From positions 806,001-870,000 of the forward strand of contig NZ_CP050902.1 of the NCBI RefSeq assembly GCF_012272695.1: a stretch of DNA of 64,000 nucleotides, given 5' to 3'. How positions within the stretch are numbered: position 1 is the stretch's first letter; the number at the start of each line of letters is the position of its first letter. Under the pieces are notes generated by a model that saw only the letters and a list, made by a program, of their open reading frames with translations, was not told the DNA's origin and made no database searches. The translations under genes and the position numbers were made by a program. This document shows positions 1-64,000 of the stretch, one piece after another. The stretch is from Nocardioides sp. JQ2195 (GTDB lineage: Bacteria; Actinomycetota; Actinomycetes; Propionibacteriales; Nocardioidaceae).

Positions 1-447
1 ACCCGGTCCAACCAGCGGGTCCTGCTGGCTCGGCGCAGTGGGTTGCACGTGGCGCGCATCGACCACCTCCTCGGCCGGTACGGCGGGTTGGTCGACGACC
101 TGCTGGCCCTGGTCGCGGAGCGTCCCGAGCTGGCTCAACCGCTCGAGGGCGCCGAGGACTACCTGGCTGCCGAGGTGGTGCACGCGGTGACCCACGAGGG
201 CGCGCAGCACCTCGACGACGTCCTGACCCGGCGTACGCGCATCTCGATCGAGATGTTCGACCGCGGAGTGGCTGCGGCCCCGCAGGTGGCCGACCTGATG
301 GGGGCCGAGCTGGGGTGGGACGACGGCCGGCGCCACGAGGAGGTCGACCACTACCTGCGCCGGGTCGAGGCCGAGCGGCAGAGCCAGGCCAAGCTCACCG
401 ACCAGGAGGCCGACGAGGCGCGGGTCAAGGTCGCCGACATCGTCTGA
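1..447 (+). CDS. glpD: Glycerol-3-phosphate dehydrogenase, C-terminal part (5' end outside window)
   Basis: The frame is open from the first base of the window, so the gene begins upstream; an in-frame TTG at 43 is not a real start. The 148 visible residues contain HLLGRYG followed by an EVVHAVTHEGAQHLDDVL segment, typical of the helical C-terminal domain (DAO_C) of aerobic FAD-dependent glycerol-3-phosphate dehydrogenase. This enzyme oxidises glycerol 3-phosphate to dihydroxyacetone phosphate at the membrane and passes electrons to the quinone pool. The FAD-binding catalytic part is not visible, so the call rests on the C-terminal domain only. The gene converges on the SDR gene that follows; the 45-nt junction holds no clear hairpin. 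Confidence 0.82.
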   Translation, partial: TRSNQRVLLARRSGLHVARIDHLLGRYGGLVDDLLALVAERPELAQPLEGAEDYLAAEVVHAVTHEGAQHLDDVLTRRTRISIEMFDRGVAAAPQVADLMGAELGWDDGRRHEEVDHYLRRVEAERQSQAKLTDQEADEARVKVADIV

Positions 448-492
448 GCCCAGCGACTGGACCCGCTCGGCACCCGATCGAGCCGGGGCGGC

Positions 493-1401
493 TCAGGACG
501 TGGTGCCGCGGGCCGCAGCCGAGTCCGGGAACCTGCGGTCGGACGCGGCGAACAGGAGGTCCGAGAGCCTCGGAGCGACCAGGTTGACGATCTCGGCCAC
601 GGCACCCGGGAGCGTGTTCACGGTGAGCGGTCGGTCCTCCAACGCGTGGACCACCCTGCGGGCGGCCCGCTCGGGCGTCAGCGCCGGAAGCTTCGCGTAG
701 GCGTCCGTGGGCGCCACCATCGCGGTGCGCACCAACGAGAAGCGCATGTTGGTGAACGTCACGTCGTCGTCCCACGTCTCCCGCCCGGCGATGCGGGAGA
801 AGATGTCGAGCGCGGTCTTCGACGCGATGTAGGCGGCGTACTTCGGTGCCTTCACCTGGGTGCCCCAGGTGCCGACGTTCACCACGTGGCCGAAGCCCTG
901 GGCCCGCATCGCCGGCAGCAGTCCCAGGACCAGGCGCACCGGCGCGAAGTAGTTGAGGGCCATCGTCCGCTCGAAGTCGTGCAGGCGGTCGTAGGAGAGC
1001 TCCAGCGACCGCCGTATCGAGCGGCCGGCGTTGTTGACCAGGTAGTGCACCGGGCCCTGCTCGGCCAGCACCCGCTCCACCAGGTCGCCCACGGCGTCGA
1101 GGTCGCTCAGGTCGACGGCGTACGCCGATGCGGTGCCACCGTCGGCGCGGACCCGCGCCGCGACGCGCTCCAGCTCCTCGCCCCGTCGGGCCACCAGCAC
1201 GACGTGGGCGCCGCGCCGCGCGACGGCGTACGCCGTGGCCTCACCGATGCCGGAGGAGGCCCCGGTGACGAGGACGGTGCGACCGGCCAAGGGGCTCCTC
1301 GCCCGGGAGGAGCGTGGGGCCAGCCGGCGGGCGACGGGCCTGACCACGCGGCGCTGGAGGCGGGCGACGGGAGTGAGGAGAAGGGCGGTCACCCCCGTCA
1401 C
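493..1401 (-). CDS. Short-chain dehydrogenase/reductase, 302 aa
   Basis: Classical-type SDR with the Rossmann motif TGASSGIG at residues 46-53, NNAG at 123-126 and the YxxxK pair at Tyr191/Lys195. It resembles the reductase domains associated with lipid and acyl-CoA metabolism in actinobacteria; the substrate is unknown. The first 40 residues are basic and hydrophobic and may bind the membrane. The catalytic serine expected 13 residues before the tyrosine is replaced by Thr178 (context VNVGTWG). Threonine keeps a hydroxyl, so activity may remain. The gene is divergent from the aldehyde dehydrogenase at 1567 and shares its control region, which holds a TTTACA-N13-TGTAAA inverted repeat. Confidence 0.85.
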   Translation of the reverse strand: MTGVTALLLTPVARLQRRVVRPVARRLAPRSSRARSPLAGRTVLVTGASSGIGEATAYAVARRGAHVVLVARRGEELERVAARVRADGGTASAYAVDLSDLDAVGDLVERVLAEQGPVHYLVNNAGRSIRRSLELSYDRLHDFERTMALNYFAPVRLVLGLLPAMRAQGFGHVVNVGTWGTQVKAPKYAAYIASKTALDIFSRIAGRETWDDDVTFTNMRFSLVRTAMVAPTDAYAKLPALTPERAARRVVHALEDRPLTVNTLPGAVAEIVNLVAPRLSDLLFAASDRRFPDSAAARGTTS

Positions 1402-1481
1402 GCTACGGGTTCGCGACTGGCCTGCGTCGCGGCGACGTCGACCGGCAGTGCTCGGGCCGCCGAAAATCTCGGAATCCGGAC

Positions 1482-1508
1482 GTTTACAAAGACGCGCAAC
1501 GTGTAAAA
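1482..1508. promoter_or_regulatory. Inverted repeat, probable repressor operator
   Basis: GTTTACA at 1482-1488 and TGTAAAA at 1502-1508 form an inverted repeat with a 13-nt spacer. It is AT-rich against a GC-rich background and lies in the 165-bp divergent region between the SDR and the aldehyde dehydrogenase/oxidase pair. Size and placement suit a TetR-like dimer site acting on both promoters; no regulator gene is adjacent. Confidence 0.5.
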
Positions 1509-1553
1509 CATCTCATTGGTTACCGAAGGGTAGTGGGCGAGACCGCTGTCACA

Positions 1554-1559
1554 TACGCT
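1554..1559 (+). promoter_or_regulatory. -10 element of a probable leaderless transcript
   Basis: TACGCT fits the actinobacterial TANNNT -10 box and ends 7 nt before the ATG at 1567. No Shine-Dalgarno sequence is present, so transcription probably starts at or next to the start codon. Confidence 0.45.
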
Positions 1560-1566
1560 CGGTCCC

Positions 1567-3183
1567 ATGAGTGCCCAGACTCCGCAGCCCGAGCCCCTCG
1601 TCGGCGGGCCCAACGACCCCGAGCACGACCCGAGCGCCTCCTACGCGCTCGAGCCGCACCACGCCGCAGCGCTGACCCGACGGATCGTCTCCACCTCGGA
1701 CGAGTCGGTCCTCTCGGTCTCGCCGGTCAACGGCCAGCCGCTGGCGCACGTGCCGCAGTCCAGCGAGGACGACGTGGTCGAGGCGTTCGCACGCGCGCGC
1801 AGGGCGCAGGCGGCTTGGGCGCGCACGTCGCTCGACCACCGCGCCGAGGTGCTGCTGCGCCTGCACGACCTCGTGCTCGACCGGGAGGAAGAGATCATCG
1901 ACCTGGCCGTGTGGGAGTCGGGCAAGGCGCGCAAGGACGCCTATCTCGAGGTCTACCACGTGGCGTTGACGGCGCGTTACTACGCGCGCACGATCCACGC
2001 CCACCTCGACACCCAGCGCCGTCCGGGCGTGGTCCCCGGTGTGACGCGCATCGACGTGAACTGGGTGCCGAAGGGTGTCGTCGGCATCATCTCGCCGTGG
2101 AACTACCCCTTCACGATGGCGCTGTGCGACGGCCTGCCGGCTCTCGCTGCGGGAAACGCGGTGGTCACCAAGCCCGACAGCCAGACCATGCTGACCGCCC
2201 TGCTCGGCGCCCAGCTGCTCGAGGAGGCCGGCTTCCCGAAGGACCTGTGGACGGTGGTCGCCGGTCCCGGCTCCCGGGTCGGCACCTCGCTGATCGACAA
2301 GTCCGACTACGTGTGCTTCACCGGCTCGACCACCACCGGCAAGAAGGTCGCCGCCGGCTGTGCCGAGCGGCTGATCGGCTGCTCGCTCGAGCTGGGCGGC
2401 AAGAACCCCATCCTGATCCTGCGTGACGCCGCGATCGAGAGGGCCGCCGAGGGTGCCGTGCGGGCGACGTTCTCCAACGCCGGCCAGCTCTGCGTGTCCA
2501 CCGAGCGGCTCCTGGTCGCCGATCAGGTCTACGACAGGTTCGTGGAGCGCTTCGTGGCCCGCACCGAGGCGATGGTGCTCGGCCCCGGCCACGAGTGGTC
2601 CACCGACATGGGATCGCTGATCTCCCGGGACCAGCTCGACACCGTCACCGCGCACGTCGATGACGCGGTGGCCAAGGGCGCCACGGTGCTGGCGGGCGGC
2701 AGGGCTCGCCCCGACCTCGGTCCCTACTTCTACGAGCCGACCATCCTCGAGGGCGTGACGCCCGACATGACCTGCTTCGGCAACGAGACCTTCGGACCGG
2801 TCATCTCGATCTATCGCTTCCACGACGAGAACGAGGCGATCGCGAAGGCCAACGAGGGAACCTACGGCCTGAATGCGGCGATCTTCAGCCAGGACGGCAG
2901 GCGCGCCCGCGCGATCGCACGCGAGATCCGGTGCGGCACGGTCAACATCAACGAGGCGTACGGCGCCACCTTCGCCAGCGTGGCTGCCCCGATGGGTGGC
3001 ATGCGCGAGTCGGGGATGGGCCGCCGCCAGGGTGCCGAGGGCATCCACCGCTACACCGAGCCGCAATCGGTCGGCACCCAACGGGTCTGGGGCTTCCGGC
3101 CGCCGAAGGGCATCTCCAACGAACGGTTTGCCAAGACACTCACCGCCAGTGCACGAGTGATGAAGAAGTTGGGACGAGCATGA
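1567..3183 (+). CDS. gabD2: Succinate-semialdehyde dehydrogenase (NADP+), GabD2 type
   Basis: 538-residue aldehyde dehydrogenase that oxidises succinic semialdehyde to succinate, feeding the TCA cycle from GABA or the oxoglutarate bypass. Visible features are the substrate/cofactor motif SPWNYPF around residue 179, FTGSTTTGKK at 251-260 for NAD(P) binding, the general base Glu275 in LELGGKNP and nucleophile Cys309 in FSNAGQLCV. Length and overall sequence match the mycobacterial GabD2 subgroup. An N-terminal extension of about 45 residues precedes the conserved fold. The ATG at 1567 is supported by a -10 box at leaderless distance. The stop overlaps the next gene by 4 nt (ATGA), so the oxidase is probably translationally coupled. 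Exact substrate within the family is inferred. Confidence 0.85.
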   Translation: MSAQTPQPEPLVGGPNDPEHDPSASYALEPHHAAALTRRIVSTSDESVLSVSPVNGQPLAHVPQSSEDDVVEAFARARRAQAAWARTSLDHRAEVLLRLHDLVLDREEEIIDLAVWESGKARKDAYLEVYHVALTARYYARTIHAHLDTQRRPGVVPGVTRIDVNWVPKGVVGIISPWNYPFTMALCDGLPALAAGNAVVTKPDSQTMLTALLGAQLLEEAGFPKDLWTVVAGPGSRVGTSLIDKSDYVCFTGSTTTGKKVAAGCAERLIGCSLELGGKNPILILRDAAIERAAEGAVRATFSNAGQLCVSTERLLVADQVYDRFVERFVARTEAMVLGPGHEWSTDMGSLISRDQLDTVTAHVDDAVAKGATVLAGGRARPDLGPYFYEPTILEGVTPDMTCFGNETFGPVISIYRFHDENEAIAKANEGTYGLNAAIFSQDGRRARAIAREIRCGTVNINEAYGATFASVAAPMGGMRESGMGRRQGAEGIHRYTEPQSVGTQRVWGFRPPKGISNERFAKTLTASARVMKKLGRA

Positions 3184-4901
3184 GCAAGAACAACGCCGGG
3201 CACTACGACGTGCTCATCATCGGCTCCGGCTTCGGCGGCTCGGTCTCCGCACTGCGGCTGACCGAGAAGGGCTACAAGGTCGCCGTCCTGGAGGCCGGCG
3301 CCCGATTCGAGGACGACGACCTGCCGAAGACGTCCTTCGACGTGAAGAACTACATCTACGCGCCCGCCGCGGGGATGTACGGCATCCAGCGCATCGACAT
3401 GGTCAAGGACTGCCTGATCGTGGCCGGCGCCGGTGTCGGCGGCGGATCGCTGGTCTACGCCAACACGCTCTACGAGCCGCTCGACGCGTTCTACCGGGAC
3501 AAGTCGTGGGCCCACATCACGGACTGGAAGGCCGAGCTGGCGCCGTACTACGACCAGGCCAAGCGCATGCTCGGCGTGGTCGAGAACCCGCTCACCACCG
3601 CGTCCGACCGCGTGATGAAGGAGGTCGCCGACGAGATGGGCGTGGGCGACACCTACCACCCCACGCCCGTCGGCGTGTTCTTCGGCGGCCCTGGTCAGAC
3701 CAGCGACCAGACCGTCGAGGACCCCTACTTCGGTGGCGCCGGCCCCGACCGGAACCCGTGCCGGAACTGCGGCGAGTGCATGACGGGCTGCCGCCACAAC
3801 GCCAAGAACACCTTGGTCAAGAACTACCTCTACCTCGCGGAGCAGAACGGGGCCGAGGTGCACCCCTTGACCACCGTCACCAAGGTGGTGCCCAGGGCCG
3901 AGGGTGGCTACGAGATCACCGCCCGGTGGACCAAGGCAAAGCTGTCGCGCAACACCGCCACCAAGACCTTCACCGCCGACCAGGTGATCTTCTCCGCCGC
4001 GGCACTCGGCACCCAGAAGCTGCTGCACAAGCTGAAGGGTGAGGGGCACCTGCCGAGGATCTCCGACCGGCTCGGCGTGCTCACCCGCACCAACTCCGAG
4101 GCCATCCTCGGTGCCCTCGCGCCCAAGACGTCCGGCGAGGACTACACCCACGGCGTGGCCATCACCTCGTCCTGGCACCCCGACGCCGACACCCACATCG
4201 AGCCGGTCCGCTACGGCAAGGGCAGCAACTTCATGGCCCTGATGCAGACCGTGCTGGCCGATGACACCGGCACCGAGCCCCGCTGGCGCACCTGGCTCAA
4301 GGAGCTGTGGAGCCAGCGCAAGAACGCGCTGGACCTCTACGACATGAAGCACTGGTCGGAGCGCACCGTCATCGCACTGGTCATGCAGAGCCTCGACAAC
4401 TCGATCACCACGGTCGGCAAGAAGACTCCCTTCGGCTGGGTGATGAGCTCGAAGCAGGGCCACGGGGAGCCCAACCCGACCTACATCCCCGTCGCCTACG
4501 AGGCCGTGCGCAAGATGGCCGAGCGCATGGGCGGCATTCCCGGGGGCAACATCGGCGAACCCTTCAACATGCCGCTGACCGCCCACTTCATCGGTGGCTG
4601 CACCATCGGCGACTCGCCGGAGACCGGTGTGGTCGACCCCTACCAGCGGATGCACAACTACCCGGGCCTGCACGTCGTCGACGGCTCGACGATCTCGGCC
4701 AACCTGGGGGTCAACCCCTCGCTGACGATCACCGCCCAGGCCGAGCGGGCGATGTCCTTCTGGCCGAACAAGGGTGAGGCTGACCCGCGACCGACCGCAG
4801 GCGAGGCCTATCAGCGGTTGGCCCCGGTTCCTCCGGTTGCCCCGGTGGTTCCCGAGTCCGCCTCGGCTGCACTCCGCCTCCCCATTGTCGGCGTGTCCTG
4901 A
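3180..4901 (+). CDS. choD: GMC-family oxidoreductase, ChoD (cholesterol oxidase-like)
   Basis: 573-residue FAD-dependent GMC oxidoreductase. The dinucleotide-binding motif GSGFGGS is at residues 15-21 and GAGVGGGS at 83-90. The C-terminal half carries the GMC signature ending in NLGVNPSLTITAQAERA. It closely follows the ChoD group of mycobacteria, annotated as cholesterol oxidase though the natural substrate is not settled. Cys194, Cys197, Cys200 and Cys204 form a C-x2-C-x2-C-x3-C cluster of the ferredoxin [4Fe-4S] type; such a cluster is also present in ChoD homologues. The ATG at 3180 overlaps the stop of the dehydrogenase. A tail of about 40 residues rich in Pro, Val and Ala ends the protein. 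In mycobacteria choD also lies in the guaA/guaB region, which supports orthology. Confidence 0.82.
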   Translation: MSKNNAGHYDVLIIGSGFGGSVSALRLTEKGYKVAVLEAGARFEDDDLPKTSFDVKNYIYAPAAGMYGIQRIDMVKDCLIVAGAGVGGGSLVYANTLYEPLDAFYRDKSWAHITDWKAELAPYYDQAKRMLGVVENPLTTASDRVMKEVADEMGVGDTYHPTPVGVFFGGPGQTSDQTVEDPYFGGAGPDRNPCRNCGECMTGCRHNAKNTLVKNYLYLAEQNGAEVHPLTTVTKVVPRAEGGYEITARWTKAKLSRNTATKTFTADQVIFSAAALGTQKLLHKLKGEGHLPRISDRLGVLTRTNSEAILGALAPKTSGEDYTHGVAITSSWHPDADTHIEPVRYGKGSNFMALMQTVLADDTGTEPRWRTWLKELWSQRKNALDLYDMKHWSERTVIALVMQSLDNSITTVGKKTPFGWVMSSKQGHGEPNPTYIPVAYEAVRKMAERMGGIPGGNIGEPFNMPLTAHFIGGCTIGDSPETGVVDPYQRMHNYPGLHVVDGSTISANLGVNPSLTITAQAERAMSFWPNKGEADPRPTAGEAYQRLAPVPPVAPVVPESASAALRLPIVGVS

Positions 4902-4930
4902 GGCATTCGAAAAGAATTCAAGAATGTGGT

Positions 4931-4957
4931 GGCTCGGGGCGTAACCCGCCCCGAGCC
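4931..4957 (+). terminator. Hairpin terminator after choD
   Basis: A perfect 11-bp GC-rich stem (4931-4941 with 4947-4957) closes a 5-nt loop 29 nt after the choD stop. No strong T run follows, as is common for actinobacterial terminators. Confidence 0.65.
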
Positions 4958-5001
4958 GTCTCGTTGAGGTGAGTGGGTCCGACAGTCATGCTCCCTCCCA
5001 C

Positions 5002-5085
5002 GTCGGGCCCCATGTCCAAGCTCTGTCCTGCAGATGCATGGACGATCAGGGCCCGACCACCCTCCCTCCCCGGTCGGGCCCTGAT
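5002..5085 (+). promoter_or_regulatory. Competing hairpins upstream of guaA (terminator or attenuator-like)
   Basis: A 14-bp perfect stem pairs 5045-5058 with 5072-5085 around a 13-nt pyrimidine loop. The left arm can instead pair with an upstream copy of the right arm: GTCGGGCCC at 5002-5010 with GGGCCCGAC at 5049-5057, extended by GTCC 5014-5017 with GGAC 5040-5043. The two folds exclude each other, the usual geometry of an attenuator. However, a good -10 box at 5177 would start guaA transcripts downstream, in which case this is simply a second terminator for choD. Bases 4902-5218 contain no gene. Confidence 0.5.
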
Positions 5086-5176
5086 GCGTTTCCGGGGGCC
5101 TCCCGCGGATCGAACCGCAGGACCGGTTCGCGGTCCGGCCGCGCCCCTCGACGTACGCCGTGGGGCCGGGCGGCAC

Positions 5177-5210
5177 TAGACTTCCGGTTTGTCGGACATC
5201 CACCGGAAAG
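5177..5210 (+). promoter_or_regulatory. guaA -10 box and ribosome binding site
   Basis: TAGACT at 5177-5182 predicts transcription from about 5189. GGAAAGG at 5204-5210 lies 8 nt before the GTG at 5219 and decides that start over the in-frame TTG at 5189, which would sit at the very 5' end of the mRNA. Confidence 0.55.
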
Positions 5211-5218
5211 GCCCCTCC

Positions 5219-6799
5219 GTGACCCACCCCGTGACCGAGCACGACCTGGTCCTCGTCGTCGACTTCGGGGCGCAATATGCCCAGCTCATCGCTCGCCGGG
5301 TCCGTGAGGCCAGGGTCTACTCCGAGCTGGTGCCGCACACCATGCCCGTCGAGGAGATGCTGGCGCGCAACCCCAAGGCGATCATCCTCTCCGGCGGCCC
5401 CTCCTCGGTCTACGCCGACGGCGCACCGGGCATCTCCGACGAGGTGTTCACCGCCGGGGTCCCGGTCTTCGGGATGTGCTACGGGTTCCAGCTGATGGCC
5501 AAGGGCCTCGGGGGCGAGGTCTCCCACACGGGCGCTCGTGAATACGGCCGTACGCCGGTCACGGTGGGCGCCGCCGGCACCCTCCTTTCCGACATCCCCG
5601 CTGCGCACAAGGTCTGGATGTCGCACGGTGACTCGGTGACCGCCGCGCCGCCCGGGTTCGACGTGCTCGCCTCGACCGAGGTCACCCCGGTGGCCGCCTT
5701 CGAGAACCTCGAGAAGAAGCTGGCCGGCGTGCAGTGGCACCCCGAGGTCATGCACTCCGAGCACGGCCAGGCCACCCTCGAGCACTTCCTGCACGACATC
5801 GCGGGCTGCCGCCAGACCTGGACGATGGTCAACATCGTCGAGGAGCAGATCGCACGCATCGAGGAGCAGATCGGTCCCGACGGGCGGGCCATCTGTGGTC
5901 TCTCCGGCGGCGTCGACTCCGCTGTCGCCGCGGCCGTCGTGCAACGCGCCATCGGCGACCGGCTCGACTGCGTCTTCGTCGATCACGGACTGTTGCGCAA
6001 GGGTGAGGCCGAGCAGGTCGAGCGCGACTTCGTCGCCGCGACCGGGGTCAAGCTGCACGTCGTCGACGCCCAGCAGCGCTTCCTGGACGCCCTCGAGGGC
6101 GTCAGCGACCCGGAGGAGAAGCGCAAGATCATCGGGCGCGAGTTCATCCGGGTCTTCGAGGCCGCCGAGGCCGAGGTCCTCGGGGAGGCGGCGGCCGACG
6201 GCGCCAAGGTGGCCTTCCTCGTGCAGGGCACGCTCTATCCCGACGTGGTCGAGTCCGGCGGGGGCGCCGGTACCTCCAACATCAAGTCCCACCACAACGT
6301 CGGCGGCCTGCCCGAGGACCTCGAGTTCGAGCTGGTCGAGCCGTTGCGCACGCTCTTCAAGGACGAGGTCCGGCTGGTCGGGGAGCAGCTCGGCCTGCCC
6401 TCCGAGATCGTGTGGCGCCAGCCCTTCCCGGGCCCCGGCCTCGGCATCCGGATCATCGGTGCGGTCAACCAGGAGCGTCTCGACATCCTGCGCGAGGCCG
6501 ACGCGATCGCCCGCGAGGAGCTCACCCGCGCCGGCCTCGACCGTGACGTGTGGCAGATGCCGGTGGTGCTGCTCGCCGACGTACGCTCCGTGGGCGTCCA
6601 GGGCGACGGCCGCACCTACGGCCACCCGATCGTGCTGCGTCCGGTCAGCTCCGAGGACGCGATGACCGCCGACTGGTCGCGGCTGCCCTACGAGGTGCTG
6701 GAGACGATCTCGACCCGCATCACCAACGAGGTGGCCGAGGTCAACCGGGTCACCCTCGACGTCACCTCGAAGCCCCCCGGCACCATCGAGTGGGAGTGA
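5219..6799 (+). CDS. guaA: GMP synthase (glutamine-hydrolysing)
   Basis: 526 residues, the normal length for GuaA, which converts XMP, ATP and glutamine to GMP in purine synthesis. The class I glutamine amidotransferase domain has nucleophile Cys87 in FGMCYGFQ with His174 and Glu176 in VQWHPEV. The ATP-pyrophosphatase domain starts with the P-loop SGGVDS at 229-234, and the C-terminal dimerisation domain ends with the conserved KPPGTIEWE. All catalytic positions look intact. Start GTG 5219 was chosen for its ribosome binding site. The gene is probably monocistronic with its own promoter and is followed by an inverted repeat array. Confidence 0.97.
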
Positions 6800-6818
6800 C
6801 TCCACCCCACCCCTGATG

Positions 6819-6975
6819 CGCGAACGGGCAACTCTTGCTGTACGAACGGGCAGTTGTTGCTGCGCGAACGGACAGGTGTTGCTTCGTCGCGACAAGAGTT
6901 GCCTGTTCGAAGGGCAAGGATTGCCCGTTCGCGACGCAACGATTGACCGTTCGCGACGCAACGATTGACCGTTCG
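6819..6975. repeat. Inverted array of ~23-bp units after guaA
   Basis: Three forward units of the type CGAACGGGCAACTCTTGCT (6821, 6843 and 6864 regions) face four reverse units of the type GCAACGATTGACCGTTCG (ending at 6975), so the block is a large degenerate palindrome. It fills the junction between guaA and the minus-strand gene remnant that follows. Related units recur after purH at 48257. It has no coding content or transposase. Confidence 0.7.
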
Positions 6976-7074
6976 TCAGTCGAGGAGCTCGGTGCGGTCG
7001 GAGGCGAGCAGGACGGCCCCCACCAGGGATGCCCGCTCCCCGAGGACCCGGGCCTCGACAGAGGTCGCGGCGGG
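6976..7074 (-). pseudogene. Possible C-terminal remnant of a ROK-family sugar kinase or repressor
   Basis: Read on the minus strand, the last 29 codons before a TGA encode TSVEARVLGERASLVGAV followed by LLASDRTELLD. This resembles the C-terminus of ROK-family glucokinases or repressors (LG-x-A-x-x-GA-x-LA pattern). No upstream ROK domain is in frame; between 7075 and 7230 the frame is arginine- and proline-rich with no family signature, and a neighbouring frame looks equally plausible, as after a frameshift. I treat it as decayed coding sequence. Chance similarity cannot be excluded. Confidence 0.3.
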
Positions 7075-7227
7075 CCAGGGTCTCCAGCGGCCGGGGCTGA
7101 TCCTCGACCTGCGCCCGTCCGTCGCAGCCTCCCGACGGGCGGGGGCACGGCCGACCTCGAGGCAGCAGCCCCGGGCGGTCGCGCGTCCGGCGGTTGCGAA
7201 AGCGCTCCGTGGAACCCATCGGCTTTG

Positions 7228-7281
7228 TAGACTTCACGGGCGTTCGGGCCCCGATCCGGACCTTTCCGAACGGATCGGAGG
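7228..7281 (+). promoter_or_regulatory. Promoter and switch-like leader of the HTH/ECF-S gene
   Basis: TAGACT at 7228-7233 is identical to the guaA -10 box and predicts a start near 7240. The roughly 50-nt leader can form CGTTCGG 7241-7247 with CCGAACG 7266-7272, or CCGATCCG 7251-7258 with CGGATCGG 7271-7278. The two stems share 7271-7272 and exclude each other. The second runs into the ribosome binding site GGAGG (7277-7281) 7 nt before the GTG. The inverted repeat could equally be a DNA operator for the encoded HTH domain. Confidence 0.45.
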
Positions 7282-7288
7282 TGCATCC

Positions 7289-8419
7289 GTGGCACAGCAC
7301 GACCCCCGGATCGCCCCGCAGGACGTGGCCGACACGCTGGATGCCCTCGCCGCTCGGCTGCAGGAGCTCCGCGCCGCAGCCGGTCTGCCGTCGTACTCCG
7401 AGATCACCGTGCGCATCGCCCGCCAGCGACGCGCTCGCGGCGTCCCCGCCGAGGAGGCACGCCCCGGACGCACCACGGTCTACGACGCCTTCCGCAGTGG
7501 ACGGCGGCGCATCGATGGGGACCTGGTGGTCGAGATCGTCCGCGCGCTGGGCTGCACCGAGGACGAGGCTGCGGAGTGGGCGCGAGCCTGCCGGGTGGCA
7601 CGCGTGGCCGCGGCGGGGAGCCCGGGTGCGGTCACCGGTGAGGACCGGTGGAGCGGGCCTGTCATCGAACCGGCGGGGGAGACCGTGGCGACCGTCTCCG
7701 GCACGGCGGCCGACGAGACGACGGGGGCCGACGAGACGACGGGGGCCGACGAGACGACGGCGTTGTCGCCCGGGGCGGGCCACCCGGACGGCGGGCACCC
7801 CACGCCGCTCGCCGCGATGGCCTCGCTCCGAATCGCTCACCGGTCACGGGCGGCGATCCTGGTGATCTGCCTGGCGCTGAACCTGACCGGGCGCGTCGTC
7901 GTCGACACGCTCGGCCTCTCGATCTTCCTCGACATGGTCGGCACGGCGACCGCGGCGGTGGTCCTCGGGCCGTGGTGGGGCGCCCTGGTCGGAGTCGTCA
8001 CCAACCTCGCGGGTGGCGGACCGGGCAGGTGGACCATCTCGGCGCCGTTCGCCCTCGTGAACGTGGTGGGCGCGCTGGTCTGGGGGTACGGCGTACGCCG
8101 GTTCGGCTTCGGGCGGAGCATTCCGCGCTTCTTCGTGCTCAACGCGATCGTGGCGCTCGCGTGCACGCTGGTCGCCGTCCCGATCCTGGTCTTCGTGTTC
8201 GAGGGCCACACCGGACACGGTTCCGACGACGTGATCGAGAGTCTGCGCAGGATCAGCCATCACCTGGGCATCGCGGTCTTCACCGGCAACGCGATCGCCT
8301 CGCTGGTGGACAAGCTGATCAGTGGGTTCGTCGCGCTCGCTGCCGCGGAGACGATCCACGGGCGGATCCGGAGCCGCGCAGCACCGCGCTCCGACACCCC
8401 GTCGGCGGTCGATGCCTGA
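7289..8419 (+). CDS. Helix-turn-helix domain fused to an ECF-transporter S-component-like membrane domain
   Basis: 376 residues. Residues 15-103 look like the XRE-type HTH domain common in actinobacteria (helices around YSEITVRIA and TTVYDAFRSGRRRIDGDLVVEIVRALG). Residues 104-185 are a polar linker with three ADETTG repeats. Residues 186-355 hold about five or six hydrophobic segments with a LGLSIFLDMVGT - LGPWWGALVG - TNLAGG pattern resembling substrate-binding S components of ECF vitamin transporters. Such S components normally have no DNA-binding domain. It may be a membrane-tethered regulator sensing a small molecule, or a transporter subunit that regulates itself. No ECF ATPase or T component lies in the window. 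The GTG start at 7289 is chosen for GGAGG 7 nt upstream; a longer frame exists but has no conserved residues. Confidence 0.6.
   Translation: MAQHDPRIAPQDVADTLDALAARLQELRAAAGLPSYSEITVRIARQRRARGVPAEEARPGRTTVYDAFRSGRRRIDGDLVVEIVRALGCTEDEAAEWARACRVARVAAAGSPGAVTGEDRWSGPVIEPAGETVATVSGTAADETTGADETTGADETTALSPGAGHPDGGHPTPLAAMASLRIAHRSRAAILVICLALNLTGRVVVDTLGLSIFLDMVGTATAAVVLGPWWGALVGVVTNLAGGGPGRWTISAPFALVNVVGALVWGYGVRRFGFGRSIPRFFVLNAIVALACTLVAVPILVFVFEGHTGHGSDDVIESLRRISHHLGIAVFTGNAIASLVDKLISGFVALAAAETIHGRIRSRAAPRSDTPSAVDA
7709..7762 (+). repeat. Three tandem 18-bp coding repeats (ADETTG)
   Basis: Three near-identical copies of an 18-bp unit encode ADETTG-ADETTG-ADETTA in the linker of the HTH/ECF-S protein. 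The units keep the reading frame, so copy number could vary between strains and change linker length. Confidence 0.85.
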
Positions 8420-8568
8420 GGTGACACCCCCGCGGCCCCCGCAGGCACGACCGCCAGAACGAGTACCCCCTTCCTAACCCGCTCGCAGCCGGCCGTGCAC
8501 CCACTCCGAACGACTCCGAACGCACAGGGCAACGCAATCCGGCTGCATCCTGCTGTCAGGATGGGCGC

Positions 8569-8841
8569 ATGAGCGTTGACGTGCAGGACAACAAGGACCA
8601 GAACCGCTTCGAGGCCCGGATCGACGGCCAGGTGGCCGGCTTCGCCGAATACGTGCGCGAGGGGGACCGGATCACGTTCACCCACACGGAGGTCTCGGTC
8701 GAGGGCCAGGGGGTGGGGTCTGCGCTCGCCCGGCAGGCCCTCGACGCGGTGCGTGCGGAGGGCGGGCTGGTCGTCGTGCCCCGGTGCCCGTTCATCAAGG
8801 GGTGGATCGAGAAGCACCCCGACTACCAGGACCTGCTCTGA
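8569..8841 (+). CDS. GNAT-like N-acetyltransferase, YjdJ type, 90 aa
   Basis: Short one-domain member of the YjdJ/COG2388 group of GCN5-related acetyltransferases. Residues show the core EVSVEGQGVGSALARQALDAVRAEGGLVVVPRCPFIKGWIEKHPDY, including the acetyl-CoA-binding loop (QGVGSAL, corresponding to Q/RxxGxG/A) and the typical C-terminal CPFxxxWxxxHPxY. The substrate is unknown for this group. Length matches the family. It stands alone; the 8420-8568 gap before it contains no obvious feature apart from a weak -10-like sequence near the start. Confidence 0.85.
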   Translation: MSVDVQDNKDQNRFEARIDGQVAGFAEYVREGDRITFTHTEVSVEGQGVGSALARQALDAVRAEGGLVVVPRCPFIKGWIEKHPDYQDLL

Positions 8842-8900
8842 CCTCCTGAGCGCTCACCGACCGGCGTCGCGCACCGGGACCACCCCCTGATGCAGGGTCA

Positions 8901-8973
8901 GCTCGTCCCGGCCCGGCGGTCCGGCACGAGTCGACAGGTGCGGAGTCGGCTCGTCCCGGCCCGGCGGTCCGGC
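8901..8973. repeat. Duplicated 25-bp GC-rich sequence
   Basis: A 25-bp sequence starting GCTCGTCCCGGCCCGGCGG occurs identically at 8901-8925 and 8949-8973, 48 bp apart, between the GNAT gene and the convergent TerC gene. Function unknown; it may be a terminator-like or slippage-derived duplication. Confidence 0.7.
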
Positions 8974-9005
8974 CCGGTGGTCGGGTCAGATCAGCTCGCG
9001 TCGGA

Positions 9006-10082
9006 TCAGCTCTGCGGCTCGTCCTTGTCACTGGGCGTGCGCATGGTGCTGGTCTTCGCGTCGATCTCTTCCTGGGTCATGTTCCTCGAGGCCATCAGGC
9101 TGGCCACGGCGGTGATCGCCAGGGTCAGCACGATGACGACGAGGGACAGCTCGGTCGGCACGTCGGGTGCCCAAGCGATGTGCTCGCCCCCGTTGATGAA
9201 GGGCAGCTCGTTCTCGTGCATGGCGTGCAGCACCAGCTTCACACCGATGAACAGCAGCAGGAAGGCCAGCCCGAAGGGCAGGTAGATCAGGCGCTGCAGC
9301 AGGCCACCGATGAGGAAGTAGAGCTGACGCAGGCCCATCAGCGCGAAGAGGTTCGCGGTGAAGACGAGGTAGGGGTCCTTCGTCACGCCGTAGATCGCGG
9401 GGATCGAGTCGAGCGCGAACAGCAGGTCCGTCGTGCCGAGCGTGAGCACCACGAGGAACATCGGGGTGATCAGGCGCTTGCCGTTCTCCATGGTGAAGAA
9501 CTGGGTGCCGTGCCACTCCTTGGTGGCGTTGAGGTGCTTCTCGGCGAAGCGGACCACCGCGTTCTCCTCGAAGTCGTCCTCGTCGTCCTCCGCACCCTCC
9601 TTGGCGAGCTTGATCGCGGTCCAGACGAGGAACAGGCCGAAGATGTAGAAGACCCAGCTGTACTGGTTGATCGCGGCCGCGCCGAGCACGATGAAGATCG
9701 CGCGCATGACGAGCGCCAGCACGATGCCGATCATCAGCACCTTCTGCTGGTACTCCTTGGGCACGTTGAAGTTGGCCATGATCAGGATGAAGATGAACAG
9801 GTTGTCGATGGAGAGTGAGTACTCCAGCATCCAGCCCGAGAAGAACTCGAGGCCCGGGTTCGGGGAGAGCTCGTGCGGCTCGGCGAAGATGAAGAGACAG
9901 ACCCCGAAGACGACCGCCATGCTCACGAAGATGGCCAGGTGCGTGCTGACCTCCTTCATGGAGGGCTCGTGCGGGCGACGGCCGATGATGGCCAGGTCGA
10001 CCGTGAACACGATGACGGCCAGGGCGATGGTGAGGCCCCAGACCAGGGGACTGGCGACCGAGTCACCGATAATTGCACTCAA
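9006..10082 (-). CDS. TerC-family integral membrane protein (probable metal exporter)
   Basis: 358-residue polytopic membrane protein of the TerC/Alx family. These proteins export Mn2+ or metallate exported proteins; the name comes from tellurite resistance. Conserved parts are visible in SLSIDNLFIFILI and FALDSIPAIYGVTKDPYLVF, which carry the acidic residues D and E/D proposed to bind metal in transmembrane helices. About eight or nine hydrophobic helices are evident. The start is a TTG at 10082 with GGAGGAGA at ideal spacing; a longer open frame upstream has no conserved sequence. The 5' leader resembles a yybP-ykoY manganese riboswitch, which fits the function. Confidence 0.88.
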   Translation of the reverse strand: MSAIIGDSVASPLVWGLTIALAVIVFTVDLAIIGRRPHEPSMKEVSTHLAIFVSMAVVFGVCLFIFAEPHELSPNPGLEFFSGWMLEYSLSIDNLFIFILIMANFNVPKEYQQKVLMIGIVLALVMRAIFIVLGAAAINQYSWVFYIFGLFLVWTAIKLAKEGAEDDEDDFEENAVVRFAEKHLNATKEWHGTQFFTMENGKRLITPMFLVVLTLGTTDLLFALDSIPAIYGVTKDPYLVFTANLFALMGLRQLYFLIGGLLQRLIYLPFGLAFLLLFIGVKLVLHAMHENELPFINGGEHIAWAPDVPTELSLVVIVLTLAITAVASLMASRNMTQEEIDAKTSTMRTPSDKDEPQS

Positions 10083-10149
10083 GGAAATTCTCCTCCGGAG
10101 TTTCGTTGCGCCATCGAGCCCCATGGGAGCGCGACGACCGGACATGGAC

Positions 10150-10262
10150 TCCGAAGGTCTCTTCCGCCGGACCGTGGTGCTGGACCGACCGACAGTGCCG
10201 GGTGGCTCCGAGGAACCGACCGTGATGACGACACTGCCACGAAGGAATACTCCCCTCCTGAA
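10150..10262 (-). ncRNA. Candidate yybP-ykoY-like (Mn2+) leader upstream of terC
   Basis: Reading the minus strand towards terC, the leader has AGGGGAGTATTCC (10244-10257 region), then GTCGTCATCACGG (10220-10232), and ends near GGAAGAGACC (10156-10165). The GGGGAGUA and CGUCA-x-CA elements are hallmarks of the yybP-ykoY aptamer, which binds Mn2+ and commonly precedes terC/alx and mntP genes. It lies 70-180 nt before the TTG start. I matched it by eye without folding, so the boundaries and the class remain tentative. Confidence 0.5.
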
Positions 10263-10317
10263 CTCAGGCAGTGTTTCATGTTCCGCGCCTGGATGAGAAC
10301 TCGCTAGGTTGGACCGC

Positions 10318-10716
10318 ATGTCACGTGCTGTGCACCATCTTGACCTGTGGGTCGTCGACCTGGCCCTCGCCGACGGCGAGTGGGGGTGGCTCCTGGGTGA
10401 GCTGGCGTGGGAGACCGGCAGCGCCGGGGATGCAGGACGGTCGTGGGCACATCCCGACGGCACCCAGCTGTTCCTGCAGTGCCCACCGGACCGGCACGGC
10501 GAGGCGCACGACCGGATGCGTCCCGGTCTGAACCACCTGGCCCTGCGCACCGACGAGCGCGGGCTGCTGGACCGGATGCGTGCCGAGTCCAGCGCCCACG
10601 GCTGGCACGAGCTGTACGCCGACCGCTACCCGCACGCTGGCGGTGACGAGCACGTGGCGCTCTATCTGGAGAACTCCGAAGGATTCGAGGTCGAAGTGGT
10701 CTGGGAGAGGGCATGA
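10318..10716 (+). CDS. VOC-superfamily protein (glyoxalase/dioxygenase fold), 132 aa
   Basis: One-domain vicinal-oxygen-chelate protein. HHLDLWVVDL near the N-terminus, GLNHLALRT in the middle and ALYLENSEGFEVEVVW at the end supply the usual His/His/Glu metal-binding pattern. Many such proteins are glyoxalase- or lactoylglutathione-lyase-like enzymes, but the substrate cannot be told. ATG 10318 is preferred over an in-frame TTG at 10309 because TAGGTT at 10305-10310 lies 7 nt upstream, giving a leaderless transcript. The 3' end overlaps the arylsulfotransferase gene by 4 nt, implying coupled translation. Confidence 0.8.
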   Translation: MSRAVHHLDLWVVDLALADGEWGWLLGELAWETGSAGDAGRSWAHPDGTQLFLQCPPDRHGEAHDRMRPGLNHLALRTDERGLLDRMRAESSAHGWHELYADRYPHAGGDEHVALYLENSEGFEVEVVWERA

Positions 10717-12242
10717 ACGACAACAGTGAGCAGTCGACGGCTTCCCGGGCGCGCGTCGGCCGGCGTGACGTGCTGGCGCTCGGTGCCGGGCTGGTCGTCG
10801 GTGCCGGAGCCGTGGCCGGTGCGGACCGCTGGGGCGGCGGCACGAAGAAGGCAGCTGCGGGTTCCGGGGGCAAGGGCACCGACCCCGGGACCGAGGAGAA
10901 GCCACCGAGGATTCGTCGGTTCGTGAGCACCTACCTGTCCACGGTCGCCGTGGAGACGTGGACCGCTGACGGGGCCGAGCCGGCGCCCGGCCTGTTGTTC
11001 ACCACGCCCCGCACCAGCGTCTTCCACGGGCTGGTGCTCGACAACGACGGCGAGCCGGTGTGGATCGAGCCGGAGGGGCAGACCATCACCGACCTGCGAG
11101 TGCAGACCTACCGCGGCAAGCCGGTCCTCACCTACTGGTCCGGCGAGGTCGCCGTCGGCACCGGGATCGGCGCCGGCCACCTGCTCGACGAGAGCTACCA
11201 ACGCGTGGCGACCGTGCGCGGCGGCCAGGGCTCTGCCGCCGACCTGCACGAGTTCAAGCTCACCGAGCGGGGCACGGCACTGCTGATCGGCTACCCCGTC
11301 GTCCACCGCGACCTGAGCGAGATCGGCGGCCCCGAGGACGGCTACCTCTACGACTGCCGGGTGCAGGAAGTGGATGTCGCCACTGGGGAAGTCCTGCTCG
11401 ACTGGCGCAGCCTGTCCCACCTCGACCTGGCCGAGAGTCACGAGGAGCTCGGTGACACGGGCGGCATCGATGCGCCCTACGACCCGTTCCACATCAACTC
11501 GGTGGAGGCACACGAGGACACCCTGGTGCTCAGCGCACGGCACACGTCCGCCCTCTACTCGCTCGATCGACGCACCGGCGAGATCCGCTGGCGCATGGGC
11601 GGCAAGAACAGCGACTTCGAGATCGCCGAGGATGCGGAGTTCGCCTCCCAGCACGACGCGCGCGTCCACCCCGACGGGACGCTGACGCTCTTCGACAACC
11701 ACGGGCAGAGCGAGGACCCGGCCGGAGCGGTGTCGGCCGGCCTGGTCCTCGACCTCGACGAGAAGAAGCGCACCGTGACGTTGCGCCGCGCCTTCCGCAA
11801 CGACGACCACTACGGCTATGCGATGGGCAGCTTCGAGCTGCTCGAAGGAGGCCACCGTCTGGTCGGCTGGGGGACCGACCCGTCGCTCACGGAGTTCGAC
11901 GCCGAAGGAACCCCGGTCTTCGGGGTCGACGGGATCGGCGCAGGCACCTACCGCGCCTACCGCGCGGAGTGGACCGGCCGTCCCACCTCGGATCCCGACG
12001 TCGGGGTGGTCGACTCCGGGGCCGGGAAGATCGAGGTCCACGCGAGCTGGAACGGCGCCACCGAGGTGGTCCGCTGGCGGGTGCTGACCGGTCGCCGGCC
12101 GGGCGACCTCACACCTGCGGCAACGGTGCGACGTACCGGGTTCGAGACCGCCACGACGGTCGCCCGTGCCGAGCACGTCGCGATGCAGGCGCTGGCGGCC
12201 GACGGTCGGGTGCTCGGCACGTCGCACACCTTGGCCGTCTGA
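10713..12242 (+). CDS. Arylsulfotransferase-family protein, Tat-exported
   Basis: 509 residues. The N-terminus has twin arginines at 17-18 (VGRRDVLALGAGLVVGAG), a probable Tat signal, followed by a Gly/Lys-rich stretch. The rest resembles the ASST beta-propeller family (Arylsulfotran_2): DLHEFKLTERGTALL, DPFHINSVEAHEDTLVLSARHTSALYSLDRRTGEIRWRMGG and QHDARVHPDGTLTLFDN. Bacterial ASSTs move sulfate between phenolic compounds; many actinobacterial homologues are only annotated by similarity and may act on cell-surface substrates. The histidines in FHINSVE and QHDAR are in positions typical of the active-site funnel. Start ATG overlaps the VOC gene. Confidence 0.78.
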   Translation: MNDNSEQSTASRARVGRRDVLALGAGLVVGAGAVAGADRWGGGTKKAAAGSGGKGTDPGTEEKPPRIRRFVSTYLSTVAVETWTADGAEPAPGLLFTTPRTSVFHGLVLDNDGEPVWIEPEGQTITDLRVQTYRGKPVLTYWSGEVAVGTGIGAGHLLDESYQRVATVRGGQGSAADLHEFKLTERGTALLIGYPVVHRDLSEIGGPEDGYLYDCRVQEVDVATGEVLLDWRSLSHLDLAESHEELGDTGGIDAPYDPFHINSVEAHEDTLVLSARHTSALYSLDRRTGEIRWRMGGKNSDFEIAEDAEFASQHDARVHPDGTLTLFDNHGQSEDPAGAVSAGLVLDLDEKKRTVTLRRAFRNDDHYGYAMGSFELLEGGHRLVGWGTDPSLTEFDAEGTPVFGVDGIGAGTYRAYRAEWTGRPTSDPDVGVVDSGAGKIEVHASWNGATEVVRWRVLTGRRPGDLTPAATVRRTGFETATTVARAEHVAMQALAADGRVLGTSHTLAV

Positions 12243-12274
12243 GCGGTCACCGGCGAGGAGCCGGGGGGCCGGGC

Positions 12275-14863
12275 TCAGCGCGCTGCGGGTACGCCGTACA
12301 ACGTGGTGCGCTCGTGGACCGGACGGTCGATGCCGGAGCCGATCTCGACGAGTTCCTCGACCGTCTTGGCGGAGCCGTGCTCGGAGCCGGCCATCCGGGA
12401 GATGGTCTCCTCCATCAAGGTGCCGCCGAGGTCGTTGGCGCCCGCATTGAGCATGGCCCGGGTGCCTTCGACGCCGAGCTTCACCCAGGAGGTCTGGATG
12501 TTGTCGATGCGCCCGTGCAGCATGATCCGGGCCATCGCGTGGACGGCGAGGTTGTCGCGCAGCGAAGGTCCGGGACGGGCCACGCCGGCCAGGTAGATCG
12601 GTGAGGAGGTGTGCACGAACGGCAGCGGCACGAACTCCGTGAAGCCGGCGAAGCCCTCCTCCAGGTTCTTGTCCTGGATGCGGGAGAGCACGCGCAGGTG
12701 GCTGACCCAGTGCCGGGGGTTGTCGACGTGGCCGTACATCATCGTCGAGCTCGACCGCACGCCGACGCGGTGGGCGGTCGAGACGATGTCGATCCAGGTC
12801 GCGGTGGGGAGCTTTCCCTTGGTGAGGATCCAGCGGACCTCGTCGTCGAGGATCTCCGCGGCGGTCCCGGGGATGGTGTCGAGCCCGGACTCGCGGGCCT
12901 TGATCAGGAAGTCCTCGAAGGACAGCCCGGTGCGCGAGGAGCCGTTGACGATCTCCATCGGGCTGAACGCGTGCACGTGCATGCCGGGGACCCGCTGCTT
13001 CACCGCGCCGGCGAGGTCGAAGTAGGCCGTGCCGGGGAGCTCGGGGTCGATGCCGCCCTGCATGCAGACCTCGGACGCACCGAGGGCCCACGCCTCCTCC
13101 GCCCGGTCGGCGACCTGGTCGAGGGAGAGTGAGTAGGCGTCTGCATCGGTGCGTCGCTGGGCGAACGCGCAGAACCGGCAGCCGACGTAGCAGACGTTGG
13201 TGAAGTTGATGTTGCGGTTCACCACGTAGGTGACGTCGTCGCCGACGGCCTCGCGGCGCAGGTGGTCGGCCAGCTCGCAGACCTTCTCGAGCAGGTCGCC
13301 CTCGGCGGTCATCAGCGTCAGGGCGTGCTCGTCGGAGAGGTTCCCGGGGTCGGCCTCGGCCGCCGCGAGCGCAGCCTTCTCCTCGCTGGTCCAGCGACCC
13401 GGTGTGGTGGCGTCGTGCGCGCTGGTGGTGAGATCACCTGTGTGCTCGGCGGCGTCCTTGACCTCGTCCCAGTCGCCGTAGACCGAGCCGAAGTCGGAGC
13501 GCCGGTCCTCGCTGCGCCCCTCGCTGTCGATGGCGGTGTGCAGGTCGGTTCGTCCTCTGCCCTCACCGACGACCGCGAAGCCACCGTCCGGCTCCTGCCA
13601 CGGCAGCCCCGCCGGTCGTACGCCGGCGCGCGCGAGGCCCGCGCGGTCGCCCGACAGGTCGGCCAACGCAGCGACGTGGGAGTGGACGCGGGGGTCGATC
13701 CAGGCCTCGCCGCGCTGCAGCGAGCCCACGACGTACTCAGGATGGACGGTCAGGCGTGGCTGCAGGTCGAGCCCGGATGCGGCGGTCATCTCGCGCAGTC
13801 GCTCGAGCGAGGGCCAGGGGCGCTCGGGGTTCACGTGGTCGGGGGTCAGCGGGGAGACGCCACCCCAGTCGTCGACACCGGCGCCGAGCAGGGCGGTGCA
13901 CTCCTCGAGCGACACCAGGTTCGGCGGCGCCTGGATGCGTATCTTCGGCCCCAGCACGATGCGGGTGACCGCGATCGCGGCGCGGTACTCGTCGAGGTCG
14001 AGGTCGTCGCTGTGGCGCATCGCGGTGTCGGGCTTGGCCCGGAAGTTCTGCACGATGACTTCCTGCAGCGAGCCGTAGCGGCGCGCGTTGGCGCGCAGTG
14101 CGAAGATCGTGTCGGCACGCTCCTCGAGGGTCTCGCCGATGCCGACCAGCAACCCGGAGGTGAACGGGATCGACAGCCGCCCGGCGTCCTCGAGCACCCG
14201 GAGCCGGACCTCGGGGTCCTTGTCGGGCGAGCCGAAGTGGGCCTCGCCCTTGGTCTCGAAGAGGCGACGCGAGGTGGTCTCGAGCATCATCCCCATCGAC
14301 GGGGAGACGGCCTTGAGCCGGTTGAGCTCCTCCCACGACATGACGCCGGGGTTCAGGTGCGGCAGCAGGCCGGTCTCCTCCAGCACCCGCACCGCCATCG
14401 CCCGGATGTAGGCGATCGTCGAGTCGTAGCCACGCGAGTCGAGCCACTCACGCGCCTCGGGCCACCGGTCCTCGGGCCGGTCACCCAAGGTGAAGAGTGC
14501 CTCGAGGCATCCCAGCTCCGCGCCCTGACTGGCGATCTCGAGGATCTCGTCGGGCGACAGGAAGGGCGCGCGTCCCTCACGGGCCGCCTGGCCGGGTGTC
14601 TCGACGAACGTGCAGTAGTGGCAGCGATCGCGACACAGTCGCGTGACCGGGATGAACACCTTCGGTGAGTAGGTGACCACGCCTTCGCGGCCGGCGGCCA
14701 CCAGGCCGGCGTCACGCACCCGGGCGGCGACCGCACACAAGGCGTCGAGCTGTTCGCCGGAGGCGGCCAGCAGTGCCGTCGCCTCGGCCTGGTCAAGGGC
14801 TGCTCCGCGCTCGGCCCGGGCCAGCGCCCGACGCACCTGCTGCGGAGTCACGTGCTCAGTCAT
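12275..14863 (-). CDS. fbiC: FO synthase, bifunctional CofG/CofH
   Basis: 862 residues, the fused form found in actinobacteria. It makes 7,8-didemethyl-8-hydroxy-5-deazariboflavin (FO), the chromophore of coenzyme F420, from tyrosine and a pyrimidine precursor of riboflavin. Two radical-SAM domains are present: CofG with Cys77, Cys81 and Cys84 (CRDRCHYC) and CofH with Cys558, Cys562 and Cys565 (CYVGCRFC). A variable linker of about 80 residues joins them. Start ATG 14863 gives [10 protein letters not shown]; the frame extends upstream without similarity. The F420-using LLM enzyme and npdG a few genes away give the product a local purpose. Confidence 0.97.
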
Positions 14864-15053
14864 GGTCCGGCCAGCGTATCCGCGGGCGCCGAAGGGCGGG
14901 TCGGGTGTGTCGGTGAGTGGATGGAGGGTCATCAGGTGGGCTGTCGCCGCGAACCTCTGGCCAGGTGCTGCTGCGTGCCCTAGGTTCGGGCTCGTCGCAC
15001 AGTTGTCCAGTGCCCCTCGGAGGGCGCCGTTCCCGTCCCCGGAGGAGAGCTCG

Positions 15054-15893
15054 ATGGTCGGTCCACTGCAGGGCAAGGTCGTCGCGGTGACGGGTGCCGG
15101 ACGCGGCATCGGTGCTGCCACCGCAGCGGCGGCGGCCCGGTCCGGGGCCAAGGTGGCGATCGGCGACGTCGACACGGCGAGCGCTGAGGCCACCGCAGCC
15201 TCGCTGGGCGGGTCGGAGCAGGGCGTGATCGCGCTGCCGCTCGACGTCACCGACCAGACCGGCTTCGTCGCCTTCCTCGACGAGGTGGAGAACAGGCTCG
15301 GGCCCCTCGACGTGCTGGTCAACAACGCCGGCATCATGCCGCTCGCGCGTCTCCTCGACGAGGACGACGAGGTCACCGGACGGATGCTCGAGATCAACGT
15401 GCGCGCGATGATCCGCGGCACGCGTGAGGCAGTGCGCCGGATGCAGCCGCGCGGCTCCGGCCACGTGGTCAACATCGCCTCGACCGCGGGCAAGGCGGGC
15501 CTGCCGGGCGCGTCGACGTACGGCGCCACGAAGGCCGCGATGGTCACCTTCTGCGAGGCGGTCCGCCTGGAGCTCCGTGGCACCGGCATCGACGTCACCG
15601 CGGTGCTGCCCGGGATCGTGCGCACCGAGCTGGCGGTGGGCGTGCCCGACCTGCGAGGGATGAGCGCGGTCACGCCCGAGGCCGTCGCCGACGGCATCGT
15701 CGAGGCGCTGGTCAGGCCGCGGGCCGAGGTCTACGTCCCGGCCCACGCGGGCCCGTTGATCAACTCGGCTCGGCTGATGCCCCGTCGCATGGGGGAGTGG
15801 ATCTCCCGGCGCATCGGTGCGGACCGCGTCTTCCTCGATGCGCTCGAGCGGCCCGAGCGCGCCGCCTATGAACGCCGGGCCACCCACTCCTGA
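15054..15893 (+). CDS. Short-chain dehydrogenase/reductase, 279 aa
   Basis: Classical [11 protein letters not shown] at residues 14-21 binds NAD(P), NNAG follows, and the catalytic Ser in NIASTAG lies 13 residues before the Tyr of YGATK, so the active site is complete. An aspartate at the end of beta-strand 2 (AIGDVD) suggests a preference for NAD. The substrate is unknown. The start ATG at 15054 has GGAGGAG 6 nt upstream, excluding the long N-terminal extension of the open frame. It stands divergent from fbiC and converges on the acyl-CoA dehydrogenase, separated by a strong bidirectional terminator. Confidence 0.88.
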
Positions 15894-15903
15894 GCTTCGT
15901 GCT

Positions 15904-15941
15904 GCACGAAGGCGTCCCCACGGTGGAGGACGCCTTCGTGT
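15904..15941. terminator. Bidirectional hairpin terminator
   Basis: CACGAAGGCGTCC at 15905-15917 pairs perfectly with GGACGCCTTCGTG at 15928-15940 (13 bp, 10-nt loop, plus a G-T pair). It lies between the convergent stops of the SDR (15893) and the acyl-CoA dehydrogenase (15963). Confidence 0.85.
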
Positions 15942-15962
15942 GTGACTGATTGCCGTTTCGGA

Positions 15963-17105
15963 TCAGAGGCCGAGCGATCGGCCGATGATCTCCTTCTGGA
16001 TCTCGGTGGTGCCGCCGTAGATGGTGGAGATGCGGCTGTCGAGGTAGGCCTTGGCGACCGGGTACTCCATCATGTAGCCGTAGCCACCGTGGAGCTGGAG
16101 CGCCTGGTTGACCAGCTTGTTCTGCAGCTCGGTGGCCCAGTACTTCGCCATCGAGGCGCCGGTCGCGTCGAGCGCGCCGGCGTTGTGCTTGGTGATGCAG
16201 TCGTCGATGAAGACGCGGGTGATCTTGGCCTCGGTGGCCATCTCCGCGATCGTGAAGCGGGTGTTCTGGAACTTGCCGATCGGCTTGCCGAAGGCCTCGC
16301 GGGTCTTCGCGTAGTCGAGGCACATCTCGACCATCAGGTCGCAGACCGCAGCGGCCTGGGCACCGATGATCAGCCGCTCCTGCTGCAGATTCATCATCAG
16401 CGAGATGAAACCGCTGCCCTCCTCACCGAGCAGGTTCGCCTTGGGCACCTCGACGTCGGTGAACGAGAGCTCCGCGGTGTCCTGGGCGTGCAGACCGACC
16501 TTGTCGAGGTTGCGGCCGCGCTCGAAGCCCTCCATGCCACGCTCGACGACGAGCAGGCTGATGCCCTGGTGGCCCGCGTCGGGGTTGGTGCGGGCGACCA
16601 CGATCACGATGTCGGCGTTGATGCCGTTGGAGATGAACGTCTTCGACCCGTTCAGGACGTAGTGGTCGCCCTTGTCGACAGCAGTGGTGCGGATGCCCTG
16701 CAGGTCGCTGCCGGCCCCGGGCTCGGTCATCGCGATCGCGGAGATGATCTCGCCGGACACGCAGCCGGGCAGCCAGCGCTGCCTCTGCTCGTCGGTGGCG
16801 AGGCTGCTGATGTAGGGGACGATGATGTCGGTGTGCACCGAGAACCCGGGACCGCTGGTGCCGGCCCGGCTCTGCTCCTCGGAGAGCACCACGTTGTAGC
16901 GGAAGTCCTTGACCCCGGCGCCGCCGTACTCCTCGTCGACGTCGAAGCACAGCAGGCCCGCCTCGCCGGCCTTGAGCCACAGGTCGCGGGGGACGATGCC
17001 GTCCTTCTCCCACTGGTCGTGGTGGGGGACCACCTCCTTCTCGAAGAAGGTGCGCACGGACTGGCGGAAGTCCTCGTGCTCGGCCTCGAAGATGTCGCGG
17101 GTCAT
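15963..17105 (-). CDS. Acyl-CoA dehydrogenase
   Basis: 380-residue flavoenzyme that introduces the alpha-beta double bond in acyl-CoA thioesters and passes electrons to ETF. Typical segments are AIAMTEPGAGSDLQGIRTTA (FAD/substrate binding), YVLNGSKTFISNG, and the C-terminal LHGGYGYMMEYPVAKAYLDSRISTIYGGTTEIQKEIIGR. The catalytic base is probably the Glu of YGGTTE, as in medium- and short-chain enzymes; chain-length specificity cannot be told. Its ATG overlaps the stop of the upstream LLM gene by 4 nt, so the two are co-translated. Confidence 0.93.
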   Translation of the reverse strand: MTRDIFEAEHEDFRQSVRTFFEKEVVPHHDQWEKDGIVPRDLWLKAGEAGLLCFDVDEEYGGAGVKDFRYNVVLSEEQSRAGTSGPGFSVHTDIIVPYISSLATDEQRQRWLPGCVSGEIISAIAMTEPGAGSDLQGIRTTAVDKGDHYVLNGSKTFISNGINADIVIVVARTNPDAGHQGISLLVVERGMEGFERGRNLDKVGLHAQDTAELSFTDVEVPKANLLGEEGSGFISLMMNLQQERLIIGAQAAAVCDLMVEMCLDYAKTREAFGKPIGKFQNTRFTIAEMATEAKITRVFIDDCITKHNAGALDATGASMAKYWATELQNKLVNQALQLHGGYGYMMEYPVAKAYLDSRISTIYGGTTEIQKEIIGRSLGL

Positions 17106-18136
17106 CCGATCAGTTCCTTCATCTCGGCAACAAGGGCGGCCGGGTCCTCGGCGGCCGGCGTGATCTGCAGGTTGGTGACGCCGGACTCGCGGAACGCGTC
17201 GATGCGCTCCTTGACGTACGACGACGGGCCGACGAGGTTGGTCAGCTCGAGCAGCTCGAGCGGAATGGCCGCCTCGGCCTCCTTCTTCTTCCCGTCGAGG
17301 TAGAGGTCCTGGATCTGCTTGGCCTCGGCCTCGTAGCCGTACTGCACGGCCAGGTCGTTGTAGAAGTTCTTGCCGCGCGCGCCCATGCCTCCGATGTAGA
17401 GGGCAGTGATCGGACGAGCGAAGTCGAGCAGTGCCTTGACGTCGTCGCCGATGGCGGCCATGCCCCCGGCCGCGATCTCGAGGGGAGCCAGGTCGTCTGC
17501 GCGGTTGGCCTTCCCGGCGGCCAGGGCGTCGCCCCACACCGACGGTGCCTTCTCCGGGATGTAGAGGAAGGGCAGCCAGCCGTCGGCGATCTCGGCGGCC
17601 TGGGTGACGCTCTTCTGGCCGAGGCCGGCGATGTAGATCGGCACCGAGTCGCGCTCGGGGTGGGTGAGGATCTTCAGTGACTTGCCGAGCCCGGTGACCG
17701 CACCGTGCTCCTTGTCGAGCGGAATGTGGAAGATGCCGTCGGCGGACAGCTTCTCGCGGCGCAGCCCGGCGCGCATCAGGTCGATCACCTCGCGGGTGCG
17801 GCCGAGCGGCTTGGCGTAGGGGACGCCGTGCCAGCCCTCGATCACCTGTGGGCCGGAGGCGCCCAGGCCGATGATCGCGCGACCACCCGAGACGTTGTCG
17901 AGGCCGGCCGCGGTCTGGATCAGGGTGCCGGGCGTGCGCGAGTAGATGTTGAGGATCGCCGCGCCGATCTCGATCGTCTCGGTCTTCGCGGCGAGATAGC
18001 CCATCAGTGTGGGGGAGTCGAAACCATAGGCCTCGGCGATCCACACGGTGTCGAGCCCGGCCTTCTCGAGGCCGACGACCTGGTCGGCCGCCTCGCGGGG
18101 GTTGCCGGCGTACATCAGGGGCATGGAGAGCTTCAT
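17102..18136 (-). CDS. LLM-class F420-dependent oxidoreductase
   Basis: 344 residues with the luciferase-like TIM-barrel pattern: WIAEAYGFDSPTLMGYLAAKT, IEIGAAILNIYSRTPGTLIQTAAGLDNVSGGRAIIGLGASGPQVIEGWHG and PIYIAGLGQKSVTQAAEIADGWLP. It falls with the mycobacterial Rv3520c-like F420-dependent group. The substrate is unknown; pairing with an acyl-CoA dehydrogenase in one operon suggests a role in lipid or sterol-derived acyl-CoA metabolism. It is first in the operon and divergent from npdG, with a palindromic operator between them, so F420H2-consuming and F420H2-NADP enzymes may be co-regulated. Confidence 0.88.
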   Translation of the reverse strand: MKLSMPLMYAGNPREAADQVVGLEKAGLDTVWIAEAYGFDSPTLMGYLAAKTETIEIGAAILNIYSRTPGTLIQTAAGLDNVSGGRAIIGLGASGPQVIEGWHGVPYAKPLGRTREVIDLMRAGLRREKLSADGIFHIPLDKEHGAVTGLGKSLKILTHPERDSVPIYIAGLGQKSVTQAAEIADGWLPFLYIPEKAPSVWGDALAAGKANRADDLAPLEIAAGGMAAIGDDVKALLDFARPITALYIGGMGARGKNFYNDLAVQYGYEAEAKQIQDLYLDGKKKEAEAAIPLELLELTNLVGPSSYVKERIDAFRESGVTNLQITPAAEDPAALVAEMKELIG

Positions 18137-18196
18137 TGAGACACGATCCTTCGTCGGGACGAGGAGGCGGATAGCCTGACACTGCGCTGCACAACT

Positions 18197-18215
18197 GTGA
18201 CAGTAAGACTGTCAC
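18197..18215. promoter_or_regulatory. Perfect palindromic operator between LLM operon and npdG
   Basis: GTGACAGT-AAG-ACTGTCAC is a perfect 8-bp inverted repeat with a 3-nt centre, flanked by GCAC and GTGC copies that extend the symmetry. It lies mid-way in the 133-bp divergent region. The form is typical of TetR-family operators controlling fatty-acid or acyl-CoA genes; the regulator is not in the window. Confidence 0.65.
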
Positions 18216-18269
18216 GGTGCAAGTGGGTGTGCGCCACAGCTGACTTCTCGAGCCTTCAGGAGACTCTCA

Positions 18270-18938
18270 ATGACGACGTTCCGCATCGCCGTGATCGGTG
18301 GCACCGGTCCGCAGGGCAAGGGCCTTGCCTATCGCTTCGCCAAGCACGGCCATGAGGTCATCGTCGGCTCACGGGCCGCCGAGAAGGCCGAGCCGATCGC
18401 GACCGAGATCGCCGAGCGGATCACCTCAGAGGGCGGCTCGCCGGTGGTCTCCGGCTCAGCCAACGCTGACGCCGCGGCCGCCGCCGACGTGGTGCTCCTC
18501 GCGGTGCCGTTCAACGGCCACGACGAGCTCGTCGAGTCGCTGGCCGAGCAGCTGGCCGGCAAGACCATCATCTCGTGCGTGAACCCGCTCGGTTTCGACA
18601 AGGGAGGCCCCTACGGACTCGACGTGGAGCGCTCGGCCGCCGAGGCCGCTGCCGCGATCGTGCCCACCGCCTCGGTCGTCGGCGCGTTCCACCACGTCGC
18701 CGCCGCCTCGCTGTGGTCCCAGGACGACTACCTCGACCACGAGGACGTGCTGGTCTGCGGTGACTCGACCGAGGCCAAGGAGACCGCCCAGGAGCTGGCC
18801 CGTGCGGTCACCTCGCGCATCGGCATCGACGCCGGCAAGCTCCGCCTGGCCCGTCAGCTGGAGCCGCTGACCGCCGTGCTGATCTCGATCAACAAGAAGT
18901 ACAAGGTGCGCTCGGGGATCTCGATCTCCGGCCTCTGA
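18270..18938 (+). CDS. npdG: F420H2:NADP+ oxidoreductase
   Basis: 222 residues, matching NpdG/FNO, which exchanges hydride between F420H2 and NADP+. The N-terminus RIAVIGGTGPQGKGLAYRFAKHGHEVIVGSRAAEKA carries the Rossmann GxGxxG-like loop and the SR pair that recognises the NADP phosphate. The later HHVAAASLW and QLEPLTAVLISINKKYK segments line the F420 site in the family. GGAGAC precedes the ATG. The gene is divergent from the LLM/acyl-CoA dehydrogenase operon and ends at a large inverted repeat array. Confidence 0.93.
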   Translation: MTTFRIAVIGGTGPQGKGLAYRFAKHGHEVIVGSRAAEKAEPIATEIAERITSEGGSPVVSGSANADAAAAADVVLLAVPFNGHDELVESLAEQLAGKTIISCVNPLGFDKGGPYGLDVERSAAEAAAAIVPTASVVGAFHHVAAASLWSQDDYLDHEDVLVCGDSTEAKETAQELARAVTSRIGIDAGKLRLARQLEPLTAVLISINKKYKVRSGISISGL

Positions 18939-18948
18939 TCTCTGCGTC

Positions 18949-19180
18949 GAGTCGGCACGTGTTGACACTCAGAGACGCCGAGTCGGCACGTGTTGACACT
19001 CAGAGACGCCGAGTCGGCACGTGTTGACGGTCTGAGGCACCGAGTCGGCACGTGTTGACACGTGATCGGTCAACTCGTGCCGCCTCGACGTCGTACCGCG
19101 TCAACACGTGCCGCCTCGACGTCGTACGGCGTCAACTCGTGCCGCCTCGGCGTCGTACGGCGTCAACACGTGCCGGCTCG
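18949..19180. repeat. Inverted array: four forward and four reverse 31-bp units
   Basis: GAGTCGGCACGTGTTGAC occurs at 18949, 18980, 19011 and 19042. Its reverse complement, with minor changes, occurs at 19069, 19100, 19131 and 19162. Spacing is 31 bp on each side and the symmetry centre lies near 19064. The array exactly fills the convergent junction between npdG and the ABC exporter gene. It lacks unique spacers (not CRISPR) and any transposase. Possible roles are transcription termination, RNA stability or a protein-binding array; none is shown. Confidence 0.85.
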
Positions 19181-19188
19181 GCGATGAG

Positions 19189-20931
19189 TCAGCGGCCGTT
19201 CCAGGAGTCCCAGAGCGCGGCGTAGGAGCCACCGGCCTCGACCAGCTCGTCGTGCGAGCCGAACTCCGCGATCGTGCCGTCCTCGACCACAGCGACCCGG
19301 TCGGCATCGTGCGCCGAGAACAGGCGGTGCGCGATGGCGATCACCGTGCGTCCGTGCAGCACAGCTGCCAGTGACCGCTCGAGGTGGCGCGCAGCGCGCG
19401 GGTCGATCAGCGAGGTCGCCTCGTCGAGCACCAACGTGTGTGGGTCGGCCAGCACGAGTCGCGCCAGCGCCACCTGCTGGGCCTGAGCCGCGGTCAGCGC
19501 GCGTCCGCCGGAGCCGACCAGCTCCTGCAGCCCGTTCGGGAAGGCGCGCACCCAGGCGTCTGCATCGACGGCGGCCAGTGCCGACCAGATCTCCTCGTCG
19601 CTCGCTTCGTGCGGAGCGGCCAGCGCCAGGTTCTCACGGACGGTGCCGACGAACACGTGGTGCTCCTGGGTGACCAGGGCGACGTGGCCGCGCAGGTCGT
19701 CCAGGGGCAGCTCGGTCAGCCCGACCCCACCCACTGTCACCGATCCGGCACGGGGCGGGTGGATCCCGGCCAGCAGCCGGCCCAGGGTCGACTTGCCGGC
19801 ACCCGACGGACCCACCATCGCGATCCGCTCACCGACACCGACGGACAGGTCGATGCCGTGCAGCACGTCACGCCCCTCGACGTACGAGAAGTGCACGTCT
19901 TCGGCATCGAGCTTCTCGTTGGTCGGCTGGGCGCCGGTCGCGACCCGGTCGTCGGGCACCTGCGCAACGCCGAGCAACCGGGCCAACGAGGCGCCGCCGA
20001 CCTGGAGCTCGTCGAGGATGGAGACGATCCGGTCGACCGGATCGATCAGCATCTGCACATAGAGGGTGGCCGCGGTGACTTCGCCGAGTGAGGCGTGCCC
20101 CTCGGTGTAGAGCCAGCCGCCGAACAGCAACGTCGCAACGGTTGGCAGCAGGTAGGAGAGCTCGACGCTGGGGAAGAACACGGTGCGCAGGCGCAGGGTG
20201 TACTTCTCGGCCTCGAAGGAGGCCGCGCAGTCGGCATCGAGCGCCGCGATGCGTTCATCGCCGAGCCCGAGCGCCTCCATGGTGCGGGCGCCCTCGGTGT
20301 TCTCGGTCAGGGTCGCGGATATCTGGGAGTACGACGCGTTCTCGCGCAGGTAGCCGTCCTTGGCGCGGGCGAGGTACCACCTCAGGCCGACCACCAGGAT
20401 CGGTACGCCGAGCAGGCAGGGCAGCGCGACCCACAGGCCGACGGACAGCGCGGCGACGAAGGTGAGCACTGCCGTGACCACGGCGATCGTCCACTCCGGC
20501 ATCGCCCAGCGAACCGACCAGCCGAGCTGATCGACGTCACGAGAGGTGCGGGTCAGCAGGTCGCCGGAGCCGGCCGACTCCACGACGCCCACGGGCAGGG
20601 CCAGCGTGTTCTCGACGAAGTCCTCCCGCAGCTCGGCGAGCACCTCCTCGCCCAACGACTGCGAGACGTAGCGGGCCTGCCGGGTCAGGATCGTCTGCAC
20701 CACGAGGAAGCCGGCGAGCAACAGGGCCACGGTGTTGACGTGACCGACCGTGGTGCCCTGCTCGACGGACTCCACCAGCTGGCCGAGCAGGCGAGGTGCG
20801 GCGAGTGCGGCGATCGCGGCCAAGGCGTGCAGGCCGATCGCGAGCCACAGCTGGCGCGGGTGGTTGCGCGCGATCGACACCGCGTAGGCGCGGACCTCGC
20901 GGCTGCCGGCGACAGGAAGCACCTGCTTCAT
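19189..20931 (-). CDS. ABC exporter half-transporter, catalytic Walker A/B subunit
   Basis: 580 residues: a six-helix exporter transmembrane domain (about 25-310) and an ATPase domain. Walker A GPSGAGKST is at 374-382, Q-loop Gln422, Walker B TLVLDE at 499-504 and the switch His535. The signature, normally LSGGQ, is LTAAQ at 479-483, so this subunit cannot complete the partner's site. The partner encoded upstream has the reciprocal defects, giving one complete and one degenerate ATP site as in known heterodimeric exporters. Its ATG overlaps the partner's stop by 4 nt. Substrate unknown. Confidence 0.9.
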   Translation of the reverse strand: MKQVLPVAGSREVRAYAVSIARNHPRQLWLAIGLHALAAIAALAAPRLLGQLVESVEQGTTVGHVNTVALLLAGFLVVQTILTRQARYVSQSLGEEVLAELREDFVENTLALPVGVVESAGSGDLLTRTSRDVDQLGWSVRWAMPEWTIAVVTAVLTFVAALSVGLWVALPCLLGVPILVVGLRWYLARAKDGYLRENASYSQISATLTENTEGARTMEALGLGDERIAALDADCAASFEAEKYTLRLRTVFFPSVELSYLLPTVATLLFGGWLYTEGHASLGEVTAATLYVQMLIDPVDRIVSILDELQVGGASLARLLGVAQVPDDRVATGAQPTNEKLDAEDVHFSYVEGRDVLHGIDLSVGVGERIAMVGPSGAGKSTLGRLLAGIHPPRAGSVTVGGVGLTELPLDDLRGHVALVTQEHHVFVGTVRENLALAAPHEASDEEIWSALAAVDADAWVRAFPNGLQELVGSGGRALTAAQAQQVALARLVLADPHTLVLDEATSLIDPRAARHLERSLAAVLHGRTVIAIAHRLFSAHDADRVAVVEDGTIAEFGSHDELVEAGGSYAALWDSWNGR

Positions 20932-22664
20932 CGGGCCACCGCCCCTTCGTTGTCGGCTTCGCTCTCACGGGTCACCGTGCTGCGATAGCGGGCTGAGGTC
21001 TCGAGCAGCTCGCGGTGCGTCCCGGTGGCGACGACTCGACCGCCGTCGAGGAAGGCGACCTCGTCGACGGCGTCGAGCATCAACGGGCTCGAGGTGGTGA
21101 ACACGGTGGTGCGCCCTTCCCGGTGACCGCGCAGCCGTGCGGCGATGCGCGACTCGGTGTGGGCATCGACGGCGCTGGTCGGCTCCACCAGGACCAGGAT
21201 CTCGGGGTCGACCAGAAGTGCCCGGGCCAGCACGAGTCGTTGTCGTTGTCCTCCGGAGAAAGACCGGCCGCGCTCGGCGACCTGCCCGTCGAGTCCGCCC
21301 TCCAACGCGTCGAGGACGTCCTCGGCGCTCGCGGTGTGCAGGGCACGGAGGACCTCGTCGTCGGGGCGCCCGAGCACGTTCAGCCGGTCGGCGAGCCGCC
21401 CGGAGAAGAGGGCGCTGCCGGTGTCGGAGACGACGATGCGCCGGCGCACCTCGTCCGGCTCGAGCCGCGTCAGCGGCACCTCTCCGAGACGTACGTCGTC
21501 ATCGGGTTCGGGCGCCTGCAAGCCCAGACGATCGGCAAGGTGGGCCGACTCGTCGGGCTGCTCGGAGACGATCGCGGTGATCCGCCCGGGTGTGATCGCC
21601 AGGCCGGTGCGGACGTCGTACATCTCCCCGCCGGTGGGCGGCGACGGCACCGGGTCGGGCACCGCCTCGATGTCGGGCTCGAGGGCGAGCACGTGGCACA
21701 CGCGCTTGGCCGAGACCCTTCCGCGGATGAACTTGTTGGCATATTCGGTGGCGGTGCGCAGCGGGATCATCAGGAACGCGGCGTAGCCGTAGAACGCGAC
21801 GAGCTCGCCGGGGCTGATCTGCCCACGAACGGCGTAGCGCGCGCCGAGCCAGACCACGAGCACCACGAACGTGCCGGGCAGCAGCACCTGCAGCGCGTCG
21901 AGGACTGACTGCAGGCGAGCGACCTGTACGCCGGCCTGCCGGGTCTTCTGGGACTCGCGTCGATAGCGGTCGAGGAAGACGGACTCCCCGCCGACTCCGC
22001 GCAGGACGCGCAGCCCACCGACGATGTCGCTGGCCGTGTTGGACAGCTCGCCCATCAGCTCGCGCTGGGCGGCGCTGCGCCGTTGGAGCGGCGAGAGCAG
22101 GGGGCCGATCAGCAGCATCAGTGCGGGCACCCCGATCAGCACGACCAGGCCGAGGGTGACGCTGGTCTGCAGCAGGATCACCGAGACCAGGAAGAAGGAC
22201 ACGATGGCGCCGGCGAACCGGGCGGTCACGTCCATCACCTGGCCGAGGTTGGAGATGTCGCTGTTGCCGATCGCGACCACCTCGCCGGTGGAGACCTTGC
22301 GTGGCAACGTGCCACCGAGTCGTGCCACCTGGCGCCCGACCAGCTGCACGGTGCGGTAGGCCGCGGTCAGCCAGTTGGTGACGGCGAAGCGGTGCCGGAT
22401 GATGCCGGACGCCGCCTGCACCAGGCCGATGCCGAACATCACCGCGGCCCAGAACAAGAGCTGGTCGCGGTCGCGGGCGGCCACTCCCTCGTCGATCGCC
22501 TTGCCGATGACCGCCGGGAGCACGGCCTGGGTGCTCATCCAGATGATGCCGAAGAGCATGCCGAGGAGCAGGGTGTGCCACTGTCCCTTGGCCAGCCACC
22601 ACAGGAATCGTCCGGGGGAGCGATGGTCGGCGACGCCCGGGTCGTCGAGGGGAAGCGTGCGCAC
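20928..22664 (-). CDS. ABC exporter half-transporter, degenerate ATP-site subunit
   Basis: 578 residues with an exporter transmembrane domain (about 28-315). In the ATPase domain the P-loop is lost: the expected GxxGxGKST region reads SEQPDESAHLADRL near 367-380. The Walker B aspartate is Val492 (ILVLVEPT) and the H-loop histidine is Ser (TTSSPL). The signature FSGGQRQR at 469-476 is intact and would complete the ATP site of the partner at 19189-20931. It is first in the two-gene operon. The preceding 22665-23261 region is a repeat block, so the promoter is probably very close to the start. Substrate unknown. Confidence 0.9.
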   Translation of the reverse strand: MRTLPLDDPGVADHRSPGRFLWWLAKGQWHTLLLGMLFGIIWMSTQAVLPAVIGKAIDEGVAARDRDQLLFWAAVMFGIGLVQAASGIIRHRFAVTNWLTAAYRTVQLVGRQVARLGGTLPRKVSTGEVVAIGNSDISNLGQVMDVTARFAGAIVSFFLVSVILLQTSVTLGLVVLIGVPALMLLIGPLLSPLQRRSAAQRELMGELSNTASDIVGGLRVLRGVGGESVFLDRYRRESQKTRQAGVQVARLQSVLDALQVLLPGTFVVLVVWLGARYAVRGQISPGELVAFYGYAAFLMIPLRTATEYANKFIRGRVSAKRVCHVLALEPDIEAVPDPVPSPPTGGEMYDVRTGLAITPGRITAIVSEQPDESAHLADRLGLQAPEPDDDVRLGEVPLTRLEPDEVRRRIVVSDTGSALFSGRLADRLNVLGRPDDEVLRALHTASAEDVLDALEGGLDGQVAERGRSFSGGQRQRLVLARALLVDPEILVLVEPTSAVDAHTESRIAARLRGHREGRTTVFTTSSPLMLDAVDEVAFLDGGRVVATGTHRELLETSARYRSTVTRESEADNEGAVAR

Positions 22665-22731
22665 CGTTCAACGCTACGTTTGGGCGGCCCCGGCTCGCCA
22701 ACGGTTTTTCGGTCACCGGGTCTCGACACGG

Positions 22732-23261
22732 TCGCTGCGCGACCTGCTCGACCACCGAGAGCGGACGGTGGTTGAGGAGCCGAGGCACGAGGCGTCTCGA
22801 AACCACCCGGCAAGCACGCCTGCTGCGCGACCTGCTCGACCACCGAGAGCGGACGGTGGTTGAGGAGCCGAGGCACGAGGCGTCTCGAAACCACCCGGCA
22901 AGCACGCCTGCTGCGCGACCTGCTCGGCCACCGAGAGCGGACGGTGGTTGAGGAGCCGAGGGACGAGGCGTCTCGAAACCACCCGGCGAGCTGACGGTTG
23001 CTGCGCAACCTGCTCGACCGAGGTCGTCGCGTCGTGGTTTCGAGATGGTTGCTGCGCAACCTCCTCAACCACCGAGAGCTGACGGTTGCTGCGCAACCTG
23101 CTCGACCGAGGTCGTCGCGTCGTGGTTTCGAGATGGTTGCTGCGCAACCTCCTCAACCACCGAGAGCTGACGGCTGCTGCGCGAGCTGCTCGGCCACCGA
23201 GAGCTGACGGTGGTTGAGGAGCCGAGGAACGAGGCGTCTCGAAACCACCCGGCAAGCACGC
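22732..23261. repeat. Six tandem ~88-bp repeat units of two subtypes
   Basis: The 597-bp gap 22665-23261 has no gene. Units begin at 22732, 22820 and 22908 (subtype with GGTGGTTGAGGAGCCGAGG and CTCGAAACCACC), then 22988, 23076 and 23164 (subtype with GTTGCTGCGCAACC twice), all at about 88-bp period. Each unit contains inverted elements such as GGTTGCTGCGCAACC and GGTGGTT/AACCACC. Shorter relatives lie at 34125-34214 and inside the PspC gene at 28834-28868. No transposase or terminal inverted repeats mark it as an insertion sequence. Confidence 0.8.
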
Positions 23262-23795
23262 CTACTGAGCGAGCTCCTCGACCACCTCGGCGCCGGGCAG
23301 CTCACCCAGGAGTCGTCCGGGCAGGAACAACTTCGAGCCTCGGATGCCACTGCCGATGATCGCGTCGCCGATCTCGACGATCCGGGCGTCGACCAACAGC
23401 CGCCATCCCTCGGGAAGACCGATCGGCGTGATCCCGCCGTACTCCATGCCGGTCTCCTCGACGGCGCGCTCCATCGGGTGGAAGGAGCACTTGCGTACGT
23501 CGAGCAGCTGCTTGACCCGCTTGTTCACGTCGGCCCGGGTGTCGGCGCGCACCACGCACGCGGCCAACCGCTCCTCGCCCGCGCGCTTGCCGCTGATCAC
23601 CACGCAGTTGGCGGACTGCTCCAGGTCGGTGCCGTAGGCCTCGGTCATGGCGGCGGTGTCGGCGAGCTCCGGGTCGATCTCGGTCACGCGTACGTCGCCA
23701 GCGTGCGGCCAGTCACGCAATGCCTTCGCCACCGGGTCGGCAACGAGGTCGAGGCGGTCCAGGACGGGCAGGAACTCCAGACTCATGCATGCCAT
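23262..23795 (-). CDS. YbaK/prolyl-tRNA deacylase-like (aminoacyl-tRNA editing) protein
   Basis: About 177 residues with the YbaK/ProX fold: TDLEQSANCVVISGKR followed by RLAACVVRADTRADVNKRVKQLL and EYGGITPIGLPEGWRLLVDA. Family members hydrolyse mischarged aminoacyl-tRNAs in trans; the target here (for example Cys- or Ala-tRNAPro) is not clear. The family's conserved lysine is probably in the VNKRVKQLL helix. Start codons at 23795 (MACMSLEF) and 23786 (MSLEF) are both possible and neither has a good ribosome binding site; a start further upstream is less likely. Its stop abuts the repeat block. Confidence 0.78.
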   Translation of the reverse strand: MACMSLEFLPVLDRLDLVADPVAKALRDWPHAGDVRVTEIDPELADTAAMTEAYGTDLEQSANCVVISGKRAGEERLAACVVRADTRADVNKRVKQLLDVRKCSFHPMERAVEETGMEYGGITPIGLPEGWRLLVDARIVEIGDAIIGSGIRGSKLFLPGRLLGELPGAEVVEELAQ

Positions 23796-23866
23796 GGTGC
23801 CAAAGCGTCGAAACCTGTTCACCGCGCCTTCACCACTTCGTGGCCCAGATCTGCCTCACTGGTCCC

Positions 23867-24952
23867 GTGACCGATCTCGCAGTGTCGCGCAGGGTGACCC
23901 AGAGCCTCGTGGTGACCCCCGCTGTGGTCGCGCACCGCGGGGCCAGTAGCTACCGCCCGGAGCACACGATCGAGGCCTATCGGATGGCGATCCGGATGGG
24001 CGCCGATGCGATCGAGCTCGACCTGGTCGCCACCCTCGACGGCGTGCTGGTCGCCCGCCACGAGAGCGAGATCAGCTCGACCACGGATGTCGCCGACCAT
24101 CCCGAGTTCGCCGACCGGGAGACCACGAAGACCATCGACGGGCTCAGTGTCACCGGGTGGTTCGTGGAGGACTTCACGCTCGCCGAGCTCAAGACGCTCA
24201 CCGCCCGCGAACGCCTGGGCACGATGCGTCCCGGCAGTGCGTCGTACGACGGGGTCTGCGGCATCCCGTCCTTCAACGAGGTGCTGGCCATGGTCGGCGC
24301 CGAGACGGTGCTCGGCGGACGCAGCATCGGCGTGATGGCCGAGCTCAAGCACGCGGCGTACTTCGAATCCATCGGCCTCGCCCTCGACCCGATGCTGCTC
24401 TTCGACCTGCGCCGGCACGGTCTCGACCACCCCCGTTCACGGGTGACGGTGATGAGCTTCGAGCCGACCGTTCTGCGGCGGCTGGCGCACGAGACGAAGG
24501 TCGAGATCGTGCAGCTGCTCGAGGCGGCCGACAAGCGGCCCGCCGACCTGGTTGTCGCGGGTGACCCACGGACGTACGCCGACCTGTGCAGCCGCGACGG
24601 CCTGGAGTGGATCGACGAGTACGCCGACGGCATCGGTGCCCACAAGTCGTTGGTGCTTCCGCGTGATGACGCCGGCAACATCAGCGGGCCGTCGTCGTTG
24701 GTGCGTGACGCGCACCGGCTGTGGATGACCGTGCACGTGTGGACGCTTCGTCGGGAGAACCGTTTCCTGCCGCGCAACCTGCGATCGGCCGGTGGTGCGG
24801 GCGCTGCCGGAGACCTGGCCGCGGAGGCGCAGGCATTCCTCGATGCGGGTGTGGACGGACTGATCACCGATCACCCCGACATCGTCCTCGACGTGGTGCG
24901 CGAGTCCGACGACGTCATACGAACTGGTCATCGGAACAGCCAGTTCGCATGA
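23867..24952 (+). CDS. Glycerophosphodiester phosphodiesterase, no signal peptide
   Basis: 361 residues with the GDPD TIM-barrel motifs: HRGAS with His23, Glu50 and Asp52 in IELDLV, and His65 in VARHESEI. It hydrolyses glycerophosphodiesters from phospholipid turnover to glycerol 3-phosphate and an alcohol. The GDPD insertion TTDVADHPEFADRETTKTIDG is shared with the next gene, and the two are clearly paralogues from a tandem duplication. No signal peptide is evident, so it is probably cytoplasmic. The GTG at 23867 is a reasonable start but lacks a strong ribosome binding site; the open frame runs further upstream. Confidence 0.87.
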   Translation: MTDLAVSRRVTQSLVVTPAVVAHRGASSYRPEHTIEAYRMAIRMGADAIELDLVATLDGVLVARHESEISSTTDVADHPEFADRETTKTIDGLSVTGWFVEDFTLAELKTLTARERLGTMRPGSASYDGVCGIPSFNEVLAMVGAETVLGGRSIGVMAELKHAAYFESIGLALDPMLLFDLRRHGLDHPRSRVTVMSFEPTVLRRLAHETKVEIVQLLEAADKRPADLVVAGDPRTYADLCSRDGLEWIDEYADGIGAHKSLVLPRDDAGNISGPSSLVRDAHRLWMTVHVWTLRRENRFLPRNLRSAGGAGAAGDLAAEAQAFLDAGVDGLITDHPDIVLDVVRESDDVIRTGHRNSQFA

Positions 24953-25069
24953 CGCTGTGCGCCATGTAGTGCGCTGTTCATCCTCGCGCGCACCTCGCGT
25001 CATCTGTGACCGCAAGGGTCGACGTCATGAAGAGAACCCTCGGAGCCCCTGTCCTCATCCCTCGCAGCC

Positions 25070-26173
25070 ATGATCCTGCTGGCTCCGGGCGGCCCGGCCG
25101 GCGCTGATCCGAATGCCGGCCACGGTGATGACCGCGACAACGGCCATGCGGCCGGCCACCGCACCACTGAGCCGCTCATCGTCGGACACCGCGGAGCCTC
25201 CGGCTATCGGCCCGAGCACACGTTGGCGTCGTACCGCCTGGCGATCCGGCTCGGTGTCGACTACGTCGAGCCCGACCTCGTCTCCACCAAGGACGGCGTG
25301 CTCGTCGCCCGCCACGAGAACGAGATCGGCGGCACCACCGATGTCGCCGACCACCCCGAATTCGCCGATCGCAAGACCACCAAGACCATCGACGGCAAGC
25401 CGATCACCGGCTGGTTCACCGAGGACTTCACCCTCGCCGAGCTGAAGACCCTGCGCGCCAAGGAGAGGCTGCCGAAGGTGCGTCCCGACAACACCAGGTA
25501 CGACGGCCGGTTCGAGATCCCGACCCTCGACGAGGTGCTGAGCATGGTGCGTGAGGAGTCGAAGCGCACCCACCGCACGATCGGTGTCTATCCCGAGACC
25601 AAGCACCCCACCTACTTCGACTCGATCGGCCTCTCGCTCGAGGAGCCGTTGCTGCGCACGCTGAAGAAGCACCACCTCGACCGGCCGAAGGCGAGGGTGA
25701 TCATCCAGTCCTTCGAGACCGAGAACCTGCGTGACCTCGACGAGCACACGAAGCTGCCACTGGCCCAGCTGGTCGACGCCTCGGGGGCGCCGTACGACCT
25801 GGTCGCTGCCGGTGACCCGCGCACCTACGCCGATCTGACCTCCCCTGAAGGTCTCGCCGAGATCGCGACGTACGCCGACGGGCTGGGCGGGCACAAGGAC
25901 CTGGTGCTGCCGCGCGACGCTCCCGGGGCGGCGACCGAGCCCTCGAGCCTGGTCGACGATGCTCATGAGGCCGGGCTGACGGTGCACGTGTGGACGGTGC
26001 GCGACGAGAACCAGTTCATGGCCACCAACTTCCGCATCGGCACGGACCCGAACGCCAAGGGCGACTCGATCGCCGAGGCCAAGGCGTTCTTCGACGCCGG
26101 CGTCGACGGCGTCTTCAGCGACCAGGGAGACACCATGGTCGAGGCCCGCGACGAGTGGTTGGCCGAGCAGTGA
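25070..26173 (+). CDS. Glycerophosphodiester phosphodiesterase, secreted type with a disrupted signal peptide
   Basis: 367 residues from the ATG at 25070, with catalytic His40, Glu67, Asp69 and His82 and a complete GDPD domain much like the upstream paralogue. The present N-terminus MILLAPGGPAGAD is only the end of a signal peptide. An ATG at 25027 in another frame encodes MKRTLGA; removing one C from the run CCCC at 25046-25049 joins the frames to give MKRTLGALSSSLAAMILL then APGGPAGA, a textbook signal peptide. A one-base insertion or a sequencing error in the C run is the simplest reading. If real, secretion is lost or depends on frameshifting. The stop overlaps a possible start of the nuclease gene (TGATG). 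Confidence 0.85.
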   Translation: MILLAPGGPAGADPNAGHGDDRDNGHAAGHRTTEPLIVGHRGASGYRPEHTLASYRLAIRLGVDYVEPDLVSTKDGVLVARHENEIGGTTDVADHPEFADRKTTKTIDGKPITGWFTEDFTLAELKTLRAKERLPKVRPDNTRYDGRFEIPTLDEVLSMVREESKRTHRTIGVYPETKHPTYFDSIGLSLEEPLLRTLKKHHLDRPKARVIIQSFETENLRDLDEHTKLPLAQLVDASGAPYDLVAAGDPRTYADLTSPEGLAEIATYADGLGGHKDLVLPRDAPGAATEPSSLVDDAHEAGLTVHVWTVRDENQFMATNFRIGTDPNAKGDSIAEAKAFFDAGVDGVFSDQGDTMVEARDEWLAEQ

Positions 26174-26211
26174 TGCGTGACGCGCGCGCCGAAAAGGTGC
26201 AAGGTGTCGGG

Positions 26212-27423
26212 ATGACACTCACTCTCGGGATACGCAGGACAGCAGTCCTCATCGTCATCGCCTTCATGGCTGCCTGGCTCCAACCGAACGCGCAAGCGGT
26301 CACCGCGCAGGTGCCGACGCAGGCGACGGCACAAGCCACGTCGCTCGACTCGCCGCTGACGGTTGCGCAGGCGATCGCTCTGCAGTCGGGCTCCGGCACG
26401 GTCCGCGGCTATGTGGTCGGGCAACCCACGGCCACCGAAACGGTGGTCACCTCCAACTACCCCAGCGACTACGCCATCGCGATCGCGGACACTGCGGGGG
26501 AGACCGACACCTCGAAGATGCTCTACGTGCAGGTGTCGTCCGAGTTCCGCGCGCAGTGGGGGTTGAGGACCAACCCGTCGCTGGAGGGCAAGCAGGTCGA
26601 CGTGACCGGTGCCCTGGCGGCGTACTTCTCGCACCCGGGCCTGAAGTCGCCGACGGCGTTCAGCCTGGCCGGATCCGAGCCCGACCCGGATCCGGAGGAC
26701 CCGGACCCGACGGACCCGCCGCCCGGTGACGGGGAGAACGACGACTACTACGCCGACGCGCTCGGCAAGACCGGAACCCAGTTGCGCAACAGCCTGCACA
26801 CGATCATCTCGGTGCAGACGAAGCTGTCCTACAGCCAGGTCTGGGACGCGTTGAAGGCGACCGACGAGGACCCGAACAACACCAACAACGTCATCCTTCT
26901 CTACTCGGCCCGCTCGCGGGCCAAGTCGACCAACGGTGGCGACCCCGACGACTGGAACCGGGAACACGTCTGGGCCAAGTCGCACGGCGACTTCGGCACG
27001 GCGACCGGGCCCGGCACCGACATCCACCACCTGCGACCCACGGACGTGTCGGTGAACTCGACGCGTGGCAATAAGGACTTCGACAACGGCGGGGGAACGG
27101 TCAGCGAGTGTTCCGGGTGCGCGACCGACGCCGATTCCTTCGAGCCGCCGGACGCGGTCAAGGGCGACGTCGCCCGGATGATCCTCTACATGGCGATCCG
27201 CTACGAGGGTGACGACGGGTGGCCCAACCTGGAGCCGAACGACCAGGTCAGCAATGGCTCCGCTCCTTACATCGGCAAGCTGTCGGTGCTGCTCGAGTGG
27301 AACGCCCAGGACCCGCCGAGTGCGTTCGAGAAGCACCGCAACGACGTGATCCATGAGCAGTTCCAGCACAACCGGAACCCGTTCATCGACCACCCCGAGT
27401 GGGCCGACGCCATCTGGAACTGA
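26212..27423 (+). CDS. Secreted endonuclease I-family nuclease with N-terminal OB-like domain
   Basis: 403 residues: signal peptide with hydrophobic core 10-22 and likely cleavage near AQA, an OB-like domain of the DUF6359 kind (about 45-155), an acidic Asp/Pro linker (156-175) and an Endonuclease_1 domain (about 178-400). The catalytic motif DDWNREHVW at 246-254 with His252 and the IHHLRP at 271-276 match NucA/EndA-type extracellular nucleases that cut DNA and RNA with a metal ion. Two cysteines at 300 and 303 may form a disulfide. An alternative start at 26173 overlaps the GDPD stop. With the GDPDs it suggests extracellular phosphate and nucleotide scavenging. Confidence 0.87.
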   Translation: MTLTLGIRRTAVLIVIAFMAAWLQPNAQAVTAQVPTQATAQATSLDSPLTVAQAIALQSGSGTVRGYVVGQPTATETVVTSNYPSDYAIAIADTAGETDTSKMLYVQVSSEFRAQWGLRTNPSLEGKQVDVTGALAAYFSHPGLKSPTAFSLAGSEPDPDPEDPDPTDPPPGDGENDDYYADALGKTGTQLRNSLHTIISVQTKLSYSQVWDALKATDEDPNNTNNVILLYSARSRAKSTNGGDPDDWNREHVWAKSHGDFGTATGPGTDIHHLRPTDVSVNSTRGNKDFDNGGGTVSECSGCATDADSFEPPDAVKGDVARMILYMAIRYEGDDGWPNLEPNDQVSNGSAPYIGKLSVLLEWNAQDPPSAFEKHRNDVIHEQFQHNRNPFIDHPEWADAIWN

Positions 27424-27450
27424 GCTCGACCCCCTCCTCAACAAAATCGG

Positions 27451-27512
27451 GATAGTCCCTAACGACTCGCAGCCGAAATTGCGTTCAGACATGCGAGACG
27501 TTAGGGACTATC
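27451..27512. repeat. Dispersed palindromic element, copy 1
   Basis: GATAGTCCCTAACGACTCGCA at 27451-27471 pairs with TGCGAGACGTTAGGGACTATC at 27492-27512, 21 positions with one mismatch and a 20-nt loop. It lies between convergent genes and could terminate both. The arms recur at 56888-56954 with a different loop. Confidence 0.85.
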
Positions 27513-27522
27513 GGGGGCGGGC

Positions 27523-27729
27523 TCAGGCCTTGGGGATCAGGACCCAACCGGCGATGTAGGCGATGATCAGCGAGCCGAGGCCGAGCACGGTGCCGACCAC
27601 GACCAACACCCGGACCAGGGTGACGTCGAGGTTGAAGTAGTCGGCCAGGCCGGCGCACACGCCGCCGACCATCTGGTTGTCGCGGCTGCGGGTCAGGCGC
27701 TTCGGTGCGGAAGCTGTGTAGTCGTTCAT
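27523..27729 (-). CDS. PspC-domain membrane protein, 68 aa
   Basis: Single PspC domain: the N-terminal RLTRSRDNQMVGGVCAGLADYFNLDVTLVRVLVVVG segment, then a transmembrane helix ending GWVLIPKA. PspC domains occur in phage-shock and cell-envelope stress modules. GAGGAG lies 6 nt before the ATG. It is the last of three minus-strand genes that each overlap the next by 4 nt, forming a coupled operon divergent from a PspC-containing histidine kinase. Confidence 0.88.
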   Translation of the reverse strand: MNDYTASAPKRLTRSRDNQMVGGVCAGLADYFNLDVTLVRVLVVVGTVLGLGSLIIAYIAGWVLIPKA

Positions 27730-28145
27730 CGGATCTCCTCGGTGGGGTCGGTGTCGTCGGTCGACGACTGGGTGGTCTCGGTGTCGTCGGTCGACGACTG
27801 GGTGGGGTCGGTGTCGTCGGTCTCGGACATCCAGGTGGTTTCGGTTGCCGGGGCTGGGTGATCGGCCGGTGACGTCGTACGCCGTGAGCGCACGTTGGCG
27901 TAGGTCGCGGCGGCCAGGCCGATCGCACCGCCCGCCACCCACGGAATCGGCAACAACCATCGGATGTCGTCGCCGGTGACGACATCGCCGATCACCAGCG
28001 CCCAGATCCCGACGAGACCGGCGAAGACCAGCCCCATCACCAGGTGTCCGGTGTTGACCGGGTGGCGACCTCGTCCGGGGTCGAAGCCCGGGTCGTCGGT
28101 GCCGTTCACACTGGAACCGTGTGGGTGTGTCGTGTACGTGCTCAT
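27726..28145 (-). CDS. Small membrane protein with Thr/Asp repeat tail, 139 aa
   Basis: I recognise no named family. Two transmembrane segments (about 35-52 and 63-82) are followed by a cytoplasmic or periplasmic tail with three copies of a DDTDPTQSST-like decapeptide, encoded by a 30-bp tandem repeat at 27751-27826. Position between two PspC-domain genes with 4-nt overlaps on both sides ties it to that envelope-stress operon. The tail may vary in copy number between strains. Confidence 0.7.
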   Translation of the reverse strand: MSTYTTHPHGSSVNGTDDPGFDPGRGRHPVNTGHLVMGLVFAGLVGIWALVIGDVVTGDDIRWLLPIPWVAGGAIGLAAATYANVRSRRTTSPADHPAPATETTWMSETDDTDPTQSSTDDTETTQSSTDDTDPTEEIR

Positions 28146-29497
28146 TGGGTGATCACCTTCACTTCGCCGACCTCGAGGTCGGTGTTGATCTGCAGGTGCG
28201 GTCGTTGGGCCGCGCCACTGTTGGAGCGGCTCAGGTCGAGGTCGAGGCCGCCGGTTCCGTCACCGAAGAGGGTGATCTGGCCGATCTCGACGGTGCTGTC
28301 CACCGAGACGTGCAGGCCACGGGGCACGATCACCCTGACGGTGCCGACCTCGGCATCGATGTCGAGGGTGCGGCCGTCGAGGGCGTCCAGGTCGCGGATC
28401 CGGGTGAGGTCGATGTCCATCTCCCCGGCCTCCATCTCGTAGGACGACTTCAGCTGGCTCGCGGACGTCGGGGTCGCGTCGATGTTGCTGCCCTCCCACT
28501 GCGAGGCGATGGTGCTGCCGGCCAACACGACGCTGGTCACGAGTCCCAGGAAGATCAGGCCGCCGGCCCGTCCGTAGAACGCACCCACCAGCAACATCAC
28601 CGCGATCACACCGAGCGCGAGCGCCGGGTAGGCCGAGTCGGTGATGCCGGCGCCGGCCAGGTCGAAGATGCCGAGCGTTCCCAACGACAGGGCGATCAGG
28701 GCCAGGGTGAACCAGAACAGGATCGGTCCACGCTTGCGAGGATTGCGCGGGGGAAGCGGCGGCAGGGGCCGCGGCGGTGGCGGCCGCAGCGGTGAGGGCG
28801 TCATCATCGGCGCGGTGAACGTGCCGGAGCCCTGGTTCCGAGACGGTTGCTGCGCAACCTCCTCAACCGACGTGGTGGCGTACGGCGTGGCTGTCGCGGG
28901 ATCGGTGGGTGCTGAGCCGGCGCGCGCTCCTGCCACCCATCCGGGGCCCTGCCCCGGGGCGGCGTACGGCGCCCAGTTGCCGCCCTGGTTCGCTCCCGCT
29001 CGGCGGTCCTTGCGGGAGAGGAAGACCCAGGCAATCAGCCCGACCAGGAACAGCGGCCAGGGGAACCAGCCCGGGCCCCAGGCATCGCCGATCAGGGCGA
29101 GGCCGGCCAGGATGCCGACTCCGATCAACGCCACGTTGCGGGAGCGGTCGTCGAGGCTGATGGTGGCCCGGTTGCCGGCGTCGTCCGGGACGATCAGCCA
29201 GCTGGCGATGTAGATGATCAACCCGGCACCACCGAAGAACGTGAGCACCACGAAGGCGACCCGCAGGATCACGGGGTCGATGTCGAGGTGACGGCCCAGC
29301 CCGCCGGCGACACCGGCGACGTGGCGGTCGTAGGAGCTGCGGCGCAGGCTGGCCAGGTCACGCATCTGCTCGCCGCTGACCCGAGGGCCGTGCTGGGCAC
29401 CCGGGTCGGCGTACCCGGTGGAGGAAGTCGGTCCGGCGCCGGGTTGCGGCTGTGGGCCGTGGGGCTCGGAGCCCTCGGTGGTGGGGTTCTCGTTCAT
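28142..29497 (-). CDS. PspC domain plus LiaF-like C-terminal domain membrane protein
   Basis: 451 residues. A Pro/Gly-rich N-terminus is followed by a PspC domain (SYDRHVAGVAGGLGRHLDIDPVILRVAFVVLTFFGGAGLIIYIASWLIVPDD around 55-105), several transmembrane helices, a low-complexity Pro/Arg cytoplasmic stretch and a C-terminal beta-rich domain (about 350-450) with repeated strand patterns like LDIDAEVGTVRVIVPRGLHVSVD, as in LiaF/DUF2154 proteins. LiaF proteins inhibit envelope-stress kinases, and the divergent two-component genes fit this. A 35-bp piece of the 88-bp repeat family lies in frame in the low-complexity stretch and encodes VEEVAQQPSRN. Confidence 0.82.
   Translation of the reverse strand: MNENPTTEGSEPHGPQPQPGAGPTSSTGYADPGAQHGPRVSGEQMRDLASLRRSSYDRHVAGVAGGLGRHLDIDPVILRVAFVVLTFFGGAGLIIYIASWLIVPDDAGNRATISLDDRSRNVALIGVGILAGLALIGDAWGPGWFPWPLFLVGLIAWVFLSRKDRRAGANQGGNWAPYAAPGQGPGWVAGARAGSAPTDPATATPYATTSVEEVAQQPSRNQGSGTFTAPMMTPSPLRPPPPRPLPPLPPRNPRKRGPILFWFTLALIALSLGTLGIFDLAGAGITDSAYPALALGVIAVMLLVGAFYGRAGGLIFLGLVTSVVLAGSTIASQWEGSNIDATPTSASQLKSSYEMEAGEMDIDLTRIRDLDALDGRTLDIDAEVGTVRVIVPRGLHVSVDSTVEIGQITLFGDGTGGLDLDLSRSNSGAAQRPHLQINTDLEVGEVKVITQ
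28834..28868. repeat. Fragment of the 88-bp repeat family captured inside a coding sequence
   Basis: 33 of 35 bases match 23124-23158 of the tandem block (GGTTTCGAGATGGTTGCTGC and onward). It keeps the PspC/LiaF frame open and encodes VEEVAQQPSRN, in a region otherwise low in complexity. This is direct evidence that the repeat moves or is copied. Confidence 0.8.
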
Positions 29498-29543
29498 GTC
29501 ACCAAGCCTGACGGCTGCCCAGCTCGCGCACCATCGGGAACAA

Positions 29544-29593
29544 CCCTGATTCTGCAGGCCGTTCGGCCCTGTCGCCTCAGGGATGGGTCAGGG
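29544..29593. promoter_or_regulatory. Cluster of CCCTGA/TCAGGG half-sites in the divergent PspC/kinase promoter region
   Basis: CCCTGA at 29544, CCCTG at 29567, TCAGGG at 29577 and TCAGGG at 29588 lie within 50 bp between the PspC/LiaF operon and the kinase gene. The pair at 29567-29582 forms an inverted repeat. They could be binding sites for the adjacent NarL-type regulator acting on both operons. Confidence 0.4.
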
Positions 29594-29641
29594 GTCTGCC
29601 TCATGGTTCGCGTGCGCGCGCTGTGTGACGATTGGGGCACG

Positions 29642-30907
29642 ATGACGAACCCTGCCCCCTTCGAGGTACGACGGGCCACCCGCGACTCCACCGACAACTA
29701 CCTCGGTGGGGTTGCCGCGGGACTGGCCCGGCACCTCGACCTGCCCGTGATCTGGATCCGGGTCGGGTTCGTCCTCACCGCTGCCCTCGGCGGCATGGGC
29801 ATCGCGCTCTACGCCGGCCTGTGGATGGTGTTGCCGACCGACGAACGGTTCAGCGACGAGGCGCCCGGCCTGGCCTCGGCTCGACGTACGGGGAAACGAC
29901 CCGGACGGACCCGCCGGATGGCCGACATGGGCCCCACCATCGCGTTGGGGGCCCTGGCCTTCGGCATCGTGATCATGGTCGAGTCGGTCTTCGGGCGCGG
30001 GGCGCTCTTCTGGCCGATCGTGCTCGGCATCGTCGGCGTCGCGCTGATCTGGCGCCAGGCCGACGAGGCGCAACGCGAGCGCTGGCTCAACTCCTCGGAG
30101 AAGGTCGACCCGGTCCGGGCCCTGTTCGGCAGCGGCACCTGGGCGTCGTACGCCCGGATCCTCGCCGGCGGCGCCCTGATCCTCGGCGGGCTCGGCGTCT
30201 TCGCGCTGACCAGCGGTGGCGTCCACCTGGCCCGCGAGATCGTGGTCGCCAGCCTGCTCGGCGTCCTCGGCCTGGCGCTGGTGCTGGGGCCGTGGGTGTT
30301 CCGCCTGGCCGCCGACCTGGGGGAGGAGCGGGCCGAGCGGGTCCGCAGCCAGGAGCGCGCCGACGTGGCCGCGCACCTGCACGACTCGGTGCTGCAGACC
30401 CTGGCGCTGATCCAGAACAACGCTTCCGACCCTGCCACTGTCGCTCGGTTGGCGCGCGCCCAGGAGCGCGACCTGCGCACCTGGCTCTTCGCCGAGCACA
30501 AGGAGGAGGGCGAGTCGATCGCCGCGTCGCTGCGCGCGCTGACCGCCGAGGTCGAGGACGCCTGGTCGGTGACCGTCGAGACGGTCACCGTCGGCGACAC
30601 CCCCGTCACCGAGGCGGTCTGGCCGATCGTGCACGCCACCCGCGAGGCGATGACGAATGCCGCCAAGCACGCCGGCACCGGCAAGATCGACGTGTACGCC
30701 GAGGTGTCGCCGTCAGCGGTCGAGATCTTCGTCAAGGACCGTGGCCGTGGCTTCGACCCGGAGTCGGTGGCCGAGGACCGGCAAGGAGTCCGTGGCAGCA
30801 TCGTGGCCCGGATGGAACGACACGGTGGCTCCGCACAGATCCGGAGCACGCCCGACGTGGGCACCGAAGTGGTGCTGCGCATGCCATTGCAGGAGGAGAA
30901 GTCGTGA
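29642..30907 (+). CDS. PspC-domain sensor histidine kinase
   Basis: 421 residues. Residues 8-65 are a PspC domain (DNYLGGVAAGLARHLDLPVIWIRVGFVLTAALGGMGIALYAGLWMVLP). Several transmembrane helices follow to about residue 225. The HisKA_3 phospho-acceptor is His247 in HLHDSVLQTLALI, and the ATPase domain has REAMTNAAKHAG and DRGRGFDPESV. This PspC-kinase architecture is common in actinobacteria, where it senses envelope stress. The start ATG 29642 gives MTNPAPFEV; upstream in-frame codons show no conservation. It overlaps the regulator gene by 4 nt (GTGA). Confidence 0.9.
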   Translation: MTNPAPFEVRRATRDSTDNYLGGVAAGLARHLDLPVIWIRVGFVLTAALGGMGIALYAGLWMVLPTDERFSDEAPGLASARRTGKRPGRTRRMADMGPTIALGALAFGIVIMVESVFGRGALFWPIVLGIVGVALIWRQADEAQRERWLNSSEKVDPVRALFGSGTWASYARILAGGALILGGLGVFALTSGGVHLAREIVVASLLGVLGLALVLGPWVFRLAADLGEERAERVRSQERADVAAHLHDSVLQTLALIQNNASDPATVARLARAQERDLRTWLFAEHKEEGESIAASLRALTAEVEDAWSVTVETVTVGDTPVTEAVWPIVHATREAMTNAAKHAGTGKIDVYAEVSPSAVEIFVKDRGRGFDPESVAEDRQGVRGSIVARMERHGGSAQIRSTPDVGTEVVLRMPLQEEKS

Positions 30908-31548
30908 CCAAGGTTGTCATCGTCGACGATCACGCCATGTTCCGTGCGGGGGTGCGCGCCGAGCTGCAGAACGCAGCGGCGCCAGGCGTCCTCGACATCG
31001 TCGCGGATGCCGAGGACGTGCCCACGGCGGTTGCCGCGATTCGTGAACACCGGCCCGACGTCGTACTCCTCGACGTGCACCTGCCCGGCGGTGGCGGGGT
31101 GGAGGTGATGCGCCAGCTCGGCCACGGGGACACCAAGTTCCTCGCGCTCAGCGTCAGTGATGCGGCCGAGGACGTCATCGGCACCATCCGTGGCGGCGCC
31201 CGCGGCTACGTCACCAAGACCATCACCGGACCCGAGCTGGTCGCCGCCATCAAGCGGGTCAGCGAGGGCGACGCCGTGTTCTCACCGCGCCTGGCCGGCT
31301 TCGTGCTGGACGCCTTCGCCGGGTCCATCGAGGTGGCCGCGGTCGACGAGGACCTCGACCGGTTGACCGAGCGGGAGCGGGAGGTGATGCGGCTGATCGC
31401 CCGCGGCTACGCCTACAAGGAGGTCGCCAAGGAGCTGTTCATCTCGGTGAAGACGGTCGAGACCCACATGTCGTCGGTGCTGCGCAAGCTGCAGCTCTCC
31501 TCGCGCCACGAGCTGACCCGGTGGGCGAGCGACCGCAGGTTGCTCTAG
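30904..31548 (+). CDS. NarL/LuxR-family response regulator
   Basis: 214 residues. The receiver domain has acidic pair Asp8/Asp9, phospho-acceptor Asp57 in VVLLDVHLPGGGG and a switch/Lys pair in GARGYVTKTI. The C-terminal LuxR-type HTH reads LTEREREVMRLIARGYAYKEVAKELFISVKTVETHMSSVLRKL. It is the cognate partner of the overlapping PspC kinase; the GTG start lies in the kinase stop (GTGA). Likely targets are its own operon and the divergent PspC/LiaF genes, whose shared control region holds four CCCTGA-type half-sites. Confidence 0.93.
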   Translation: MTKVVIVDDHAMFRAGVRAELQNAAAPGVLDIVADAEDVPTAVAAIREHRPDVVLLDVHLPGGGGVEVMRQLGHGDTKFLALSVSDAAEDVIGTIRGGARGYVTKTITGPELVAAIKRVSEGDAVFSPRLAGFVLDAFAGSIEVAAVDEDLDRLTEREREVMRLIARGYAYKEVAKELFISVKTVETHMSSVLRKLQLSSRHELTRWASDRRLL

Positions 31549-31678
31549 GTCGTTTCCCGCCGGTTGCCCGGGCGCGCCATGGGCGCGGGTGATTGACAAG
31601 GCGTCCGGTTCATTGTCCGATGAGGGGGCCGGACCACAGGATCGCACGTGCTCGCCAATCGGGAAGCGGGGCCACACG

Positions 31679-33103
31679 ATGGCCGAATCAGCAACAGCGA
31701 TTGAGGAATCGCCCTTCGAGGACAGCGAGCTCAAGCGCTCGATCACCGGAAGGCTTCTCTACTTCTACGTCCTGGGTGACGTGCTCGGCTCGGGCATCTA
31801 CGTGCTCATCGGTGCCGTCGCGATCGCCGTCGGCGGAGCGTTCTGGATCGCCTTCGCGGTCGGCGTCACCCTCGCCACGATCACCGGGCTCGCCTATGCC
31901 GAGCTGGTCACCAAGTACCCCCAGGCCGCGGGCGCGGCGCTCTACGTGAACAAGGCGTTCAAGAGCAAGCCGCTGAGCTTCCTGATCACCGTGTGCATGC
32001 TCTCGGCCAGCTTTGCTGCGGCAGGCTCGCTCTCGTTGGGCTTCGCGACGTACTTCAACGAGGTGTGGGCGCTGCCGCCGGCGCTGCTGATCACGTTGCT
32101 GTTCGTGCTGGCGCTGACGGTCGTCAACTTCATCGGCATCACGGAATCCGTGGTTGCCAACATGCTGATGACCTTCGTCGAGCTCGGCGGCCTGCTGATC
32201 ATCCTGGTCATCGGCATCTGGTACGTCGTGGAGGGCAGTGCCGACTTCGGCGTGATCACCGACTTCGAGACCCAGGACAGCGCCATCCTGGGTGTCATCT
32301 CCGGTGTCGCACTGGCGTTCTTCGCCATGACCGGCTTCGAGAACGCGGCCAACGTCGCCGAGGAGACGGTCAACCCGGCCAAGGACTTCCCGCGGGCGTT
32401 GATCGGTGGAATGGTCACCGCCGGCGTCCTCTACGTTGCGGTCGCGATGACCGCCGCGCTGGTGCTGCCGATGACGGTGCTCCAGGACGAGGGGAAGGTG
32501 GCCCTCATCGAGGTGGTCAAGTCCGGAGTGCTGCCGGTGGACGTCGGCTTCATGGGCATCATGTTCGCGATCATCGCGATGGTCGCGATCACCAACACCA
32601 CGTTGGTGGCCGTCGTCACCGAGTCGCGCATCCTCTACGGCATGGCCCGCGAGGACGTCGTGCCGGGTGTCTTCTCCAAGGTGCACGCGAGTCGCCGCAG
32701 CCCGTGGGTCGCGTTGATCTTCGCAGCCGTCGTGATCTCAGGGTTGCTGCTCTCGCCGGCCGACCTGGAGAAGCTGGCAGCGGTCACCGTCGTGTTCACC
32801 CTGTTCATCTATGCGCTGGTGATCGTGGCCTGCCTCAAGCTGCGAGGACAGGACGAGTCCGAGAACACGTTCCGTGCGAACACCGCCCTGTTGGGCATCG
32901 GAGTGCTCGGCAACGCGATCCTGCTGGGCTACGTCGTCTACGACGACCCGTCGTCCTTGATCTATTGCGCGGCCCTGCTGGGTGTCGGGCTCGTCCTGTT
33001 CCTCGCCGAATGGCTCTGGGCGCGGCACGAGGGCACCGACGCCCGACACGGCGACCTCGAGACACGCACCGACCGGTCCAGCACCAGCACCTTGGGAGAG
33101 TGA
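31679..33103 (+). CDS. APC-superfamily amino acid permease
   Basis: 474 residues with about 12 transmembrane helices. The conserved first helix GDVLGSGIYVLIGAVA carries the APC GSGI/GxG substrate motif, and helix 6 contains FFAMTGFENAANVAEET. It probably imports an amino acid or polyamine by proton symport; the substrate is not determinable. The ATG at 31679 is the plausible start. The UspA gene follows after 3 nt, so the two are one operon, a pairing also seen for stress-linked transporters. The 31549-31678 gap holds a weak hairpin only. Confidence 0.9.
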   Translation: MAESATAIEESPFEDSELKRSITGRLLYFYVLGDVLGSGIYVLIGAVAIAVGGAFWIAFAVGVTLATITGLAYAELVTKYPQAAGAALYVNKAFKSKPLSFLITVCMLSASFAAAGSLSLGFATYFNEVWALPPALLITLLFVLALTVVNFIGITESVVANMLMTFVELGGLLIILVIGIWYVVEGSADFGVITDFETQDSAILGVISGVALAFFAMTGFENAANVAEETVNPAKDFPRALIGGMVTAGVLYVAVAMTAALVLPMTVLQDEGKVALIEVVKSGVLPVDVGFMGIMFAIIAMVAITNTTLVAVVTESRILYGMAREDVVPGVFSKVHASRRSPWVALIFAAVVISGLLLSPADLEKLAAVTVVFTLFIYALVIVACLKLRGQDESENTFRANTALLGIGVLGNAILLGYVVYDDPSSLIYCAALLGVGLVLFLAEWLWARHEGTDARHGDLETRTDRSSTSTLGE

Positions 33104-33106
33104 GTC

Positions 33107-33703
33107 ATGCACGTCGTCATCGCCACCGATGGTTCGCGTCAGTCCCTGACCGCAGCCAAGAAGTTCAAGTCCTTCGCCGATCCGCAGAAGGTCACCGAGA
33201 TCTCCGTCGTCGCGGTGATCCGCCCGCTCGCCGCGGTGGCCTTCGCCAACGACCTCTCACCCACGACGAAGGCCCAGGTCGGTGAGGACACCACCTCCCG
33301 TCAAGCGGCCACCGACGCGGTCGACGCGATCGCCGACGTGTTCAGCGGGTGGGACGGCAAGCTTCACAAGCGCATCCGGAGCGGCTCGCCCGCCAACGAG
33401 ATCATCAAGGCCGCCAGCCAGTACGGCGCCGAGCTCGTCGTCATCGCGGCCGGCGGGCGGGGCCTCAGCGACACCGTGCTGATGGGCAGCACCGCGCAGC
33501 GCGTCCAGCACTACGCCCCGTGCCCGGTGCTCGTCGTCCGCCCGGCGAAGAAGCCACGTGCCGGGACCAAGGACGTCGCCAAGAAGGCAGCCAAGAAGGT
33601 GGTCCCCAAGGCCGCCTCGAGCACGTCTGGCACGAGGAAGTCGACCACCAAGAAGGCCACCACCAAGAAGACGGCCGCCAAGAAGGCATCCGCGAAGAAG
33701 TGA
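33107..33703 (+). CDS. Universal stress protein with lysine/alanine-rich C-terminal tail
   Basis: 198 residues. Residues 1-146 are a UspA domain with the N-terminal VVIATDGS and the ATP-binding loop AGGRGLSDTVLMGSTAQRV. The last 52 residues (147-198) contain 17 lysines in AKK/TKK repeats such as KSTTKKATTKKTAAKKASAKK split by Ser/Thr, like the tails of actinobacterial histone-like proteins (HupB/Lsr2 context). The tail suggests binding to nucleic acid or polyanions, which is unusual for Usp proteins. Co-transcribed with the permease. Function of the tail is inference. Confidence 0.82.
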   Translation: MHVVIATDGSRQSLTAAKKFKSFADPQKVTEISVVAVIRPLAAVAFANDLSPTTKAQVGEDTTSRQAATDAVDAIADVFSGWDGKLHKRIRSGSPANEIIKAASQYGAELVVIAAGGRGLSDTVLMGSTAQRVQHYAPCPVLVVRPAKKPRAGTKDVAKKAAKKVVPKAASSTSGTRKSTTKKATTKKTAAKKASAKK

Positions 33704-33755
33704 CTTGCCGGGGCCACGTCGTCGGGGTGCGTGACGAGCGGGCTAGCATCCGCGC

Positions 33756-34115
33756 ATGGACATCCTGCGACAGGTTCTTCTCCTCGTTCACCTCCTCGGC
33801 TTCGCTGCCCTCTTCGGCGGGCTGCTGATCCAGGCCCGGAGCGCCGACAAGTCGGTCAACGCGCTGATGCGTGACGGTGCCGGCACGGCGTTCCTGGCCG
33901 GGTTGGCCCTGACCGGTGTCCTTGAGGCAGGTGACGACGACGTCGACCACGCCAAGATCGGCGTGAAGCTGGTCGTCGGCCTGGTCATCCTCGGCCTGGT
34001 GATGGCCAACCTGCGCAAGCCCAAGATCGCTGACGGGATCTTCTACGGCATCTTCGCGCTGACGTTGATCAACGTCGGCGTCGCGATCTTCTGGTCCTCT
34101 GCGCACGCCGGCTGA
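33756..34115 (+). CDS. Small integral membrane protein, 119 aa
   Basis: No family recognised with certainty. Four hydrophobic segments are visible (about 5-27, 42-56, 66-84 and 93-112), with an acidic loop ADGDDDVDHAKIG-like between the second and third (EAGDDDVDHAKIGVK). It resembles actinobacterial proteins annotated only as conserved membrane proteins. A -10 box TAGCAT at 33744-33749 lies 6 nt before the ATG, so the transcript is probably leaderless and separate from the permease operon. Confidence 0.7.
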   Translation: MDILRQVLLLVHLLGFAALFGGLLIQARSADKSVNALMRDGAGTAFLAGLALTGVLEAGDDDVDHAKIGVKLVVGLVILGLVMANLRKPKIADGIFYGIFALTLINVGVAIFWSSAHAG

Positions 34116-34124
34116 TCCGTCGGA

Positions 34125-34214
34125 GGTTTCGAGACGCTCGCTGGCGCTCGCTCCTCAACCACCGTCACCGGGGCGCTCCTCAACCACCGTCACCGGGGCG
34201 CTCCTCGACCACCG
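34125..34214. repeat. Short member of the 88-bp repeat family
   Basis: GGTTTCGAGACGCTCGCTGG starts the element and is followed by three copies of a 30-bp unit with CGCTCCTCAACCACCGTCAC. The motif is shared with the tandem block at 22732-23261. It fills the gap before pcrA. Confidence 0.7.
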
Positions 34215-34253
34215 AGTCCGCGTGTCAGAGCCTCGGCATAGGGTTGCCGCAGC

Positions 34254-36713
34254 ATGAGTTCTTCATTCCCGATTCCCGGCCTCGAGTCCGTCGAGCCTGC
34301 CCGGACGCCGTCCAACGAGGCCCTGCTCGACGGCCTCAACGAGCCGCAACGAGCGGCGGTGATCCACGCCGGGAGACCACTCCTCGTGGTCGCCGGTGCC
34401 GGGTCCGGCAAGACCCGGGTGCTGACCCGCCGCATCGCCTGGCTGATCCGCGAGCGCAAGGCCCACCCGGGCTCGATCCTGGCGATCACCTTCACCAACA
34501 AGGCTGCGGCGGAGATGAAGGAGCGCGTCGAGGACCTGGTCGGCAAGCGCGCCCGCATCATGTGGGTCTCGACGTTCCACTCCGCCTGCGTGCGGATCCT
34601 GCGCAAGGAGATCGACAAGCTCAACGTCGACGGCCGGGGCTACAAGTCGAGCTTCTCCATCTATGACGCGGCGGACTCCAAGCGACTGATGACCCTGGTC
34701 TGCCAGGACCTCGATCTCGACCCCAAGCGCTACCAGCCGCGCGCCGTCCTCAACTGGGTCTCCAACCAGAAGAACGAGCTCAAGGACCCCGACGACGCCG
34801 CGAAGGACACGAAGAACAGCTTCGAGGAGTCGTACGCCGCGGCGTACGCCCTCTATCAACGGCGGCTGCGCGACGCGAACGCCGTCGACTTCGACGACAT
34901 CATCATGCTCACGGTGCACATCTTCCAGGCGTTCCCCGAGGTGCGCGAGGTCTATCGCCGTCGCTTCCGCCACGTGCTCGTCGACGAGTACCAGGACACC
35001 AACCATGCGCAGTACGCACTGATCGGCCAGTTCTGTGCCGACGACCCCGAAGGTGACGTCCACGGGTTCGAGTCCGGTGGCGAGCGGGTGGAGCCGGCCG
35101 AGCTGATGGTGGTCGGTGACGCCGACCAGTCGATCTATGCGTTCCGCGGTGCCAACATCCGCAACATCCTCGACTTCGAGGAGGACTTCCCCGACGCCAC
35201 GTCCATCCTGCTCGAGCAGAACTACCGGTCCACGCAGACGATCCTCGAGGCCGCCAACTCGGTGATCGGCAACAATGCCGGTCGCAAGCCCAAGCGGTTG
35301 TGGTCCCAGGCCGGGGACGGCGCGAAGATCATCGGCTACGTCGCCGACGACGAGCGTGACGAGGCCAGGTTCGTCTCCGAGCAGATCGACAAGCTCACCG
35401 ACACCGGTGACGCACGGCCGGGAGACGTGGCGGTGTTCTACCGCACCAACGCCCAGTCGCGGGTGTTCGAAGAGGTCTTCATCCGCACCGGCCAGCCCTA
35501 CAAGGTGGTCGGCGGCGTCCGGTTCTACGAGCGCAAGGAGGTCCGCGACGCGCTGGCCTACCTGCGCCTGCTCGCCAACCCGGCCGACGAGATCTCCCTG
35601 CGCCGGGTGCTGAACACCCCCAAGCGGGGCATCGGCGACCGGGCCGAGGCCTGCGTCTCGGCGTACGCCGAACGCGAGCGCATCCTTTTCTGGGAGGCGC
35701 TGCGCCGGGCCGACGAGGCGCCCGGGATCGCGACCCGCTCACTCAACGCGATCCGTGGGTTCGTGGGCATGGTCGAGGAGCTGCAGTCGATGGTCGACGC
35801 CGGGGAGCGGCCCGACGTGATCCTCGAGTCGGTGCTCGAACGCTCCGGATACCTCGCTGAGCTCGAGGCGTCCGACGACCCGCAGGACGAGACCCGTGTG
35901 GAGAACCTCGCCGAGCTCGTTGCGGTGGCCCGTGAGTTCTCCGACGACCCGATCGCCGGCCCCTCGGCCGACCCGGCCGATCCGGACGACACCGTCGCCG
36001 GCACCGAGAAGCCCGGGCTGGGTGACTTCCTGGAGCGGGTGGCGCTGGTCGCCGACGCCGACCAGATCCCGCCGCCGCCCGAGGAGGGCGACCAAGCCGA
36101 TGAGGCCGACACCCAGGGCGTGGTCACGATGATGACCCTCCACACCGCCAAGGGACTCGAGTTCCCGGTGGTGTTCCTGACCGGCATGGAGGACGGCGTC
36201 TTCCCGCACATGCGCTCGCTGGGCGACAAGCCGGAGCTCGAGGAGGAGCGTCGCCTCGCCTACGTCGGCGTCACCCGGGCCCGGGAACGGCTCTACCTCT
36301 CCCGAGCAGTGATGCGTTCGGCCTGGGGTGCCCCCTCGCACAACCCCGCCTCCCGGTTCCTCGACGAGATCCCGGCCACCTTGGTCGACTGGAAGCGAAC
36401 TGCCGGTGCACAGACGTCGTGGAACCGACCCAACTTCGGGTCGTCGCCCGGGATCGACTTCGGCGCGCCCACGGCAGCCGGACGCCGCAACTTCGGCAGC
36501 GCCGCCGCGCGGCTCGACGCGTCGAAGAAGGCGAAGCCGGCTCGCGACATCCCGTCCCTGGACCCTGGTGACCGGGTCGTGCACGACTCCTTCGGGCTCG
36601 GCACCGTGGTCTCCGTCGAGGGCGCCGCGGACAAGGCGGTCGCCTCGATCGACTTCGGCTCCGAAGGCATCAAGAGGCTGCTGCTCCGCTACGCCCCCGT
36701 CGAGAAACTGTGA
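34254..36713 (+). CDS. pcrA: ATP-dependent DNA helicase PcrA/UvrD
   Basis: 819-residue superfamily 1A helicase acting in nucleotide-excision repair and replication-fork maintenance. Motif I is VVAGAGSGKT, motif Ia ITFTNKAAAEMKERV, motif II VDEYQDTN, motif III GDADQSIYAFRGA, motif IV EQNYRST, motif V VVTMMTLHTAKGLEFP and motif VI RRLAYVGVTRARERLYL. The C-terminal 60 residues (RDIPSLDPGDRVVHDSFGLGTVVSVEGAADKAVASIDFG) form the Tudor-like domain that binds RNA polymerase. TAGGGT at 34239-34244 is a possible -10 box close to the ATG. Confidence 0.96.
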   Translation: MSSSFPIPGLESVEPARTPSNEALLDGLNEPQRAAVIHAGRPLLVVAGAGSGKTRVLTRRIAWLIRERKAHPGSILAITFTNKAAAEMKERVEDLVGKRARIMWVSTFHSACVRILRKEIDKLNVDGRGYKSSFSIYDAADSKRLMTLVCQDLDLDPKRYQPRAVLNWVSNQKNELKDPDDAAKDTKNSFEESYAAAYALYQRRLRDANAVDFDDIIMLTVHIFQAFPEVREVYRRRFRHVLVDEYQDTNHAQYALIGQFCADDPEGDVHGFESGGERVEPAELMVVGDADQSIYAFRGANIRNILDFEEDFPDATSILLEQNYRSTQTILEAANSVIGNNAGRKPKRLWSQAGDGAKIIGYVADDERDEARFVSEQIDKLTDTGDARPGDVAVFYRTNAQSRVFEEVFIRTGQPYKVVGGVRFYERKEVRDALAYLRLLANPADEISLRRVLNTPKRGIGDRAEACVSAYAERERILFWEALRRADEAPGIATRSLNAIRGFVGMVEELQSMVDAGERPDVILESVLERSGYLAELEASDDPQDETRVENLAELVAVAREFSDDPIAGPSADPADPDDTVAGTEKPGLGDFLERVALVADADQIPPPPEEGDQADEADTQGVVTMMTLHTAKGLEFPVVFLTGMEDGVFPHMRSLGDKPELEEERRLAYVGVTRARERLYLSRAVMRSAWGAPSHNPASRFLDEIPATLVDWKRTAGAQTSWNRPNFGSSPGIDFGAPTAAGRRNFGSAAARLDASKKAKPARDIPSLDPGDRVVHDSFGLGTVVSVEGAADKAVASIDFGSEGIKRLLLRYAPVEKL

Positions 36714-36772
36714 CCACAGTTCCGGCACGCACCCTGCGGCGTCGTGCTCATTTCGCCAGGTAGATCGGCCAT

Positions 36773-36862
36773 CGGCCCGTTCGACATGCAGTGAGTGATC
36801 GTGGGCGAGGATTCACGCTCAACAGCGGGCGTCGTACGCCCAACTGCATGTCGAACGGGCCG
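36773..36862. repeat. Structured element with perfect 20-bp inverted repeat
   Basis: CGGCCCGTTCGACATGCAGT at 36773-36792 pairs exactly with 36843-36862. The 50-nt interior can form a smaller hairpin (GGGCG/CGCCC around GTCGTA) and a GTGA/TTCAC stem, so RNA from either strand would be a multibranched structure. It lies in the 362-bp gap between convergent pcrA and the M23 peptidase. Terminator or small structured RNA; no U tract. Confidence 0.75.
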
Positions 36863-36949
36863 AAAGGCGCGTACGACGGGCCGTGGCGCAGGTCCTGCCT
36901 TCGTCACCGAGGTCTCGACACACTGGTCGCGACTTCGTTCCTCAGTCGC

Positions 36950-37075
36950 GCTGCTCGCTCGACCAGCATCACGAATCCGCTGACGCGTCTCCGGTCGCTC
37001 GACCAGCATCACGAATCCGCTGACGCATCTCCGGTCGCTCGACCACCATCACCGAATCCGCTGACGCGTCTCCGC
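36950..37075. repeat. Three ~40-bp tandem repeats before the M23 gene end
   Basis: Three copies of a roughly 40-bp unit containing CTCGACCAGCATCACGAATC and CGCTGACGCGTCTCC run from about 36950 to 37075. The preceding 36902-36950 stretch (GGTCTCGACACACTGGTCGC) resembles the flank of the 88-bp family. Noncoding. Confidence 0.7.
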
Positions 37076-37939
37076 TCAGGGAGTGATGCCGTGGGCGACC
37101 AGGGCCGCGAACGGGTCGACCGGGTCACCCGCGCCGGGACGGACCTCGAGGTGCATGTGCGGACCGGTGGAGTTCCCGGTCGTGCCGACGTAGCCGATGA
37201 CCTCACCGGCGCGAACCGTGTCACCCACGGAGGCGGCGTACTCGTTGAGGTGGCAGTACCACAGCTCCTCGCCGTCCTCGGTGGTGACGATGATCTGGTT
37301 GCCGTAGGAGCCGGCGTACTCCGCGGAGGTGACGGTGCCGTTGGTGACCGACATGACCGGGGTGCCGGTCGGGGCCGCGAAGTCGAGACCGGTGTGGGTG
37401 CTCGCCCACAACCCGCTCGACTGGCCGAAGGTGGCGGTCAGGCGGTAGCTCGAGAGCGGCAGCTGCCACAGGTTGAGGGCGATCTTCTTGGCCTGCTTCT
37501 CAGCGGACTGGGCCAGCTTCGCGAGCTCGACGTTGCGCTGCTCGGCGGTCGCTTCGGCGGCAGCCTGCAGATCCTGGTCGCTGGCATCCTGCAGAGCGTC
37601 ACGCCGCGAGTCGCGGGAGACCGCCTCCTTGCGCTGGTCACGGGCGCTCGTGGAGGTGACGCTGCTGGAGCCGGTCAGGGCGCTGGCGGCGCGCGTGGTG
37701 AGCACGTCGTCGGCCGCAGCGGAGGTGATCCCGGACTGGTTGATCGTCACCGCACCGGTGGCCGAGATGGTCAGTGCAGCCACCCCGAGGAGCACCGGCG
37801 CGGACGGCAGCTTGCGGAACAGCGGACCACGCGATCCGGCGTGCTTGACCGCCTTGCGCTTGCCGCCCGACGAGCCACTGACCGAGTTCCCCGAGGTCGC
37901 AGACGATGCTCCTCGACGGGGAGCTCGGTGGTTACCCAT
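37076..37939 (-). CDS. M23-family (LytM) peptidoglycan metallopeptidase
   Basis: 287 residues. A basic N-terminus precedes one transmembrane or signal-anchor segment (about 47-65), then a coiled-coil region rich in Ala, Gln and Lys (about 95-160), and a C-terminal LytM domain with the zinc ligands in HTGLDFAAPTGTPV and GPHMHLEVRPG. All ligands are present, so it is probably an active endopeptidase rather than an EnvC-like activator. It acts outside the membrane on cell-wall cross-links. The 5' gap 37940-38163 shows no recognised leader. Confidence 0.9.
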   Translation of the reverse strand: MGNHRAPRRGASSATSGNSVSGSSGGKRKAVKHAGSRGPLFRKLPSAPVLLGVAALTISATGAVTINQSGITSAAADDVLTTRAASALTGSSSVTSTSARDQRKEAVSRDSRRDALQDASDQDLQAAAEATAEQRNVELAKLAQSAEKQAKKIALNLWQLPLSSYRLTATFGQSSGLWASTHTGLDFAAPTGTPVMSVTNGTVTSAEYAGSYGNQIIVTTEDGEELWYCHLNEYAASVGDTVRAGEVIGYVGTTGNSTGPHMHLEVRPGAGDPVDPFAALVAHGITP

Positions 37940-38163
37940 GCATCAGTTCCTGAACCTCGGGGGATGAGCAGCCTCAGACTTTAACGGACGCCCCCAGCCC
38001 GTTGTAAATCCATGGCGCAGTCCATTGTGGACAACGACGTGCAAGTCTGCTGGAAATTCACTCAGAATTCTCGGCGAAGTGACGAGTCACACGTGTCTCG
38101 GGCGAGACCCTCCGTGGTGTCGATCCCTCGAACGGGTCTAAGGTGCCCAGTGGAATCCCCGGA

Positions 38164-38169
38164 CTATAA
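38164..38169 (+). promoter_or_regulatory. -10 element of sucCD
   Basis: TATAAC 23 nt before the sucC ATG is the best -10 match in the divergent region. A short purine-rich leader (GAAAAGAAAAAGGA) follows and supplies a loose ribosome binding site. Confidence 0.45.
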
Positions 38170-38192
38170 CGAAAAGAAAAAGGACTGGGTGG

Positions 38193-39371
38193 ATGTCAGA
38201 CCTGATGGAGTACCAGGCGAAGGAACTCTTCGCCAAGCACGGCGTCACCACGACCCTCGGCAAGGTCGTCACGACCGCCGACGAGGCTCGTGCCGCCGCT
38301 GAGGAGCTGGGTGGCGTCACCGTCATCAAGGCTCAGGTGAAGGCCGGAGGCCGCGGGAAGGCTGGCGGCGTCAAGCTCGCCAAGACCGCGGACGAGGCGT
38401 TCGAGCACGCCTCCAACATCCTCGGCATGGAGATCAAGGGCCTGACCGTGAACCGGGTCCTGGTGACCCCGGCGACCCCGCCGGTCGAGGAGTACTACTT
38501 CTCGTTCCTGCTCGACCGGTCGAACCGGACCTACCTGTGCATCGCCAGTGTCGAGGGCGGTGTGGAGATCGAAGAGGTCGCCAAGACCAACCCCGACGCG
38601 GTGAAGAAGATCCCGGTCGACGCCCTCACCGGTGTCGACGAGGCCAAGGCCACCGCGATCGTCGACGAGGCCGCCTTCCCGGCCGAGCTGCGTGACCAGG
38701 CCATCAAGATGGTGCAGGACCTGTGGAAGGTCTTCGTCGAGGAAGACGCCACCCTGGTCGAGGTCAACCCGCTGGCCCGCCTCGAGGGCGACAAGCTCGA
38801 GGCCCTCGACGGCAAGGTGTCGCTCGACGACAACGCCTCCGAGGTGCGCCACCCCGAGCACGAGGCCTTCGAGATCCGTGAAGAGGCCGACCCGCTCGAG
38901 TCCAAGGCCAAGGACCTCGGCCTCAACTACGTGAAGCTCGACGGCCAGGTCGGCATCATCGGCAACGGCGCGGGCCTGGTCATGTCCACCCTCGACGTGG
39001 TCGCCTACGCCGGCGAGGACCACGGTGGCGTGAAGCCCGCCAACTTCCTCGACATCGGCGGTGGCGCCAACGCCCAGGTGATGGCCAACGGGCTGGACGT
39101 CATCCTCAACGACGAGCAGGTCAAGAGCGTGTTCGTGAACGTGTTCGGTGGCATCACCGCGTGCGACGAGGTGGCCAACGGCATCAAGGGTGCCCTCGAG
39201 CTCCTCGGTGACATGGCGACCAAGCCGCTCGTGGTTCGTCTCGACGGCAACAACGTCGACCAGGGCCGGGCGATCCTCAACGAGCTGAACCACCCGCTCG
39301 TGACGCAGGTGGACACCATGGACGGTGCGGCCGACAAGGCCGCCGAGCTGGCGCACCAGAGCGCAGTCTGA
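38193..39371 (+). CDS. sucC: Succinyl-CoA synthetase, beta subunit
   Basis: 392 residues. The ATP-grasp N-terminal half has the start [34 protein letters not shown] for nucleotide binding and LVEVNPLA for metal. The C-terminal CoA-ligase half includes [14 protein letters not shown] and [16 protein letters not shown]. With SucD it converts succinyl-CoA to succinate with substrate-level phosphorylation in the TCA cycle; nucleotide preference (ATP or GTP) is not certain. First gene of the sucCD operon; sucD follows after 15 nt. Confidence 0.97.
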
Positions 39372-39386
39372 GAGGGCTTTGAACTT

Positions 39387-40268
39387 ATGTCTATCTACCT
39401 GAACAAGGACTCCAAGATCATCGTCCAGGGCATGACCGGCGGCATGGGTGCCAAGCACACCACGCTGATGGTCGAGTCCGGCGCCAACATCGTCGGCGGT
39501 GTCAACGCGCGCAAGGCCGGCACCTCGGTCGAGCTCGGTGGCAAGGACCTTCCCGTCTTCGGTTCCGTCGCCGAGGCGATGAAGGAGACCGGCGCTGACG
39601 TGTCGGTGGCCTTCGTGCCGCCGAAGTTCACCAAGGACGCCTGCATCGAGGCCATCGACGCCGAGATCCCGCTGCTCGTGGTGATCACGGAGGGTGTGCC
39701 GGTCCAGGACAGCGCCGAAGTGGTGGCCTACCTCGAGGGCAAGTCCACCCGGATGATCGGCCCGAACTGCCCCGGCATCATCACGCCGGAGGAGTCCCTC
39801 GCCGGCATCACCCCGCACACCATCGCGGGCAAGGGCCCGGTCGGCCTGGTCTCCAAGTCCGGCACGCTGACCTACCAGATGATGTTCGAGCTGAAGGACT
39901 TCGGCTTCTCGACCGCCATCGGCATCGGTGGGGACCCGGTCATCGGGACCACCCACATCGACGCCCTCGAGGCGTTCGAGAACGACCCCGACACCAAGGC
40001 GATCGTGATGATCGGCGAGATCGGTGGAGACGCCGAGGAGCGGGCCGCGGCCTACATCAAGGACAACGTCACCAAGCCGGTCGTCGGCTACGTCGCGGGC
40101 TTCACCGCCCCCGAGGGCAAGACGATGGGCCACGCGGGCGCGATCGTGTCGGGCTCGTCCGGCACCGCGCAGGCCAAGAAGGAAGCCCTCGAGGCTGTTG
40201 GCGTGAAGGTCGGCAAGACGCCGTCCGAGACCGCCGAGCTGATGCGGGAGATCCTGAAGGCTCTCTGA
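39387..40268 (+). CDS. sucD: Succinyl-CoA synthetase, alpha subunit
   Basis: 293 residues. The CoA-binding Rossmann domain has [13 protein letters not shown] near the N-terminus. The phospho-histidine is His249 in [11 protein letters not shown], and [13 protein letters not shown] is the conserved central segment. It transfers phosphate between succinyl-CoA and the nucleotide bound by SucC. GAGAGGG lies before the ATG. A strong terminator follows at 40303. Confidence 0.97.
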
Positions 40269-40302
40269 TCGACCCCAGTTTCACCGGCTACCGGTGAGAC
40301 GG

Positions 40303-40336
40303 GAACTCCCCGGCCGAGGTCTCGGCCGGGGAGTTC
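40303..40336. terminator. Bidirectional terminator between sucD and the convergent sensor gene
   Basis: GAACTCCCCGGCCGAG at 40303-40318 is followed after two bases by its exact complement at 40321-40336. In RNA the stem is about 15 bp with a 4-nt loop, followed by GCATTT. A second small stem TCACCGG/CCGGTGA precedes it. Confidence 0.85.
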
Positions 40337-40375
40337 GCATTTCGGCCGGGGAGCCCGGCCGGGGGGATGCACCGT

Positions 40376-42208
40376 CTAGAGGCAGTTCTGGTCCTCCTGC
40401 TCGATCTGGAAGGCGGTCACCTTGCTGCCGTCGGTGAGGAAGAAGTAGCTCACACCATCGACCGGAGCGGTGCTGTAGGCGTCGCTGCCGGACAGGTCGC
40501 CGTACGCCGCCCGGACCTCGGCGACCGTGGAACCGACGACCCCGATGCCCTCGGGGGTGCGCATCCCGGGCTGGGCGAAGATGACCGCCAGGCCGTGCGC
40601 CGTGCTGAGGAAGCCGTGCACCTGGCCACTCACGTTCGGGTGCACGGTGTCGGCCCAGCCGTCGATGGTCACCGCACGGCACGGCATCGAGCGGTCGTCC
40701 TCGGCGATCGTGACCAGCCCGGTGGCATCGAGCTCCTCCGCCGTCATCCCGATCCTCAGCTCGCCCCAGCCGGCCGGCCCGAGCACCGTGCTCGACGTGG
40801 TTCCTGAGCCCCCGCAGCCTGCCACGGTGAACGAGCACAGCTCGTCGACCACGGTGGCGGCCTGCGAGGTCATCTCGTCGATCTGCGCCTGGCCGTCTCC
40901 GCTCGGGTAGCCGGCGTGCCCGCCGTCGCGGATCACCAGCACGGCGCTGCCGACTCGGACGACCACCGTGCTCTCCCCGAAGGGCGACTCCGAGCCGTTC
41001 AGCGTGTCGCGTTCGAGGAACGCCCAGGCCTCCCCGCCGACCGGCACCTCGCGCACCTCGCGGGTGGTGACGTAGCCGTCGTCGCGAACCGGGTCCTCGG
41101 TGCAGGCCTGCTGCTGCGCGACCAGGCCCTCGACGGCTGCCACGGCCGCGTCGGCGTCGGCGTACGTCGTGAGCTGGCGCGAGCGGTAGTCCTCGACGTC
41201 GTTCCAGTCGGCGCGCAGCCGGTCGGTGTGCTCCGGCTCCGACCAGGCCTGCTCGCAGGCCATGAAGTCCAGGGACCCCAGCGTGCGGCTCGGGCCCTTC
41301 AGCCCGTTGTCCCGGCCGGGCTCGGCCGCGGAGTCGTCGGGCCAGCCGTCGGCCAGGGGGAAGCCGGCGGGGATGGTGGTGGGGACGTCGCCCGACGAAC
41401 CGGTGTCTTGGTCAGGGTCGGCGCTCGAGGGCTCGAGTGGCCCTGGCGACTCCCCGAAGACCTCGAGCTCGGGCACGAGCTCCGCCAGCTCCGCACGCGA
41501 GGCGTCGACGCCTGCCTGCACGTCGCCGCTCCACCCACCCCAGACCTGGGTCACCAGCACCGCAGCCCCGTTGGTCATCACGTTCACGACCTGGACGGTG
41601 GGCTCGGTCTCGGCGCCGGGACCCAGGTCGGTGGTGATGGTGTTCCCCGGCCAGGCGTCGTCGGCACGCTGGATCTCCACGGTCCCGTCGGCCGACCCTT
41701 CCGCGGCACAGTCACGTGCTGCGTCGAGGATGCCCACCTGGGTGGCTCGCGCGGTCTGCTGGTCGCCGAGCAGGTACACCGTCCGGGTGACGAGCGTCTC
41801 GCCACCGGCGACCTCCGCGCTGCGCACGTCGACAGGGGACCGGTCAGCCAGGGGCAGGGTCCCGCAGAAGTCGAGCTCGTCCATCCGGCCCGTCTCGGTG
41901 ACCTCGGCCGACCCCATGCCGACGTCGATCGGGAAGTCGTCCGGGATCGCGGACAGCACGGGCTGCTCCGTCTGCTCGGTCCGCGAGGGAGTCGCCGGTG
42001 ACGGTTCCTCGCCCCGGTCGACGGCATTGCTGACGAACACACCCGAGGTGGCGACCACGGCGATCGCCGCCGCTGCGCCGAGTGCCATCACGCCGTTGTT
42101 GCGGCGCCGCACGCGATCTCCGCGGCGGCGTACCTCGGCCGGCGTCAGCGGGTTCACGGACAGTCCTCGGGGGTCGAAGTTCTCGAGGTCCTTGATCGGA
42201 TCAGACAT
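40376..42208 (-). CDS. Membrane-anchored extracytoplasmic protein paired with an ECF sigma factor
   Basis: 610 residues. A cytoplasmic N-terminus (1-38, with MSDPIKDLENFDPRGLSVNPLTPAEVRRRGDR) precedes one transmembrane helix (39-60) and a large exterior region of two related Trp/Cys-containing parts plus a C-terminal domain (VLGPAGWGELRIGMTAEEL) seen in other actinobacterial surface proteins. I do not recognise a named family. The gene overlaps the upstream sigma factor by 8 nt, and the short N-terminal segment is typical of the anti-sigma-like partners of SigE-type ECF factors. It probably senses an envelope signal and controls the sigma factor; this is inference. Confidence 0.7.
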   Translation of the reverse strand: MSDPIKDLENFDPRGLSVNPLTPAEVRRRGDRVRRRNNGVMALGAAAAIAVVATSGVFVSNAVDRGEEPSPATPSRTEQTEQPVLSAIPDDFPIDVGMGSAEVTETGRMDELDFCGTLPLADRSPVDVRSAEVAGGETLVTRTVYLLGDQQTARATQVGILDAARDCAAEGSADGTVEIQRADDAWPGNTITTDLGPGAETEPTVQVVNVMTNGAAVLVTQVWGGWSGDVQAGVDASRAELAELVPELEVFGESPGPLEPSSADPDQDTGSSGDVPTTIPAGFPLADGWPDDSAAEPGRDNGLKGPSRTLGSLDFMACEQAWSEPEHTDRLRADWNDVEDYRSRQLTTYADADAAVAAVEGLVAQQQACTEDPVRDDGYVTTREVREVPVGGEAWAFLERDTLNGSESPFGESTVVVRVGSAVLVIRDGGHAGYPSGDGQAQIDEMTSQAATVVDELCSFTVAGCGGSGTTSSTVLGPAGWGELRIGMTAEELDATGLVTIAEDDRSMPCRAVTIDGWADTVHPNVSGQVHGFLSTAHGLAVIFAQPGMRTPEGIGVVGSTVAEVRAAYGDLSGSDAYSTAPVDGVSYFFLTDGSKVTAFQIEQEDQNCL

Positions 42209-42713
42209 GGCTGGCTCCTTCCTGGAACCCGTTCGGTTCGTTCTCCGAGAGCAGCGCGGCCAGGGCCTCCCGGCCCCGTGAGAGGCGAGCCTTGATCGTT
42301 CCTTCGGGTGCGCCGACCTCCACGGCCACGGCGGCGACCGGCAGGTCACACATGTGGTGCAGCACCAGGGCCCGGCGTTGGGCCTCCGGCAGCTGCTTGA
42401 GCGCGGCGACCAGGGCGACGTACTTCTCGTCGACCGGCTGGGTCACCGACGGTGCCGCCACGGACCGGTCCAGGGCACGCCCGGCCAGCCTGGTGCGGCG
42501 CCAGCGGCTCACCGCCAGGCGGTGTGCGGTCACCCGCACCCACGCCTCCGGGTGGTCGGCCCGTTCCAGCTTGCGCCGGTGGGCCCAGGCCTTGACGAAC
42601 GCCTCCTGCACGCACTCCTGCGCCTCGTCGCGGTTCCCGATCATGGCGTAGACCTGACCGGTGATCCGGGCGAACGAGGCAGTGTAGAAGTCGTCGAACT
42701 CCTGCTGGTCCAT
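42201..42713 (-). CDS. SigE-family ECF RNA polymerase sigma factor
   Basis: 170 residues. Region 2 (about 5-75) reads FDDFYTASFARITGQVYAMIGNRDEAQECVQEAFVKAWAHRRKLERADHPEAWVRVTAHRLAVSRWRR, with the -10-recognition helix. Region 4 (about 97-155) has LPEAQRRALVLHHMCDLPVAAVAVEVGAPEGTIKARLSRGREAL. This matches the SigE family of actinobacterial ECF factors. The membrane partner overlaps by 8 nt downstream. A GCAACC-N16-CGTATC promoter 45-72 nt upstream looks ECF-type, consistent with autoregulation. Confidence 0.9.
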   Translation of the reverse strand: MDQQEFDDFYTASFARITGQVYAMIGNRDEAQECVQEAFVKAWAHRRKLERADHPEAWVRVTAHRLAVSRWRRTRLAGRALDRSVAAPSVTQPVDEKYVALVAALKQLPEAQRRALVLHHMCDLPVAAVAVEVGAPEGTIKARLSRGREALAALLSENEPNGFQEGASHV

Positions 42714-42757
42714 CGACGTCCCCCGTCCCGATCGGTGTTGCCTTCATTGTCGAGGGG

Positions 42758-42785
42758 GATACGCACGGAAGGGCGACTCGGTTGC
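42758..42785 (-). promoter_or_regulatory. ECF-type promoter for the sigma-factor gene
   Basis: On the minus strand GCAACC (42785-42780) and CGTATC (42763-42758) are separated by 16 nt, as in many actinobacterial ECF promoters with an AAC -35 core. It lies 45 nt upstream of the sigma gene and overlaps the terminator of the fused gene. Confidence 0.5.
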
Positions 42786-42794
42786 ACGAGTCGC
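42773..42794 (-). terminator. Hairpin terminator of the fused sigma-sensor gene
   Basis: GCGACTCG at 42773-42780 pairs with CGAGTCGC at 42787-42794 over a 6-nt loop. It begins 4 nt after the fused gene's stop. Confidence 0.55.
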
Positions 42795-42798
42795 GCGG

Positions 42799-44625
42799 TC
42801 AGTTCCTCGGCAGGTTGGCGACGCGGTCCAGGGCCCGCAGGGAGAGCTGGTGGAAGGCGCCGTGCCCGATCGAGTGGCCGGAGTCCGGCACGAACCCGAG
42901 CTGGACGACGACCTTGCCCCGTCGCATCACCGCCATCAGGAACTGCACGGTCCGGTCGTCGGAGATCTCGGTGGTGAGGTGCCAGATGGTCAGGTCGGAG
43001 TCCTTGGAGGACCGGGTGGCTGTGCGGAGCACCTCGGTGGAGAGGTCCTTGTCCTCACAGCCCTCCATCTTCGTGCGGATCCCCGCGACGAAGGCGCGGG
43101 CGGCGTCCGGCTTGCGGAAGCGCCCCACGGTCTCGGTGAGGCCGAAGGCCGTCGGGAGCTTGGCCTCCGGGATGACGAAGGTGCGGCTCGTGGCAGCACG
43201 GACCACCTTGCCGTCGAAAGTGGCCCGGTCGCACCGGGTGGCGGCGTTGTTGTCACCGGACGGGTCGGCCGGCTCCGTGCCGACCCACGGGTCCTCGACC
43301 CCGTTGACCGGGGGGAGGTCGACCTCCTGCAGCAGGCCCGGGGCTCGGGCGGCGACCGGGGGCGGAACCTGGCGCAGGGACGGCTCGGTCGCGCAGGCAC
43401 CGGCGGACTCGTGGTCGCAGAGGCTGTTGACGGCGGTGGCCGCCAGGCTGGTGACGGGGGCCAGACGGGGAGCGCGGTCCGACTCGAAGCGGCGTACGAC
43501 GGAGGTGACCAGCGAGCCGGTCCGGGCCACCGCGACGGTGTAGGTGTGCACCGGCTTGTCCCAGGTCCGCAGCACCATCACGACGGCGTTGTCACCGACG
43601 CCCCTGAGGGCGTGGGTGGCCAGCAGTTGCGGCCGGGACTGGGTGCACTCGGAGTACCAGCCGATCGTGATCCGGAAGGCTCGGAGGGCGGCCTCGGGGC
43701 TGTCGGACAGCTCCACGCTCTGCACGGCGGAGAGCTTGGGGTCCCCGCCGAAGCGGAACTTCCGCACCAGTGCGGCCTGACCCTTGGGGTCGGCGAAACG
43801 CTCGGCCTGGCACACGGAGTGGATGCCGTTGCCGCCGGTGTTGTCGGTGGTCGCCCGGACCCGGAGCGACCGGCCCGGGGAGAGCGTGCCGACCTGCTCC
43901 TGGGTCAGCAGGTCCTCCTGCTGGAGCCGAGTGGCGGGATCCACCTCGTCGGACACCGACGGGTCGCCATGGGCGCTGACCCCGCCGAGGGCCGGTGAGG
44001 CGCCGCCGGCCTGGTGCACCACGGCCCCGGAGCCGAGCACGGCCGCGATCGCGACCAGGACGCCCCCGGCGGTGTGCGCCCGGCGCCGGGTCGCGCCGGT
44101 GCGCCGGATGATGGTGGCGCGGGGAAAGCGGACGTCGGCGATGCGGCGCACCAGCGCTTCGAGCCGGAAGCGCACGGCGGTGGAGGGCACGTCACGGTGC
44201 AGCGCGAACTGGGCGGTGGCGGTCTGCAGCTCGCGAGCGGCGGCCTCGTCGGTGAGTCCGAGCTCACGGGCCATCTGCTCCATGCTGGCCGTGCAGAGGT
44301 GGTTGAGCAACAGGGCCCGGCGCTGCGGCAGCGTCAGCTTGGACAGGGCGTCCAGGGTGGCGCGGGTCTCGTCGTCGAGCTGCTTGTCGCGGTGCCAGAT
44401 GCGGGTGGTGTGCCGACGCTGGGCGTGCGTCCACGCGTGCGGTCGCACCCAGGTCTCGGGATCCTCGAGGCGTGAGACCTTGCGCCAGTGGTGCCACGCG
44501 GCGACGAAGGCGTCACGGACGGCACCGCGAGCAGCGGGGAGGTCGCCGGTCAGTGCATAGGTCTGCAGCAACAGGCGATCCCGGGCGGCGGCGTAGAACG
44601 CGTCGAACTCGGCAGGATCGTGCAT
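42799..44625 (-). CDS. ECF sigma factor-like domains fused to a transmembrane helix and extracytoplasmic domain
   Basis: 608 residues in one frame. Residues 5-75 match sigma region 2 (FDAFYAAARDRLLLQTYALTGDLPAARGAVRDAFVAAWHHWRKV) and 88-140 region 4 (LPQRRALLLNHLCTASMEQMARELGLTDEAAARELQ). A basic stretch leads to one transmembrane helix (186-206), then an exterior part of about 400 residues with four or more Cys (QAERF, YSECTQ, NSLCDHES, GCEDKD). The exterior part is similar in layout to the 610-aa partner encoded next door. In effect the sigma factor and its membrane partner are one protein, which would have to be cleaved or act at the membrane. No frameshift is visible. The start ATG at 44625 has no clear ribosome binding site. 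Confidence 0.72.
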   Translation of the reverse strand: MHDPAEFDAFYAAARDRLLLQTYALTGDLPAARGAVRDAFVAAWHHWRKVSRLEDPETWVRPHAWTHAQRRHTTRIWHRDKQLDDETRATLDALSKLTLPQRRALLLNHLCTASMEQMARELGLTDEAAARELQTATAQFALHRDVPSTAVRFRLEALVRRIADVRFPRATIIRRTGATRRRAHTAGGVLVAIAAVLGSGAVVHQAGGASPALGGVSAHGDPSVSDEVDPATRLQQEDLLTQEQVGTLSPGRSLRVRATTDNTGGNGIHSVCQAERFADPKGQAALVRKFRFGGDPKLSAVQSVELSDSPEAALRAFRITIGWYSECTQSRPQLLATHALRGVGDNAVVMVLRTWDKPVHTYTVAVARTGSLVTSVVRRFESDRAPRLAPVTSLAATAVNSLCDHESAGACATEPSLRQVPPPVAARAPGLLQEVDLPPVNGVEDPWVGTEPADPSGDNNAATRCDRATFDGKVVRAATSRTFVIPEAKLPTAFGLTETVGRFRKPDAARAFVAGIRTKMEGCEDKDLSTEVLRTATRSSKDSDLTIWHLTTEISDDRTVQFLMAVMRRGKVVVQLGFVPDSGHSIGHGAFHQLSLRALDRVANLPRN

Positions 44626-44726
44626 GACCAGTCAAAGGTACGGGGTCGGCGGGCAACCGGCGAAACCGCCTCGTGCGGCGTGTGCAGCGTTCGCCACGGC
44701 CGACTCCGGGTGAAGATGGCACCGCC

Positions 44727-45965
44727 ATGACCGCGACACTGACCCCTCCCGGCCTCTCCTCCACCAGTGCCTCCCGCCGACCGCTGACGTTGTTGGCCGG
44801 CCTGGCTGGCTTCTCGGCGGCCGTGACCACGTTGGCCGGCTGCCTCGCGATCGCGCTGGTCGGCTGGTTCCTGGCCGATGGCGGCATCCACGGCGCCCCA
44901 CGCGAGGCGCTGCGCACGGGCGGCTTGGCCTGGCTGACCGGCCACGGCTCCGGGCTGCACGTGCACGGGGTGCCCATCACCGCGCTCCCGCTGGGACTGA
45001 CCCTGGTCTGCGCGGTGGTGGTCTGGCGCTTCGGCCTGCGACTGGGCGAGCAGGTCGCCGGTCACGGGCCCGATGCCGAAGCGCTCTCCGACGGCGACCG
45101 GGACTGGACCGTGCCCGCCGCGGTCGGGATCTTCTCCGCCTCCTACGTCATCGTCGCGGTCGTCACGGTCGTGCTCAGCGGCACCTCCCAGACCGCCCCG
45201 TCGACGAACGCCGTGGTGCTCTGGTCGTTGGCGCTCACGGTGCTCATCGGCGGGACGGGCGTGGCCATCGGCTCCGGTCGCGCCGCGGTGTGGTTGTCGC
45301 TGGCGCCGCAGGCCGTGCGCGGCAGCCTGCACGCGGCAGGGACGATCCTGGCCGCCTTCGTGGCGATCTCGACGGTCACCTTCCTGGTGGCGCTGGCCCT
45401 CGACCTCGGAGCCGCGATGAACGTCATGTCGCAGCTGCACCTCGACACCGGTGACGGCATCATGTTCGTGCTGCTCACCCTGGTCGTCGTGCCGAACGCG
45501 GTGATCTTCTCCGGCTGCTACCTGCTCGGACCCGGCTTCATGGTCGGCACCCACACCCTGGTCTCTCCGTCAGTGGTGGCCATCGGTGCCGTCCCCATGT
45601 TCCCGCTGCTCGCCGCCCTGCCTGACTCGGGACCGACCCCCGCGTGGGTGCCGGCACTGCTCGCGCTCCCGGTGCTCTGCGGAGTGGTCGGCGCCTTCCT
45701 CAGCCAACGCCGCAACCCCACCGTGGCATGGGACGAGGGTGCGCTGCGGGGGTTGGTCGGCGGTGCGCTGGCCGGGATCGGGTTCGGCCTGCTGGCCGCC
45801 GTCTCGGGCGGCGCCGTGGGTCCGGGGCGCATGCGTGAGGTCGGCCCCCAGGCAGGTGAGGTGCTCTGGCACGGCATCGTGTCCTTCGGCATGGGCGGCC
45901 TGGTCGGCGGTCTCATCGCGACGTGGTGGATCCGCCGCTCGATGCTGGTCGAGGACGACGACTGA
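44727..45965 (+). CDS. perM: PerM/DUF6350 cell-division-associated membrane protein
   Basis: 412 residues with about ten hydrophobic helices and an acidic loop near residue 110 (GPDAEALSDGDRDW). It lies directly before purN-purH, the arrangement of mycobacterial perM (Rv0955)-purN-purH, where PerM stabilises divisome protein FtsB and contributes to persistence. Conserved family segments include GPGFMVGTHTLVSPSVVAIGAVPMFPLLAALP and the tail WHGIVSFGMGGLVGGLIATWWIRRS. The call rests on synteny plus topology, so a precise role here is inferred. Confidence 0.82.
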   Translation: MTATLTPPGLSSTSASRRPLTLLAGLAGFSAAVTTLAGCLAIALVGWFLADGGIHGAPREALRTGGLAWLTGHGSGLHVHGVPITALPLGLTLVCAVVVWRFGLRLGEQVAGHGPDAEALSDGDRDWTVPAAVGIFSASYVIVAVVTVVLSGTSQTAPSTNAVVLWSLALTVLIGGTGVAIGSGRAAVWLSLAPQAVRGSLHAAGTILAAFVAISTVTFLVALALDLGAAMNVMSQLHLDTGDGIMFVLLTLVVVPNAVIFSGCYLLGPGFMVGTHTLVSPSVVAIGAVPMFPLLAALPDSGPTPAWVPALLALPVLCGVVGAFLSQRRNPTVAWDEGALRGLVGGALAGIGFGLLAAVSGGAVGPGRMREVGPQAGEVLWHGIVSFGMGGLVGGLIATWWIRRSMLVEDDD

Positions 45966-46028
45966 CCTTGCCCGTCCATCGCTGAGGCCGATGCGCGCCC
46001 GGCCCGGCACGGTCGATAAACTCCGGCC

Positions 46029-46652
46029 GTGCCCTCCTCCCGAAAGCCCCAGCGCCTCGTCGTGCTCGTGTCCGGCTCGGGAACCAACCTCCAGTCCCTG
46101 ATCGACGCGGCCCAGGACCCGGCGTACGGCGCCGTCGTGGTCGCAGTGGGTGCCGATCGGGACGACATCGAGGGCCTGGCCCGTGCCGAGCGTGCCGGCA
46201 TCCCGACGTTCGTGCGCACGGTGAAGCAGTTCACCTCGCGCGAGCACTGGGACCGTGCACTGGCCGACACGGTGGCCGCCTTCGAGCCCGACCTCGTCGT
46301 GCTGGCCGGGTTCATGAAGCTGGTGGGCGAGGACTTCCTCGACCGGTTCGCGGGGCGAACGGTCAACACGCACCCCGCCCTGTGCCCGTCGTTCCCGGGC
46401 ACCAACGGGCCCGCGGACGCCCTCGCCTACGGCGTGAAGGTCACCGGAGCCACGCTCTTCGTGGTGGACGGTGGGGTCGACACCGGCCCGATCGTCGCGC
46501 AGGCCGTCGTGCCCGTCGAGGACGACGACGACGTCGAGACCTTGCACGAGCGGATCAAGGTCGCCGAGCGCGACATGCTCGTCGAGAACGTGGGCCGCCT
46601 GGCCCGAGAAGGAATCACCATCACCGACAGGAAAGTGCGGTTCGGCGCATGA
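46029..46652 (+). CDS. purN: Phosphoribosylglycinamide formyltransferase
   Basis: 207 residues. PurN transfers a formyl group from 10-formyl-THF to GAR in purine synthesis. The N-terminal [20 protein letters not shown] binds phosphate of GAR. The catalytic His lies in [13 protein letters not shown] and the Asp in [10 protein letters not shown]. The GTG start is preceded by TAAACT at 46017-46022, 6 nt away, so the transcript is probably leaderless. The stop overlaps purH by 4 nt. FolD, which supplies the folate cofactor, lies 3 kb downstream. Confidence 0.95.
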
Positions 46653-48256
46653 CAGACGGCAAGATCGCCATCAAGCGGGCACTGGTCTCGGTCTATGACA
46701 AGTCAGGCCTCGAGGAGCTGGTCCGTGGCCTCCACGCTGCCGGGGTCGCCCTCGTCTCCACCGGGGGATCGGCGGCCCTGATCGCCGACCTCGGGGTCCC
46801 GGTCACCAAGGTCGAGGACCTCACCGGGTTCCCGGAGTGCCTCGACGGTCGGGTCAAGACCCTGCACCCGCGCGTGCACGCCGGCATCCTGGCCGACCGT
46901 CGCCTCGACACGCACGTGCAGCAGCTGGCCGACCTCGGGATCGAGGCCTTCGACCTCGTGGTCTCCAACCTCTACCCGTTCACCCAGACGGTGGCCTCGG
47001 GTGCCACCCCTGACGAGTGTGTCGAGCAGATCGACATCGGGGGGCCCTCGATGGTGCGAGCGGCCGCCAAGAACCACCCGTCGGTGGCGATCGTGACCTC
47101 GCCCGACTCCTATGACGCCGTGCTGGCCGCCGCGCAGTTGGGTGGCTTCACGCTCGCCCAGCGCAAGCGCCTGGCCGCCGAGGCCTTCGTCCACACCGCG
47201 ACCTACGACGTGCACGTGGCCTCCTGGATGGGCTCGGTGCTGACCGACACCTCCGACGGTTCGGGCTTCCCGGCCTGGATGGGCGCGACCTGGACCCAGT
47301 CCGACGTCCTGCGCTACGGGGAGAACCCGCACCAGAGGGCCGCGCTCTACACGAGTGGGCGCCAGCCGGAGGGTGGGGTCGCCCAAGGCGTGCAGCTGCA
47401 CGGCAAGGAGATGTCCTACAACAACTTCGTCGACGCCGACGCTGCCTACCGGGCCGCCTACGACCACGGTGACCAGCCCACTGTCGCGATCATCAAGCAC
47501 GCCAACCCGTGCGGCATCGCGGTGGGAGCGGACATCGCCGACGCGCACCGCAAGGCACACGCCTGCGACCCGGTTTCGGCGTACGGCGGCATCATCGCCA
47601 CCAACCGCAACGTGACGGCCGAGATGGCCGAGACGGTCAAGGACATCTTCACCGAGGTCGTCGTGGCGCCCGGGTTCGACGGTCCTGCGCTCGACATCCT
47701 CACCGCGAAGAAGAACCTGCGCCTGCTGGTGGCCAACCCGCCGCTCGGCGGTGGCATCGAGTACCGCCCGATCTCGGGCGGGCTGCTGGTGCAGCAGCGC
47801 GACGCGATCGACGCGGCTGATGAGATCGTCAAGGAGGACGGCACCACGTGGCAGATCGGTGACGACGCGTCCCGATGGCGCCTGGTGGCCGGCGACGCGG
47901 CCTCGGAGGAGACGCTCGCCGACCTGCAGTTCGCCTGGCGCTCGATCCGTGCGGTGAAGTCCAACGCGATCCTGCTGGCCGACGGCGGTGCCTCGGTGGG
48001 TGTCGGCATGGGTCAGGTCAACCGGGTGGACTCCTGCAACCTCGCGGTGACCCGGGCAGGGGAGCGGGCGGCAGGCTCCGTGGCCGCCTCCGACGCGTTC
48101 TTCCCCTTCGCCGACGGCCTGGAGGTGCTGCTCGAGGCCGGCGTGCGCGCCGTGGTCGCCCCCGGTGGCTCCATCCGGGACGAGGAGGTCATCGCGGCCG
48201 CGCAGAAGGCCGGCGTGACGATGTACTTCACCGGCACCCGTCACTTCGCCCACTGA
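46649..48256 (+). CDS. purH: Bifunctional AICAR formyltransferase / IMP cyclohydrolase
   Basis: 535 residues. The N-terminal MGS-like cyclohydrolase domain (1-150) has [17 protein letters not shown] and [12 protein letters not shown]. The C-terminal AICAR transformylase domain has [24 protein letters not shown] with the catalytic Lys-His pair, and [13 protein letters not shown] near the end. It carries out the last two steps to IMP. Start ATG 46649 lies in the purN stop (ATGA). A family of 23-bp repeats begins right at its stop codon. Confidence 0.96.
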
Positions 48257-48345
48257 CGCGAACGGGCAGTTCTTGCTGCGCCAACAAGCAATCGTTGCTG
48301 CGCGAACCCGCAGTTCTTGACGTCCGAGCCGTCAATTCTTGATGC
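48257..48345. repeat. Array of ~23-bp units after purH
   Basis: Four degenerate forward units of the same type as after guaA (CGAACGGGCAGTTCTTGCTG, then variants ending GTTGCT, TTCTTGAC and TTCTTGATG) follow the purH stop. No reverse half is clear, unlike the guaA copy. The unit sequence appears to be a species-specific intergenic motif. Confidence 0.6.
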
Positions 48346-48406
48346 ACGACCCCTGCCACCCAGGCCCTGCGGAAAAGGAGTGGCGGGGGTCGCCTGCAGG
48401 TCACTA

Positions 48407-48420
48407 TCTTGACGTCAAGA
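48407..48420. promoter_or_regulatory. Palindromic operator TCTTGACGTCAAGA before MFS gene
   Basis: A perfect 14-bp palindrome 25 nt before the MFS start. The 16-mer TATCTTGACGTCAAGA occurs again only before icd (54580-54595), so the two genes probably share a regulator. Confidence 0.6.
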
Positions 48421-48445
48421 CAAAGCGTACGACGGGAGCTCGGGC

Positions 48446-49693
48446 ATGGCGCAGCACTGGTGGCAACGGATCATCCCGCCGACGAAGCTGGAGCGCGACC
48501 TCGCCCTCCAGTGCGTGCTGTCAGCATTCGCCACCGGAGCGTTCCTGACCGGAACCGCGGTCTTCTTCACCCAGATCGTCGGACTGACCGGTGCCCAGGT
48601 CGGCCTCGGGATGAGCGTCGCCGCCCTGGTCACGCTCGCCCTGTCCGTCCCGTTGGGTCGACTCAGTGACACGGTCGGCGCCAAGCGACTCTGGGTGATC
48701 GCCGCACTGCTGGAGGCGCTGCTCTACTTCTCGTGGCCCTTCGTGGGCGGTTTTGCGCTCTTCGTGGTGATGCTGTCGGTGCTGGCATCGATCGAGACGG
48801 CGGGACGCTCCGCCCGCAACGCCTATCGCATCGAGGTGTTCCCCCGCGCCACCCGGGTCCGGGCGATGGCGTTCCAGCGCTCGGCGCGCAACGTGGGCTA
48901 CACCCTCGGTGCCGGTGCCAGTGGCGTCGCGCTGGGAATCGGCACCCGTGAGGCGATTCTCGCCGTGCCGCTCCTGACCGGTGCCCTCCTGCTGCTGAAC
49001 GCGTGGATGATCAGCTTCCTGCCGGAGCTGGTGCGCCAGGTGCCCGCGCACGGCGAGGAGCACCACCTGTCACCGGGTGCCTTCCGGAACAAGGGGTTCG
49101 TCGTCCTCGGGATCTGCAACGGCGTGCTGTCGTCGAACCAGGTCCTGCTCAACGTGGTGGTGCCGCTGTGGCTGGTCGAGCGCACCGATGCACCGCAGGT
49201 CCTGCTGGCCTGGCTGTTCGGCACCAACACCGTGCTGGCCGTGCTGCTGCAGGTCCGCGCCTCGCGTGGTGCGGAGACCGTCGACGGTGCGCTGCGCGCA
49301 GTGCGGTGGTCGGGGTGGGCCTTCGTGCTGTCCTGCGTGGTGCTGAGCGTGACCCACGAGACCGTCGGCTGGGTGTCGATCGTGCTGATCTGGGTCGGTC
49401 ACATCACGATCACCGGCGCCGAGCTGTGGCAGTCCGCCTCCGACTGGGGCTTCACCTCCGAGCTCTCCGACCCGAGACGCCTCGGCGACTACCAGGGCGT
49501 GTGGGGGATGGGCTACCAGATCGAGCCGATCGTGTTCCCGGCCCTCTACACGTTCCTCGCCCTGTCGTGGGGCGCGCCGGGCTGGGCGGTGATCGCAGCG
49601 ATCGGGGTGGTCGCCGCGGTGGTCTCGCACCCGGCCGCCCGAGCGGCCGAGCGTCACCTCGCGCGGCATGCCGCCGCGCCGGTCGCCGCCTGA
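48446..49693 (+). CDS. MFS transporter, 415 aa
   Basis: Twelve predicted transmembrane helices. The loop 2-3 motif is VPLGRLSDTVGAKRLW, and RSARNVGYTLGAGASG lies around helix 5. It belongs to the drug/metabolite DHA-type part of MFS; substrate unknown. The short AAAGG... region carries a palindromic operator shared with icd, tying expression to an intermediary-metabolism regulator. The C-terminus ends in a short Ala/Arg-rich tail whose codons lie at the start of an 82-bp tandem repeat, so the tail may vary. Confidence 0.82.
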   Translation: MAQHWWQRIIPPTKLERDLALQCVLSAFATGAFLTGTAVFFTQIVGLTGAQVGLGMSVAALVTLALSVPLGRLSDTVGAKRLWVIAALLEALLYFSWPFVGGFALFVVMLSVLASIETAGRSARNAYRIEVFPRATRVRAMAFQRSARNVGYTLGAGASGVALGIGTREAILAVPLLTGALLLLNAWMISFLPELVRQVPAHGEEHHLSPGAFRNKGFVVLGICNGVLSSNQVLLNVVVPLWLVERTDAPQVLLAWLFGTNTVLAVLLQVRASRGAETVDGALRAVRWSGWAFVLSCVVLSVTHETVGWVSIVLIWVGHITITGAELWQSASDWGFTSELSDPRRLGDYQGVWGMGYQIEPIVFPALYTFLALSWGAPGWAVIAAIGVVAAVVSHPAARAAERHLARHAAAPVAA

Positions 49694-49853
49694 GCGACGT
49701 TCGCGGCCCCGCCATCCGCAGGGCCGGCTGGCGCGCCGTACGCCGACCGGTGCGGCCACGCCGGTCGCCGCCTGAGCGACGTTCGCGGCCCCGCCGTCCG
49801 CAGGGCCGGCTGGCGCGCCGTACGCCGACCCGTGCGGCCACGCCGGACGCCGG
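49681..49853. repeat. 82-bp tandem duplication spanning the MFS stop codon
   Basis: The sequence starting GGTCGCCGCCTGAGCGACG occurs at 49681 and 49763 (80 of 82 bases identical by eye) with a partial third at 49845. The first copy contains the last four codons and stop of the MFS gene, so the unit arose from its 3' end. Confidence 0.85.
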
Positions 49854-49955
49854 CACCTGCGTGGTCGCGATGACGAAATCGCGCGTCACAGCACGGGGGC
49901 AGCGACCGGAACCCCGCGTTGCACGAGCGGAGGGGGCGCTCCCTAGGATGGGCGG

Positions 49956-50807
49956 GTGACTGCACAGAAGCTCGACGGAACCGCCACTGCCGCCGCGATC
50001 AAGGACGAGCTCCGCTCGCGGGTCGCGGCGCTCAAGGAGCAGGGCGTCACGCCCGGGCTGGGCACCGTCCTCGTCGGCGACGACCCGGGCTCGCGGTGGT
50101 ATGTCAACGGCAAGCACAAGGACTGCGCCGAGGTCGGCATCGAGTCGATTCGCGTGGACCTCCCCGAGACCGCTTCCCAGGCGGAGATCGAGGATGCGGT
50201 CCGCACCCTCAACGAGGACCCGAGGTGCACCGGCTACATCGTGCAGCTGCCGTTGCCGCGCGGGCGCGACGAGAACCGCGTGCTCGGCCTGATCGACCCC
50301 GCCAAGGACGCCGACGGGCTGCACCCGACGAACCTCGGCTGGCTGGTCCTGGGCAACGAAGCGCCCCTGCCGTGCACCCCCTACGGCATCGTCGAGCTGC
50401 TGCGCCGCCATGACGTGCCGATCGCCGGGGCCGACGTGGTGGTGGTCGGCCGTGGTGTCACCGTCGGTCGACCCCTCGGGCTCCTGCTGACCCGCCGCTC
50501 GGAGAACGCCACGGTCACGCTGTGCCACACCGGAACCGTCGACCTGGCCGCGCACGTCAGGAAGGCCGACATCGTCGTGGCCGCGGCAGGCGTGCCCGGC
50601 ATCATCACCGCCGCCATGGTCAAGCCAGGTGCCGCCGTGCTCGACGTCGGTGTCTCGCGGGTCGACGGCAAGATCGCCGGCGACGTGGCCGCGGACGTGT
50701 GGGACGTCGCCGGCTGGATCTCGCCGAACCCCGGCGGAGTCGGGCCGATGACCCGGGCGATGCTGCTGGCCAACGTGGTCTCGATCGCTGAGAACGGACT
50801 GGCCTGA
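49956..50807 (+). CDS. folD: Methylenetetrahydrofolate dehydrogenase / cyclohydrolase
   Basis: 283 residues. FolD interconverts 5,10-methylene-, methenyl- and 10-formyl-THF, the last being used by PurN and PurH. Tyr and Lys in [13 protein letters not shown] are catalytic, and [16 protein letters not shown] binds [13 protein letters not shown]-like ([13 protein letters not shown]) and [10 protein letters not shown] are conserved. GTG 49956 follows TAGGAT at 49944-49949 by 6 nt, so the mRNA is probably leaderless. The DUF3017 gene follows after 1 nt. Confidence 0.95.
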
Positions 50808-50808
50808 C

Positions 50809-51243
50809 GTGACCGAGCGCGGCGAGGCGTCCGACCGACCTGACCCGGAGGCCGACGGATCCCCACGCCCCGGCGCCGAAGAGCCGCTGGCACGGATCGA
50901 TCCCAACGACGTCGTCCCCGTGAAGGTCGACGCGAGCGACCCGGCAGGCCTGCGCTCGGTCACCGAGATCAGGAAGCCGTCGACGTTGGGTGGCGTGGTC
51001 TACCTTGCCGTGCTCGCCGCCGCCCTGATCGGCGTCGTGGTCGCGGCCACCGGCGCCTGGCGCACCGGTGTCAGCTGGCTCGCCCTCGCCCTCCTGGTCG
51101 CTGCCGGCACGCGCCTGGCGCTGCCCGACGACGACGCCGGGATGCTGCAGGTGCGGCGCAAGTTCTTCGACGCCGTGGTCCTGATCGGCATGGGTGTGGT
51201 GCTGCTGGTGCTGGTCGCCACGATCCCCGACCAACCCAGCTGA
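50809..51243 (+). CDS. DUF3017 membrane protein
   Basis: 144 residues. A hydrophilic N-terminus of about 60 residues is followed by three hydrophobic helices (about 64-82, 88-104 and 122-138) separated by the conserved RLALPDDDAGMLQVRRKFFDA segment, typical of DUF3017. Genes of this family follow folD throughout actinobacteria. Function unknown; co-transcription with folD is expected from the 1-nt gap. The GTG start is at 50809. Confidence 0.88.
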   Translation: MTERGEASDRPDPEADGSPRPGAEEPLARIDPNDVVPVKVDASDPAGLRSVTEIRKPSTLGGVVYLAVLAAALIGVVVAATGAWRTGVSWLALALLVAAGTRLALPDDDAGMLQVRRKFFDAVVLIGMGVVLLVLVATIPDQPS

Positions 51244-51300
51244 CCACGCGACCCGGACGACCGGCCCCGCAGAAGCAGCGAGCCAGCCGTCCAGACGCAG

Positions 51301-51336
51301 CGAGGGGCCAACCGTCCTGCGACGGCTGGCCCCTCG
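51301..51336. terminator. Bidirectional terminator between DUF3017 and mdh
   Basis: CGAGGGGCCAACCGTC at 51301-51316 pairs with GACGGCTGGCCCCTCG at 51321-51336 with one A-C mismatch and a 4-nt loop. Confidence 0.8.
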
Positions 51337-51358
51337 AGGCGGTCTGTGGAGCTTCGTG

Positions 51359-52339
51359 TCAGATGAGGCCCAGGTCGGTGACGGCCTGGCGCTCCTCGGC
51401 CAGCTCGGCGGTCGAGGCGTCGATCTTGCCGCGCGAGAACTCGTCGATCTCGAGACCCTGGACGATCTCCCAGTCACCGTTCTTGGTGGTCACGGGGAAC
51501 GAGGAGATCAGGCCCTCGGGCACGCCGTAGGAACCGTCGGAGCGAACTGCCATCGAGACCCAGTCACCCTCGGGGGAACCGTTCAGCCAGTCGCGGGCGG
51601 CGTCGCAGGTCGCGGACGCGGCGGAGGCGGCAGACGAGGCGCCACGGGCGTCGATGATCGCCGCTCCGCGCTTGGCGACGGTCGGGATGAACGTGTCGGC
51701 CAACCAAGCCTGGTCGTTCACGACCTCCGCGGCGTTCCTGCCACCGACCTCGGCGTGGAAGATGTCGGGGTACTGGGTGGCCGAGTGGTTGCCCCAGATC
51801 GTCATCTTCTTGATGTCGTTGACCGAGGAGCCGGTCTTCGCGGCCAGCTGCGAGATCGCCCGGTTGTGGTCGAGGCGGGTCAGCGCCGAGAACCGCTCGT
51901 CGGGGATGTCGGGCGCGTTGGTCATCGCGATCAGCGCGTTGGTGTTCGCCGGGTTGCCGGTGACGCCGATGCGGACGTCGTCCGCGGCGACGCTGTTGAG
52001 CGCCTTGCCCTGGGCGGTGAAGATCGCGCCGTTGGCCTCGAGCAGGTCACCGCGCTCCATGCCGGGGCCGCGCGGGCGGGCGCCGACGAGCAGGGCGAGG
52101 TTGACGCCGTCGAAGATCTTCTCGGCGTCGTCGCCGATCTCGACGCCGGCCAGGCCGGGGAATGCGCAGTCGTCGAGCTCCATGACGACACCTTCGAGCG
52201 CCTTCAGCGCAGGGGTGATCTCGAGCAGGCGCAGCTCGATGGGACGGTCGCCGAGGGCGCCACTGGCAAGACGGAAGAGCAGGCTGTAGCCGATCTGGCC
52301 GGCTGCGCCGGTCACGGCCACCTTGAGCGGTGTGCTCAC
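51359..52339 (-). CDS. mdh: Malate dehydrogenase
   Basis: 326 residues, of the cytoplasmic-type (LDH-like) MDH used by actinobacteria. [19 protein letters not shown] binds [20 protein letters not shown] is the coenzyme/substrate loop, TRLDHNRA carries the substrate arginine and the Asp, and [11 protein letters not shown] contains the catalytic His. It oxidises malate to oxaloacetate in the TCA cycle, together with icd and sucCD in this window. A short purine-rich sequence (GGAGT) precedes the ATG. Confidence 0.97.
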
Positions 52340-52437
52340 AGGGGGACTCCTTCGAAGATGAGGGTGATCGTTCCTGACGCTAGCAGCGTTCGGGCCGCCT
52401 CGGCCGCGCGGGTCGCAGGGATGGAATGCTGGGTGCC

Positions 52438-53121
52438 ATGCGCTGCCTGCTCGCCCTGCTGGTCGGACTGCTCCTGCTGGCCGGGTGTGGCTCGGCCCCG
52501 GAGCGGATCGCGGCCACCGGCACCGATGACCTCACCATTCCGACCCCGTCGCCCGACCCCGACGACTTCGTCGAGTCCGTCACCAATCGCTGGCTCCCGC
52601 TGGAGACGGGTCGTCGATGGACGTACGACGCGTCGGGCGGCCGGGCACGATCGCGAACCGTGACGGTGCTCGACGAGACGCGCACGGTCGACGGTGTCTC
52701 CACGACCGTCGTACGCACGCTCACCCGGAGCCGGAAGGATCGCGTCATCTCCGACACGGAGTCCTGGTTCGCCCAGGACACGGCCGGCAACGTGTGGCTC
52801 TTCGGGCGGACCGGGCCGGGTGGCTGGGAGGCCGGGGTGGCGGGAGCACAGGCGACGCTGGCGATGGCCGCGGCGCCGCGTCACGGGGACGGATATGCGG
52901 CTGCCTTCGTCGGGGGCAGGGTCGTGCGGACGGCCGAGGTCCTGCTCACCGACGGCTCCGCCGCCACGCCGTACGGCGACTTCGACGACGTGGTCGAGAT
53001 CGAGGAGCTGCCGGTGTCCGAGGGCAGGTCGACGGTGCTGTCCTACGCGCCCGGGATCGGACTGGTCGAGCAGCGCGCGATCGAGGGTGTCGACCTGCGT
53101 CTGGCCTCGATCGACGAGTGA
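52438..53121 (+). CDS. Putative lipoprotein, 227 aa
   Basis: Signal peptide [17 protein letters not shown] ends in a lipobox LLAGC with the acylated Cys at residue 17. The mature part has [23 protein letters not shown] and [17 protein letters not shown], a beta-rich pattern I cannot assign to a named domain; similar proteins occur as hypothetical lipoproteins in actinobacteria. An in-frame ATG at 52426 would give a 4-residue longer start. It lies alone between mdh and aquaporin, both on the other strand, and ends at a strong terminator. Confidence 0.72.
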
Positions 53122-53193
53122 CTCGTCGGCCCGGGTCTCAGCGGCCCGGACCAGGTCACACGCACCGGACCGGATCACGCCGGGCGGGAACCG

Positions 53194-53230
53194 ACGGAGG
53201 CCCCGCCACAGCACGTGGCGGGGCCTCCGT
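53194..53230. terminator. Bidirectional terminator with 16-bp stem
   Basis: ACGGAGGCCCCGCCAC at 53194-53209 pairs perfectly with 53215-53230 over a 5-nt loop, between the convergent lipoprotein and aquaporin genes. Confidence 0.9.
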
Positions 53231-53245
53231 TCGGGTCTGATCGGG

Positions 53246-54472
53246 TCAGGACGGGGTGTCGTCCGACGGCCGGATCTGGGTGCGTGAGCCGTCGTCCTCC
53301 GGGGGAGTCCAGGGCTCCGGTGCCTGGTCGGGCTGGCCCCACTGCTGCTCGGGCTGCTGCGGAGCGGCGTGCTGGCCACCCTGCTGGGCCTGCTGCTCGC
53401 CCCACTGCTGTTGGTCGGTCTGCGGCTGGCCCCACTGCTGCTGGTCGGTCTGCGGCTGGCCCCACTGCTGCTGGTCGGTCTGCGGCTGGCCCCACTGCTG
53501 CTCGGGGGCCGGCTGGCCCCACTGGTCCTGGGCGGGCTGGCCCCACTGCTGCTGCTCGGGCGCCTGCTGGCCCCACTGCTGCTGCGCCGGGGCAGCCTGA
53601 CCGCCCCACTGCTGCTCGGGCTGGCCCCACTGCTGGGCCTGGGGGTCATAGCCGCCCTGGAACTGACCACCCTGGTGCTGGGCGTTCGGGTCCCAACCGC
53701 CGGCGAAGGCAGTGGCCTGGGCGTTTCCACCGAAGTTCAGGCCGGAGCCGGGGACGGGTTCGCCGTCGCTGCCGAAGATGAGTGCATAGGTGAGGCCGGC
53801 GATCGCGGCACCGATCAGCGGGGCGACGATGAAGAGCCACACCTGCATCAGCGAGTCCGTGCCGGCGAACAGGGCCGGGGCGATGGAGCGGGCCGGGTTG
53901 ACCGACGTACCCGTCAGCGGGATGAGGGCCAGGTGGACGCCGGCCAGGGCGAGGCCGATCGCGATCGGAGCCGCCGCAGCGCTCGGGTTGCGCCTGTCGG
54001 TCGCCGCGAGGATCACGTAGAGGAAGATCGCGGTTCCGATGATCTCCACGATCAGCGCGCCCCACAGGGCGATGTCACTGGCGGCCTCGTCACCGAAGGC
54101 GTTCTGGCCCATCGCCCCCTCCGCGTCCCAGCCGTCGATGCTCTTGTAGACCAGGAACAAGGCTGCGGCCGCCACGACGGCGCCGACCAGCTGGGCGGCG
54201 GCGTAGATGCCGGCGTTGACCCAGGAGAGGCGGCCGGCGAAGGCTGCACCCACCGAGACGGCGGGGTTGAAGTGGCCGCCGGAGATGTGACCCACGGCGT
54301 AGGCCATCACCAGCACGGCGATTCCGAAGGCCAGTGCAACGCCCGTGACACCGATGCCATCAAGGTTGATCGCGGCGCCGACGCCGATGAAGACGAGGAC
54401 GAAGGTGCCGAGCACCTCTGCGCCGATCTTCTGGACCAGTGTCGGTTCAGGTGTGATTGGTGTGTCGGTCAT
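53246..54472 (-). CDS. Aquaporin (MIP family) with QQWGQP-repeat C-terminal tail
   Basis: 408 residues. The channel part (1-234) has six helices and both NPA boxes: SGGHFNPAVSVG (69-71) and SVNPARSIAP (192-194), with Arg195 after the second. His at the selectivity position and the small residues around it suggest a water channel rather than a glycerol facilitator, but this is uncertain. Residues 235-408 form a low-complexity tail rich in Gln, Trp, Gly and Pro, with repeats like QQWGQPQTDQ encoded by 30-bp tandem repeats. Tails of this kind are rare on aquaporins. The start ATG is 54472. Confidence 0.88.
   Translation of the reverse strand: MTDTPITPEPTLVQKIGAEVLGTFVLVFIGVGAAINLDGIGVTGVALAFGIAVLVMAYAVGHISGGHFNPAVSVGAAFAGRLSWVNAGIYAAAQLVGAVVAAAALFLVYKSIDGWDAEGAMGQNAFGDEAASDIALWGALIVEIIGTAIFLYVILAATDRRNPSAAAAPIAIGLALAGVHLALIPLTGTSVNPARSIAPALFAGTDSLMQVWLFIVAPLIGAAIAGLTYALIFGSDGEPVPGSGLNFGGNAQATAFAGGWDPNAQHQGGQFQGGYDPQAQQWGQPEQQWGGQAAPAQQQWGQQAPEQQQWGQPAQDQWGQPAPEQQWGQPQTDQQQWGQPQTDQQQWGQPQTDQQQWGEQQAQQGGQHAAPQQPEQQWGQPDQAPEPWTPPEDDGSRTQIRPSDDTPS
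53401..53490 (-). repeat. 30-bp tandem coding repeats in aquaporin tail
   Basis: Three copies of a 30-bp unit (53401-53430, 53431-53460, 53461-53490) and a partial fourth encode GQPQTDQQQW. They are nearly identical at DNA level, indicating recent expansion. Confidence 0.85.
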
Positions 54473-54532
54473 CCGAGATCCCCTTGTGCAGTCCGGAATC
54501 CCCTGCAGTTCAGGGGCCGCCCAGAACTCTAG

Positions 54533-56878
<2,346 letters not shown>

Positions 56879-56887
56879 CCTGATCTC

Positions 56888-56954
56888 CCGATAGTCCCTA
56901 ACGCCTCGCACCCGGAAACCGGTTCTCCACATGCGACGCGTTGGGGACTATCGG
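56888..56954. repeat. Dispersed palindromic element, copy 2
   Basis: Arms at 56888-56910 and 56932-56954 pair at 21 of 23 positions and are closely related to the element at 27451-27512 (GATAGTCCCTAACG core), but the 21-nt loop differs. It lies between icd and the co-directional ABC gene, 10 nt after the icd stop, suggesting an icd terminator. Confidence 0.85.
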
Positions 56955-57027
56955 CATTTGGGGGGCAGTGGAGCGACCGGAAAACCAGGTGAGGACTGTC
57001 GGTCCGGCGGCGTAGTCTCGACAGGCC

Positions 57028-60000
57028 ATGACAGACACCCTCACGCGGCCGCCGGAGCGCCCCCAGAAGACGCCACTGCCCGTCCCCCCGGCTGATCCCA
57101 CCCGGCGGGTCGACTGGCAGCGGATGCGGTCGCCGATGGCTGCGGGTGCGCTGCTGTGCGCCGCGATCGCAGCGGTCTCGACCACCGTGGGCACCGTGGT
57201 GATCGGCCGACTCGCCGAGCACCCCACCAGCTCCCTCGTGGGGCTCCTGGCAGGCTGCGTGATCGGTGCGTCCCTGATCGACACGTTCGGCAAGATCGTC
57301 TGGGTCGGCCTCTCCGACCGGGCGGAGGGCCGCCTGCGGGAGGACCTCCTCGACGCCGCCCTGGGGCAACCCCTGGCCACTCTCTCCGAGCAGGCCGTCG
57401 GCGAGATCCTCGACCGCGTCGACGACGACACCCACGAGGTCGGCAACCTGATCCGCTGGCAGCTGTGGATGTTCGCCCGCACCGTCTTCGGAGTGGTGCC
57501 GATGTGGATCGTGGCCGGCCTCACCTGGTGGCCCGCCTGGGTGCTCTTCCCAGCCCTGGGACTGGTCACGTGGCTCGCGATCCGTTCCCTGCTGGGTGAG
57601 ATCTCCCGGCGCAAGGTCATCGAGGAGATGGCCTGGACCGACCACGCGGCAGCGCTCGAGGAAGGCATCGCAGGACGCGACGACCTGCGCACCAGCCTCG
57701 GGCAGGCACACGTCGTCAAACGAGTGGCCGGCCTCTCCGCCGTGGTGCACGAGCGCTTCCGCTCCGTCCTCGACGTGGAGCGGCGACTGGCCCTTCGAGC
57801 CGGGCTCCTGCTCCACGCCCTGCTGGCCGGCATCGGCCTCGCGGGCATCGCGCTCGCGATGAACGGCGACCTCTCCGTCGCCCGGCTGGTCACCCTCTTC
57901 CTGGTCACCTCCACCTTCGTCGGGCAGATCGCGATGCTGGCCAACCACCTGCCTGACCTCCAGGCCGGCCTGGGTGCGGTCATCCGGCTCCGGCAGATGC
58001 TCGCTGTCGAGCCGGAGCCCCAAGGGGGCCGGCCGGTGCCGGAGCAGGCGGCACTCGAGCTGGAGATCCGCGATCTCGCCTTTGCCTACGACGAGGGCAC
58101 CTTCGCGCTGCGCGACATCAACCTCTTCCTCCCGGCCGGGGACACGCTGGCCCTGGTCGGGCGCACCGGCTCGGGCAAGTCGACCCTGGCGTCCCTGGTC
58201 TCCCGGGCCGTCGAGCCGCCCCGGGGCACGATCCTGCTCGGCGGTGTCGACATCCTCGACATCGACCTGCAGCAGCTCCGCGCCAGCGTCGGCGTGGTCA
58301 CCCAGCGCACCGAGATCCTGGCCGGCACCCTCGCCGAGAACATCACTCTCTTCGGGGACGTCACCCGGGAGCGGGTGCAGCAGGCCGTGGCCGAGCTCGG
58401 GCTCGACGGATGGGTCGCCGGCCTTCCGGACGGGCTCGACACACTGCTGGGTCCCGGGGGGACCAGGCTGTCGGCGGGGGAGGAGCAGCTGGTCGCGTTC
58501 GCCCGGCTGCTGATCCGCAACGTGCGCGTCGTCGTGCTCGACGAGGCGACCGCCCGCATGGACCCGCTGACCGAGCACCGTGTCGTGGCAGCCGCCGACC
58601 GGTTGCTCCGCGGTCGCACCGGCGTGTTGATCGCCCACCGGCTCAGCACCATCGAGCGAGCTCCGCACGTGGCCGTGCTCGACCACGGTCGCGTGGTCCA
58701 GGAGGGCCTGCGGGCCGTCCTGGCCCGAGAGCCCGGGGCCTTCCGTGACCTGCTCCACGCCAGCCGTGTCGAGCAGCGGCAGCAGCGGCGGGCCGACGAC
58801 AGCATCGACGGCACCACCCAGGACCGGGGTGACGACGAGCCGGTTGCGCACGCCACCCTCGACGACGCGATGGTCGGTGACCCGGCCGGCGGATCGTCGG
58901 TGGGGGGACGCCGGCGCGTCGGTCCGCCGCCCGATGTCCCCGACGTCGGCAACGGGCCGTCGTTGGCTCGCGGCATCGCCCACGCGCTCTCGGTGCGTCC
59001 GACCTGGGGCATCTGGGGAGCCGCCCTCTTCCTGATGATCTCGGTGATCGGCGCGCAGGGTGCGATCACCGGTTTGGTGTGGGGCCGCATCGTCGAGGAC
59101 CTCCAGGTGGGCAGGTCCCCGGGACTGCTCAGCGTCGCGCTCGTGCTGTGCCTGTTGGCCATGCCGTTCATGCTGGCCGACGCGTTCTGGCGCTACCCGC
59201 GTTGGTGGATCGAGGTGATGCTGCGGGTCCGCATGTCCGTGCTGCACGGCCAGACGTCGCAGCAGCGGCTGACCCGGACCCCGCCCGGCGAGGTGGTGGC
59301 CCGCTCCATGGACGCAGACCGCTACGCCCGGTACGCCGACCGTTGGGTCGACTTCCTCAACGGCATGATCATCGCCGCCTTCACCGCGCTGATCGCCGGC
59401 ACGTGGATCGCCGGTGCCGTCCTGCTCGCGGTGATGGTGACCTCGGCGCTCGCCTCCGCGGTGGGTCGCCCGATCGCCGGTCGGTCGGCCGCCGAGGCGT
59501 CCACCGCGCGTGCCGGCTTCGGCCGGGCCCTGGTCTCGGCGCTCGAGTCGGCGCGCACGGTCAAGCTGGCCGCGGCCACCCCGGCCGTACGCCGCCACCT
59601 GCGCGACGTCGACTCCGGCCGGGTTGCCGCTGCGGTCAAGGAGCACCGGGTGCAGGCGTTCCTCGACGGCGTCCCGATCGTGATGGTGCAGTGTGGCGTG
59701 GTGACCGCCTGGGCGGTCTACTTCGCAGGCGGTTGGAGCCTGGCCATCGCCCTGCTGGTCGGCAACGCCGTGGCCGGGTTCGACTGGTTCGGGAGGGTGG
59801 CCGGCATGGTCGTCACCGAGGCCCCCGGCACCCGCGCGTGGCAGGTCGAGACCGCCAGGTTCGCCGGCGGTGTCGACCTGATGGACCTCCCGCCGGGCGT
59901 CGACCTGGTCAGCGGCGCCGCCCCCGACCCGGAACCCGTGCCGAGAGTTCCGCTCGACCGACTCGAGCTCCGTGGGTTCTCCGCCGTGCACGACGACGGC

Positions 60001-60633
60001 ACGATCGGTGTCTCGGGCGTCGACCTCACCGTCGAGGCGGGCGAGCTGGTGCTGCTGGTCGGACAGGTGGGCTCGGGCAAGTCGAGCCTGCTGGCTGCGC
60101 TCGCCGGCCTGATCGACTACCGCGGTGACGTCCTCTGGAACCACGACGTGGTCCGGGACCCGCAGCGGTTCCTGCGCCCCGGCCAGGTCTCCCACGTCGC
60201 CCAAGTGCCGCGGGTGCTGTCGGGAACCTTCAACGACAACGTCCGGCTCGGCCACGACCGCGCCTTCGATGCACCGGTGGGGGTGGCCCGACTCGATGCC
60301 GACGTCGAGGAGGCGGGCGGCAGGGACGCGCTCGTCGGGCACCGCGGCGTACGCCTCTCCGGAGGCCAGGTGCAGCGCCTGGCGCTCGCCCGCGCCCTGG
60401 CCACCGACGCCGAGCTGACCCTCGCCGATGACGTCTCCAGCGCGCTCGACGCCAGCACGGAGATCGAGCTGTGGCGTTCGCTGCGCGAGCGCGGCGCCAC
60501 GGTGATCGGGGCGACTGCCAAGCGGGCCGCGTTGTCCCGGGCGGATCGGGTGGTGGTTCTCGTCGACGGTGAGGTGGCCGAGATCGGGCCGTGGACCCAG
60601 CTCGCCCCGCGTTGGGGACACCTGGCCGGGTGA
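57028..60633 (+). CDS. Double-length ABC exporter, TMD-NBD-TMD-NBD
   Basis: 1201 residues joining two exporter halves. NBD1 has Walker A GRTGSGKST (378-386), a signature of LSAGE (481-485) and Walker B VVVLDEAT with an intact Glu and H-loop (LIAHRLST). NBD2 has Walker A GQVGSGKSS (1012-1020) and canonical LSGGQ (1110-1114), but Walker B ends in Asp (LADDVSS) and the H-loop His is replaced (GATAKRAA). So NBD1 Walker A/B with the NBD2 signature makes the active site and the other is degenerate. Full-length fusions are unusual in bacteria; the arrangement parallels eukaryotic ABCB/ABCC proteins. TAGTCT lies 9 nt before the ATG. Substrate unknown. Confidence 0.87.
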   Translation: MTDTLTRPPERPQKTPLPVPPADPTRRVDWQRMRSPMAAGALLCAAIAAVSTTVGTVVIGRLAEHPTSSLVGLLAGCVIGASLIDTFGKIVWVGLSDRAEGRLREDLLDAALGQPLATLSEQAVGEILDRVDDDTHEVGNLIRWQLWMFARTVFGVVPMWIVAGLTWWPAWVLFPALGLVTWLAIRSLLGEISRRKVIEEMAWTDHAAALEEGIAGRDDLRTSLGQAHVVKRVAGLSAVVHERFRSVLDVERRLALRAGLLLHALLAGIGLAGIALAMNGDLSVARLVTLFLVTSTFVGQIAMLANHLPDLQAGLGAVIRLRQMLAVEPEPQGGRPVPEQAALELEIRDLAFAYDEGTFALRDINLFLPAGDTLALVGRTGSGKSTLASLVSRAVEPPRGTILLGGVDILDIDLQQLRASVGVVTQRTEILAGTLAENITLFGDVTRERVQQAVAELGLDGWVAGLPDGLDTLLGPGGTRLSAGEEQLVAFARLLIRNVRVVVLDEATARMDPLTEHRVVAAADRLLRGRTGVLIAHRLSTIERAPHVAVLDHGRVVQEGLRAVLAREPGAFRDLLHASRVEQRQQRRADDSIDGTTQDRGDDEPVAHATLDDAMVGDPAGGSSVGGRRRVGPPPDVPDVGNGPSLARGIAHALSVRPTWGIWGAALFLMISVIGAQGAITGLVWGRIVEDLQVGRSPGLLSVALVLCLLAMPFMLADAFWRYPRWWIEVMLRVRMSVLHGQTSQQRLTRTPPGEVVARSMDADRYARYADRWVDFLNGMIIAAFTALIAGTWIAGAVLLAVMVTSALASAVGRPIAGRSAAEASTARAGFGRALVSALESARTVKLAAATPAVRRHLRDVDSGRVAAAVKEHRVQAFLDGVPIVMVQCGVVTAWAVYFAGGWSLAIALLVGNAVAGFDWFGRVAGMVVTEAPGTRAWQVETARFAGGVDLMDLPPGVDLVSGAAPDPEPVPRVPLDRLELRGFSAVHDDGTIGVSGVDLTVEAGELVLLVGQVGSGKSSLLAALAGLIDYRGDVLWNHDVVRDPQRFLRPGQVSHVAQVPRVLSGTFNDNVRLGHDRAFDAPVGVARLDADVEEAGGRDALVGHRGVRLSGGQVQRLALARALATDAELTLADDVSSALDASTEIELWRSLRERGATVIGATAKRAALSRADRVVVLVDGEVAEIGPWTQLAPRWGHLAG

Positions 60634-60680
60634 CACGAACCACGGAATAGGCGTGCGGTGAGCTCTGGTTGCACAATGCG

Positions 60681-61919
60681 ATGAGCATGCCAGCAACCGC
60701 CGAGCACCGGGACGCGCCAACCCCGGACGAGTCCAGGCCCCACGCCGCGCACTTCGGCCTCGCCGTCCTCGCGCTGGCCATGGGTGGCTTCGCGATCGGT
60801 ACGACGGAGTTCGTCACCATGGGCCTGCTCCCACAGATCGCGGACGGCGTCGGTGTCAGCATCCCGACGAGCGGGCACGTCATCTCGGCGTACGCCCTCG
60901 GAGTCGTCGTGGGTGCTCCGCTGCTGGCCTTCTTCGGTGCCCGCCTGCCCCGGCGAGCCCTGCTGCTCGCGCTGATGGTCGCATTCGCGATCGGCAACGG
61001 GCTCAGCGCGATCGCCCCCAACTACGGGCTGCTCACGACGGCTCGATTCCTGTCCGGCCTCCCGCACGGTGCCTACTTCGGTGTCGCGTCGTTGGTTGCC
61101 GCCAACCTCGCCGCGCGGGGGCGCAAGGGACGTGCTGTGGCGCTGGTCATGCTGGGGCTGTCGATCGCCAACGTGATCGGGGTGCCCGCGGCCACCTGGA
61201 TGGGCCAGAACCTCGGCTGGCGCACGGCGTACGTCGCGGTCGCCGTCCTGGGCATCGTCACCGTCTCGATGATCATGGCCTACGTGCCGGCACTGCCCGC
61301 CGACCCGAGTGCCACCGGTCGACGTGAGCTGGCCGCGTTCTCCCGGGTGCAGGTGTGGCTCACCCTCGTCGCCGGTGCGATCGGCTTCGGCGGCATGTTC
61401 GCGGTCTACTCCTACATCTCGCCGACCGTCACCGAGGTCGGGGACCTGCACGAGTCGGCCGTGCCGGTGTTCCTGCTGATGTTCGGCCTCGGGATGACCT
61501 TCGGCACCTGGCTGGCAGGGGAGCTGGCGGACTGGTCGGTCTTCGGTTCGCTGCTCGGGTCGGCCATCGGCATGGGCGTGGTCCTGCTGGCCTTCGCCGC
61601 GGTGACGCCGTACGGCTGGTGGGCGCTGCCGTTCGCCTTCGCGATCTCGGCGATCAGCTCCGTGCTGGTGGTCAACCTGCAGCTGCGCCTGATGGAGGTC
61701 GCCGGCGACGCGCAGACCCTGGGCGCCGCGATGAACCATGCGTCCCTCAACGTCGCCAACGCGCTGGGCGCCTGGCTCGGCGGGCTGGTGATCGCTGCCG
61801 GTTGGGGCTACCGGGCACCGGCACTGGTCGGTGTCGGCCTGTCCCTGGCCGGCTTCCTGGTGCTGGTCCTGGCCGCCCTCCACCACCGCAGATCCCTCGA
61901 GCCCGGCCGAGTGGCCTAG
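60681..61919 (+). CDS. MFS transporter, DHA1 (AraJ/YdeA-like) type
   Basis: 412 residues from ATG 60681. Twelve helices; the first contains FAIGTTEFVTMGLLPQIADGVGVSIPTSG, a pattern of sugar-efflux and drug-efflux DHA1 members such as AraJ, and motif A appears as GARLPRRALLL. Substrate unknown. Other in-frame starts at 60669 (TTG) and 60687 are possible. The stop codon TAG at 61917-61919 overlaps the stop of the convergent oxidoreductase within the palindrome CCTAGG. Confidence 0.85.
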   Translation: MSMPATAEHRDAPTPDESRPHAAHFGLAVLALAMGGFAIGTTEFVTMGLLPQIADGVGVSIPTSGHVISAYALGVVVGAPLLAFFGARLPRRALLLALMVAFAIGNGLSAIAPNYGLLTTARFLSGLPHGAYFGVASLVAANLAARGRKGRAVALVMLGLSIANVIGVPAATWMGQNLGWRTAYVAVAVLGIVTVSMIMAYVPALPADPSATGRRELAAFSRVQVWLTLVAGAIGFGGMFAVYSYISPTVTEVGDLHESAVPVFLLMFGLGMTFGTWLAGELADWSVFGSLLGSAIGMGVVLLAFAAVTPYGWWALPFAFAISAISSVLVVNLQLRLMEVAGDAQTLGAAMNHASLNVANALGAWLGGLVIAAGWGYRAPALVGVGLSLAGFLVLVLAALHHRRSLEPGRVA

Positions 61920-63559
61920 GCTCGGTCGGCTCGGTCGGGTCGGTTGAGTGGCCGCGTGGCCGGTCCTTCCAGCACACTCCCGTGGGGAGAGAAGCGGGAG
62001 CCGTGCCACGGGCAGTCCCAGGTGCGTTCGGCGTCGTTCCACGTGAGGGTCCCTCCGGCGTGGGTGCACACGGCCGTCACCGAGCAGGGACGGCCGTCCA
62101 CGGTCGACACCCCTCGGGGAAGCAGGCCGGACCGGCCGACACGTCCTTGGCCCTCGGGTGGTTGCTCCGGCTCGCTGCCGATCTCGGCCCGGACGAAGGT
62201 GCTGAGATTGGCGGCCACTCCGCGCAGGTTCATCTCGAGCATTCGCGCGGCCGAACGCGGTGCCAGAGCCGGGGGAGTCAGACCCGGGCGAGCCAGTCCC
62301 GGACGAGCCAGACCCGGGCGACCCGGTGCGGTCGACCGTTGGGGGGCGTCCCCGAGGATCCTGCTCGCGATGGTCCGGGCCGCAGCCACACCGTTGGTCA
62401 TGCCCCACTTGTCGAACCCGGTCGCCACGTGGATCCTGCCACGTCCGCGGGGGAGGAGCTCGACGCGGGGGAGCCCGTCGCTGGGTGAATAGTCCTGCGC
62501 TGACCACTGGTGGGTGAGGCGGGCCCCGGGGTAGTGCTCCTCCGTCCAGCGGTGCAGCTCGTCGACATGTGCCTGCTCCGACCGGGTTCGGCCCACCCCG
62601 TGGCCGCTGCCGCCGACCAGGAGATGACCCGCGGCCCCAGCCGCACCGGGAGCGTCGCGCACCGACCGGGAGGAGGTTCCCGCCGAGAGGTACATGCCGC
62701 CCAGGCTCTCGGCGAACGCGAAGGCGAGCACGTAGGAACGCTGGGGCTCCACCTTGGCGAAGTAGAGGCCTCGGTCGAGCACGGGGACGCCCGTGGCCAG
62801 GACCACCTCAGCGGCTTCCACGCTCACCTCCGTGGGGATGCCGTCCCGGCCGCCGTCCCCGCAGCCGTCCTGGCCGCCGTCCTCGTCGCGGTCCTCGTCG
62901 CGGTCCTCGTCGCCGTCCCCGCCGGCGCCCTCGAGGCGAAGCGTGGCGACGGGTGGGCCGGTCCAGCTGACCCCGGTGAGCCGGTGGCCCTGGTGGAGGG
63001 TGCCGCCGTGCTCGCGGAGCTGCTCCACCAGCGCGGCGAGCACGTCGAGCGGGTTGAACTGCGCCTGCGCGGCGAGCACCGTGGCCCCGTGGTTCGGAAA
63101 GGGCACGTCGAGACGGTCCTGCCAGCGGACCCCGAGGCCGAGGGAGCGCGCGGCCTCGTGCTCACGGCGTACGACGTCACGCTCGTCGGCAGTCGACGCG
63201 TAGGTGACGGCATCACGCATCTGCACGGGCACGCCGTGGTCGGCGCAGAAGTCCGTCAGCCACTGCTGACCCCCGCGGTTCGACGCCAGGTACGCCTCGG
63301 CGACACGACGGTCGTGGCTGCGGAGCAGAACGGAGAGCTTGGTTCCCTGCAGGAGGCTCACCTTGGCCGACGTGTTGCCGGTGGTCACCGCGCCGACCCG
63401 GCGCGCCTCCACGACGGCCACCCGACGACCGGCACGTGCCAACAGGACGGCGGTGGTCAACCCGGTGAGACCCGCACCCACGACGAGGTCGTCCACCTTC
63501 GCGGGGACCGAGGAGTCGTCGACGAAGGACGGGGCGCCGTCCTGCCAGAGTGATTCCAC
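61916..63559 (-). CDS. FAD-dependent oxidoreductase with C-terminal Rieske domain
   Basis: 547 residues. A DAO-type FAD domain starts [30 protein letters not shown] (23-52). A Rieske [2Fe-2S] domain sits at the end, with ligands in VCTHAGG and CPWHGSRF. This architecture matches bacterial Rieske-FAD oxidoreductases of unknown substrate. Two low-complexity inserts are present: an Asp/Glu/Arg repeat near residue 215-245 ([17 protein letters not shown]) and a Pro/Gly/Arg/Leu repeat near 420-440 ([14 protein letters not shown]). Good ribosome binding site GGGAGGA before the ATG at 63559. Confidence 0.87.
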
Positions 63560-63633
63560 ATGTTCCTCCCGATCTCGTGGTCCCTCCGGGTACCCGTCAG
63601 CAGCACGCGCATGCCCAGTGGAACAATGCCGCC

Positions 63634-64000
63634 ATGTCCACCTCGACCGCGCCCCAGGTCTCTGCGTCCGAATCCGGGACGGGCACCGCCCGTCCCCGGG
63701 TCCTCTCCGGCATCCAGCCGACCGCTGACTCGTTCCACTTCGGCAACTACCTCGGTGCCTTGCGCCAGTGGGTGGACCTCCAGGAGAACTACGAGCCGTT
63801 CTTCTTCATCGCCGACCAGCACGCGATCACCGTCGAGCAGGACCCCAAGGTGCTGCGCCAGCGGTGCCTGCGTGCTGCCGCCCAGCTGATCGCCATGGGC
63901 GTGGACCCCTCCCGTGCCGCCATCTTCATGCAGAGCCAGGTGCCCGCGCACGCCCAGCTGAGCTGGGTCCTGCAGTGCCTGACCGGCTTCGGTGAGGCGC
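63634..64000 (+). CDS. trpS: Tryptophanyl-tRNA synthetase, N-terminal part (3' end outside window)
   Basis: 122 residues are visible before the window ends. After a 25-residue variable start, [25 protein letters not shown] contains the class I HIGH-like signature (HFGN), then [16 protein letters not shown] and [27 protein letters not shown], typical of bacterial TrpRS. The KMSKS part lies downstream. ATG 63634 gives [10 protein letters not shown]. The gene is divergent from the Rieske oxidoreductase, with 74 nt between. Confidence 0.95.

Follow-up and report, generated by a model that had tools for sequence, protein, structure and literature searches.

The fused gene and its protein domains

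The window, which is the whole 64,000-nucleotide stretch of the Nocardioides sp. JQ2195 genome analysed here, contains a fused gene lying between guaA and a small acetyltransferase gene (Table 1). The original prediction of an N-terminal DNA-binding domain and a polytopic S-component-like domain in one frame was borne out, and roughly 50 of the 197 genomes in the Nocardioides group have kept the fusion.

Table 1. Positions of the features at the locus, numbered from the first letter of the window
Feature	Position	Strand	Remarks
Two overlapping inverted repeats of the leader	7241..7278	+	Overlap proposed operator 1; stems not kept as RNA elements in relatives
Proposed operator 1, CCGGACCTTTCCGAAC	7256..7271	+	Tandem direct repeat, 10-bp period; ends 17 bp before the start codon
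Ribosome-binding site GGAGG	7277..7281	+	Read from the sequence
Fused regulator gene	7289..8419	+	GTG start, 376 aa, single open frame: HTH, linker and six-helix S-component fold
Helix-turn-helix (HTH) domain, probably XRE-type, residues 10-109	7316..7615	+	AlphaFold2 model, conservation in relatives, structural match
Linker, residues 110-183	7616..7837	+	Disordered, non-conserved; AlphaFold2 model and relatives
Three tandem 18-bp copies in the linker	7703..7756	+	Encode ADETTG, ADETTG, ADETTA; not kept in relatives
Membrane domain, ECF S-component fold, residues 184-364	7838..8380	+	Profile match, model and structural alignment
Proposed operator 2, CCGAACGACTCCGAAC	8506..8521	+	Lies 47 bp ahead of the GNAT gene that follows
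Small GNAT-type acetyltransferase gene (PF14542)	8569..8841	+	Candidate second target

The AlphaFold2 model of the fused protein, built on 38 homologues, had a mean pLDDT of 82.6 and consisted of two well-predicted domains separated by a disordered stretch at residues 114-165. The N-terminal half formed a helical fold with a pLDDT of about 95. This half had been predicted to be of the XRE type, and among known structures it was best matched by C.Esp1396I, an XRE controller (Z 6.9, rmsd 3.9, 74 aa); ClgR was also matched (Z 6.0, rmsd 6.8, 91 aa). The HTH_31 profile detected 12 of the 38 relatives at E below 0.01 and the window protein only at E 0.6. In the alignment of relatives, R61, T63, D66 and F68 were invariant; they lie around the recognition helix, the region where conservation of the HTH is strongest. 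The linkers of relatives were completely different from that of the window protein, in which three tandem ADETTG repeats had been predicted; three copies are indeed present, two of them exact and the third altered in its last residue. The same HTH subtype (approximately 50% identity) also heads NB-ARC/TPR (STAND) regulators of 800-870 residues in Nocardioides. These share only the HTH with the fused proteins, having a soluble NTPase/TPR part where the fused protein has its membrane domain.

The membrane half matched the NCBIfam model NF045596 (ECF_S_CD3073) with an E-value of 1.1e-26 and 93.5 bits, below the curated cut-off of 180 bits; judged by this profile, it is related to the CD3073 family without being a member. 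The residues common to both are N198, LD214-215, GT218-219, GP227-228 and DK341-342. The likeness extended to the fold, as the six-helix S-component fold was present in the model by structural alignment to solved S components. The closest was TmRibU (Z 16.7, rmsd 2.8, 156 aa), and the others were RibU (Z 15.3), FolT (13.6), BioY (13.6) and ThiT (13.3). A profile of the fused and stand-alone sequences also retrieved FolT in the PDB with an E-value of 1e-9. Foldseek with the whole model gave nothing at E below 0.001; its top nine rows were all S components with probabilities of 0.95-1. PF12822 matched 26 of the 38 fused proteins, and 5TM-5TMR_LYT (PF07694), the membrane sensor of LytS-type kinases, matched 16 of the 38 at E below 0.01, the window protein having no match to the latter.

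Distribution of the fusion and comparison with stand-alone relatives

In addition to the Nocardioides group, to which the loci L002 and L004 belong, the fusion was found in about 14 of 250 genomes of a second family, probably the Microbacteriaceae since locus L003 is from a Microbacterium MAG. When 63 membrane domains were placed in a tree, all 47 from fused proteins grouped together with support of 98/92, showing a single origin of the fusion. Inspection of 40 loci of up to 20 kb detected no conserved neighbour of the fused gene, and in none of these loci was EcfT or a nucleoside hydrolase found in the roughly 10 kb on either side of the fused gene. The fused gene is thus an orphan, found in many genome positions with no shared neighbours, and synteny revealed no target gene that the loci have in common. 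The adjoining guaA, which lay beside the fused gene in only a few relatives, was set aside as synteny. Between guaA and the fused gene, at 6814-6976, we also observed three copies of a GCGAACGGGCA...TTGCT unit spaced by 22 bp along with inverted copies forming 54-nt arms (74% complementary), which are distinct from the repeat described below. The original prediction had stated that no ECF A or T subunit is encoded in the window; this held for EcfT, and the genome search located three EcfT genes elsewhere, all in loci that have S and A genes of their own and one of them adjoining biotin genes.

CD3073-family S components are stand-alone proteins encoded in S-T-A operons, and in most cases a nucleoside hydrolase gene is a neighbour. 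Among the 16 stand-alone relatives read here, most adjoined EcfT and EcfA genes in this manner, and an IU_nuc_hydro gene was present in the cluster of 12. Downstream of one nucleoside-hydrolase/ECF operon, a multi-pass protein (L121:12305-13015) resembling a queuosine-precursor transporter was noticed by eye. The three stand-alone transporters closest to the fused clade, L137-L139, showed the gene order regulator, nucleoside hydrolase, S, A and A in the stretch examined. They share with the fused proteins most of the residues that otherwise seemed specific to the sensors (M216, W265, N334 and S338), and these residues probably mark the ligand pocket as they are kept in transporters. By analogy with these relatives, the ligand of the fused sensor is most likely nucleoside-like. 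The ligand class is drawn from the relatives, since no nucleoside hydrolase was found in the JQ2195 genome itself. The vitamin presumed in the original prediction was not borne out, the nearest stand-alone transporters adjoining nucleoside hydrolases.

The AXXXA motif in helix 1 of S components is the docking motif on EcfT (PMC11109136), and the AMVIA motif of FolT aligned with positions 192 and 196 of the fused protein. Both positions were occupied by small residues in 7 of 9 stand-alone proteins, but in only 5 of 40 fused proteins, indicating that the EcfT-docking small residues have mostly been lost in the latter (degenerate in 35 of 40). P192 was found in all nine stand-alone proteins and in none of the 40 fused ones, and position 202 was glycine in 9/9 of the former versus arginine in 29/40 of the latter. 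L137-L139 retain P192 and G202, which the fused proteins mostly lack. The window protein has V192 and A196, and thus lacks the pair of small residues of the AXXXA type.

A tandem direct repeat as candidate operator

The promoters of the fused genes have in common a tandem direct repeat, CCGRAC-N4-CCGRAC, with a 10-bp period. Enrichment of k-mers in these promoters did not exceed that in shuffles, and the gapped repeat was then seen by eye. A perfect repeat occurred within 150 bp upstream of 14 of 38 fused genes compared with 10 of 360 control promoters (p 4.5e-10), some of the controls being divergent neighbours that share the same intergenic region as a fused gene. The consensus was read from the same promoters as were used for this comparison, so that neither it nor the counts around the fused genes given below are wholly independent; independent support came from the gap specificity, the NB-ARC loci and a few genomes outside the discovery set. 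Indeed, enrichment was seen only at a gap of 4, other gaps giving at most three. Counted within 250 bp of the fused gene, the repeat reached a density of 2.0/kb on the upstream side and 0.6/kb on the downstream side, falling to about 0.005/kb at distances above 1 kb; about half of the fused genes had no perfect repeat within 250 bp. An extended pattern was found at 61 sites in 32 fusion-bearing genomes, of which 19, in 19 genomes, lay within 300 bp of the fused gene against 0.02 expected. In 12 fusion-free genomes, the pattern occurred 13 times versus 7-8 for the reversed control.

The NB-ARC/TPR loci with the same HTH carried the repeat as well. In 5 of 13 such loci (L106, L107, L108, L112 and L113), CCGAAC-N4-CCGAAC was located 51-84 bp upstream of the HTH. 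As these regulators share only the HTH with the fused proteins, CCGRAC-N4-CCGRAC is probably the operator of this HTH. Where a TAnnnT box was present, the repeat ended 13-30 bp before it, often 17-18 or 26-27 bp, a spacing as expected for a regulator that would bind at or just above the -35 region. No sigma-70 consensus promoter was found near the fused gene in the window. A possible -10 element, TAGACT, was noticed by eye at 7228-7233, and the position of operator 1 between this element and the start codon suggests repression at this site. The JQ2195 genome contained 10 matches to the repeat compared with 6 for the reversed control; a regulon outside the locus was rejected, the remaining eight matches being at background level.

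Several other occurrences were recorded. In one sub-lineage, the repeat was also found at L041:13625, L069:5510 and L072:8846, in front of large genes resembling Ser/Thr kinases in the vicinity of the fused gene, which may be extra targets. At L065:9513, downstream of the fused gene, it precedes a gene whose secreted product contains RTX-like GGxGxD repeats. An HTH relative interrupted by two in-frame TGA stops (G133:C8:3701720-3702347), with the repeat about 84 bp upstream, is probably a decaying copy.

The proposed mechanism and its alternatives

We consider it likely that the fused gene encodes a membrane-bound one-component transcription regulator, with an ECF S-fold sensor that has ceased to operate with an ECF motor and with candidate operators beside its own gene. 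Computation showed that the fusion exists and arose once, that the membrane half has the S-component fold and has mostly lost the docking residues, that the gene is an orphan, and that an operator-like repeat goes with the HTH; DNA binding, the ligand, the direction of signalling and activation or repression are inferred. In the proposed mechanism, a small nutrient, most likely nucleoside-like, would bind the S-fold pocket from outside, and the conformational change would pass through the flexible linker to the cytoplasmic HTH. The HTH would bind the tandem 10-bp repeats at operator 1 beside its own gene and, in this genome, also operator 2 before the next gene. The protein would therefore control its own expression and a local target.

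The leader could also be taken as RNA. The original prediction assumed a switch formed by two mutually exclusive stems, the second reaching the ribosome-binding site, in which case the S-component gene would be riboswitch-like or RNA-attenuated, the stems controlling translation and the HTH being incidental. As a description of the sequence the stems stood: the first (7241-7247 CGTTCGG / 7266-7272 CCGAACG) and the second (7251-7258 CCGATCCG / 7271-7278 CGGATCGG) are both perfect, they overlap at 7271-7272, the second touches GGAGG, and an exclusive pair of this kind was unusual, arising in 16 of 4000 dinucleotide shuffles. Neither stem, however, was kept in the relatives. The covariance folding proposed for the leader paired only 44-47% of the cells across homologues and gave no covariation, shuffles freely reaching the observed level. 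The fold energy of the leader was unremarkable (z -1.5), no Rfam riboswitch family matched, and an RNA switch was rejected on these three grounds. What is conserved there is the DNA direct repeat, operator 1 falling inside the region of the stems. The copies found in relatives are often located 13-30 bp ahead of a TAnnnT box rather than within the leader RNA. We regard control by the RNA as highly improbable. A less remote, though still unlikely, alternative is that the repeat belongs to another regulator, the fused HTH acting elsewhere or its fold serving, for example, to bind protein. The absence of a perfect site at about half of the fused genes and the sites near some other genes would fit this view. 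On the other hand, the repeat follows the HTH into the unrelated NB-ARC/TPR architecture and follows the fused gene across genome positions without shared neighbours, and conservation within the HTH is highest around the recognition helix.

The fused protein might still transport. As a bifunctional transceptor, it would import its ligand through an ECF module borrowed from one of the three EcfT loci and regulate transcription when unloaded, an idea consistent with the pocket signature common to L137-L139 and with the three EcfT proteins encoded in the genome. Each of these loci, however, has its own S gene, the helix-1 docking positions are degenerate in most of the fused proteins, no EcfT lies near any fused gene, and a tethered DNA-binding domain should hinder toppling. 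Such a dual role thus appears improbable, slightly more so than a foreign owner of the repeat. Of the two functions offered in the original prediction, the one-component membrane sensor is supported as the best reading. A self-regulating transporter subunit is the less likely of the two, given the degenerate docking positions and the lack of an EcfT gene alongside.

There is precedent both for one-component regulators in the membrane and for histidine-kinase receptors with an S fold. As in transmembrane transcription regulators such as CadC (PMC10269533), the fused gene places a DNA-binding domain and a membrane domain in one polypeptide, and the arrangement is conserved in the relatives. Most of those regulators are single-pass, whereas the sensor here is a six-helix, transporter-derived domain; the main text of a survey of the class does not mention ECF or vitamin sensors (PMC10269533). 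The 5TMR-LYT sensor histidine kinases BtsS and YpdA (PF07694) likewise use the S-component fold for sensing, with a helix 1 lacking AXXXA (Partipilo and Slotboom 2024, PMC11109136). Their output is a C-terminal kinase, in contrast to the N-terminal DNA-binding domain of the one-component fused protein, and their extra membrane helix H0 was not seen in its model. From the CD3073-family S components, the fused protein differs in its score against the family model, the presence of the HTH, the absence of EcfT alongside and the loss of docking residues. No description of an HTH fused to an S component was found in the literature searched, which is weak evidence.

We lean, by a narrow balance, towards the fuller view in which the binding subunit of an importer lost contact with its motor and was turned into the sensing part of a membrane-bound one-component transcription factor. 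This factor would respond to a nucleoside-like nutrient outside the cell and act through tandem 10-bp operators flanking its own gene, and within one genus its DNA-binding module would have been passed between membrane-bound and NB-ARC sensors. A link between S components and receptors has been proposed from folds, the receptors there being histidine kinases (PMC11109136). In the present case, little sequence distance separates the transport branch from the sensing branch, and L137-L139, the nearest transporters, make a good comparison pair with the fused sensor. They share its presumed pocket and differ from it at the helix-1 docking positions, which opens the change from transporter to receptor to a direct test. 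Since both an operator and a ligand class have been predicted, the regulator itself should be easily tested at the bench.
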